44,633 bases of DNA from assembly GCA_026786085.1 (NCBI GenBank), contig JAJAYT010000506.1, forward strand, positions 1-44,633. The letters run 5' to 3'. The position numbers and the translations under genes are program-made. Source of the stretch: Microcoleus sp. CAN_BIN18. Lineage in GTDB: Bacteria > Cyanobacteriota > Cyanobacteriia > Cyanobacteriales > Microcoleaceae. Of the stretch, positions 1-44,633 are shown piece after piece. How positions within the stretch are numbered: the stretch's first letter is position 1; every line of letters begins with the position of its first letter. Under the pieces are notes generated by a model that was not told where the DNA came from, ran no database searches, and saw only the letters and a list, made by a program, of their open reading frames with translations.

Positions 1-305
1 CGCCTGCAAAAAAACTGGATTTCTGTAAAAAATTAGAGGTTTGGCTGACGATAAATATAGCAATCAACGGGTTTTTAGCCAGCGGATCAGCTGCTCTGCA
101 TTTAAGTTGTATGTCAAAAAACAATTAAACAATGAGTGGGGTGGGATGTTGTAGCCCGCGCTGAATATAGAGTTTGGATGCGCGACAGCTTAACTGCTGT
201 CAATTTTACAACTCTGTTGTCAGCCAGCCAAAACCTAACATTTGAGGTTAACTTTTGGCTAGCGAGAAATCTCAAACCTGAAATTTAAAATCCCAAAGAG
301 CACAA

Positions 306-2147
306 TTATGACATCCTGTCCAAACGATCTATCCGCTTGAACAAACGCAGCAGAGCCAACCCTGCACCCGCAGCTAGTACAGCCACCGCGACCGCAGGCC
401 AGACTTGATTGCTGACAAACAAGATTGTTGCCGACAAAGTAAAAGCACTCATCATCAAAGTATAATTGGTGCCCATTTGAACGCTGGTCATGCGGCGCAT
501 CAACCGCTCAGCTTCGGCAGAACGGACGCGAATCCGTAAATCTCCCTGTTCGAGTTTATCAATAGTCTCCTCAATCCGGCGTGGCAAACCCAAAGCGGTT
601 GAACTCACCTGAGCCGCCTGACGGCCGATTTCGTTAAAAATGCTGCTAGTTGGATCAGAGCCATTTCCATTAGTCATAAGCTGCATGGCAAAAGGTTGTG
701 CCACCTCCATAAAGTTAAACTCAGGGTCTAAACCCCGGCCTACGCCTTCAATCGTCGAAAAAGCTCGCATTACAAAAGTAAAGGTAGCTGGGAAGCGAAA
801 AGGTTGGTCGTAAGCAATATCGTAAAGGTCGTCGGTAATCGCGCTCACCGACTGCTCTTCAAAAGGCTTATCCATGAAGTTATCCAGCATATACTGGATC
901 GATCGGCGCACCGGACTCATATCACCTGTAGGAACCAAAGCGCCCAGATTGATTAGAGAATCCATAATCCGCTGTCCATCCTTGGAAGCAACGCCGTAGA
1001 GAGTCTCCATCAGTCCTTCGCGGACGTTGGACTGAATTTGCCCCATCATGCCGAAATCGTAGAAAATCAGAGATCCGTCAGCACTAACAGCGATATTGCC
1101 TGGGTGTGGGTCAGCATGGAAAAAGCCATCGTTGAGCAACTGCCGCAAATAGGCTTTGGCGCCTAACTGAGCGATTAATTTACGATCGATACCGGCGGCT
1201 TCCAAAGCTTCATAGTGGCTGATTTTAATCCCCGGCAGGTATTCCAAAGTCAGGACTCGTGGAGCCGCGTACCGCCAATAAACCCTCGGCACCTGCACCC
1301 AGTCGCAGTTGCTAAAATTGCGACGAAAAGTATCAGCATTGCGGCCTTCATGGAGATAGTCAATTTCCAGCCACAGAATGCGACAACATTCCTCATAAAT
1401 CCCCATCCAATCTCGGCCGCGGCCCCACTTAGGATGGTTTTGAAAATAGCGAGCAATGCCCTTAAGAATTTGCAAATCGATCTCAAACAACTTCCGCAGT
1501 CCAGGCCGCTGCACCTTAACTACAACTTCCGGGCCGGAGTGTAGTTGAGCTTTGTGTACCTGACCCAAACTGGCAGCGGCCAGGGGCACCGGGTCAAAGC
1601 TAAGATAGAGTTCCTGAACTGTCTTGCCCAAATCTTGCTCGACAATTACCTCTAACTGTTCGTAGCTGAAAGCAGGCACTTTGTCTTGCAGTTTAGAAAG
1701 TTCTTCGACAAACTCTGCGGGGAACAAATCGGCGCGGGTGGAAAATAATTGTCCAACTTTAATGAAAGTCGGGCCTAAATCCAAGAGTGTTTCTCGAACC
1801 CAGATAGCTTGAAAGCGGCGTCTGGAAACTTTCTTTTCTTCAGTTACGCCTCCCCAGTAGCTCCAATTTTTGCTGTCGAGCCACAGCGAAGCCAGCCAGA
1901 GCAGGACAAAGGCCCAAATGTCGAAGAAGCGGCGCTTCCGGGAGTATTTTTCGCGATTCCAGCGATAAGCTTTACTTTTGTAGGATTTACTAGCAGTTTT
2001 TGGCTCATCGGTGGCGTCGCCAGTCCGCTTGGGGGAGCGCTGGCGATTAACAGATTCATCAAGGAGAGCAGACACTTGGGTTCCCAAATTGCTTATTTTA
2101 TGTTGTTGCTTTGATGGCAGGTAGGAAGGAGCGCAGGAGAGCATCAT
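306..2147 (-). CDS. ABC1/AarF/UbiB-family atypical protein kinase
   Basis: 613-aa ORF with typical ABC1 motifs (LGPTFIKVGQLFSTRADLFP, AAASLGQVHKAQL, FHADPHPGNIAV, YDFGMMG) and C-terminal TM segments. Confidence 0.93.
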   Translation of the reverse strand: MMLSCAPSYLPSKQQHKISNLGTQVSALLDESVNRQRSPKRTGDATDEPKTASKSYKSKAYRWNREKYSRKRRFFDIWAFVLLWLASLWLDSKNWSYWGGVTEEKKVSRRRFQAIWVRETLLDLGPTFIKVGQLFSTRADLFPAEFVEELSKLQDKVPAFSYEQLEVIVEQDLGKTVQELYLSFDPVPLAAASLGQVHKAQLHSGPEVVVKVQRPGLRKLFEIDLQILKGIARYFQNHPKWGRGRDWMGIYEECCRILWLEIDYLHEGRNADTFRRNFSNCDWVQVPRVYWRYAAPRVLTLEYLPGIKISHYEALEAAGIDRKLIAQLGAKAYLRQLLNDGFFHADPHPGNIAVSADGSLIFYDFGMMGQIQSNVREGLMETLYGVASKDGQRIMDSLINLGALVPTGDMSPVRRSIQYMLDNFMDKPFEEQSVSAITDDLYDIAYDQPFRFPATFTFVMRAFSTIEGVGRGLDPEFNFMEVAQPFAMQLMTNGNGSDPTSSIFNEIGRQAAQVSSTALGLPRRIEETIDKLEQGDLRIRVRSAEAERLMRRMTSVQMGTNYTLMMSAFTLSATILFVSNQVWPAVAVAVLAAGAGLALLRLFKRIDRLDRMS

Positions 2148-2193
2148 CGCTTTGCGCTCGTCATGTAGTAAATAGTTTTTGTGGCAGCCCTAA

Positions 2194-2520
2194 TTAGGGC
2201 AAACTGCTGCGGTAGCGCTGCAATTCCGATCGCACCAATGCCACTTCAGCGCGTAGCTCGTCAATAGTTGCTTGCAAGTCGGTGGGAGAAATGTCTTGAA
2301 TGGTGGTTGCAGTGCCAGTTCTGGTCTGCATCGCCCCATCGGCTGCTCGATTTGCCCGTTCCACAACTCGATCGGTGAATTGGCGCAGCCGTTCTCTTTG
2401 TTCGGCGTCAAATTTGCCGAGTTCAGAGAAAGCGTTGGTTGCTGCGCCTTCTAATTGCTCGTACAGTGCTTCGGCAAGTGCTCTGCCTACAAAAAAAGCA
2501 TGAACTGGGGGTTTACTCAT
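2194..2520 (-). CDS. Conserved cyanobacterial small protein (thylakoid-associated-like, DUF6825-like)
   Basis: 108-aa ORF, same strand as the upstream kinase; helical/coiled-coil C-terminus (ATIDELRAEVALVRSELQRYR). Confidence 0.7.
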   Translation of the reverse strand: MSKPPVHAFFVGRALAEALYEQLEGAATNAFSELGKFDAEQRERLRQFTDRVVERANRAADGAMQTRTGTATTIQDISPTDLQATIDELRAEVALVRSELQRYRSSLP

Positions 2521-3052
2521 AAAAAAATCTCTGTGCGCTTCCGCAACAAATTATAACTTGCTTATCCCCGATGGTGCTTGCTTCTAAAGAAAGAAAGTTT
2601 GGGGAAAATAATGCGTGACTTGGAGCTTGCACAAAAACAAACGACTTTTTTTATGGGGCGCGATCGAACTATCCCGATCGCCTCCCCAGCCCCACCTCGA
2701 CCACCTAAGATGCTGCTCAGAGCCAGTGTTGCTGCTCATTTTTTTCTCAACCTTGATAGGTTTCACCAAAGTAATGAGCGACATCACATAATTTGTGTTG
2801 TGCCTCAAGCTTAACATAAATCACATCAAAATATCAAATGTTTATGCAAATTTTTCCGACGAGCATTTGGATTGTAGAAGGAATAGAAAATATTTGATAA
2901 ACTCAGCCCCGGACTATTAGAATTTTTTCAGTCAATTGCGGATTTTGCAAGATAGTCGGTGGCACGGAAGGGCGTTATTTGATCCACAATCAATGGATAT
3001 TTACTGACTCATAAAATTAAGTGTTTATCAGCACTTAGCAACGAAAATCATC

Positions 3053-4639
3053 CTAATTTGTCCCAGGTTCAGGAAAAGGCACAGTCGGTTCGGCAACAGG
3101 GGGCGGGGAGTAAGGGGCGATCGAACTATCTGAATTGCTGCCACTGCGGCTTGGTATTGGTGGTTGGGCCGATCGCACGGTGGGCGACGGTAGTCCTGGG
3201 GGCTCCGATTCCAACGGCGGCAAGGTTTCAGCACTTGTGGTAGCAGGCTGAACGGATGCCGGAGGCGAGTAGCCCGGCGGTGGCACTGCCGATGGCAGGG
3301 GCGCAACTTCCGGTAATGGTGCGGATGCTGGTTCGGGTAAGGGTTCGATTCGGGGTTTAGGCTCTGGAATTGGGGGTTCAGAAGGCTGCGCTTCGGACTC
3401 GGGCGTCGGGGATGGTGAAGGTGACGTTTCGGGTTCTGGAGCGGGGGTTTCTGGACTGGGGAGCGCAGAAGGTTGGGCGCTAGCTGTTGATGGATCGATC
3501 GGTTCGGGAATTTGGCTGCTGTCTGACGTGGGTTGGGAGTCCTTGTTGAGTTCGTCGATCGGGGGGAGAGGGCTGCTTTCGACAGACGGCTGCCCGAACA
3601 TCGGCCCAGACAAATCGCGGGATTTGAGCAAATCTTCCAGAGATGGGAAGGCTTGAGTTGTCGATCCGTTGCTGCTGACACTGGTGCTGTTGTACCGCCA
3701 GGCTAGGTCAAAACCCATCCAGCCGGCAATTGCAGCCGTTACGACAAACGCTAGGAAAGTCAATTGTGGCGGGGGAGGTGCGGGCAATCGCAGACTTTGC
3801 TTGCCTGTTCTCTCTGCTGATACTCGCTCTGTTTCTTGCAGCATGGTAAGCCAATGTTCCACTGTCTGGGGGCGTTTTTGGGGGTCGGTTTCGAGTCCCT
3901 GAAGGATTGCTTGCTCGATTCTGGGGCTGAGGTTGGGCTGAAATTGGCGCAACTCGGCGAGGGGAATTCGATCGCGCAGGGGTGCTGCTACGGGCGGCAC
4001 GCCGGAGAGTAAGTAGTAGAGGGTGGCTGCGATCGCGTAGATGTCTGTAGCAGGTGTACATTTACCGTCAGAGAGGTATTGTTCGATCGGCGCATACCCT
4101 GGACACAGCCAGTTAGTGTGGGTTTGTTTGGTGCCGATGGTAAAGTCGCGAGCAATGCCAAAGTCTATTAACATTACTAGATGAGAATCATCTCGCCGGA
4201 TCATATTTTCGGGATTGATGTCTCCGTGCAGCAATCCGCTGTGGTGAACTGTGCTTACGGCTGATGCTATTTGCCAAATGTAGTGCAGGGCCTCGGCTTC
4301 TGCTAGCGGCCCATCGGTTTCGACTATTTGGGCGAGAGTTTTGCCGGGAATGTAGTCCATCGCGACAAAAGACTGTCCGGCTTCTTCAAAAAAGTCGATC
4401 GCCCTGACGATGTTGGAATGCTGGCACCGTGACAGGCGTTGGGCTTCGGCAATAAACTGCTGCTGAAACTGGGCTGATGCTGGGTGTTGGCGCAGACTTT
4501 CGTTGAGGGTTTTGAGTACGACTGTTTTATTCAGATGGGTGTGGATAGCTCGGTAAGTAATGCCGAACCCTCCTATGCCTAAAGTCGCGTTGATTGTGTA
4601 TTTGCCCTGTTGCAGGACTGTTGCTGTCGCTAAGTTCAT
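3053..4639 (-). CDS. Serine/threonine protein kinase with Pro/Ser/Glu-rich C-terminal tail
   Basis: Kinase motifs GIGGFGITYRA, HGDINPENMI, LIDFGIARD; TM segment near residue 300; long P/E/S-rich extension. Confidence 0.93.
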   Translation of the reverse strand: MNLATATVLQQGKYTINATLGIGGFGITYRAIHTHLNKTVVLKTLNESLRQHPASAQFQQQFIAEAQRLSRCQHSNIVRAIDFFEEAGQSFVAMDYIPGKTLAQIVETDGPLAEAEALHYIWQIASAVSTVHHSGLLHGDINPENMIRRDDSHLVMLIDFGIARDFTIGTKQTHTNWLCPGYAPIEQYLSDGKCTPATDIYAIAATLYYLLSGVPPVAAPLRDRIPLAELRQFQPNLSPRIEQAILQGLETDPQKRPQTVEHWLTMLQETERVSAERTGKQSLRLPAPPPPQLTFLAFVVTAAIAGWMGFDLAWRYNSTSVSSNGSTTQAFPSLEDLLKSRDLSGPMFGQPSVESSPLPPIDELNKDSQPTSDSSQIPEPIDPSTASAQPSALPSPETPAPEPETSPSPSPTPESEAQPSEPPIPEPKPRIEPLPEPASAPLPEVAPLPSAVPPPGYSPPASVQPATTSAETLPPLESEPPGLPSPTVRSAQPPIPSRSGSNSDSSIAPYSPPPVAEPTVPFPEPGTN

Positions 4640-5006
4640 CTTCAGTTGATGCCGGTTCCCAAACTATGCTACCGCCTTTGGGTTATTTCGCTTTGTTTAG
4701 GACTAATGTTCGATCGACCTGCGCCCTACTTTTGGCTTGATCTCTGCCATATCAATTTATCTGTAGCAATTGTCTTAAAACTTAACACAATATTTGCCCA
4801 ATAAAAATCCCGCTCTTGTGGAACGGGAAAGCCATCAGGGTGCATCTATATAATTTGACCATAACGCATGGGGGGTATAACCCCTTTTTTCTTTAATAAA
4901 TCTTTACAATTGACCGATCTATGTAAATATTTAAATATTTACTTGACTTTTGAACAATTTTATAGTTTTAAATTGAAATTGATAGTTAACTGTCAACTGT
5001 CAACTG

Positions 5007-5459
5007 TCAACTGTTACCGTGCTTCGGCAAATGGTGCAGCAAATACCATAAGACGGCTATATTCGCGACAAGTACGGCTAACTTAAGTACGGTGACACCC
5101 TGAAATAACTCATATATTTCTGGCGGAATACTGATGCCTACTAGCACTAATACTAAAATTGTTGCCCAGCCTTTTTCGCACCACAAGCCAACCGCTTCAA
5201 CAGTAGTCAAACCAGCATAAAGTGCTGCCGCTAGTCCGCTAAATAATAAGGTTTTTTGCTTAACACTTAGAACTTTTTCTAATAAAAACTCAATGATTTT
5301 TAGTTTGCTTTCTAACAAATAAGATTCCGAAAAATCTTCTAAGGCTTGATGATTTTTTAGTGCTAAAAGCAAAGCGATTGAAGTTACTGTCAAGAGGGAA
5401 GCAACAAAACTTTTGTAAAGGACAATTGCGATCAAAGCTGGAGGACGCTGTTTTTTCAC
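5007..5459 (-). CDS. DUF2127-like integral membrane protein
   Basis: 150-aa hydrophobic ORF; pattern YAGLTTVEAVGLWCEKGWATILVLVLVGISIPPEIYEL resembles DUF2127. Confidence 0.75.
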   Translation of the reverse strand: MKKQRPPALIAIVLYKSFVASLLTVTSIALLLALKNHQALEDFSESYLLESKLKIIEFLLEKVLSVKQKTLLFSGLAAALYAGLTTVEAVGLWCEKGWATILVLVLVGISIPPEIYELFQGVTVLKLAVLVANIAVLWYLLHHLPKHGNS

Positions 5460-5498
5460 GTAAATTCTAGAAATATCAATAATTTGCGATCGGCTTGT

Positions 5499-5540
5499 GA
5501 AGGAAGAAGGAAGAAGGAAGAAGGAAGAAGGAAGAAGGAA
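5499..5540. repeat. Heptanucleotide tandem repeat (GAAGGAA)n
   Basis: Direct reading: gaaggaagaaggaagaaggaagaaggaagaaggaagaagg. Confidence 0.9.
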
Positions 5541-5552
5541 TTAAGAATGTCC

Positions 5553-5655
5553 TAAGCTGTTGCACATTTAAATTGTATATTCGGGGCAGCGTCGAAGCCC
5601 ACCCCACAAGAGTTTGATTATTTTTCGACATACGATTTAAATGCAAAACAGCTTA
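5553..5655. mobile_element. MITE-like element, family 1 copy B
   Basis: Terminal inverted repeats TAAGCTGTTGCACATTTAAATTGTAT / ATACGATTTAAATGCAAAACAGCTTA around a GC-rich core (AAGCCCACCCCAC). Confidence 0.7.
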
Positions 5656-5667
5656 ACACACACCATG

Positions 5668-8562
5668 CTAAGATTGAGGATAATGTTGTGCTAAGAAAGA
5701 GATAGCAGCAGCCCGATCGCCCAAATCGCCATCCAACGCAGCCGCCAACAAATCATCCAACATCCGTTTAAACCCAGGCCCCGGCTTGTAACCCAATGCC
5801 TTCAAGTCATTGCCGTTTAAAGGCGACTCAATATTTGCCCACTTGGTGAGGTATTCCCAAATCTGGCGACGGATACTTCGGGGGCTTTGTAGGGCGATCG
5901 CAATTAGCAGCGGTAACTCATAATTCCGCAACAGAAATATCAATTGACTGGGTAAATTACACTTCAGTAAACCCTTTGCTAATTCCTGATTTCCAACTTC
6001 CAAAAGTTCCAGCCGTTTAATACTGTCAGCAGGTAACTGAAGATTTGTAGCCACCTTAACCCGATATTCCGGTGCTAAATAAGCGATCAAAACTTCCAGC
6101 CGCATCTGCCAATCAGGAATATTGATAACTGGGAATCGGGAATTGGGAATTGGTAATCTGGAATTGGCAATAGTTGCCTCTTTCAAAATCAATCCGTTAC
6201 ATCCGTTAAATCCGTTACGAAATCCGTTGCCGAACTTCCTTCCCTCCAAACATCGATCGAGTAAACGCAACCTGCGCCACAACTCCCGATCCAACTCCAA
6301 AGTAGGATGAATACAGCGCAAAGCCTGCAAATCTCCCAGCATTTGCAAAGCAGCCTGCCAATAAGGAGCTTGCAAAATGTACTTTAACTCACTTTTCAGC
6401 CGAGTTTCTAAAGCCGGAGCTCTGCCATTTTCCCCCTGAATGCGGTAATAAATCCCACTTTCCAAAGCGTTGCGGATGTATCCTTCAGTCTGCGACTCAA
6501 TGGAAAATCCCAGCCGCACCGCAAACCGCACAGCCCGATAAATTCGCGTCGGATCTTCGATAAAACTGTTGGCGTGCAAAACTCGAATTTGCCGCGCTTC
6601 CAAATCTAGCAAACCGCCAAAAAAATCCAACAATTCACCGCTGCGAGGAATACCCAACCGCACAGCCAGCGCATTAATTGTAAAATCCCTGCGGTACAAA
6701 TCTTGGCGGATCGAACTCGCTTCAACTTCAGGATTTGCAGCCGGATAAGGGTAAAATTCAGTACGAGCCGTAGCGATATCTAGCCACAGGGAACCGAAAG
6801 CAGAGTCTTTGTGCCACAACAGCGCGGCGGTTTGAAATTGACCGTGAACGTCTAAACGCGAGTCTGGGTAAAGCTTTTGCAGCGATGCAGCTAACTCTAC
6901 TCCAGCACCGGAATCGTCGGTGCCGCAGTTGCCATCGACTACCAAATCAATATCAGTGAGTGCCAGTTTATCATCCGTGGCTAACAGTAAATCCCGGACT
7001 GCTCCACCGACAATATAAAGTTGCCAGCCGCGCTCTTGGGCAATGTTGGCTGCGATCGACAATAATTGCCATAATTCGCTACTAATGCCCGATCGCAACA
7101 ACTGCTCAACCGACTCGGGCATGGGACAATTAGACAACTCAGTATTACTGCCGCTATCTCGCGCTTTTTGCTGGTGCAATTCCCGCAAAACGTCAGTGCG
7201 AGTCACAATTCCCACCAATTGGCCGTTTTCCAATACTGGCAAACGCCCGATATCATAAGTCACCATTAAAGCTTCAATTTCTGGCAGCAAGGTATCCGGG
7301 GCGATCGTTTTTAGCTGCGGAGTCATGTAACCCTTAACCGGGGCGTGACTGAAACCGTGGTGTAGGGCAATGTCAATGTCGCGGCGCGAGATAATCCCGG
7401 TAAGTCGATCGCCCGCATCGACTACAGGCAGCCCCGAATGCCCGTAACGCAGGAGGATACGGTGAGCTTCTCCCACGGAAGTTTCTGGGCGAATGCTCCG
7501 CACTGGAGATGACATTAATTCGCGGGCGGTTGGAGGATGGGGGATTTGAGCTTTGAGTTGGTCGGCTAATTGATTCAAAGTCAGCAGGGCGTCAACATCG
7601 CGGGTGGCGAGGGATGCGGCGCGGGCGTGGCCTCCGCCACCGAAAGGTTTGAACAATTCGCTGAGGTTTGTGCCTTCGATGCGCGATCGACCGATAATAG
7701 CTAAGCGGTTGGAAACTGGCGATTCACCGATGTTGCGGTTGTCGTTTTCGCTAAATTTATAGACATTACCCAAAAGTAGAGCATCGGTTTCAGTCAAATC
7801 GAGCAAGCGAGAAGCCAGGGAAGAAAGTCCGGGAACATAGTCGTCAGTAGATAGCAGCACCCAAGCTACTGTATAACCGTGCAAGGTTTCCGATCGCAAA
7901 TTATTCAGCGCTTCCTTGAGCAAATCCTGCAATTGCGGAGACAAACCGGGTTCTACATATTCCGCGATTACCCGCAAACTCGCTCCCTGTTCCATTAACC
8001 ACGCTAAAGCCATTGCATCTCGCGCGGTTGCGCCCTCAAAGGTGAGGGAACCTGTATCGACGTGGATACCGAGGGCCATGACTGTGGCTTCTGAAGGTAG
8101 GAGGCGGGATACTGTATCGCCATTTTCTGCTGCATTTTTGATTTTTTCGCGCAGTTTTTCGACAATTAATGTGGTGGTTGCGCCGACTGCTTCGATTTGG
8201 GTGACAGTAGCGGGGATGTCCAAATCAGCTTGTAAATGATGATCGAAAACGGCTATTTCGTTGATGTGTGGCAAGTCTAGCCATTCGGCGGCTTTTCCTA
8301 GTCGATCGCGCTGTGACGCATCCACTATACTAATAGATCGAATTTGTTGCGGATTGACCGATCGACGTTCAATCAGCGGATACTCGTCGCGGTGTAGCGC
8401 CAAAAAATCTCGCACCGTCGGGTGACAACCGCCCGTCAGCACAATTCTGCTACCTGGGTACAGCACACAAAGTCCCACCGCCGCGCCCAAGCTGTCAAAA
8501 TCTGCTGTTGTGTGACACAAAACTAAGTCCATAGCCGAAAATCCCGCATCTCTCACTCCCAC
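5668..8562 (-). CDS. DHH/DHHA1 - CBS - poly(A) polymerase/tRNA nucleotidyltransferase fusion
   Basis: N-terminal DHH motifs (VLCHTTADFDSLGAAVGL, FDHHLQ, GGGGHARAAS), two CBS repeats, then nucleotidyltransferase motifs (LYIVGGAVRDLLL, DIDLVVDG, RRDFTINALAVRL, DPTRIYRAVRFAVRLGF). Alternative start at 8532. Confidence 0.92.
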   Translation of the reverse strand: MGVRDAGFSAMDLVLCHTTADFDSLGAAVGLCVLYPGSRIVLTGGCHPTVRDFLALHRDEYPLIERRSVNPQQIRSISIVDASQRDRLGKAAEWLDLPHINEIAVFDHHLQADLDIPATVTQIEAVGATTTLIVEKLREKIKNAAENGDTVSRLLPSEATVMALGIHVDTGSLTFEGATARDAMALAWLMEQGASLRVIAEYVEPGLSPQLQDLLKEALNNLRSETLHGYTVAWVLLSTDDYVPGLSSLASRLLDLTETDALLLGNVYKFSENDNRNIGESPVSNRLAIIGRSRIEGTNLSELFKPFGGGGHARAASLATRDVDALLTLNQLADQLKAQIPHPPTARELMSSPVRSIRPETSVGEAHRILLRYGHSGLPVVDAGDRLTGIISRRDIDIALHHGFSHAPVKGYMTPQLKTIAPDTLLPEIEALMVTYDIGRLPVLENGQLVGIVTRTDVLRELHQQKARDSGSNTELSNCPMPESVEQLLRSGISSELWQLLSIAANIAQERGWQLYIVGGAVRDLLLATDDKLALTDIDLVVDGNCGTDDSGAGVELAASLQKLYPDSRLDVHGQFQTAALLWHKDSAFGSLWLDIATARTEFYPYPAANPEVEASSIRQDLYRRDFTINALAVRLGIPRSGELLDFFGGLLDLEARQIRVLHANSFIEDPTRIYRAVRFAVRLGFSIESQTEGYIRNALESGIYYRIQGENGRAPALETRLKSELKYILQAPYWQAALQMLGDLQALRCIHPTLELDRELWRRLRLLDRCLEGRKFGNGFRNGFNGCNGLILKEATIANSRLPIPNSRFPVINIPDWQMRLEVLIAYLAPEYRVKVATNLQLPADSIKRLELLEVGNQELAKGLLKCNLPSQLIFLLRNYELPLLIAIALQSPRSIRRQIWEYLTKWANIESPLNGNDLKALGYKPGPGFKRMLDDLLAAALDGDLGDRAAAISFLAQHYPQS
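6125..6230. repeat. Short tandem repeats inside the nucleotidyltransferase coding frame: (GGGAATT)-type heptamers plus (ATCCGTTA)-type units
   Basis: aactgggaatcgggaattgggaattggtaatctggaattgg then atccgttacatccgttaaatccgttacgaaatccgtt. Confidence 0.8.
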
Positions 8563-8612
8563 AGTAGCAATTTCTGGTGCTCGGATACCGGATCGGGCGA
8601 TCGGGCTTTAAC

Positions 8613-8819
8613 TTAACCTTTCCAGTTTTCTGCGCTGTAGCGAACAATGATAAAATTGATTAAAATCTCAAGAGCCGCTAACGCCTGTTTGCGCAACTGA
8701 GAATTTGCACGGGCGAGTCGAATTTTATAAGCCGATAATCTCCCGATTGATCGTTGCAAGACTTTCAAAAACTGTAGAATCCCCACACATTCACGCTGGG
8801 GAGTGACAATTTTCATCAA
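8613..8819 (-). CDS. Hypothetical small protein
   Basis: 68-aa ORF divergent from psbZ; no family recognised. Confidence 0.3.
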
Positions 8820-8846
8820 TCCACCGTCATATCGAAAGGAGAAAAG

Positions 8847-9038
8847 ATGTTATCAATTCTGTTTCAAGTGGTTTTACTAGGTCTCGTGCTACTGTCTTTT
8901 GTGATGGTAATTGGCGTCCCGGTTGCTTATGCCTCTCCCCAAAATTGGAATCAGTCTAAAACCCTAATTTCTGTGGGTTCTGCTCTCTGGTTCTTACTGG
9001 TTATTGCAGTGGGTGTTTTGAACTTTTTGGTGGTTTAA
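8847..9038 (+). CDS. psbZ: Photosystem II reaction center protein Z
   Basis: 63-aa two-TM protein; [34 protein letters not shown]...[19 protein letters not shown]; upstream aaaggagaaaag RBS. Confidence 0.95.
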
Positions 9039-9271
9039 ATCCACTCAATACTATCGAATTAAGAAGGTAAAAGGTAGAAAATTGAAGGCATTCGCCAGCG
9101 ATTAAAAGCATTCATTATTTGGTAGAAACTCGGATTGTTTTAGACCGTGCGAACCTATATATTTTTGCACTTGAGGTTCAGATGAAATGTTTCGGCTTTC
9201 TAACTTTTGCCTTCTCGCCAACAAAAAACTAAAATCTAAAACCTAAAACCTAAAATCTAAGCTAGAAAACT

Positions 9272-9859
9272 ATGACTGTATTCGAGGGAAGTTTTACTCA
9301 GACAGAATCTTTGCGGTTTGCGATCGTCATCGGTCGTTTTAACGACATGGTGGTAAACAAACTTTTGGAAGGATGTCAAGATTGTTTGAAACGCCACGGG
9401 GTTGATATCAATCCTCATGGAAATCAAGTTGATTTTTATTGGGTTCCGGGATGTTTTGAGATTCCTTTGGTGGCGCGCCAAGCTGCTTTTTCCCGCCGCT
9501 ACGATGTGGTAATCTGTCTGGGTGCGGTAATTCGCGGCCAAACTCCTCATTTCGATTTTGTAGCTGGTGAAGTTTCTAAGGGAATTGCTGCGGCTGCTTT
9601 TCAAAGTGGGGTGCCGGTAATTTTTGGGGTGCTGACAACTGACACGATGCAGCAAGCTTTGGAAAGGGCCGGAATTAAGAGCAATTTGGGCTGGAATTAT
9701 GCGATGAATGCTTTGGAAATGGGCACTTTGATGCGTCAAGTTAATGGTTTGGGTGGAAGTTCTTACGGGCAATTGACTGCTGCGTCTGCTACGCAAGTGC
9801 TTGCGGGTGAAGTTGGTCGGGCGATCGCCCCTGATGTATCCTCGAATCAGATGGTGTAA
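9272..9859 (+). CDS. ribH: 6,7-dimethyl-8-ribityllumazine synthase
   Basis: Lumazine synthase motifs: [68 protein letters not shown]. Confidence 0.95.
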
Positions 9860-9873
9860 GAAGACCGAGCGAA

Positions 9874-10221
9874 TTGAATTCGCGTCTACACAAACTTGCA
9901 CCCACTAGAGAGCGGGTTGAAGAAGACCGGGCGGTTAAAATTAGTAATACTGCGGATATTTTGTTGGTAATTGAGGTTTCGGATTCTACTTTGAAGTACG
10001 ATCGCGAAACTAAGTTATCTCTCTACGCGGAAGCAGGGATTTCTAATTATTGGATATTTAACTTGGTTGATAATCAACTGGAAATGTACAGCGAACCTGA
10101 TCAAAAAAGACAAGGAGATTTCAATTATCGATCGCAACGAGTTGTTCTGCCCGATGAAGCTGTTGCAATTCCGGGTTTTCCCGATTTGTCTCTGGATTTG
10201 TCTTTGGTGTTTCCAGCCTAA
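9874..10221 (+). pseudogene. N-terminally truncated Uma2-family (PD-(D/E)XK-like) ORF
   Basis: Only the C-terminal half of Uma2 is present (LLVIEVSDSTLKYDRETKLSLYAEAGISNYWIFNL...); the full-length relative at 10426 has ~95 more N-terminal residues; begins 15 bp after the ribH stop. Confidence 0.7.
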
Positions 10222-10425
10222 TTTAAAAATAAGATACAATCGCTCACAACGGTCGATCGCCTAGATACTGATTTGAGATTTAGTCGATCGGTATTTTGAC
10301 ATTGTGGACGCGAAATTATAGCACACTTCACTTCCTATCTCACGGCTTTATCGCAAACTGCGATAAAGCCGTGTGCCATCTTTGAGCTTGCCGTATAGTA
10401 ATCGCTAGACAGAGGAAACCACAAC

Positions 10426-11061
10426 ATGATCCAAACCATATCCAAAACAATCACGTTTGATGAGTTCGTTGCTTGGTATCCAGAGAACTCTGTCCATAAG
10501 TACGAATTACACAATGGAGTAATTGTTGAAATGCCTTTAGGAACCGGCGACCATTCGGAAGTTACGGGTTTTATAACCTCAAAACTAGCGGTTGAAATTG
10601 ACCGTCGTGAATTACCCTACTTAGTTCCAGGTGACTGCCTACTCAAGCTTTCCCGTGACGAAGCAGGTTATCAGCCAGACGTAATAGTCCTAGACAGAAC
10701 CGCACTTGCAAACGAACCACGCTGGAAAAAAGAATCTATCATCACGATGGGGTCTTCGGTGCGACTGGCTGTAGAAGTAGTCAGTACGAACTGGCAAGAT
10801 GATTACCTGGTTAAAGTAGCTGATTATGAAAGACTGGGTATCCCGGAATATTGGGTTGTGGATTATGCTGCTTTGGGCGGCAGACGCTTCATTGGCAATC
10901 CGAAACAACCTACTATCTCGGTTTACCAGTTGGTTGACGGGGAATATCAAATCAACCAGTTTCAGGGAGATGACATAGTTGAGTCACTGGCTTTTCCAGA
11001 ATTGAGGTTGACTGTCGAGCAGATTTTTCGAGCCGGTCTGCCTCCAACTGAGCAAAGCTAG
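10426..11061 (+). CDS. Uma2-family putative endonuclease
   Basis: 211 aa; YQPDVIVLDR, LAVEVVSTNWQDDYLVKVADYERLGIPEYWVVDY. Confidence 0.9.
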   Translation: MIQTISKTITFDEFVAWYPENSVHKYELHNGVIVEMPLGTGDHSEVTGFITSKLAVEIDRRELPYLVPGDCLLKLSRDEAGYQPDVIVLDRTALANEPRWKKESIITMGSSVRLAVEVVSTNWQDDYLVKVADYERLGIPEYWVVDYAALGGRRFIGNPKQPTISVYQLVDGEYQINQFQGDDIVESLAFPELRLTVEQIFRAGLPPTEQS

Positions 11062-11241
11062 AAGGACTGGGCGATCGGGTATCAAAAGGATATCAAATGG
11101 GGCACAAAAGGACACCAATTTAAGGAAAATGTGTCTTCAATAGGAGCTATAATAGTTGAAAAAGGCATCTTGCTTGTGATTGATATTGGTGTCCGATCTC
11201 ACATATAGTTGAGATATATAATAAATTTATACCGTGCCGTA

Positions 11242-11673
11242 ATGACTACGCCGCCGCATCCGCTGACTCCGACTCCGACACCATCCCCATCGAGTCCAAC
11301 TCCTGTAGAGCAATCTCCTCCAGTAAATACGCGATCGGGTAAACTCACGCGCAAGGCTGTGATGAATGTTTTAGAATTTGTCTATCAGGTTTTATATGGA
11401 TTAATGGGTCAGCTTGGGAGAACAGTTTATGGGTCAATTCAGGATGCGATCGCGATCGGCATTATTTTAAAGCTTCCCGGTTTAATCGGTGAAATTATTA
11501 TCGGTAAAGATTTTTCAGGTTTCGATATTTGTCTGCAAGAAAGCCCTTGGGGTGTATCCCGTTATGCTTGTTTCATTATTGTAGCTTCTGATTTTTTGTT
11601 GTGGATAGTTCTCGCAGGTCTAATTATTGGTCGATTTTGGGCAGATTTAAAAGATTTGAAAAATAATCCCTAG
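11242..11673 (+). CDS. Hypothetical membrane protein, Pro-rich N-terminus
   Basis: ORF with ATG at 11242 (MTTPPHPLTPTPTPSPSSP...) and two hydrophobic segments; nearly abuts the next ORF. Confidence 0.65.
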   Translation: MTTPPHPLTPTPTPSPSSPTPVEQSPPVNTRSGKLTRKAVMNVLEFVYQVLYGLMGQLGRTVYGSIQDAIAIGIILKLPGLIGEIIIGKDFSGFDICLQESPWGVSRYACFIIVASDFLLWIVLAGLIIGRFWADLKDLKNNP

Positions 11674-11676
11674 GAG

Positions 11677-12342
11677 ATGTTTGATATGACTTTAGTCAAC
11701 CGCAAACAAATTAGTCTTTATGAAGAAGCTGAATCTGGATTAAATTCTTTAGTCAAACAAACGGCTCAAGTTGGTGTTGGTTTGTTGGGGATGCTGTTGC
11801 TGACAGGGGGAAATCCGCCAGCTTTGACAGTAGGGTTAAGTGTAGTTGGAGGAATTGCGTTTGTTGCTTGGAGCGAAGAGAAGCGACTGACTAAATTTTA
11901 TGCGCGGCATGATTACAAACATAATCATGTCATTGCGAGCGAAATTGAGTTTGAGCTATCACAATTTTCTAACCATAATGAATTAGAATCGCTTGAGTCA
12001 AGTGATTTCAATAACTTTTTAGAGCCAATCATTGAAACAGATAATTTATCTGTTTCTATTGTCACAGAGAGCTTGCGTCAAGCACGTCAGAGCTTTAACG
12101 CATTTAACGCATTAACCGTAATTTCTGCCTGTCTTAGCACTTTCAGTGGGGTACTCTTATTGTCAGGAAAAGTTTCAGAAGGCGCTGTCGTCGCATGTAG
12201 CGGCATGGGGTTAAGTATGGCATTTCTTAAACTTGCAGATGACGCAAACGATCGAATTGACAGCATAACAAAAGAATTAGAGGCTCTCCGTAACTGCTCA
12301 AAAACCGCTGAAAAAACACAAAAACCGCTGGTAAATCAGTGA
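11677..12342 (+). CDS. Hypothetical membrane protein with paired TM hairpins; possibly TRADD-N-associated/SLATT-like membrane domain
   Basis: 221 aa; SLRQARQSFNAFNALTVISACLSTFSGVLLLSGKVSEGAVVACSGMGLSMAFLKLADDANDRIDSITKELEAL: basic/amphipathic lead-in, two TMs, helical tail. Confidence 0.65.
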   Translation: MFDMTLVNRKQISLYEEAESGLNSLVKQTAQVGVGLLGMLLLTGGNPPALTVGLSVVGGIAFVAWSEEKRLTKFYARHDYKHNHVIASEIEFELSQFSNHNELESLESSDFNNFLEPIIETDNLSVSIVTESLRQARQSFNAFNALTVISACLSTFSGVLLLSGKVSEGAVVACSGMGLSMAFLKLADDANDRIDSITKELEALRNCSKTAEKTQKPLVNQ

Positions 12343-12652
12343 AGAGGAAGGCTGGAACCACCTAAACTCGTTGGCTCTCCTTCAGATTATCTAAAATCAC
12401 CAGCGGTTATTGAGTAGTTACGGCTCTCCTGATTTTGAGGTTATAAGCCAGCCTTATCAATCATCAATCCATTGCCCTATAAGACTTTCAATTCAATCTT
12501 TTGATGAAGCTATCAGCAACCCCCCACTTTTTCACCAAAAGTCCAGGAGAGCCGAATTACATAGATGACAGCAGAGCAACAGCCGAGTTTCGATCGCATT
12601 TAGGATATCGACAAAGTATTGAAATGCGATCGAAAAAGTGTCTGCACAACCT

Positions 12653-13054
12653 TTACCAAATCAAATTTAAACCCGTCAGCGGCATCCTACTATCCCGAGT
12701 AATTAGTGGAAGATTTAAATGCAGAGCTGTCGCTGCAATTATCCGATCGGGCATATCAGGAACGCTTGCAGGCGGTATCATTGCTAAAGCATTAACTACT
12801 TCAACTGTTAAATCAAATATAACCAAACCGCTAGTACCAGTCAGCAGTTCGGCATCGAGTTGAGTTCTCAAATCAGGCGAAATACGTCCTCTTTCTTGCA
12901 AATAAACAATTTCTACCAAACAAACGGTAGGAATGTAAATAACAATTTCTCCGCGATCGCATTCATTAAAAACCCGATTAGCGGCAGCACCCAAACGCGG
13001 ACTATCTTCAAGATACCAAATTAAAGCATGGGTATCAGTTACAGCATTAGACAT
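12653..13054 (-). CDS. PIN-domain type II toxin (VapC-like)
   Basis: VTDTHALIWYLEDSPRLG ... DMPDRIIAATALHLNLPLITRDSRM; ATG at 13054 overlaps the antitoxin stop by one nt (TAATG). Confidence 0.9.
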   Translation of the reverse strand: MSNAVTDTHALIWYLEDSPRLGAAANRVFNECDRGEIVIYIPTVCLVEIVYLQERGRISPDLRTQLDAELLTGTSGLVIFDLTVEVVNALAMIPPASVPDMPDRIIAATALHLNLPLITRDSRMPLTGLNLIW

Positions 13055-13296
13055 TAAATATCCTTTCTGGGAAAATCTCCCCACATTTGACTGCGAACTT
13101 CAGCAATGTCTGACTCAGTGATGTCAATTCCTCGCCACAAACCCCGTAAAGACTTGCGCTGTATAGGCGTTTGCTTTGCCAATTCCTGCTCGATTTGAGG
13201 AGTCACTCGCTCAATCAAGCGTACTTTGTCTATTAAGTTTAGCTGCTTTGCCAAGTTCAGAACTACTTCTAAAGTAACGGCTGTTTCTGATGCCAT
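13054..13296 (-). CDS. Antitoxin partner of the PIN toxin
   Basis: 80-aa ORF immediately upstream and translationally coupled to vapC-like ORF. Confidence 0.8.
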   Translation of the reverse strand: MASETAVTLEVVLNLAKQLNLIDKVRLIERVTPQIEQELAKQTPIQRKSLRGLWRGIDITESDIAEVRSQMWGDFPRKDI

Positions 13297-13642
13297 AATT
13301 TTACCCTAGATATTTTTCTCAGTTTATCATGATTTTATGGCGATCGCCCTTTTCCTGTGAGGTATTGATTGTGTGTGGCACGTCTCGCCTGTACTCTGCG
13401 ATCGACAAAGCTCGATCGACCTATTGATAGAGACCTCCATCAAATGTTAATCGACCAATGATGGTAATTGATAATTGGTAATTGACGATCGATTCGGGAC
13501 ATATTCCCTCCGCAACGCGAAAACCCATTCCCTCCGCCCTGCTGAGTAATTCCCGGATCAAATCCACGCAACCTTGCAATTTTTGAAATTGTGTGATACT
13601 ATAAAACGTTCTTAGAAATATCGCAACAGCAAATATTACTGC

Positions 13643-14977
13643 ATGGCAACGAAGCCAACGATCGCATTTACTCACCTCGGTTGCGAAAAAAATCGCATTG
13701 ATACCGAACACATGATTGGCTTGCTGGCTCAAGCAGGCTATGAAGTCGATTCTAATGAAGAATTAGCCGATTACGTCGTCGTCAATACTTGCAGTTTTAT
13801 CCAAGCTGCGCGAGAAGAATCAGTCCGCACTTTGGTCGAATTGGCAGAAGCTAATAAAAAAGTAGTCATCACTGGCTGCATGGCACAGCATTTTCAACAA
13901 CAATTGCTGGATGAATTGCCGGAAGCAGTCGCAATAGTCGGCACGGGCGACTATCATAAAATCGTTGATGTGATGCAAAGGGTCGAAAAGGGCGATCGAG
14001 TTTCCCTCGTCTCCAGTGAACCTACTTACATCGCTGACGAAACTACTCCTCGCTACCGCACGACATCGGAAGGTGTCGCCTATCTGCGCATAGCAGAAGG
14101 CTGCGACTACCGCTGCGCATTTTGCATTATCCCCCACTTGCGCGGAAATCAAAGGTCTCGCACGATCGAATCTATTGTCGCCGAAGCTAAGCAATTGGCA
14201 TCGGAAGGTGTCAAAGAAATTATCTTAATTTCTCAAATTACCACCAACTACGGCAAAGATATCTATGGCGAACCGAAGCTAGCCGAACTGCTTCGCGCTT
14301 TGGGTGAAGTAGATGTACCTTGGATTCGGATGCACTACGCCTATCCTACGGGTTTAACTCCGCAAGTTGTGGCGGCAATCTGCGAAACGCCCAACGTTTT
14401 GCCATATTTGGATTTACCTCTGCAACATTCGCACCCGGAAATTCTGCGGGCGATGAACAGACCTTTTCAAGCTGGGATTAATGATGCTATAGTCGATCGG
14501 CTCAAAGCAGCAATTCCCAACGCCGTGATGCGAACAACTTTTATTGTCGGCTTCCCGGGCGAAACGGACGAACACGCAGCACATTTGCTGGAATTTGTCA
14601 AGCGCCACGAATTCGATCACGTCGGAGTATTCACATTTTCCGCCGAAGAAGGAACCCCAGCCTTCAGCTTGCCAAATCAACTGCCATCCGTAAAAATGGA
14701 AATTTGGCGAAATGCAGTCATGGCGGCACAACAACCTATATCATTGAAGAAGAATCAAGAATCTGTCGGTCAGGTAGTTGATGTCCTGATAGAACAAGAA
14801 CAGCCAGAGACAGGTGAGTTGATTGGTAGATCCGCCAGATTTTCCCCAGAAGTAGATGGACTCGTCTATGTGACAGGAGAAGCACGGCTGGGATCGATCG
14901 TACCGGTGAAAATTACGAGTGCCGATGTCTATGACCTCTACGGTCAAGTCAAGAGTGTTGCTGGAACTGTCACCTGA
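13643..14977 (+). CDS. rimO: Ribosomal protein S12 methylthiotransferase RimO
   Basis: [32 protein letters not shown], radical-SAM [28 protein letters not shown]-terminal TRAM region. Confidence 0.96.
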
Positions 14978-15736
14978 GACGGTGTGGCGAAAAAAACCGG
15001 ACACCAATCAAAAAATGATTAGCAGATTGTCCAAGAAAATTAACCATTAGTGCAAGATTGTGCAAAGATATGTAGAAAAGGGGCTGTAAACTTTTTTACC
15101 CCCTCTCTGGCAATCGACGCTCCCCGTAGGGGGTGCGGTTATCCCTACAGAACATCAGAGAATTTTAACGAATTTAATGTTTTGTTTCTGAATGTAAAGA
15201 GTTATGATGATAACAAGCCAGAAATAAGCGGGGAGAATTTGAGATTGCTTCGCCGTCCGCCCTACACCACAACGGTATCCCGAAAGAGTGTTGAGATGGA
15301 TAGGCAGTAACGGTCGCTACATCCCCTGTTGAATCCCGCAGGCGACGGATTGCGGGATAGCGCCTGAACTAACAAACCTGTTACTACTATGTAGTGCAGT
15401 TCAGTGGGGCTGGTCATCATCCTCACTATAAAATGCCCTAGAGAGAAAGCTTGCAAGTACCTCAAAGGAAGTCCAATGTACTATTTTAAGAATGTTGGAA
15501 GTCGATAACCTGATCGCTGGCGGTTGGTATCGGTGATGTCACAAAATCAAAGACGGCTGTCGAATCGGTAAATTTAGTCACCATCGACGGAGCTGCCCTA
15601 TACTCGATTGCTATTTGAAAAGGTGCGCGCAGGCGCAGCACCATACAGAACTCATAGATGAGTTCCTGCCCTAGAGCAGAAATCCGCATCCGAGTTGGGC
15701 GACTTAGAAGGCTAAGACTCGTTATTAGGAGCATTA

Positions 15737-17191
15737 ATGAATTTATTGTTTGAAGGCTTGGGTCTTTCGGAAGAACTCGTTCTCCATCTGGAAACACTCG
15801 GCTTTACAGAACCTACTCCCATCCAAGTACAAGCCATTCCGCACCTGTTAGCAGGTCGCGACGTTGTGGGTCAAGCCCAAACAGGAACTGGCAAAACGGC
15901 AGCATTCTCGTTGCCCATCTTGGAGCGGATTGATTTAGATGTAACTGCGGTGCAAGCATTGGTGCTAACACCGACTCGCGAATTGGCGATGCAGGTAACT
16001 GAAGCCATCCGCGATTTGAGCGGTATCAGCAGCGACGGCCCGGTAAAGGTGGGTCGCTCTCTGCAAGTTCTGACGGTGTACGGTGGTCAATCGATCGATC
16101 GCCAAATGCAGCGTTTGAAGCGTGGCGTTCACATCGTGGTCGGTACACCCGGACGCATACTAGATATGCTGAGCCGCGGCAGCCTGAAACTAGACAAGGT
16201 AAAATGGCTGGTTTTGGATGAAGCTGACGAAATGCTGAGCATGGGCTTTATCCAAGATGTGGAAAAAATCTTGGATGCTGCACCAAAAGATCGTCAAACG
16301 GCGTTTTTCTCGGCGACGATGGAAGCTTCCATTCGGAAATTGGTAACGCGCCATTTGCGCAACCCCATCAACGTCACCGTAGAACAGCCAAAAGCAACGC
16401 CGAAGCGCATCAGCCAAGGCGTGTACATGATTCCTCGCGGCTGGTCGAAGGCAAGAGCTCTACAGCCAATCCTAGAAATGGAAGACCCGGAATCTGCACT
16501 GATTTTTGTGCGGACGCGGCAGTCGGCGGCGGAACTTACCAGCCAACTGCAAGCAGCAGGTCACAGCGTTGACGAGTATCACGGTAATTTGAACCAAGCA
16601 CAGCGGGAACGTTTGCTGCATCGGTTCCGCCAATGTCAAGTCCGCTGGGTAGTGGCGACTGATATTGCGGCGCGGGGTTTGGACGTGGATCACTTGACTC
16701 ACGTGATTAACTACGATTTGCCAGATAGCGTAGAAAGCTATGTTCACCGGATCGGACGTACAGGCCGGGCTGGTCGCGAAGGAACGGCGATTACGCTGAT
16801 TCAACCTGTTGATCGTCGCAAATTGCGCTTGATTGAACGCCACGTGCGATCGAGCTTGACGGTGCGAAACATTCCGACACGGGCACAAATTGAAGCGCGT
16901 CAGTTGGAAAAGATGCAGGGTAAAGTTCGCGAAGCTTTGGCTGGCGAACGGATGGCATCTTTCTTGCCTCTGGTGTCTCAGTTGTCCGAAGAGTACGACC
17001 CCCACGCGATCGCCGCTGCTGCTTTGCAAATGGCCTTCGATCAAAGCCGTCCTGCTTGGATGGGCGCTGATTACGCTCAACAAGAAGATCCCCCTATTGG
17101 TGGAGAAAACAGCGTCAAGCCAATCTTGATCAAGAAGCGGGCTAAGACTGGTGCGTCGAGCGTTTCTTCTCCTGTTCCCCAGAACAGCTAA
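15737..17191 (+). CDS. crhR: DEAD-box ATP-dependent RNA helicase (cyanobacterial CrhR-like)
   Basis: Q-motif GFTEPTPIQVQAIP, AQTGTGKTAAF, VLTPTRELA, VLDEADEML, SATM, ATDIAARGLDV, HRIGRTGRAGR; downstream of rimO as in the Synechocystis rimO-crhR arrangement. Confidence 0.9.
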   Translation: MNLLFEGLGLSEELVLHLETLGFTEPTPIQVQAIPHLLAGRDVVGQAQTGTGKTAAFSLPILERIDLDVTAVQALVLTPTRELAMQVTEAIRDLSGISSDGPVKVGRSLQVLTVYGGQSIDRQMQRLKRGVHIVVGTPGRILDMLSRGSLKLDKVKWLVLDEADEMLSMGFIQDVEKILDAAPKDRQTAFFSATMEASIRKLVTRHLRNPINVTVEQPKATPKRISQGVYMIPRGWSKARALQPILEMEDPESALIFVRTRQSAAELTSQLQAAGHSVDEYHGNLNQAQRERLLHRFRQCQVRWVVATDIAARGLDVDHLTHVINYDLPDSVESYVHRIGRTGRAGREGTAITLIQPVDRRKLRLIERHVRSSLTVRNIPTRAQIEARQLEKMQGKVREALAGERMASFLPLVSQLSEEYDPHAIAAAALQMAFDQSRPAWMGADYAQQEDPPIGGENSVKPILIKKRAKTGASSVSSPVPQNS

Positions 17192-17199
17192 TTAGTAGG

Positions 17200-17215
17200 G
17201 TGCGCCTCGGCGCAC
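17200..17215 (+). terminator. Hairpin after the helicase gene
   Basis: GTGCGCC-TC-GGCGCAC perfect 7-bp arms, 8 bp past the stop; only a weak following T-run. Confidence 0.4.
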
Positions 17216-17353
17216 TTTACTTTGAAATATGTGTAGAGATGCGAGATCGCGTCTCTACTTTGTTTTGTTGATCTCTCTCTTCTATTCCTCTGTGTCCTCT
17301 GCGCTCTCTGCGGTTAAATCATCCAAAAACAACCGTAAACGATATAAATCAAT

Positions 17354-17614
17354 ATGGAAGTTAGCGATCGGACAATTTTTGTAACTAATTCTACGCTAAG
17401 AACGTTAATTGATGAATTGGGTACTGAGTGTCAAAATGTCATTACTTTAATCCATCAGCTTCAGGTGCCTTATTTGAGCGATCGACAAAAAGCTGAAATT
17501 CTAGCAGAGTTTCTGAGTGCTGCAATTCATCTAAACGTGCACTGTGGAGAGGATTTTCAGACACTAATTGCTGAGGAAATGGCAAAATTGTCGGATGATG
17601 ATGAAGAGGATTAA
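17354..17614 (+). CDS. Conserved hypothetical small acidic protein
   Basis: 86-aa ORF, coherent composition, acidic C-terminus (KLSDDDEED). Confidence 0.55.
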   Translation: MEVSDRTIFVTNSTLRTLIDELGTECQNVITLIHQLQVPYLSDRQKAEILAEFLSAAIHLNVHCGEDFQTLIAEEMAKLSDDDEED

Positions 17615-17625
17615 GGAGATTTGGG

Positions 17626-17667
17626 CGATCGCACTTCAGGAAAAAGCCCTCCAGTCAACTCACCGAA
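17626..17667. repeat. 42-bp direct repeat, copy 1
   Basis: cgatcgcacttcaggaaaaagccctccagtcaactcaccgaa, identical to 18374-18415. Confidence 0.95.
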
Positions 17668-17683
17668 GTAAGGTAAGGTGTAG

Positions 17684-17710
17684 GGTGCGCAATGCGCACC
17701 TTATTTTTTA
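17684..17710 (+). terminator. Rho-independent terminator-like palindrome
   Basis: GGTGCGCA-A-TGCGCACC followed by ttattttttaa; lies between convergent genes. Confidence 0.6.
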
Positions 17711-17722
17711 ATTTGTTTCGTA

Positions 17723-17962
17723 CTAGCCTTTACGTGATGCTGAATACTCATAAAGTGGCACTGAACGTGCAGGTTTTATTTTTGTTTTGAGTAACTCTTC
17801 AATTTGTCGAACAGTCTTCGGTTTTAGGAGAATATCGCCACAGAATGTACAAACCTCTGCGGGAACTTTATCGATTACGACGATTTCACCTTGGTATCGA
17901 ACAGCGTGAATGATTTCTCGCTCCTCATAAGTACCTGGACATCCTTGAATACTGCATTTCAT
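17723..17962 (-). CDS. YgiT-type (MqsA-like) zinc-finger antitoxin
   Basis: MKCSIQGCPGTYEER...VPAEVCTFCGDILLKPKTVRQIEELL: zinc-finger residues plus helix. Confidence 0.88.
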   Translation of the reverse strand: MKCSIQGCPGTYEEREIIHAVRYQGEIVVIDKVPAEVCTFCGDILLKPKTVRQIEELLKTKIKPARSVPLYEYSASRKG

Positions 17963-18300
17963 TCTAATCGCCTCCTAGTGGTGGGAGTTATCCATTTGGG
18001 CAGTTTTGGCTCATAAACCGTGATAATAATTAGTAACGGTTGGACAGTAGTACAGACAATGTGCAAGGGACGACTATCTTGAGAAAAACCGCCGAATAAA
18101 CAGCAAGCACCGCGCTGATGTTGAGGATAGTTTTCTAACAGTTGACCTCTAACTAATGCTTGAATTACTTGATCTAGTGTAATGTTTTCCTCAAGCATCT
18201 CTTGCTGTGCGTGGAGAGTCAAGCGAAGGTTATCTGCCCCGGCTTGAAAGCGTATTCGCTCCTGTACTGCCTCTAAATTAGTCGGCTCAAACTCACTCAC
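17959..18300 (-). CDS. DUF4258-like putative toxin
   Basis: LRLTLHAQQEMLEENITLDQVIQALVRGQLLENYPQHQRGACCLFGG: HAxxRM-type DUF4258 pattern; 4-bp overlap with the zinc-finger ORF. Confidence 0.85.
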   Translation of the reverse strand: MSEFEPTNLEAVQERIRFQAGADNLRLTLHAQQEMLEENITLDQVIQALVRGQLLENYPQHQRGACCLFGGFSQDSRPLHIVCTTVQPLLIIITVYEPKLPKWITPTTRRRLE

Positions 18301-18373
18301 GAAAGACAGAGATTAAAAACACTAATATTATACTATTTTATCAGGGGCGATCGCCCGGAGGCTGAACTAAGCC

Positions 18374-18415
18374 CGATCGCACTTCAGGAAAAAGCCCTCC
18401 AGTCAACTCACCGAA
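18374..18415. repeat. 42-bp direct repeat, copy 2
   Basis: Identical to 17626-17667. Confidence 0.95.
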
Positions 18416-18500
18416 AGGCTGAAAAACCTAAGAAATAAGCAGGACTGAAGTCCTGACTGCGAACCTGTACGCGGGGATTTTTGGACTGTTGTGTAATATT

Positions 18501-19061
18501 TTAGTTGAGCTGCGTGCCGACAATAATCTTTTGCACGCGATCGCCCTTAAGTTCCAAAACCAAATTAGAAGCCTTTTGATCATTGCTGTAAATCAACCGA
18601 GTCACTCCACCCTGGACAGATTGCGAGCCGTAACCGTAAGTTTTAACAACTTTTTGGGTGCTATCTCCTACCTTGACACCATCAATTGTCAGCAACTTTG
18701 GCTTGGTAGTAGAAATTAGATAAACTTTGCCATCCCAGGCTGCTACTGTCAATTTTGAGTAGGTTAGCGTGCGAATCTTGCCGCCGATAGCCTCGCCAGC
18801 AGGTTTAGTTTCGTCGCGTTGAGGTTTGCCCAACTTGCGTTTAGCCTCTTCTATAGACATCCCCAAGCGAACTCCGCCAATCCCCAAGCGCGAATAGTCG
18901 ATCGCCGCCGGCGTTTGTGTCGCGTTCAACATACTTTCTAGGGCCACAACAGTTTGATTCATCGCGGGAATCGGGCGAACTAAAGCAGCAAATCCAAAGC
19001 TAGAAATTGCCAGATTAATCATGATGCCAGCGACGGCTGTTGCCACAAATCTTTTTACCAT
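18501..19061 (-). CDS. Hypothetical exported protein
   Basis: N-terminal signal/TM-like segment then LGIGGVRLGMSIEEAKRKLGKPQRD and VKVGDSTQKVVKTYG (BamE/SmpA-like repeats). Confidence 0.7.
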   Translation of the reverse strand: MVKRFVATAVAGIMINLAISSFGFAALVRPIPAMNQTVVALESMLNATQTPAAIDYSRLGIGGVRLGMSIEEAKRKLGKPQRDETKPAGEAIGGKIRTLTYSKLTVAAWDGKVYLISTTKPKLLTIDGVKVGDSTQKVVKTYGYGSQSVQGGVTRLIYSNDQKASNLVLELKGDRVQKIIVGTQLN

Positions 19062-19383
19062 TTTTTTTATAGCTTTATTTGGAAAATTATTCGCGCGATT
19101 AGCCGTTACATCCGGATTGATACTAATAATTTCGGGCGAATAGAATTCACTCCTACACAGGTAAAGTCCGAGTTAAGAGGGACTAAAACAGTAACAATAT
19201 TCATCCCCAAAAATATAACATAGAGAAACCGGGTTTCTGTAGGGGCGTACCCCTGTGTCCGCCCTGATTCGGGATTTGTGAATACCGAACAAAGTTTTAG
19301 GTTTAATTAGGGCGACTACTGAATCACCGGAATGGGTGTGATATCCTAACAAAAGCCGTTTCTCCATAAAATCTGCAATTTAG

Positions 19384-20586
19384 ATGATCGCAACAGATTC
19401 TACTAAACACCAAAAATCTAAAGCCCTGAAACCGGGTAGCCGCCGCCCCGCTAAAGAACTTTGCAGCGAGTGCGGTTTGTGCGATACATATTACATCCAT
19501 TATGTCAAGGAAGCTTGCGCTTTCTTAACTCAGCATATCGCAGAACTGGAAGAGGAGATTCACGGGCGATCGCGCAATCTCGACAATCCCGACGATTGGT
19601 ACTTCGGCGTTAGTCAAAATATGATGGCGGCCAAGAAAAAAGAACCAATTGAGGGCGCTCAGTGGACGGGAATTGTCAGCTCAATCGCGATCGAAATGCT
19701 GGAAAAAGGCATTGTTGAAGGCGTTGTCTGCGTCCAAAACACGAAAGAAGACCGCTTTCAACCGATGCCAATAATTGCTAGGAATCGCGAAGAAATTCTG
19801 GCAGCAAAAGTCAACAAACCAACTCTGTCTCCCAACCTTTCAGTATTGGAACAAATCGAAAAGTCGGGGATGAAGCGACTGCTAGTAATTGGCGTTGGCT
19901 GTCAAATTCAAGCATTGCGCACAGTCGAGAAAAAACTCGGTTTAGAAAAGCTCTATGTTTTGGGAACTCCCTGTGTCGATAATGTCAGCCGTGCAGGCTT
20001 GCAGAAATTCCTAGACACGACTAGCCGCTCTCCTGAAACAGTGGTTTCTTATGAGTTTATGCAAGACTTTAACGTTCACTTCAAACACGAAGATGGTTCG
20101 AGCGAGAAAGTGCCGTTTTTCGGGCTGAATACTAAGGAATTGAAAGATGTTTTTGCTCCTTCTTGTTTGAGCTGTTTTGATTACGTCAATTCTTTAGCAG
20201 ATTTAGTTGTCGGCTACATGGGCGCACCTTTTGGCTGGCAGTGGATTGTAGTAAGAAATGACACTGGGCAAGAGATGTTAGACTTGGTAACGGATCAGCT
20301 AAACACTCAGCCGGTGATGTCTCAAGGAAACCGAAAAGAAGCGGTTCAGCAAAGCATTCCGGCTTATGAAAAAGGGGTGACTTTGCCGATGTGGGCGGCG
20401 AAGTTGATGGGGGTTTTTATTGAGAGAATTGGGCCGAAGGGTTTGGAATATGCGCGTTTTTCAATTGATTCTCATTTCACTCGCAATTATCTGTATGTGA
20501 AGCGGAATTACCCGGAGAAATTAGAGGCTCATGTGCCGGAGTATGCTAAGCGGATTGTCGGGCAGTATAAGTTGCCAGAGGTGTAA
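19384..20586 (+). CDS. bciB: Coenzyme F420 hydrogenase/dehydrogenase beta subunit family; ferredoxin-type 8-vinyl (divinyl chlorophyllide) reductase BciB-like
   Basis: CSECGLCDTYYIHYVKEACAFL, VGVGCQIQALRTVEKKLGLEKLYVLGTPCVDN, FAPSCLSCFDYVNSLADLVVGYMGAP; resembles cyanobacterial Slr1923. Confidence 0.82.
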   Translation: MIATDSTKHQKSKALKPGSRRPAKELCSECGLCDTYYIHYVKEACAFLTQHIAELEEEIHGRSRNLDNPDDWYFGVSQNMMAAKKKEPIEGAQWTGIVSSIAIEMLEKGIVEGVVCVQNTKEDRFQPMPIIARNREEILAAKVNKPTLSPNLSVLEQIEKSGMKRLLVIGVGCQIQALRTVEKKLGLEKLYVLGTPCVDNVSRAGLQKFLDTTSRSPETVVSYEFMQDFNVHFKHEDGSSEKVPFFGLNTKELKDVFAPSCLSCFDYVNSLADLVVGYMGAPFGWQWIVVRNDTGQEMLDLVTDQLNTQPVMSQGNRKEAVQQSIPAYEKGVTLPMWAAKLMGVFIERIGPKGLEYARFSIDSHFTRNYLYVKRNYPEKLEAHVPEYAKRIVGQYKLPEV

Positions 20587-20640
20587 ACTTGTTGTAGGGC
20601 GAATCATATCGTGTCCGGTTAATTACTATTAATAAAAAAT

Positions 20641-20699
20641 GTTTGTAGTGAGGACTTTAGTCCTCGGAATGGATGCGGACTAAAGTCCTCACTACAAAC
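20641..20699. repeat. Hairpin repeat family 2, copy 1 (terminator-like)
   Basis: GTTTGTAGTGAGGACTTTAGTCCTC ... GCGGACTAAAGTCCTCACTACAAAC, 24/25 complementary arms, followed by attttttttg. Confidence 0.88.
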
Positions 20700-20751
20700 C
20701 ATTTTTTTTGTGGGAGCTAACTTACGCGCACTACTCATTGGGCGATTGAAA

Positions 20752-21087
20752 TTATGCAACTCCAAACCCTGTATATTCGCGCGCATAAGTTGGCTGAAGT
20801 CCTAGTACAATATCCTCTTTAGGTACTCCCATTTCTACCAATTCATCAGCAATCTGCCTGTCTGTTTGATTTCGCTGAATCCAGATTTTGCCATTTTTAA
20901 TATCTAAATGAAACACACAGTTATAAACGCGGCGGTGTGTGTCCCATCCTAAATCAACGACAAGATAGCGATCGTTTTCTTTATCAAAGATTGTTTCTAC
21001 CTCAATTTCTCCGTTAATTGGTGCTATCTTGCTGTCTTCTATTAGCAGCTTTTGAATGCACTGACGGTAATGCTCTAGTCGATCCAT
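20752..21087 (-). CDS. XisI-family protein
   Basis: MDRLEHYRQCIQKLL...YLVVDLGWDTHRRVYNCVFHLDIKNGKIWIQRNQTDRQIADELVEMGVPKEDIVLGLQP. Confidence 0.9.
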   Translation of the reverse strand: MDRLEHYRQCIQKLLIEDSKIAPINGEIEVETIFDKENDRYLVVDLGWDTHRRVYNCVFHLDIKNGKIWIQRNQTDRQIADELVEMGVPKEDIVLGLQPTYAREYTGFGVA

Positions 21088-21133
21088 TTGACTATTGCCT
21101 CCTGAACTGGGTTGATTTTAGATGCGTAAACTT

Positions 21134-21197
21134 GTAGGGTGCGTCAGTCAGAAGCTGCTGGATTATTGAACAAATAATGCTAACTGACGCACCCTAC
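21134..21197. repeat. Inverted repeat GTAGGGTGCGTCAGT ... ACTGACGCACCCTAC
   Basis: Perfect 15-bp arms; related sequence near 42522-42590. Confidence 0.85.
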
Positions 21198-21226
21198 AGT
21201 GTGCATAAAAATACGATCGCACATTC

Positions 21227-21607
21227 CTACAAATCAGCCAAATCAGCAGCGTGTTCCTTCAATTCGCCCAAAGAAACGTATTCCAAAGTTAAAGCGTGAG
21301 TCGCTGACAAAACCACGCGCGGCGCACATCCAGCATCCATTGCTTCCTTCCAGCGAGAAGCGCACAAACACCAGCAATCTCCAGGCTTCAAACCTGGAAA
21401 ATTAAATTCGGGTACGGGAGTGCTCAAATCGTTTCCGTTGGATTTGGTGAATTTCAAAAAGTCTTCTGTCAGTTGAGCACAAACGGTGTGAGCCCCAAAA
21501 TCACCACCGCCAGTATTACATTTGCCGTCCCGATAATAGCCTGTCATGGGCGACGTGCAGCAAGTTTCTAATTTTCCGCCCAGAACATTTGTAGCTTCCG
21601 TCACCAT
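21227..21607 (-). CDS. DUF2237 family protein
   Basis: NVLGGKLETCCTSPMTGYYRDGKCNTGGGDFGAHTVCAQLTEDFL...PGDCWCLCASRWKEA. Confidence 0.92.
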   Translation of the reverse strand: MVTEATNVLGGKLETCCTSPMTGYYRDGKCNTGGGDFGAHTVCAQLTEDFLKFTKSNGNDLSTPVPEFNFPGLKPGDCWCLCASRWKEAMDAGCAPRVVLSATHALTLEYVSLGELKEHAADLADL

Positions 21608-21659
21608 CGCAACTCCTCCGCAAAACTCTTCGATCTAATTTTACACAAAAGGTGGTTTT

Positions 21660-22121
21660 TTATATATTTTTTTCCATTGCAAAGTTGATAAATTTTTGTC
21701 CTCTGCGTTCTACTTCTTGTTTTCTAAGCATAACAAATCCCTGGGATTCAAAAAAAGGTCGAGCTGTAATGCTGGCTTCGGTAAACAACTTTTTAATTCC
21801 TAAGTCTTGGGCTTTTGACTCAATTTGTGTTAAAATTAGCTTGCCAATTCCTTGTCTTTGAAAGTCTTTGTGGCAGTAGAAGCGATCGATATGACCGTTG
21901 ATTTCTAATTCTCCAAAACCTGCGATTGTATCGCCCTCTTCTGCTACAAAAGTAAATTTACTGCTTAAGCTTTGCATCCAAATTTCAATGTCGGTGTCTG
22001 CCGGTGCCCAAGCATCTACTTGGGCTGTTGTGTAATCGCGGATATTTACTTCGTGTACGGTGTCGTAGAACAGTTTTACAATTTTTTGGGTGTCGCCGAT
22101 TTCGTAGGTTCGTACTTTCAT
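21660..22121 (-). CDS. GNAT family N-acetyltransferase
   Basis: MKVRTYEIGDTQKIVKLFYDTVHEVN...FYCHKDFQRQGIGKLILTQIESKAQDLG; start set to the internal ATG. Confidence 0.9.
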   Translation of the reverse strand: MKVRTYEIGDTQKIVKLFYDTVHEVNIRDYTTAQVDAWAPADTDIEIWMQSLSSKFTFVAEEGDTIAGFGELEINGHIDRFYCHKDFQRQGIGKLILTQIESKAQDLGIKKLFTEASITARPFFESQGFVMLRKQEVERRGQKFINFAMEKNI

Positions 22122-22349
22122 CAGAATTCGGGTGCAGATTCGCACGATTGGTGGGTTTTTTACGGAGATTGATTGCGGGGTGTTTTGGATTTCGGGCCTT
22201 ACCCGCCCCGACAAATCGACTCTAAAAATAATTTTACTGCACCCCTTGACAAGCTCTGGTAGTCTGTGCAATGTTAATTATAACAACTGTTCGATATACA
22301 TTATTTGTCCAAGCTCAGCCACCAAAAGCCTATTTTGTAGTCGGTTATA

Positions 22350-22371
22350 CTATATCGGATGTTCGATATAG
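22350..22371. promoter_or_regulatory. Putative TetR-type operator
   Basis: Perfect palindrome CTATATCG-GATGTT-CGATATAG overlapping a TATACT-like -10, ~75 bp upstream of the TetR gene; half-site tgttcgatata also at 22289. Confidence 0.6.
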
Positions 22372-22446
22372 GAATATTTAGTCGATCGCCCTTAAATCTC
22401 CGATAACCTAGGATCTGGAATAAAAAATCAGAAGATCGATCGACCT

Positions 22447-23031
22447 ATGCCAAAGATAGTTGACCGTGAATTGTACCGCAAAGAACTACTAAACAAATCT
22501 TTTGAACTTTTTGCCGAAAAAGGCTATTCATCAGTCACAATGCGCGAAATTGCCTTGGGAATCGGAGTTTCTACAGGTACGCTTTACCACTATTTTTCTA
22601 GCAAAGAAAGTCTATTCGAGCAGTTAATTGAATACTTGAGCTATGAAGATACGAAAGAAGAAGCGCTAGCAGAATTGGGAAATCCGCCAACATTAGGAGA
22701 AAAAATAGAAACACTGATGGAGTATCTCTATACAAAGGAGGATTATATGCTCAAAGATATGTTAATAACATTTGATTTTTGCAAGCACAAAACTCGCAAA
22801 GAGATTGACAATAATCAGGCACTCCAGCAAGCAGGAAAGCGTTACAAAGAGGCAGTTTTTTGCTATTTGGGAATTTCCGATCCAGCAGTTGCTGTATTTA
22901 TCATCAACTATATTGACGGATTGGTAGCAAGAAGGTTTTATCAAGGTGAAAGTATATCTTTTTCTGAACAATCGAATTTATTAAAAGAAATGCTTCTAGC
23001 TTATTTAGAAAAAAAACAACCGCAAATATAG
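22447..23031 (+). CDS. TetR/AcrR family transcriptional regulator
   Basis: N-terminal HTH: LLNKSFELFAEKGYSSVTMREIALGIGVSTGTLYHYFSSKESLFEQL. Confidence 0.95.
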   Translation: MPKIVDRELYRKELLNKSFELFAEKGYSSVTMREIALGIGVSTGTLYHYFSSKESLFEQLIEYLSYEDTKEEALAELGNPPTLGEKIETLMEYLYTKEDYMLKDMLITFDFCKHKTRKEIDNNQALQQAGKRYKEAVFCYLGISDPAVAVFIINYIDGLVARRFYQGESISFSEQSNLLKEMLLAYLEKKQPQI

Positions 23032-23038
23032 GAGGAAT

Positions 23039-24544
23039 ATGAATTTTCAATCTTTCATCAAGCCTAAAAATCCATTGGTAATGGGATTGGTAATTGCTGG
23101 CGCTGCTATTAGCGTCGGTACAACTTTTTACGGGATTTCTCAATTTGGATCTTTAGCTAAAAATGCTGAACCTTTGCCAGCAGAAACACCTGCGCCAAGG
23201 AAAATCACGGCATTGGGAAGATTGGAACCCCTGGGCGAAGTGATTCGCTTGGGAGTGTCGCAGACGTTGGATGGCGATCGCGTGGCGAAACTTTTAGTCA
23301 AAGAGGGCGATCGCGTGAAAGCAGGGCAGTTGATCGCGATTTTGGATGCGGGCGATCGGCTAAAATCTGCTTTAGACGAAGCCAAAGAAAAGGTAAAAGT
23401 TGCTGAAGCCAGTTTAGCAAAGGTAAAAGCCGGTGCCAAGTCGGGAGAAATTGCAGCACAATCTGCCACAATTGGCAAGCTAGCAGCAGAATTGCAAGGA
23501 AACCGGGTGGCGCAACAAGCAACAGTCGATCGCATCCAAGCGCAATGGCAAGGTGAAAAAACCGCACAGCAAGCAACTATCAGCAGAATAACCGCACAAT
23601 GGCAAGGAGAAAGGAAAGCACAAACAGCAACAATTAGCCGCATAACTGCACAGTGGCAAGGAGAAAAAACAGCACAAACTGCCGCAATTAACAAATTAAA
23701 AGCCGAGTCTAATAATGCAGAAACCGAATATCTGCGGCACAAACAACTTGTTGCAGAAGGCGCAATTTCTAAATCCGTAATGGATAGCAAACGGCTAGCA
23801 TTAGAAACAACTCGCCAGCAAGTTAAAGAAGCCGAAGCAAATCTCAGCCGCATCAACAATACAGCAAAGCAACAGCTTGAAGAAGCCGAAGCAAATCTTG
23901 CCAGAATTAACAGTACAGGAATTCAGCAACTTAACGAAGCCGAAGCCAATCTTGCCAGAATTAATAGTACAGCAATCCAGCAACTTAACGAAGCCGAAGC
24001 CAATCTCGATCGCATTAAAAATAGTGGTAGCGAACAAGGGAAAGAAGCCCAAGCAACTCTCGACAAAATAGGCGAAGTGCGGCCCGTAGATATCCAAGCA
24101 GCGCAAACCGAAATCAACAGCGCCATCGCCCAAGTCAAGCGCGCCCAAACCGAATTAAATCAAGCTTACATCCGCACTCCGAACCCCGGAAAAATCCTCA
24201 AAATTCACACTCGCCCCGGAGAAAAAATCAGCGATGACGGAATTGCAGACGTGGGAGAAACGCAGCAAATGGTAGTCGTCGCCGAAGTTTATCAAACGGA
24301 CATCAGCAAAATTAAGGTTGGACAACAAGCAGGCGTTACTAGCCAAGCATTTTCAGGAGAATTAGCAGGAACAGTTAAAGAAATTGGGTTGAAAGTTAGT
24401 AAGCAAAACGTGTTTAGTAACCAGCCGGGAGAAAACTTGGATAGCCGAGTTGTGGAAGTGAAAATTCACTTAAATCCTGAAGCTAGCAAACAAGTTGCAG
24501 AATTGACCAATTTGCAGGTAATGGTAGCAATTCAGAAGGACTAA
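23039..24544 (+). CDS. HlyD/DevB-family ABC exporter membrane fusion protein
   Basis: N-terminal TM, ALGRLEPLGEVIRL and lipoyl-like region, long coiled coil with internal repeats (AQWQGEKTAQ; NEAEANLARINST). Confidence 0.92.
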   Translation: MNFQSFIKPKNPLVMGLVIAGAAISVGTTFYGISQFGSLAKNAEPLPAETPAPRKITALGRLEPLGEVIRLGVSQTLDGDRVAKLLVKEGDRVKAGQLIAILDAGDRLKSALDEAKEKVKVAEASLAKVKAGAKSGEIAAQSATIGKLAAELQGNRVAQQATVDRIQAQWQGEKTAQQATISRITAQWQGERKAQTATISRITAQWQGEKTAQTAAINKLKAESNNAETEYLRHKQLVAEGAISKSVMDSKRLALETTRQQVKEAEANLSRINNTAKQQLEEAEANLARINSTGIQQLNEAEANLARINSTAIQQLNEAEANLDRIKNSGSEQGKEAQATLDKIGEVRPVDIQAAQTEINSAIAQVKRAQTELNQAYIRTPNPGKILKIHTRPGEKISDDGIADVGETQQMVVVAEVYQTDISKIKVGQQAGVTSQAFSGELAGTVKEIGLKVSKQNVFSNQPGENLDSRVVEVKIHLNPEASKQVAELTNLQVMVAIQKD

Positions 24545-24563
24545 AGTCCTCACTACGAACCTT
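24537..24563. repeat. Hairpin repeat family 2, half copy spanning a stop codon
   Basis: aggactaaagtcctcactacgaacctt; TAA of the preceding CDS lies inside. Confidence 0.8.
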
Positions 24564-24578
24564 TGATAATTGAAAGTT

Positions 24579-25211
24579 ATGACAGAATTTGGGCCTGATC
24601 CAAACCGACCTTATCCGATGGCAGACCAGCGCCGGGTTTGCTTTATCAAAAACTTTGTTAAATCGCCCAATATTATTGTCGGCGATTACTCATATTATGA
24701 CGATCCAATAGATCCAGAAAACTTCGAGAGAAACGTACTTTACCATTACGGGAGTGAGAAATTAATTATTGGTAAATTTTGTGCGATCGCCACCAACGTC
24801 AAATTTATCATGAACGGTGCAAATCACAAACTCCACGGCATTTCTACCTATCCATTTCCTATTTTTGGCAACGGCTGGGAAACGGCGATGAATCTATTAA
24901 TTGAACTACCAAGTAAAGGCGATACTGTCATCGGCAATGATGTTTGGATCGGTTATGAATCGGTGATTATGCCGGGAGTTAAAATCGGCGACGGTGCAAT
25001 CATTGCTGCTAAATCTGTTGTGGTAAAAGATGTTCCCGCTTACACCGTTGTCGGTGGAAATCCCGCAGGTTTAATCAAGCAGCGTTTCAGTGATATTGAG
25101 GTTGCACAACTGTTAGAAATTCGCTGGTGGGATTGGGAAATTGACAAGATTTCGCGCAATATTAATTTAATTATGCAATCTGATATTCCAGCGCTGAGTA
25201 ATGCTGAGTAA
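24579..25211 (+). CDS. Xenobiotic (Vat/CatB-like) hexapeptide-repeat acetyltransferase
   Basis: Left-handed beta-helix: [71 protein letters not shown]. Confidence 0.92.
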
Positions 25212-25344
25212 AATTTACAAACTCCGCATAAAGTAGGGTGCGCACTGCGCACCTTACGAAATTACAAAATTCCCAATCTGCCCACTCCGACTAAGGCTAT
25301 GGTGCGCAGTGCACACCCTACAAAACTACCAATTCCCAAAATAT

Positions 25345-26499
25345 ATGTTTCGCAAAACACCCCTTGCTTGGTTGCAAGTAACTAGAGAAAAAACTCGTCT
25401 TGCTGTTGCTATCGCCGGAATTGCCTTTGCAGATATTCTAATTTTTGTGCAACTCGGCTTTCGAGATGCACTCTTCGACTCTGCTGTTAAACCGCACGAA
25501 AGTCTACAGACAGATTTAGTTTTAATTAATCCTCAATTTGAAACTTTTGCTGCGGTAAAACAGTTCAACAGAGAGCGAATTTACCAAGCACAAGGAGTTG
25601 CAGGAGTCAAGTCCGTAAGTTCATTATATATTGGGATGGGACAGTGGCGAAATCCGACAAACCGCACTACGCGAGGGATTTTGATTTTTGGGATTGATCC
25701 GGGAAGCACAACATTTAATTTGCCGGATGTCAATCAAAAGCTAGCTAAAATTCAAATGTTCAATAATGTGTTGTTTGACCAAGCTTCTCGACCTGAATAT
25801 GGCGAGATTGCGAATATATTTAACAAACAATCTACCCTCGAAACTGAACTCAACAAACGCAATATTAAAGTGGGAGGAGTTTTTACTCTCGGTACTTCCT
25901 TTGTGGCTGACGGTAATGTGATTGCTAGCGATTCTACGTTTATGAACTTATTTCCCGACCGCAAACCGGATGAAATTGATGTCGGTTTAATTCAATTAAA
26001 ACCGGGGGCTGATATCCTAAAAGTTCAGTCTATGTTGAAAGCTATATTGCCGGATGATGTCAAGGTTTTAACTTTAGCGGAATTTGCCGAAATTGAAAAG
26101 GCTTATTGGGGAAATGCTACTCCGATCGGCTTTATTTTTGGATTCGGTACAATTATCGGATTCATTGTTGGTCTGATTATTGTTTACCAAATTCTTTACT
26201 CGGATGTTTCGGATCACTTGGCTGAGTACGCGACTTTAAAAGCTATGGGATATAGCGATCGCTATTTAGTCGGAGTTTTAGTTCAGGAAGCTTTGCTATT
26301 AGCTGTCTTGGGTTTTATGCCGGGAATTGTTTTGGCTAACGGGCTGTATTCTTTGGCGCAATCTGCTACTTTACTGCCAATTTCGATGACGGCAAATCGA
26401 GCGACTGTTGTATTGGGTTTGACGATTGTGATGTGTACTGGTTCTGGGGCGCTTGCTTTGCGGAAATTGCAATCAGCCGATCCGGCAGACATTTTCTAG
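25345..26499 (+). CDS. DevC-type ABC transporter permease
   Basis: FRKTPLAWLQVTREKTRLAVAIAGIAFADILIFVQLGFRDALFDS... plus C-terminal FtsX-like TMs. Confidence 0.93.
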   Translation: MFRKTPLAWLQVTREKTRLAVAIAGIAFADILIFVQLGFRDALFDSAVKPHESLQTDLVLINPQFETFAAVKQFNRERIYQAQGVAGVKSVSSLYIGMGQWRNPTNRTTRGILIFGIDPGSTTFNLPDVNQKLAKIQMFNNVLFDQASRPEYGEIANIFNKQSTLETELNKRNIKVGGVFTLGTSFVADGNVIASDSTFMNLFPDRKPDEIDVGLIQLKPGADILKVQSMLKAILPDDVKVLTLAEFAEIEKAYWGNATPIGFIFGFGTIIGFIVGLIIVYQILYSDVSDHLAEYATLKAMGYSDRYLVGVLVQEALLLAVLGFMPGIVLANGLYSLAQSATLLPISMTANRATVVLGLTIVMCTGSGALALRKLQSADPADIF

Positions 26500-26534
26500 A
26501 ACACAATAAAACACTTGTATCACACAGTAAATTA

Positions 26535-26666
26535 GGTTCGTAGTGAGGACTTTAGTCCGCAGAAAAGAGAGGACTAAAGTCCTCACTACGAACCCTTTCA
26601 TAAATTAGGTTCGTAGTGAGGACTTTAGTCCGCATCCAAGAGAGAACTAAAGTCCTCACTACAAAC
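26535..26666. repeat. Two tandem copies of hairpin repeat family 2
   Basis: GGTTCGTAGTGAGGACTTTAGTCCGC...GACTAAAGTCCTCACTACGAACC at 26535-26594 and a similar unit at 26608-26666, both preceded by taaatta. Confidence 0.9.
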
Positions 26667-26703
26667 ATTTGTAATCTCTCGTAAAAAAGCACAAAAAATT
26701 ACC

Positions 26704-27444
26704 ATGCAAACCCTAAACTCTCCCGCAAACTTCGACCCAACCATCACAGCTAAACCAGTAATTTCAGTAAAAAATCTCAACCATTACTTCGGTCAAGGCT
26801 CTCTCAAAAAACAAGCCTTATTTGACATAAATCTCGACATTAACCCTGGGGAAATAGTGATTATGACGGGGCCCTCGGGTTCGGGGAAAACAACTTTATT
26901 GACGATGTTAGGCGGCCTACGTTCTGCTCAAGAAGGGAGTCTCAATATTCTGGGGCAAGAAATACGCGGCGCTAGTAAGAATCAGTTAACTAAACTCAGA
27001 AAGCAAATTGGTTATATTTTTCAAGCACATAACTTGATGACATTCTTGACAGCTAAGCAAAATGTGCGGATGTCTTTGGAATTACATAAGGAAATGCTAA
27101 ATCAGAATATGGATGCTTTGTCAATATCAATGTTGGAAGCTGTGGGTTTGGGGGAACGCGTAAATTATTACCCAGAAAATTTGTCGGGAGGACAAAAACA
27201 AAGGGTGGCGATCGCCCGCGCGTTAGTCAGCCACCCTAAAATAGTATTAGCGGATGAACCAACCGCCGCTTTAGATAAACAATCCGGGCGAGATGTCGTA
27301 GAAATTATGCAGAAACTAGCAAAGGAACAAGGCTGCACGATTTTGCTAGTGACGCACGACAACCGGATTCTCGATATTGCCGATCGAATTATCTACATGG
27401 AAGACGGGCGTTTAGTGACAAGTTTAGCCGATCGACCTCAATAG
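26704..27444 (+). CDS. DevA-type ABC transporter ATP-binding protein
   Basis: Walker A GPSGSGKTTLL, signature LSGGQKQRVAIARAL, Walker B IVLADEPTAALD. Confidence 0.95.
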   Translation: MQTLNSPANFDPTITAKPVISVKNLNHYFGQGSLKKQALFDINLDINPGEIVIMTGPSGSGKTTLLTMLGGLRSAQEGSLNILGQEIRGASKNQLTKLRKQIGYIFQAHNLMTFLTAKQNVRMSLELHKEMLNQNMDALSISMLEAVGLGERVNYYPENLSGGQKQRVAIARALVSHPKIVLADEPTAALDKQSGRDVVEIMQKLAKEQGCTILLVTHDNRILDIADRIIYMEDGRLVTSLADRPQ

Positions 27445-27453
27445 GATTACTCA

Positions 27454-28686
27454 CTACTTAGCCGGGCCCACAGCCTCGATCGCAGCTTCCAGGGCGATCG
27501 ACACATGAGTCCAATGAGTCCCCCCTTGACAAAAAGCCACATAGGGTTCTCGCAGCGGCCCGTCAGCCGAAAACTCGGAGGTACTCCCATCAATAAAAGT
27601 ACCTCCAGCCATCACCAACTTACTTTCATAGCCGTGCATCGGAGCTGGAATCGGATCTAAATACGAGCCCACAGGGGAATTTTGCTGAACCGCCTTACAA
27701 AAGGCAACTAACTTATCGGGACAACCAAATTCGATCGCCTGAATCACATCTCTGCGCCTCGCCAAAGGAATCGGATTCACCCGATAACCCAACTTATAAA
27801 AAACATAAGCCGTCAAATGATTGCCCTTCATCGCCTCCCCCACAAAGCCGGGAGCCAGAAACAAACCCTGAAACAGCAGCCGATTCAAATCAAAAGTTGC
27901 GCCGCCGCTGCTGCCAATTCCCGGTGCCGTCAAGCGACAAGTTGCCGCTTCCACCAGATCGGCCCGGCCGGCGACGTAACCGCCAGTAGGAACGATCGTA
28001 CCCCCCGGATTTTTGATCAAAGAACCAGCCATCAGATCCGCACCCACAGCAGTAGGTTCGCAATCATCAACAAATTCTCCGTAACAATTATCAACAAAGC
28101 AAATTGTGTTAGGATTCTGATGTTTGACTATTGTGACGATTTTTTTAATCTCAGAAATAGACAGACTCGATCGCCAAGAATAACCGCAAGAGCGCTGGAT
28201 AAAAACCAGGCGAGTTTTTGCAGAAATAGCAGAACTCAATGCCTGCCAATCCACACTTCCTTCGCAAGTTAGAGGCAACTCACGGTAAAGGATGCCAAAC
28301 TCAATTAGTGAACCTTGACCTTGCCCCCGCAAGCCGATCACCTCTTCTAAAGTATCGTAGGGAGAACCAGCAACTGCCAACATTTCGTCACCAGGACGTA
28401 GGATGCCAAACAGAGCACAGGCGATCGCGTGAGTACCCGAAACAAACTGTACCCGCACAGCCGCGGCCTCGGCCCCTACCACTTCGGCAAACACCCCGTC
28501 CAAAGTTTCCCGCCCTAAATCATCGTGGCCGTAACCCGTAACACCTGCAAAATGGTGGACTCCAACCCGGTGGCTGCGAAAAGCTTTTAAGACTCTTTGA
28601 AGATTTTGCTTGACTGTCGCGTCAATACCAGAAAAAATCTGAAAGAGTGCCTGTTCTGCTTCCTGTAGCCGTGAAACGCTATTCAT
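27454..28686 (-). CDS. Methionine gamma-lyase family (PLP-dependent, 'aluminum resistance protein')
   Basis: FAGVTGYGHDDLGRETLDGVFAEVVGAEAAAVRVQFVSGTHAIACALFGILRPGDE; SLIKNPGGTIVPTGGYVAGR. Confidence 0.93.
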   Translation of the reverse strand: MNSVSRLQEAEQALFQIFSGIDATVKQNLQRVLKAFRSHRVGVHHFAGVTGYGHDDLGRETLDGVFAEVVGAEAAAVRVQFVSGTHAIACALFGILRPGDEMLAVAGSPYDTLEEVIGLRGQGQGSLIEFGILYRELPLTCEGSVDWQALSSAISAKTRLVFIQRSCGYSWRSSLSISEIKKIVTIVKHQNPNTICFVDNCYGEFVDDCEPTAVGADLMAGSLIKNPGGTIVPTGGYVAGRADLVEAATCRLTAPGIGSSGGATFDLNRLLFQGLFLAPGFVGEAMKGNHLTAYVFYKLGYRVNPIPLARRRDVIQAIEFGCPDKLVAFCKAVQQNSPVGSYLDPIPAPMHGYESKLVMAGGTFIDGSTSEFSADGPLREPYVAFCQGGTHWTHVSIALEAAIEAVGPAK

Positions 28687-28766
28687 CTATACCTCGCTCA
28701 CTATTTGCGTGCGCGCTGCTGATTATCGCGTAAATGCGGCCCCTAGTTTGTAAACATAATATCTTC

Positions 28767-29579
28767 ATGACGATCGCAACTTCCAAAAAAACTTCTCCTG
28801 ATTGGCCTGTCATAGGCTTTATGGCCTTCCTCCATATCGGTGCTTTATTTGCTCTCCTACCCGCCAACTTTAGCTGGTCTGCCGTCGGCTTCGCTGTATT
28901 CCTGCACTGGGTAACAGGTGGCCTAGGAATTACCCTCGGATTTCACCGTCTCGTCACCCACCGCAGTTTTCAAACACCCAAATGGCTCGAATATTTCCTA
29001 GTTTTCTGCGGCACGCTTTGCTGCGAAGGCGGCCCCATCGACTGGGTAGGAATGCACCGGTTGCACCACATACATTCTGACACCGAAAAAGATCCTCACG
29101 ATTCCAATCAAGGCTTCTGGTGGAGTCACATGGGTTGGATGATGTCGGATATACCGATTAGAGCTGAAATCCCCCGCTTTACAAAAGACATTAGCGACGA
29201 TCCAGTATACAAGTTTCTCCAAGCATATTTTATCCCGATCCAAATAGTCTTCGGTCTCTTAATCTACTTATTAGGCGGCTGGTCCTTCGTGGCTTGGGGC
29301 GTATTTATGCGGATTGTAGTGGTATTCCACTGTACTTGGCTGGTCAATAGCGCTACCCACAAATTCGGTTATCGCACCTACGAGTCTGGCGATGGTTCCA
29401 CCAACTGCTGGTGGGTAGCTGTACTCACCTACGGCGAAGGCTGGCACAACAACCACCACGCCTTTCAATACTCAGCTCGCCACGGTCTTCAATGGTGGGA
29501 AATCGACATCACCTGGATGACAATTCAACTGCTGCAAGCGCTCGGTTTGGCAACCAAAGTGAAATTAGCCGAAAAATAG
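28767..29579 (+). CDS. Acyl-CoA/acyl-lipid fatty acid desaturase (DesC-like)
   Basis: His boxes HRLVTHR, HRLHHIH, HNNHHAF; GLGITLGFHR. Confidence 0.93.
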   Translation: MTIATSKKTSPDWPVIGFMAFLHIGALFALLPANFSWSAVGFAVFLHWVTGGLGITLGFHRLVTHRSFQTPKWLEYFLVFCGTLCCEGGPIDWVGMHRLHHIHSDTEKDPHDSNQGFWWSHMGWMMSDIPIRAEIPRFTKDISDDPVYKFLQAYFIPIQIVFGLLIYLLGGWSFVAWGVFMRIVVVFHCTWLVNSATHKFGYRTYESGDGSTNCWWVAVLTYGEGWHNNHHAFQYSARHGLQWWEIDITWMTIQLLQALGLATKVKLAEK

Positions 29580-29937
29580 TAATTTGGTAATTGGTAATTG
29601 TTGACTGCTCTCCTGTCAACTGCCAACGGCTTCCTTTGCCTAATTAGTCAATTTTCGCGATCGGGTTTTGGTTGGGTTGAACTGAGGTTAAATCGTGTTG
29701 TGCGATCGACCCAACCAAATCCAGAATCAGTTATAATAGACTTTGGAACAAAAAATTTTGTTTAGCAACCAAAATTTTCCATTTCAAAATAAAACGGTAA
29801 ATGTTTTTCAATCCTCAACCAAAACCTATCATTCATTTTTTATTAGTTTGGTCAAATATGCAGCAAAACAGTTGACTGCTGAACCCAAACTATTCTGCGT
29901 AAATCCAGCTCGGCATCTAATCAAAATCAAAAAAAGA

Positions 29938-30755
29938 ATGACAATAGCAACACAAGACAAACTTCAATACAATTGGAAGCACGTTATTAGTTTAGCAGGA
30001 CTTCACATCGGCGCTTTGTTCGCATTGCTTCCGAGTAACTTTAACTGGACAGCAGTTGGTTTAACAGTATTTATGCACTGGATAACCGGCGGTTTGGGAA
30101 TAACTCTCGGATGGCATCGCCTGCTCACCCACCGCAGTTTTCAGACACCAAAATTCGTAGAATATTTTCTAGCATTTTGTGGAGCCCTGGCCTGTCAAGG
30201 AGGAATAATTGATTGGGTTGGGCTGCACCGCTTGCACCACACCAACTCTGACCAAAATGCGATCGACCCTCACAACGCCCAGAATGGTTTTTGGTGGAGT
30301 CACATCGGCTGGATGCTGTATAAAGGCCCCGCTCACGCTGAAATTTCCCGCTGCACAAAAGACATTTCGAGCGACCCATTTTACCAATTTTTGCAAAATT
30401 ACTTTCTCCCGATCCAAATCGTCTTTGGCGTGTTGCTTTACTTAGCAGCAGGCTGGTCATTTGTAGTTTGGGTAATTTTTGCCCGCTTAATTTTGGTATA
30501 TCACTGCACCTGGTTTGTGAATAGCGCCACTCACAAATTTGGCTACCGCACATACGAAACAAAAGATAGTTCTACTAACTGTTGGTGGTTGCAGTTTTGA
30601 CTTACGGCGAAGGCTGGCACAACAACCACCACGCTTATCAATACTCTGCCCGTCACGGTATGAAATGGTGGGAATTTGACTTCACTTGGATGACAATTCA
30701 ATTTTTGGAAGCAGTAGGTTTGGCTAGTAAGGTGAAATTACCACCAGCAAAATAA
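29938..30755 (+). pseudogene. Second DesC-like desaturase, apparent single-base frameshift near 30585
   Basis: Frame 1 runs to TNCWWLQF*; the remaining LTYGEGWHNNHHAYQYSARHGMKWWEFD... continues in another frame to TAA at 30753. Paralogue reads TNCWWVAVLTYGEGWHNNHH, so one G appears missing in tggtgg(g)ttgcagtt. Confidence 0.85.
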
Positions 30756-30828
30756 GCTGTTGCGGCATTTAGATTGAATTTTTGGGGCGGGCTAGAAGCC
30801 CACCCCACAATAATTTAAATGTCGATTA
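30753..30828. mobile_element. MITE-like family 1, truncated copy C
   Basis: taagctgttgcggcatttagattgaatttttggggcgggctagaagcccaccccacaataatttaaatgtcg resembles copy B. Confidence 0.55.
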
Positions 30829-30919
30829 ACTAAAAAGATTAGTGAGCAGTAAAAACTACAAACTTAGGAAATAATGTCATTGCGCTTCGGGAAAGCAATC
30901 GCAGGGACTTGAGATTGCC

Positions 30920-31053
30920 ATCCATAGCTCAATACGGTTCACTTAAGACAGTCCGTTGGGAAAACGACGTTAAAAATAGACACGCTCGTTTGCTTCGTGG
31001 GTACACTCGCAATGACAAAAAAAGCGTTAAGTAAACCGTATTGATCCATAGCT
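30920..31053. mobile_element. 114-bp MITE (30930-31043) with 10-bp target site duplication
   Basis: TSD atccatagct at 30920-30929 and 31044-31053; TIRs CAATACGGTTCACTTAA / TTAAGTAAACCGTATTG (16/17). Confidence 0.88.
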
Positions 31054-31138
31054 CACAATTAAAAAAACATAATCCAATACACTTGGGACAAGAACCATAA
31101 ATAAAATTAGCAAAAAAAAGTGCTAACCCAAGCATATT

Positions 31139-31195
31139 TACTAATGACAAATGACAAATGACAAATGACAAATGACTAATAACTAATAACTAATT
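31139..31195. repeat. Heptamer tandem repeats (TGACAAA)n/(TAATAAC)n
   Basis: actaatgacaaatgacaaatgacaaatgacaaatgactaataactaataactaatta. Confidence 0.9.
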
Positions 31196-32035
31196 AGCCC
31201 GTTTTTGATCGCCCCTACCGCGCAAATATTCTGCTAAAAACGCCAATCCTCCCGAACCTACTATCAACAGTACGCTGAGAGCATTAATATCAGGTTTCAC
31301 CCCAGTCCGAATCCGACTAAAAATTTCCATCGGTAGAGTTGTAGTTCCGCTACCTGCGGTAAAACTCGCAATCAAAAAATCGTCCATGCTGAGGACAAAA
31401 GCCAGCAAGCAACCAGAAACAATACCAGGTAATAATTGAGGTAATAAAACCTGAATAAAAGCCTCAACTGGTGTCGCCCCCAAATCCAAGGCTGCTTCTT
31501 CTAAAGACGGGTTTAAATCTGCCAATCTAGTAGAAACAGCTAGGGCAATGTAAGCCAAACAAAATACAACGTGAGCCGCGACAATTGTCCACAAACTGAG
31601 GGGAATAGCCAGCGCTGCTAAAAATACCAAAGTAGCAACTGCGCTGGAAATATCTGGAATAATAATCGGCAAATAGGAAACTCCCTGATATAAACTTTTG
31701 CCGGGAAAGCGGTAGCGGGCTAAACCAACAGCCATGAGAGTTCCGAGTACAGCCGAGATTGCTACTGCACAAACAGCCACTGTTAAACTGTTTCTCAGAG
31801 CAACTAAAATCCGCGTATCGCTAAATAATTTAACGTACCAATCTAAAGTAAATCCTTCCCAGCCGGCGCTAAAACGCGATTTGTTAAAGCTGTAAAATGT
31901 GAGTACCAGGATGGGCAGGTACATATAAAAAAACATCAAAACGGCAAATATTACTTGCCAAGAAATCTTAAATTTAGGTTTTAAGTACATATCGGGTGGT
32001 ATTTCCTCCTGTGGATTGTCGGCTGTGTTTTCCAT
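31190..32035 (-). CDS. potC: Spermidine/putrescine ABC transporter permease PotC
   Basis: LPILVLTFYSFNKSRF, EEAALDLGATPVEAFIQVLLPQLLPGIVSGCLLAFVLSMDDFLIASFTAG. Confidence 0.92.
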   Translation of the reverse strand: MENTADNPQEEIPPDMYLKPKFKISWQVIFAVLMFFYMYLPILVLTFYSFNKSRFSAGWEGFTLDWYVKLFSDTRILVALRNSLTVAVCAVAISAVLGTLMAVGLARYRFPGKSLYQGVSYLPIIIPDISSAVATLVFLAALAIPLSLWTIVAAHVVFCLAYIALAVSTRLADLNPSLEEAALDLGATPVEAFIQVLLPQLLPGIVSGCLLAFVLSMDDFLIASFTAGSGTTTLPMEIFSRIRTGVKPDINALSVLLIVGSGGLAFLAEYLRGRGDQKRAN

Positions 32036-32039
32036 ATCT

Positions 32040-32212
32040 TGGAAATGGGTAATGGGTAATGGGTAATGGGTAATGGGTAATTGGTAATTGGTTTTTGTCA
32101 GTAGTTATTTGTTATTTGTTATTTGCAAGCAACTACTAATAACCAGTAACCAATAACCAGTAACCAATAACCAATAACCAATGACTAATGACTAATGACT
32201 ACTGACTAATGA
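32040..32212. repeat. Heptamer tandem arrays in opposing orientation between potB and potC
   Basis: (GGGTAAT)n/(TGGTAAT)n followed by (AACCAGT/AACCAAT)n and (GACTAAT)n. Confidence 0.9.
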
Positions 32213-32216
32213 CTTC

Positions 32217-33128
32217 TTAAACTGCATTACGATCGCCATATTTGAGTAAAAGTGCAATTCCGATACTCACTGCAAAAATTAATACCATACTCAGAGCCGA
32301 TCCTAGCCCCCAATTTTGAGTCGCCCCCAAAAACTGATTGTAAATTAAACGAGCCGCCGTCATGCTGGAAGCTCCACCGAGCAACTCTGGATCGACAAAA
32401 TCGCCCAAACAGCTAATAAATACTAGCAAAGAACCAGCCGCAATCCCCGGCATCGTCTGCGGTACTGTCACTTTCCAGAAAGTTTCTACCGGATTCGCGC
32501 CCAAATCCTGAGACGCTTCTAGTAACCTGCGATCGAGCTTTTCCAAAGAAGCGTAGAGAATTGTCACGATATAGGGCAAATAGCTGTAAGCCATGCCGAT
32601 GAGAACGGCGGAACTTTGATTTAGCAATTCTAGAGGAGGTATGCCCAAAAGTCCCAGGAGCGAGTTGAGAACGCCCGTAGGACGCAGAATTGTAATCCAA
32701 GCGTACGATCGTAAAAGTGAAGAAGTCCACAGCGGCAACACAAAGCCCAACAAAGTTAAATTTCGCCACTTGGGCGAGACATTGAGGGCTATCCAGTAAG
32801 CGACGGGAAATCCCAGCAATAAACACAGAATAGTCGTTCCCGTGGCGAAAAAGAGCGATCGACCCATCACCTGCAAATTCAGCGGTTCAAACACTCGCAG
32901 GTAATTGCCGATTCCCGAAGGATTCACCAAATCTCCCGGCTTAATATTCGGCACCAAACTAAGCTGAAAAATCACCAGAGTTGGTATTACTAATAATAAA
33001 ATCAGGAATAAGCCAGAAGGGCCAAGCAATGCCAGTGGCCCAGCCCAAGATGACCAGGGAGAAACAGTTTCAGCCTTCGACGAAGAACTCGGAGGAGTAG
33101 GAGGAGGAGCTTGAGTGGAAACAGCCAT
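32217..33128 (-). CDS. potB: Spermidine/putrescine ABC transporter permease PotB
   Basis: LIGMAYSYLPYIVTILYASLEKLDRRLLEASQDLGANPVETFWKVTVPQTMPGIAAG; start set to internal MAVSTQ. Confidence 0.92.
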   Translation of the reverse strand: MAVSTQAPPPTPPSSSSKAETVSPWSSWAGPLALLGPSGLFLILLLVIPTLVIFQLSLVPNIKPGDLVNPSGIGNYLRVFEPLNLQVMGRSLFFATGTTILCLLLGFPVAYWIALNVSPKWRNLTLLGFVLPLWTSSLLRSYAWITILRPTGVLNSLLGLLGIPPLELLNQSSAVLIGMAYSYLPYIVTILYASLEKLDRRLLEASQDLGANPVETFWKVTVPQTMPGIAAGSLLVFISCLGDFVDPELLGGASSMTAARLIYNQFLGATQNWGLGSALSMVLIFAVSIGIALLLKYGDRNAV

Positions 33129-33286
33129 AAATAAGTGTTTTGATTTTTGAGTTGTGATTGCTAGGGGCGGGCGATGCACTGCCGAAGGGTTCACCAACAA
33201 TAATCGCCTAAAATAAACAATTTCATCAGCCCGCCTCACCCCACGGTAAATCGAAGTGTACATTAAATTTATGGCAAAAATTAAGA

Positions 33287-34417
33287 TTAGCCGCTGGTTA
33301 ATTTAGTCCAATAGCGATCGTACACTTCCATAAATTTCCCTACAGGAGCCACACCTTCGCAATTTTTCAACACAGCTTCCGAAGGGAAAAGAATTGGGTT
33401 TTCCCGGACTTCCGGCGACAATAAACTAAAAGCATCTTCCGAAGGAGTTGAAAAACTCAACCGCTCTACTAAAGAAGCAGCAACATCTGGTTGCAGCATA
33501 AAGTTAATCCATTTATAAGCTGCTTCGGGATTCGGAGCACCTTTAGGAATTACTAAAGTGTCAGTCCATAGGGAAGAACCGCTGCTTGGCACAACGTAGC
33601 GCAATTTGTCATTATCTGGAATTACTTCATTGGCATCAGAAGAGTAACACATGGCTATCTTCAAATCCCCAGTCAGCATTTGTGGCCGCCAAGCGTCTGT
33701 CGTAAAAGAGGCGATCGACGGTTTTAACTCTACCAACTTTTCGTAAGCTTTTTTGACTTGCTCTGGATTCGTAGAATTCAGGGAATAGCCCAGCATCCGT
33801 AACGCAGCGCCCATGACTTCTCGAACATCACTGGCGAGCGTCATTCGCTTTTTCAACTCCTGTTTGTGTTTCCACAAATAACTCCAATCTTCTGGAGATT
33901 CCTTGAGCTGTTCGCTGTTGTAAATTAGGCCTGTGGTTCCCCAAGCCAAAGCTACGCTGTAGCGGTTTCCTGGGTCATAGACAGGGTTTTGGAACTGCTT
34001 TTTTAGCCGATCGAGTCCGCCTAAAATCGAGTGGTCTAATTGGCTCAACAGACCTAGCTGCGCCATCTGAATCACCATGTAGTCAGACGGGTAAATGATG
34101 CTGTAAGCCCTGCCGCCCCCAGCTTGAACTCTAGCCAGCATCTCTTCGTTGGAGCTAAATACGTCTGCAACTACGCGGATGCCTGTTTTTTCGGCAAAGC
34201 GATCGAGCAAAGCTTTATCGGTATAGCCAGCCCAAGTGTAGATAAAAAGTTGGTCAGCATTACCTTTGACGGGAGGGGCAGATTGTACGTCTGCAAGTCT
34301 CCAGCCGCAACTAGAAAGGGCTAAGCCGGAGATTGTCGCCGCCGAATTTTTTAGGAAATGACGACGTGTAGAATTAGCCCTGCAAAACCTGGAAATTGGT
34401 AGATTAGTTGGAGGCAC
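33287..34417 (-). CDS. potD: Spermidine/putrescine-binding periplasmic protein PotD, Tat-type signal
   Basis: NSTRRHFLKNSA twin-arginine motif; QLFIYTWAGYTDKALLDRFAEKTGIRV; AYKWINFMLQPDVAA. Confidence 0.93.
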   Translation of the reverse strand: MPPTNLPISRFCRANSTRRHFLKNSAATISGLALSSCGWRLADVQSAPPVKGNADQLFIYTWAGYTDKALLDRFAEKTGIRVVADVFSSNEEMLARVQAGGGRAYSIIYPSDYMVIQMAQLGLLSQLDHSILGGLDRLKKQFQNPVYDPGNRYSVALAWGTTGLIYNSEQLKESPEDWSYLWKHKQELKKRMTLASDVREVMGAALRMLGYSLNSTNPEQVKKAYEKLVELKPSIASFTTDAWRPQMLTGDLKIAMCYSSDANEVIPDNDKLRYVVPSSGSSLWTDTLVIPKGAPNPEAAYKWINFMLQPDVAASLVERLSFSTPSEDAFSLLSPEVRENPILFPSEAVLKNCEGVAPVGKFMEVYDRYWTKLTSG

Positions 34418-34452
34418 AGTTTGATTTTAGATTTCTGATTTTAGATTTTTGA

Positions 34453-34640
34453 TTCAGGAATGGGAATTGGGAATTGAGAATTGGTAATTGGTAATTGGTA
34501 ATTGGGAATTGGGAATCGGTAATTGAAAAAGGTTGAATTATTTTTTTCCTTCTTCCTTCTTCTTTCTTCCTTCTTACTTCTTCCTTCTTCTTTCTTCCTT
34601 CTTACTTCTTCCTTCTTCCTTCTTCCTTCTTCCTTCTTCC
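34453..34640. repeat. Heptamer arrays (GGTAATT)n and (TTCCTTC)n between potA and potD
   Basis: gaattggtaattggtaattggtaattgggaattggg; ttccttcttccttcttctttcttccttcttacttc... Confidence 0.9.
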
Positions 34641-34647
34641 TTCATAA

Positions 34648-35778
34648 TTATTTTCGATCGCCCAAAGCGAGACAATCAGTAGTTCCCCAGTAAGCATAAA
34701 TCGGCGTATGCGGGTCTGGGAAAGTGCCACCTGTATTTGGCTGGCGCACCGTAATTTTATCGCCCGACGACAACTCAACCACGTAATGAACGTGGGTACC
34801 CATGTACATAATATTTTTGAGTCGCCCTTCAAAACAGTTGACCGAAACTTCCGGTTGGTAGAGATTCAAATATACTTTTTCGGGCCGGACGCTAACCTTC
34901 ACAGAATCGCCGATGACACCACTCCACATATCTGACTGCTGAACGATTATTTTCAGATTAGTTGATGTGCGAACTGTGAGAGTCGATCGGTCGATCGACT
35001 CCACAGTACCAGAAAACAAATTCGTATCACCAATAAAATCCGCCACAAAAGCCGACTGGGGGCACTCATAAATTTCTTCAGGAGAGCCAATTTGCTCAAT
35101 CCTGCCCTCGTGCATCACCGCAATCCGGTCAGACAGACTCATCGCCTCTTCTTGGTCGTGAGTCACCATCACAAAAGTCAAACCCAATTCTTGATGCAAA
35201 TTTGACAATTCCAACTGCATCTGCTTGCGCAACTTCAAATCCAGGGCACCGAGGGGCTCATCCAGCAGCAGAACCGCCGGTCGATTTACCAGAGCTCTCG
35301 CCAAAGCCACCCGCTGCTGCTGGCCGCCCGACATTTGACCAGGAAACCTGTTGGCGAAAGATTCCATTTTCACCAACTGCAAAACTTCCCGTACCCGTTC
35401 TTCAACTTCCGCTTTCGGCAGCTTTTTAATCCGCAATCCAAAAGCGATATTGTCCCAGACATTCATGTGTCCGAACAAAGCATAGCTTTGAAACACAGTA
35501 TTTACCGGACGGCGGTAAGCCGGAGTGTTAGTCATCGACTGGCCGCGAATCATCAATTCGCCCGCCGAGGGAGTCTCGAAACCAGCGATTAACCGCAGCG
35601 TCGTAGTCTTACCACAGCCGGAAGGGCCGAGAATGCTAAAAAATTCTCCTTGGCGAATGCTGAGGTCAACTCCGCGAACTGCGGTTTCGCCGTTAAATAC
35701 CTTAAAGACCTTGCGGAGTTCAACGTCAAGCGCTGTATCCGTTGCTGTCGTACCTTGGTTGAGTGCTGTCTGAAACAT
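34648..35778 (-). CDS. potA: Spermidine/putrescine ABC transporter ATP-binding protein PotA
   Basis: [51 protein letters not shown]-terminal TOBE-like domain. Confidence 0.95.
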
Positions 35779-35907
35779 ATTCGCCCTTTCCTGGGAGTAA
35801 TGCACGCTGCTTAAATACAGTTTAACTTTAGACTTTTCTGTATTTTAGGCGAGGAATGTTGGAATTGAGAGGTTTTGGGATTTGTTCTTTAAATTCTATC
35901 CCAGAGC

Positions 35908-36010
35908 GCACCATTCTCAGCAACAGGCAAGATGCCTGTTCCACAAGAAAATTCACTCTTTGTGGAACAGGCATCTTGCCTGTTCATAAAAGGCTTATTG
36001 AGAATGGTGC
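35908..36010. repeat. Nested inverted repeat (cruciform/terminator-like)
   Basis: Inner perfect 23-bp arms CAGGCAAGATGCCTGTTCCACAA (35924-35982); outer 12-bp arms GCACCATTCTCA / TGAGAATGGTGC. Confidence 0.9.
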
Positions 36011-36033
36011 AACATCTCAGAGCGACCGGACAT

Positions 36034-36678
36034 CTATTGATTCTCAGGACTTGGTGTGGGAGTGGGAGAGGGTGTTTGCGGTTTCTCTGGTTTGGGCGCT
36101 TCTGCTTTTTTCCACTCTGACAAAGGTCGCTGGACGGCATTTTTAAAGTCAAAAGGCACTAACAGCACAGGCAAATTTTCGGCTGAATTTTGAGGGGGCG
36201 CTTCCCCCGGATTTGCTCTAGCATACAAGAAGCGGCCACTAAAGTCTGTTTTGCCTAAAACTAGGCGGTGAGTTTCCTGGTTGTCCAGCTTGACTGTGAC
36301 TGTAGCTTGGGGTTTATCTAGACCGAATTCTGGCAGTTGAGCGGCTGTAATATTAATTGTACGATCGCTCTTTCCTGTTGCCAGCCTGTCTAACAAAAAA
36401 TCCACTGATGCCTGACTCGCGTGTGCTTGCACTGGCAATTTCATTTCCCAGTTAGAATTGCCTCCTTTTGTAGCATAAACTCTTTCAAAAGTCAAGATTT
36501 TTTCGGGAGTTTTCACTGTAAAGAATTGTACGCGATCGGACTTGAAGGTAAAAATCTTCTGTTTTTCATCCTTAGCCGCTTCCTGCTGCGGAGAAACTTG
36601 CATCTCGTACAAAGAAACTAACCCAATCATGCTTAGCGCAACGGCTATCAATATGAATGTATTTTTCTGCAATTTCAT
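36034..36678 (-). CDS. DUF4340 domain-containing protein
   Basis: FKSDRVQFFTVKTPEKILTFER...WEMKLPVQAHASQASVDFLLDRLATGKSDRTI; start set to MKLQKN. Confidence 0.88.
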   Translation of the reverse strand: MKLQKNTFILIAVALSMIGLVSLYEMQVSPQQEAAKDEKQKIFTFKSDRVQFFTVKTPEKILTFERVYATKGGNSNWEMKLPVQAHASQASVDFLLDRLATGKSDRTINITAAQLPEFGLDKPQATVTVKLDNQETHRLVLGKTDFSGRFLYARANPGEAPPQNSAENLPVLLVPFDFKNAVQRPLSEWKKAEAPKPEKPQTPSPTPTPSPENQ

Positions 36679-36691
36679 AAGTAGTTCGCAA

Positions 36692-38638
36692 TTATCTTCT
36701 CTTCCACCAGATAACGCCGCCAATTCCTAGTCCGAGTAAAGGCCAAATTAGCCAACCTAAAACCAGTAATCCTACTTGGACGGTAGTCATGTTAATGCGA
36801 CGGTTTGTCGCTTTTTTCGGACTGATAGAAAAGCTTTGTTGGTCTGGTTTACTCAACCAACTAACTGAGTTGAGAAACACGTCGCTATTCAGTTGTTGGT
36901 CAAACCAACCGTTAGTCACAAATTGAGATGTACCTATCACTACCATGCGGGCTATTTTTCTAGGAGTTGAAGGCGCAGCAGGAGTTGACTTTGGACTGGG
37001 TGATGCTGTGGGTGATGTTGTGGGTGATGTTGTGGGAAATATTTCTGTTGTTGGTGTCGGAGATGTTGTCGGAGATGTTGTCGGTGTTGGCAAACTTTCT
37101 AGTGTGGGTGTGGGAGATGTTGTGGGAGTTGCTGCGGGTGTTGGCGAAGTCGTCGGTAATGCTGGAGGTGTAGCTTCTTGCGAAACAATTACTGAGTAGC
37201 TGATTGGGGAAGCTGTCGGTGATGTTGTTGGTGATGGTGATGTTGTTGGTGATGGTGATGTTATTGGTGATAGTGATGTTGTGGGTGATGGTGATGTTGT
37301 GGGTGATGGCGTGACGGATGTGGGTGAGGGTGAGGGTGAGGGTGAGGGATTTGATGGAGTGCTGTCAGAAGCCGATCGAACTAAAGCCACACCTAATAAT
37401 AACGGGCCTTGTCGATCGGTCTTCGGATCGAACTCCAATTTCTTAGTCGTCAAATCGCTTTCCGCCCAACTTTCCTGACTCGTCCAAATCAGCGGTTTTT
37501 CCTCTATCCCTACTACTTGCGAGGTTTCCAAAGCACGCGCAAACGGATAAAATGAAATACCGCTACCAAAACTTCGAGTAATCGGATGTTCGCCGTAACG
37601 CCTGACTGTGGGAACCGTGGGGCCCAGGCCGAATCTTTGACCAGTACCCGAAGCATCGATAGCCAAACGGGTGTCTAGTTTTATGCCCCATTCTTGCAGC
37701 ATTTTGTCCAATCCCGTATTAATTCCGGGGTCTACCATTAAGAATAAACTGCCTCCGCGATCGAGATAAGCTTTTAGTGCTTTAATTTCTGTATCTGAAA
37801 ATGGTTTTTCCAGTCCAGCCATAATTAAAGCATCTGCATCTTCTGGTATTTGTTTACTTTCTGCCAAATTTAGCGTTTTGGCATTATAGTATTTGTCTTT
37901 CAGGGCTTTTTCAGCTTGCTGAATTCCGCCTTGGCCTTCCTTTATCGGGCGTTCTCCTTTGCCTTGCAAAAAGTAGACAGTGGGATTGCGGGTACTGAGT
38001 ATTTCTTCTAAGCCATTGGTAAGTTTTATTTCAGAAAGTCCTTGATTCGGGTCACTACCAAAAGCAGTGCCACCTTTTTGCAATACCTGTTTTTTGTCGC
38101 CGGATTGTAGGTAAACTTCTCCGATACTGGTAATGCTAAATTCCCGGGCTTTTCCCGGTTGGGCCTGCGGGTCTACAAACTCGAATTGGAATTTTTCACC
38201 TCCCTGGCGTTTGTAGCTTTGCAGCAATTCTTTAATTTGGGGGTTTTGGATGGGGTCAAATACCCAAACTTTGACTGGTTGTTGGAGGTTTCGCAGGATT
38301 TGTTGAGTCTGGGGGGCGAGGGTAAATTGTTGGCTTTCCGTTAAGTCGATGCGGACGGGATAGCGAAAGGCTATGAAGTTAATTACTCCGAGAATTGCAA
38401 AGACGGCGAGGGTAGCAATCAGGGCGTTGGTGCCGGCTTGAGTGGAACGCTGCCCCCAAAAGCCTTGTTCGTTAGTTAAATATAGCAGCCAAAGTGCGAT
38501 CGTCACTATGCCGGCAATCACTAAACCGACTGTCAGGGGTTCCCATGCTGCGGATAGGAGTCTTGCTGTTAACCCGGCTGCGGTGAGGAGAGGGCCCAGC
38601 CAAAAAATGTATTTCCAATTTGTTTTGCTAATTTTCAT
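36692..38638 (-). CDS. GldG-family ABC transport auxiliary protein with Thr/Ser/Pro-rich repeat insert
   Basis: RIDLTESQQFTLAPQTQQILRNLQQPVKVWVF...LFLMVDPGINTGLD; TSPSPTTSPSP region; C-terminal TM. Confidence 0.9.
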   Translation of the reverse strand: MKISKTNWKYIFWLGPLLTAAGLTARLLSAAWEPLTVGLVIAGIVTIALWLLYLTNEQGFWGQRSTQAGTNALIATLAVFAILGVINFIAFRYPVRIDLTESQQFTLAPQTQQILRNLQQPVKVWVFDPIQNPQIKELLQSYKRQGGEKFQFEFVDPQAQPGKAREFSITSIGEVYLQSGDKKQVLQKGGTAFGSDPNQGLSEIKLTNGLEEILSTRNPTVYFLQGKGERPIKEGQGGIQQAEKALKDKYYNAKTLNLAESKQIPEDADALIMAGLEKPFSDTEIKALKAYLDRGGSLFLMVDPGINTGLDKMLQEWGIKLDTRLAIDASGTGQRFGLGPTVPTVRRYGEHPITRSFGSGISFYPFARALETSQVVGIEEKPLIWTSQESWAESDLTTKKLEFDPKTDRQGPLLLGVALVRSASDSTPSNPSPSPSPSPTSVTPSPTTSPSPTTSLSPITSPSPTTSPSPTTSPTASPISYSVIVSQEATPPALPTTSPTPAATPTTSPTPTLESLPTPTTSPTTSPTPTTEIFPTTSPTTSPTASPSPKSTPAAPSTPRKIARMVVIGTSQFVTNGWFDQQLNSDVFLNSVSWLSKPDQQSFSISPKKATNRRINMTTVQVGLLVLGWLIWPLLGLGIGGVIWWKRR

Positions 38639-38682
38639 AAGGTAAATATTGGGTAACAAAATTCCGGTTCGAGAATATTATT

Positions 38683-39588
38683 CTATATCGCATTAGCCTG
38701 CAACCATGCTGTTAAATCTGACTGATGCTTGAAATCTAGCACGGCATCTCCTAATTCTTCTAATTCCTCCAAACCTAATTGACGAATACAGTTTTCTGTT
38801 TCTGCTTGGATTGCGCCTAAACGCCGCACGAGTTGACGCAATATTAAGGAGAGTTGAGCAGTTTTTGTCACCTGGTCTCTTGCTACATCTATAGCAATCT
38901 GCTGGTCTTGAATCCACACTTCTTGGTTTTGCAATTTGGTTAATTCTGCCTGAGTGAAGTTGTCTTCGCTGGCAATTTTCAAAGCTTTATTAATTTCGGG
39001 AACTGCACTCAGTGTTTCTGGTAATGTTTCTAAAGTGCTGGTATTTTTAAGGAAATAAATCCATTGATCAGCGGCTGTTTCTAATTGTGCTAATTCTTTG
39101 CTAAATTTTGGCAGTTCGATAAATACTAATTCTATTTCAGTATCTGGACACTCAAACTGTTGATCTTTTTCTTTGAAAACAAACTTGGACATAAATTCTG
39201 GCTGATTTTCAAACATTTGAAAGTCAGCAATTTTTAAGGAAATTACTGTTTTTAGTCTTTCATAGCGTTCTTCTGGTGTTAATTTTAGGCTGTATGTTTT
39301 GGCAGCATTGTACAAAGCTCTGTTCCCGAAGGAAGGCACGTTAATCAGTTGGATTTCAACTAGGGCGATTCTGTCACCATTAATTGTGGCTTTGACATCT
39401 AGCTGTGTGTCTTGGATTCCGAAAGGTTGATTTTCTGCTGGTTTGGCGTCGATTATTTCTAAGTTTTCGATGACTGGTTGTGCTTCATAAAGGATGGCGT
39501 TTAAAAAATTAATCAGAATGTCCTTATTTTCGGTAGAACCGAATATTTTTTTGAACGCAAAGTCGATTTTGGGATTGATAAATCTCAT
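38683..39588 (-). CDS. Rpn-family recombination-promoting nuclease/putative transposase (PD-(D/E)XK)
   Basis: MRFINPKIDFAFKKIFGSTENKDILINFLNAIL...QLDVKATINGDRIALVEIQLINVPSFGNRALYNAAKTYS. Confidence 0.94.
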   Translation of the reverse strand: MRFINPKIDFAFKKIFGSTENKDILINFLNAILYEAQPVIENLEIIDAKPAENQPFGIQDTQLDVKATINGDRIALVEIQLINVPSFGNRALYNAAKTYSLKLTPEERYERLKTVISLKIADFQMFENQPEFMSKFVFKEKDQQFECPDTEIELVFIELPKFSKELAQLETAADQWIYFLKNTSTLETLPETLSAVPEINKALKIASEDNFTQAELTKLQNQEVWIQDQQIAIDVARDQVTKTAQLSLILRQLVRRLGAIQAETENCIRQLGLEELEELGDAVLDFKHQSDLTAWLQANAI

Positions 39589-39702
39589 TGTTTGATTTAC
39601 TTGGTAGAATTATTTACCCTGAAAATATAACTGAAGGAAGAAGGAAGAGGGAAGAAGGAAGAAGGCAGATTAATTCCCGATGCCCGATGCCGGTTGTTGT
39701 TT

Positions 39703-40494
39703 TTAAGAACGTTGATAGCGTAAGGCGTCGATGGATTGGGCTGTCAGAAATACTCCTAAAATGATGTAACCGGCAAACATAATTAAACTGCTGGTATCGA
39801 AAACTCCTTTGACAAGATTGGTATAATGTGTTAAGAGTGACAACTGTCCTAATGCTGCTCCCACAGTGCCACCGATTCCGACGGCGGCTGCGTCGATTAC
39901 CCACAGAAATAATACTAGAGCAAAGGTGAGGATGGCTGATAAAATTGTGCTATCTGTGAGGGAGGAAATAAACATTCCGAGGGACAATACTGCTGCTGCT
40001 AGTAAGATTAAGCCGCCGTGTCCTAGCAGTAGGACGCCCGGAGGTACGGGTGGGGTTGATGAACTTAGGGCGATCGCCTCGCAGAAGAGCAGGGGCAGCA
40101 ACATTGTGGTGTAAAATGTTAAAACACCGAGGAGTTTGCCCGTAGCAACTGCCCAGTTTGTTAAGGGAGATGTTGCTAAAAGTTCTAAGGTGCCGCGTTT
40201 GCGTTCTTCTGCGTAAAGTCCCATTGAAAGTGCGGGTAATACGAATAATGAAAGGGAACCCATGATGCGCAGAAATAGTTGCAGGAATTCGTATGCAACG
40301 TCGATTGGGGGTTCGGTAATTCCCATTTGGTCTCGCTGGGAGATTTGGGGAATTAATCCGTCGGGGGCTAGGAGAATAGCGATTAAAAAGTAGCCGGTGA
40401 TCAGCCAAAAGACTGCGGCGATCGCATATGCTAATGGTGAGGCAAAGTAGCTTTGCAGTTCTTTGCGGTAAATTGCGACAATGTTACTAAGCAT
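39703..40494 (-). CDS. ABC-2/GldF-type transporter permease
   Basis: IYRKELQSYFASPLAYAIAAVFWLITGYF; GLYAEERKRGTLELLATSPLTNWAVATGKLLG. Confidence 0.93.
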   Translation of the reverse strand: MLSNIVAIYRKELQSYFASPLAYAIAAVFWLITGYFLIAILLAPDGLIPQISQRDQMGITEPPIDVAYEFLQLFLRIMGSLSLFVLPALSMGLYAEERKRGTLELLATSPLTNWAVATGKLLGVLTFYTTMLLPLLFCEAIALSSSTPPVPPGVLLLGHGGLILLAAAVLSLGMFISSLTDSTILSAILTFALVLFLWVIDAAAVGIGGTVGAALGQLSLLTHYTNLVKGVFDTSSLIMFAGYIILGVFLTAQSIDALRYQRS

Positions 40495-40550
40495 TACTAA
40501 CCTTGGAAATTGGGGAATTGGTAATTGGGAATGGGGAATTGGTAATTGGT

Positions 40551-42302
40551 TTATGTTGAGTCGCCTGTGGGTGGTGTTGTGCTGTCGTCACTATTCTGTT
40601 GCTTTTGTTCTATTTGCAGCTTTCTGGTAGCAGGTGGTTGTTCTGGAGAATCGCTACTTGTCGGTTGTGGTCTTTTCTTAGCTTGCCTATTTATGACAAC
40701 TGGTGGAGTTTCAGGTTGAGGAAGTTCGATCGACTCTACGGTTTCGACAACGGTTTCAGGTTGAGGAAATTCGATCGACTCTACGGTTTCGACAACGGTT
40801 TCAGGTTGAGGAAGTTCGATCGACCTTTGTGTCTCCAAAACCGTTTCAGGTTGAGGAAGTTCGATCGACTCTACGGTTTCGACAACCGTTTCAGGTTGAG
40901 GAAGTTCGATCGACTCCGATTTTTTGGCAATTTGCAGAAAATCTGGAACCGGAGGCGGTTCGGATGGAGAATCGTCAATCGATTCTAGTGTTTCTATAAC
41001 TGCTGCTTCCGGTTGAGGAAGTTCGATCAACTCTTGTCTCTCTGCAATTTCCAGAAAATGTGCAACTGATTGCAGTTCAGGTTCTAAATCGCTTACCGTT
41101 GCTGGAATTTCCGCAACTGGTTCCGGTTCAGGTTCAGGAAGTTCGATCGACTCTCTAATTTCCGCAACTGGTTCCGGTTCAGGTTGAGAATCATAGGGCG
41201 ACTCTTGCCTATCTAAAACTGGCAAATCGTCCACAATCAATGGTGATTCCAATCGATCGACATCCACGATCGCATCTGGGATTTCTGTCGCTGCTTGTAA
41301 ATTGCGATCGACCTCCGGTTCGCTGTGAACCAGTGTTTCTTCCGGTTTGTTTTCAGCGGCTGTCAGCCTCAAAAACACATCTTCGAGAGTAGCCCGATTG
41401 CGACGCATTTCGCAGAGTCCGAACCCAGAGGCGATGATAGCTGCGGCAATTTCTCGTCCGGGTTCTATGTCCGATTCGCACAAGGCCCGCAGGCGGTAGC
41501 GATTGGCTAAAAATTGCTGGTTTGGAATCAATTCGACCGATCGAACTCCCGGCAAATTTTCCACTAAAGGTAGCAGCAGACTCTCTAGCAAATCCGCCTC
41601 GCCTTCAACTTCGAGATCGTAACCCTCTCCGGCCGCCAACTCTCCCATCAAATTGTCTGGAGTACCCGCAGCGACGATTTTACCGCGATTGATGATGGTG
41701 ACGCGGTTGCAAGTCATGCTGACTTCCGGCAGAATGTGGGTCGAAAGAATGATTGTATGTTGGCCGCCCAGACTTTTAATTAAGTTGCGGACTTCGATGA
41801 TTTGCCGGGGGTCGAGCCCGACGGTTGGTTCGTCTAAGATGATCACGGGTGGATCGTGGACGATGGCCTGGGCGATACCGACACGTTGCTTAAAGCCTTT
41901 AGAAAGTTTACGGATTAAAACTTTGCGTTTGTCAACCAAGCCGCAGCGTTCGATCGCCGAAGTAACTCTTCGCGCGATATCGCCCGCCGATACTTGCTTA
42001 ATCCGCGCCACAAAAAACAGAAACCCTTCCACACTCATTTCTGGATACAGTGGCGGGTTTTCCGGCAAATAACCGATACGCTGTCTAACTCCCATCGAGT
42101 TTGCGTGAACGTCGAGGCCATTGATGCGGGCGGTACCGCTGGATGCGGGCAAATATCCCGACAAAATCCGCATGGTTGTGGTCTTCCCAGCGCCGTTTGG
42201 GCCCAAAAAACCGAGAATTTCTCCTGATTCGACCGAGAAAGACACGTCCGCGATTGCTGCGGTTGAACCGTAAGTTTTGCTTAAGTGTTCTACTTCAATC
42301 AT
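40551..42302 (-). CDS. GldA-type ABC transporter ATP-binding protein with long repetitive C-terminal extension
   Basis: GPNGAGKTTTMRILSGYLPASSG, KLSKGFKQRVGIAQAI, IILDEPTVGLDPRQ; ~280-aa E/P-rich tail with 15-aa repeats. Confidence 0.94.
   Translation of the reverse strand: MIEVEHLSKTYGSTAAIADVSFSVESGEILGFLGPNGAGKTTTMRILSGYLPASSGTARINGLDVHANSMGVRQRIGYLPENPPLYPEMSVEGFLFFVARIKQVSAGDIARRVTSAIERCGLVDKRKVLIRKLSKGFKQRVGIAQAIVHDPPVIILDEPTVGLDPRQIIEVRNLIKSLGGQHTIILSTHILPEVSMTCNRVTIINRGKIVAAGTPDNLMGELAAGEGYDLEVEGEADLLESLLLPLVENLPGVRSVELIPNQQFLANRYRLRALCESDIEPGREIAAAIIASGFGLCEMRRNRATLEDVFLRLTAAENKPEETLVHSEPEVDRNLQAATEIPDAIVDVDRLESPLIVDDLPVLDRQESPYDSQPEPEPVAEIRESIELPEPEPEPVAEIPATVSDLEPELQSVAHFLEIAERQELIELPQPEAAVIETLESIDDSPSEPPPVPDFLQIAKKSESIELPQPETVVETVESIELPQPETVLETQRSIELPQPETVVETVESIEFPQPETVVETVESIELPQPETPPVVINRQAKKRPQPTSSDSPEQPPATRKLQIEQKQQNSDDSTTPPTGDST
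40711..40935. repeat. 45-bp in-frame tandem repeat, five units
   Basis: tcaggttgaggaa(g/a)ttcgatcgac... begins at 40711, 40756, 40801, 40846, 40891; encodes PQPETVVETVESIEL-type units. Confidence 0.93.
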
Positions 42303-42521
42303 TTTTCAGCAGCCATGTCGATTTGAGGTTTGAGATTTGAGATTTGAGATTGACTCTGCCAACCAGAGGCGGGACGCCTGTTCCACTAAGTGCAGAGTCC
42401 AGCTAGCGCAGAGGTCGATCGCATTTATGGCGAAATTTAAAATTTGATTTTGTATTCCAGTGTAGTCTGGCCAGAACCAAATCTATCACAAGTGTCGATC
42501 GGACTGGGAAGCGAAACGCCA

Positions 42522-42590
42522 GTAGTAGGGTGCTGAGCGAAGTATTATCGATGTGGATCAAGTTCGCTACCAACTGACGCACCCTACTAC
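42522..42590. repeat. Diverged copy of the GTAGGGTGCGTCAGT inverted repeat
   Basis: tagtagggtgctgagcg...aactgacgcaccctactac. Confidence 0.55.
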
Positions 42591-42619
42591 TAATCTTCTG
42601 TGTCTAACCGAACCCTCAA

Positions 42620-42847
42620 CTAGCTGCCTTCGATATTGCTAGGCGCTGTTTCTAGGTTGATATCGGCATTAAAAACGATCACAAATTGAGCCTTGGGGAT
42701 TAACTGCCGGACGATCCGCAGATAGCCGTCAGCATCGGAATGTCTGAAGAAATGGGCTACAGTGATTCGCTGCATATTTGGAAGCAGGCGAACAACCAAC
42801 CACCTGTTAAGGCGCTGTTTGTAGGGCATAATTAAATTTGTCTCCAT
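42620..42847 (-). CDS. Hypothetical small protein
   Basis: METNLIMPYKQRLNRWLVVRLLPNMQRITVAHFFRHSDADGYLRIVRQLIPKAQFVIVF; coherent residue composition. Confidence 0.5.
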   Translation of the reverse strand: METNLIMPYKQRLNRWLVVRLLPNMQRITVAHFFRHSDADGYLRIVRQLIPKAQFVIVFNADINLETAPSNIEGS

Positions 42848-43002
42848 TTTGTATTGGAGCCAAAGCCCGTTCAATGCTTGTCGAGGGCGCGGACTGGCTT
42901 TTGACCGTTGTTAGACTTTGTGTCTATCTCTAGATTAAGACACGAACTACATATAGTCAACTGAATGAATAAAATCAACTGAACATAAGTACGGAATAGA
43001 TA

Positions 43003-43200
43003 ATGACGCTGGGGCAAAAGCTAAGAGAAAGACGTGAAAGTCTAGGTTTGACTCGAATACAAGTGGCAAGAGCGTGTAATGTGGTGGAATCGACAGTCAT
43101 CAACTGGGAAACCGATAGACACGTCCCCAAGCTTTACCCAGCACAGATCAAAGCCCTGTGCGACTTATTGAAATTCTCGATCGAAGATTTAGTCGTGTAG
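43003..43200 (+). CDS. XRE-family helix-turn-helix protein
   Basis: LGQKLRERRESLGLTRIQVARACNVVESTVINWETDRHVPKL. Confidence 0.92.
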   Translation: MTLGQKLRERRESLGLTRIQVARACNVVESTVINWETDRHVPKLYPAQIKALCDLLKFSIEDLVV

Positions 43201-43295
43201 GTTCGAGAACTAATTGTTTGAGATACCCGACAACTTTTGCGAAATCGGGTATCTGCTGCGTATTCTGTTTTTTAAAGCTAGCTTATTTATATCGA

Positions 43296-43940
43296 TTACT
43301 GCTGAAATTGAGCCAACAACCAAGCACCTACCTGGGCTTGGTCTTGAGTGCGACTCCGGCGCAAGGCTTCTTCTAGTAAAGCAATAGTTAGTCCTGGCAA
43401 AACCTCCGATCGCACAATCCGCCTACTGCCATTATCCGAAATAATCGCAAAGGCAATAATTTCGGATTTCTGCACGTCTATTACCCAGTATTCCGCGACT
43501 TTTAGTTCTTCATAAAGCAACCGTTTTTCACCGATATCATCAGCCAAAGTTGAGTCAGCAACTTCTATGACCAAATCTGGCGGCGGGGTAACGTCAAGAC
43601 TGGCGATGGAAGTTCCACTCGGTGCTAATTTAGCTCTTTCTCCAATGTAGTAAGATACGTCTGGCTGACACTCTCGAACTCCTGTTTTCCGGTAGCTACA
43701 GTTATCCAAACCATTTAAAGGGATAGCTTTCGCAATACAGAACAGACTCACTCCTAAAAAAATACTTCCATTGTCTCTAGCATGATCAGGCCCTACTGAC
43801 ATAGTTTCAATCCTCATTTGTCCGTTGCGGTAGTAGCATCTGGCTTTTTTGTAAGCTGGGTCATCCGCCATCGCGATGAATTCTTCCCAGCTAGCTACTA
43901 CCCAGACATCTGTTGGCAATTTTGTCTTTAGTTCGCTCAT
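43296..43940 (-). CDS. Uma2-family putative endonuclease
   Basis: CQPDVSYYIGE, PPPDLVIEVADSTLADDIGEKRLLYEELKVAEYWVIDV. Confidence 0.9.
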   Translation of the reverse strand: MSELKTKLPTDVWVVASWEEFIAMADDPAYKKARCYYRNGQMRIETMSVGPDHARDNGSIFLGVSLFCIAKAIPLNGLDNCSYRKTGVRECQPDVSYYIGERAKLAPSGTSIASLDVTPPPDLVIEVADSTLADDIGEKRLLYEELKVAEYWVIDVQKSEIIAFAIISDNGSRRIVRSEVLPGLTIALLEEALRRSRTQDQAQVGAWLLAQFQQ

Positions 43941-44051
43941 ATTTTTTTTGTTATGCCAAATATCTATTATATAACACTCCTCAATCGAATACCAACCTCT
44001 CTCTTTCTTCTCCTCCTCTGCGCCCTCTGCGCCCTCTGCGGTTAAAAAATC

Positions 44052-44633
44052 TTAACTCCTTTTCCAAATCTTAATTTCCCCCAACCAACCCGCACTCACA
44101 ATCGTCTTAGCATCTGCACTAATTCCCACAGCGGTAACATAGCCAGAATGTCCCCTCAAACTACCTCTCAATTCACCCGATCGCACATCCCACAATTTCA
44201 CACTCTTATCCCAACTCCCACTAACCAGTATACTCCCATCCCGACTGATTGCCACAGACCAAACCCCATCAGTATGCCCGCTTAAGCGCCGAATTAACTG
44301 CCCGTTTCCGACATTCCAAAACCCAATTGTCCCGTTACTGTTTCCCGCAGCCAAAGTTTTCCCATCAGGAGTAAAAGCTAGGGACAAAACAGACAAATTT
44401 TTGCCACCAATCGTGCGAATTGCTTGACCTGTTGCTAAACTCCACAACCTAATTGAACCGTCTTGACTGCCGCTAGCTAAAATTTTGTTGTCCGGGCTAA
44501 TCGCCACAGCATTCACCAGTCCAGAATGCCCGGTTAAAGTTCGCAGCAATTCCCCAGTTTTGGCATTCCAAACTTTCACAGTTTTATCCCAACTGCCACT
44601 CGCGACAAACAAGCCGTCGGGACTGAGGGTAAC
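44052..44633 (-). CDS. WD40 repeat protein, 5' end outside window
   Basis: Repeated WD40 units: SGSWDKTVKVWNAKTGELLRTLTGHSGLVNAVAISPD; SGSWDKSVKLWDVRSGELRGSLRGHSGYVTAVGIS. Confidence 0.93.
   Translation of the reverse strand, partial: VTLSPDGLFVASGSWDKTVKVWNAKTGELLRTLTGHSGLVNAVAISPDNKILASGSQDGSIRLWSLATGQAIRTIGGKNLSVLSLAFTPDGKTLAAGNSNGTIGFWNVGNGQLIRRLSGHTDGVWSVAISRDGSILVSGSWDKSVKLWDVRSGELRGSLRGHSGYVTAVGISADAKTIVSAGWLGEIKIWKRS

Follow-up and report, generated by a model that had tools for sequence, protein, structure and literature searches.

The window analysed here, a stretch of 44,633 nucleotides from Microcoleus sp. CAN_BIN18, corresponds to one contig (C506) of a draft host assembly (6.03 Mb, 668 contigs, 94% complete). 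A desaturase gene and an ABC permease gene converge on a 434-bp gap, the final stop codon of the desaturase frame ending at 30755 and the permease ORF, located on the minus strand, ending at 31190. A 114-bp segment sits in this gap, and the sequence itself reads ATCCATAGCT on both sides of it (Table 1).

Table 1. Features in and beside the 114-bp segment (window coordinates; TIR, terminal inverted repeat; TSD, duplicated target)
Feature	Position	Strand	Remark
Separate older dispersed repeat tgtcattgcgcttcgggaaagcaatcgcagggacttgagattgcc, beside the insertion and outside the MITE	30874..30919	+	in both empty sites
TSD, left copy ATCCATAGCT	30920..30929		single copy where two relatives have an empty site (ACCCATAGCT / ACCCATACCT)
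MITE, 114 bp, non-coding, subfamily A	30930..31043		
Left TIR CAATACGGTTCACTTAA	30930..30946	+	
Core akin to the dispersed TGTCATTGCGAG...CGAAGCAAtC palindrome, common to subfamily A	30981..31017	-	
Right TIR CAATACGGTTTACTTAA	31027..31043	-	
TSD, right copy ATCCATAGCT	31044..31053		

The 17-bp TIRs match at 16 of 17 positions, the TSD is perfect (10/10 bp), and a repeat finder independently recovers both the inverted ends and the duplicated target. At fewer than three mismatches the end motif is present in the window at the two element ends only. The segment is short (MITE size criterion, less than ~600 bp) and contains no transposase ORF, the sole ORF across it being a chance 80-aa frame on the minus strand. 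The sequence-only reading had described the length, the duplication and the ends exactly as they are, and its statement that no protein is encoded holds. It had also reported the TGTCATTGCG motif inside the element and, inverted, outside it; these copies lie at 31008 (minus strand) and 30875 (plus strand). The segment at 30930–31043 is a MITE of an already known kind, a new member of a family.

The end sequence (at most one mismatch) occurs at 64 + 65 places in the host assembly, versus 0 + 1 for the reversed control. Paired copies were collected from stretches of the assembly, a census that may miss some copies. This gave 56 end pairs, one of which bridges two neighbours, i.e., ~55 elements, all 100–173 bp long except for this composite pair. 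Among the 53 pairs with complete flanks, a perfect 10-bp TSD is found in 28 and a TSD with one mismatch in 12, and no pair shows a perfect duplication of 8, 9, 11 or 12 bp (0/53). In view of the abundance of the end sequence relative to its control and of the frequency of perfect 10-bp duplications, the structure at 30920–31053 is far beyond chance. Targets of the family favour a central TATA (T, A, T and A at positions 4–7 in 29, 35, 35 and 34 of 40 sites, respectively); in the 114-bp copy these positions read CATA. Several host contigs terminate at or near copies of the end sequence, and the family may therefore contribute to assembly breaks.

With the 114-bp query, copies were detected in 14 of 30 genomes, each of the 14 belonging to the host's genus. 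The 11 genomes that represent other families of the order gave no copy. At the orthologous locus of two Microcoleus relatives (G014 and G036) both flanks match with a 10-bp overlap, and the element is absent. The sequences of these empty sites (...GAGATTGCC-ACCCATACCT-CACAAT in G014 and ...GAGATTGCT-ACCCATAGCT-CACAAT in G036) lack exactly the element and one target copy. Another genome, G037, carries a 96%-identical copy at an unrelated place (TSD AAATATAATT), and this insertion site is empty, again with a 10-bp flank overlap, in five genomes, namely the host, G001, G009, G014 and G036. The simplest reading of these alignments is that the MITE moved after these species diverged. The sequence-only reading had proposed a search of the host genome and a look for empty sites in related strains. 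Far from being a single copy with no empty site, the element is multi-copy, and its site is empty in two relatives. Sites of presence and absence could be used as strain markers.

Clustering of the interiors of the collected pairs gives three groups (n = 26, 23 and 7), which have the ends alone in common. The core of subfamily A, to which the 114-bp copy belongs (GCGATTGCTTCG...CTCGCAATGAC), is the dispersed TGTCATTGCG palindrome, which is also found without MITE ends. The 10-mer TGTCATTGCG occurs at 97 places in the host genome versus 2 for the control, and lies inside 20 of the collected pairs. Subfamily B contains CCCCCTAAATCCCCCTTAA (49 in the host genome versus 1 for the control; e.g., L031 1501–1637). 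Subfamily C contains GGTAGGGGCGG (e.g., L022 1092–1227), whose dispersed nature is weaker, since it is found 27 times in the host genome versus 13 for the control. The TCATTGCG motif represents a dispersed repeat in its own right, which forms the core of subfamily A and is also located outside it. Beside the element the dispersed palindromic repeat TGTCATTGCG...GAAAGCAATCGCAGGGACTTGAGATTGC is conserved in both empty sites and is therefore older than the insertion. The inverted TCATTGCG pair was considered as a part of the element and rejected, since both empty sites already contain its outer copy. At locus L014 (1499–1835) two subfamily-A MITEs stand side by side, ~130 bp apart.

An autonomous partner was sought in the genomes of relatives with an IS4 transposase model. 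In the same genus, Microcoleus sp. FACHB-61 (G013, contig JACJNY010000054.1) possesses the likely partner, a 1486-bp IS with the same ends as the MITE (loci L076/L161). Both of its ends are CAATACGGTTTACTTAAG, its TSD is ATTTATTACC (10 bp), and its single intact ORF encodes a transposase of 408 aa. This protein matches PF13006 (Nterm_IS4, 65 bits), PF01609 (DDE_Tnp_1, 58 bits) and NF033592 (186 bits; cut-off 115), and carries the YREK signature Y-(2)-R-(3)-E-(6)-K as YHQRWEVENTIDEFK; a phmmer search against PDB gave no relative. In G017 there is a decayed copy whose ends are the same, and fragments occur in G002, G012, G036, G006 and others. A sister IS4 element, with a transposase 63% identical, occurs in Desmonostoc muscorum FACHB-395 (L162 1934–3408); its ends are CAATACTTCTCGGTTAAG and its 10-bp TSD is perfect (AAACACGTCT). 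In this sister element the ends diverge in their inner part, together with the transposase.

For subgroup IS4 of the IS4 family a length of 1400–1650 bp, ends of the form -AATR--------WTW and direct repeats of 10–13 bp are given (Table 1 in De Palmenaer et al. 2008, PMC2266710). The FACHB-61 IS agrees with this subgroup in its length, ends, 10-bp repeat, YREK signature and single uninterrupted transposase ORF, whereas the MITE differs from it in having no transposase and an interior not derived from the IS. The MITE and the IS have only the terminal 18–22 bp in common, their interiors being unrelated, and hence they are paired on the basis of the ends and the length of the TSD. The earlier proposal of a non-autonomous, IS4-type element is borne out, as a related species carries a full-length IS of the IS4 family whose ends are the same and whose TSD is 10 bp.

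The draft host assembly (94% complete, 668 contigs) contains no homologue of the FACHB-61 transposase. Consequently, the partner IS is either lost from the host, unassembled, or supplied from outside; the draft assembly may have lost it. Host transposases with PF01609 were considered for this role and rejected, as none of their 9 places bears MITE ends in the flanks examined. In a literature search on the end sequence, the matches listed were unrelated papers only.

The most likely reading, and a very probable one, is cut-and-paste movement of the MITE by a transposase of the IS4 family (subgroup IS4). Such a DDE transposase would recognise the ~18-bp ends CAATACGGTTYACTTAAG and move the MITE in trans. 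A 10-bp staggered cut would be made upon insertion at TATA-centred targets, and repair of the cut would produce the 10-bp direct repeat. The transposase of the FACHB-61 IS, or a close relative absent from the host or unassembled in it, is the probable mover. At this locus the MITE inserted into the convergent intergenic gap between the desaturase gene and the ABC-transporter permease gene. No new mechanism is implied. A MITE family spread through the genus Microcoleus, together with its likely IS4-type partner, is now documented.

Alternatively, the MITE could be an internal-deletion derivative of the IS, retaining both ends and residual IS sequence rather than a foreign interior. The identity of its ends with those of the FACHB-61 IS agrees with such an origin, as do three subfamily-A copies of 103–105 bp, which align to the IS end over 45 bp (78%). 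However, the 114-bp copy itself matches the IS over the last 18–22 bp only, the interiors form three unrelated groups, and the core of subfamily A is a repeat dispersed without the ends as well, all of which makes this origin unlikely. The abundance of the palindromic core TGTCATTGCG could also suggest a REP/ERIC-like palindrome spread otherwise (e.g., by a REP-associated tyrosine transposase), with the duplication being incidental. This explanation is refuted by the exact 10-bp duplications in over half of the copies with complete flanks and by empty sites that lack precisely the element and one target copy; both point to staggered-cut DDE transposition.

Retention of the element by the host, as a transcription terminator acting in both directions or as a hairpin for RNA stability between the converging genes, is very improbable. 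The position in the convergent gap is suitable for it, and the single DNA strand folds better than shuffled sequences (-19.2 kcal/mol, z = -3.0), but the fold consists chiefly of TIR–TIR pairing. Moreover, a promoter and terminator search of the gap gave no such sites, an Rfam search of the gap gave no match, and close relatives have an empty site. The MITE is probably without function at this locus.

Nezha, a cyanobacterial MITE of a similar size class, is reported from genera other than Microcoleus; the review PMC10969869 cites it (Zhou et al. 2008). Prokaryotic MITEs in general (review PMC10969869) resemble the Microcoleus family in being short and non-coding, in having TIRs and a TSD, and in copies far outnumbering the autonomous partner. 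One modest curiosity distinguishes this family from them, namely three subfamilies in the same genome with identical ends and three different interiors. It is conceivable, though doubtful, that in this lineage one IS4-type end pair independently captured three dispersed palindromes, giving rise to subfamilies A (TGTCATTGCGAG), B (CCCCCTAAATCCCCCTTAA) and C (GGTAGGGGCGG). If so, IS ends would repeatedly trap REP-like palindromes and provide them with a second mode of spread. The same ends around different palindromes represent a tractable case for the origin of MITE interiors.

Two desaturase genes stand in tandem, and the interrupted one is the second. Its ORF (29743–30600) breaks early, well upstream of the element, where a single base is deleted from a G run (30585–30600). 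The frame is intact in ~25 orthologues of relatives, none of which has the G-run deletion, and the deletion is therefore either a mutation specific to the host or an error of the assembly. The sequence-only reading had placed the element next to a broken desaturase; the early break is confirmed, but it is independent of the element. The MITE was rejected as its cause, since the one-base deletion is a separate event and the MITE lies 174 bp past the stop codon. On the opposite side of the gap, short tandem runs (aatgacaaatgac; taatgggtaatggg) at 31140–31190 and 32045–32215 flank the ABC permease gene.
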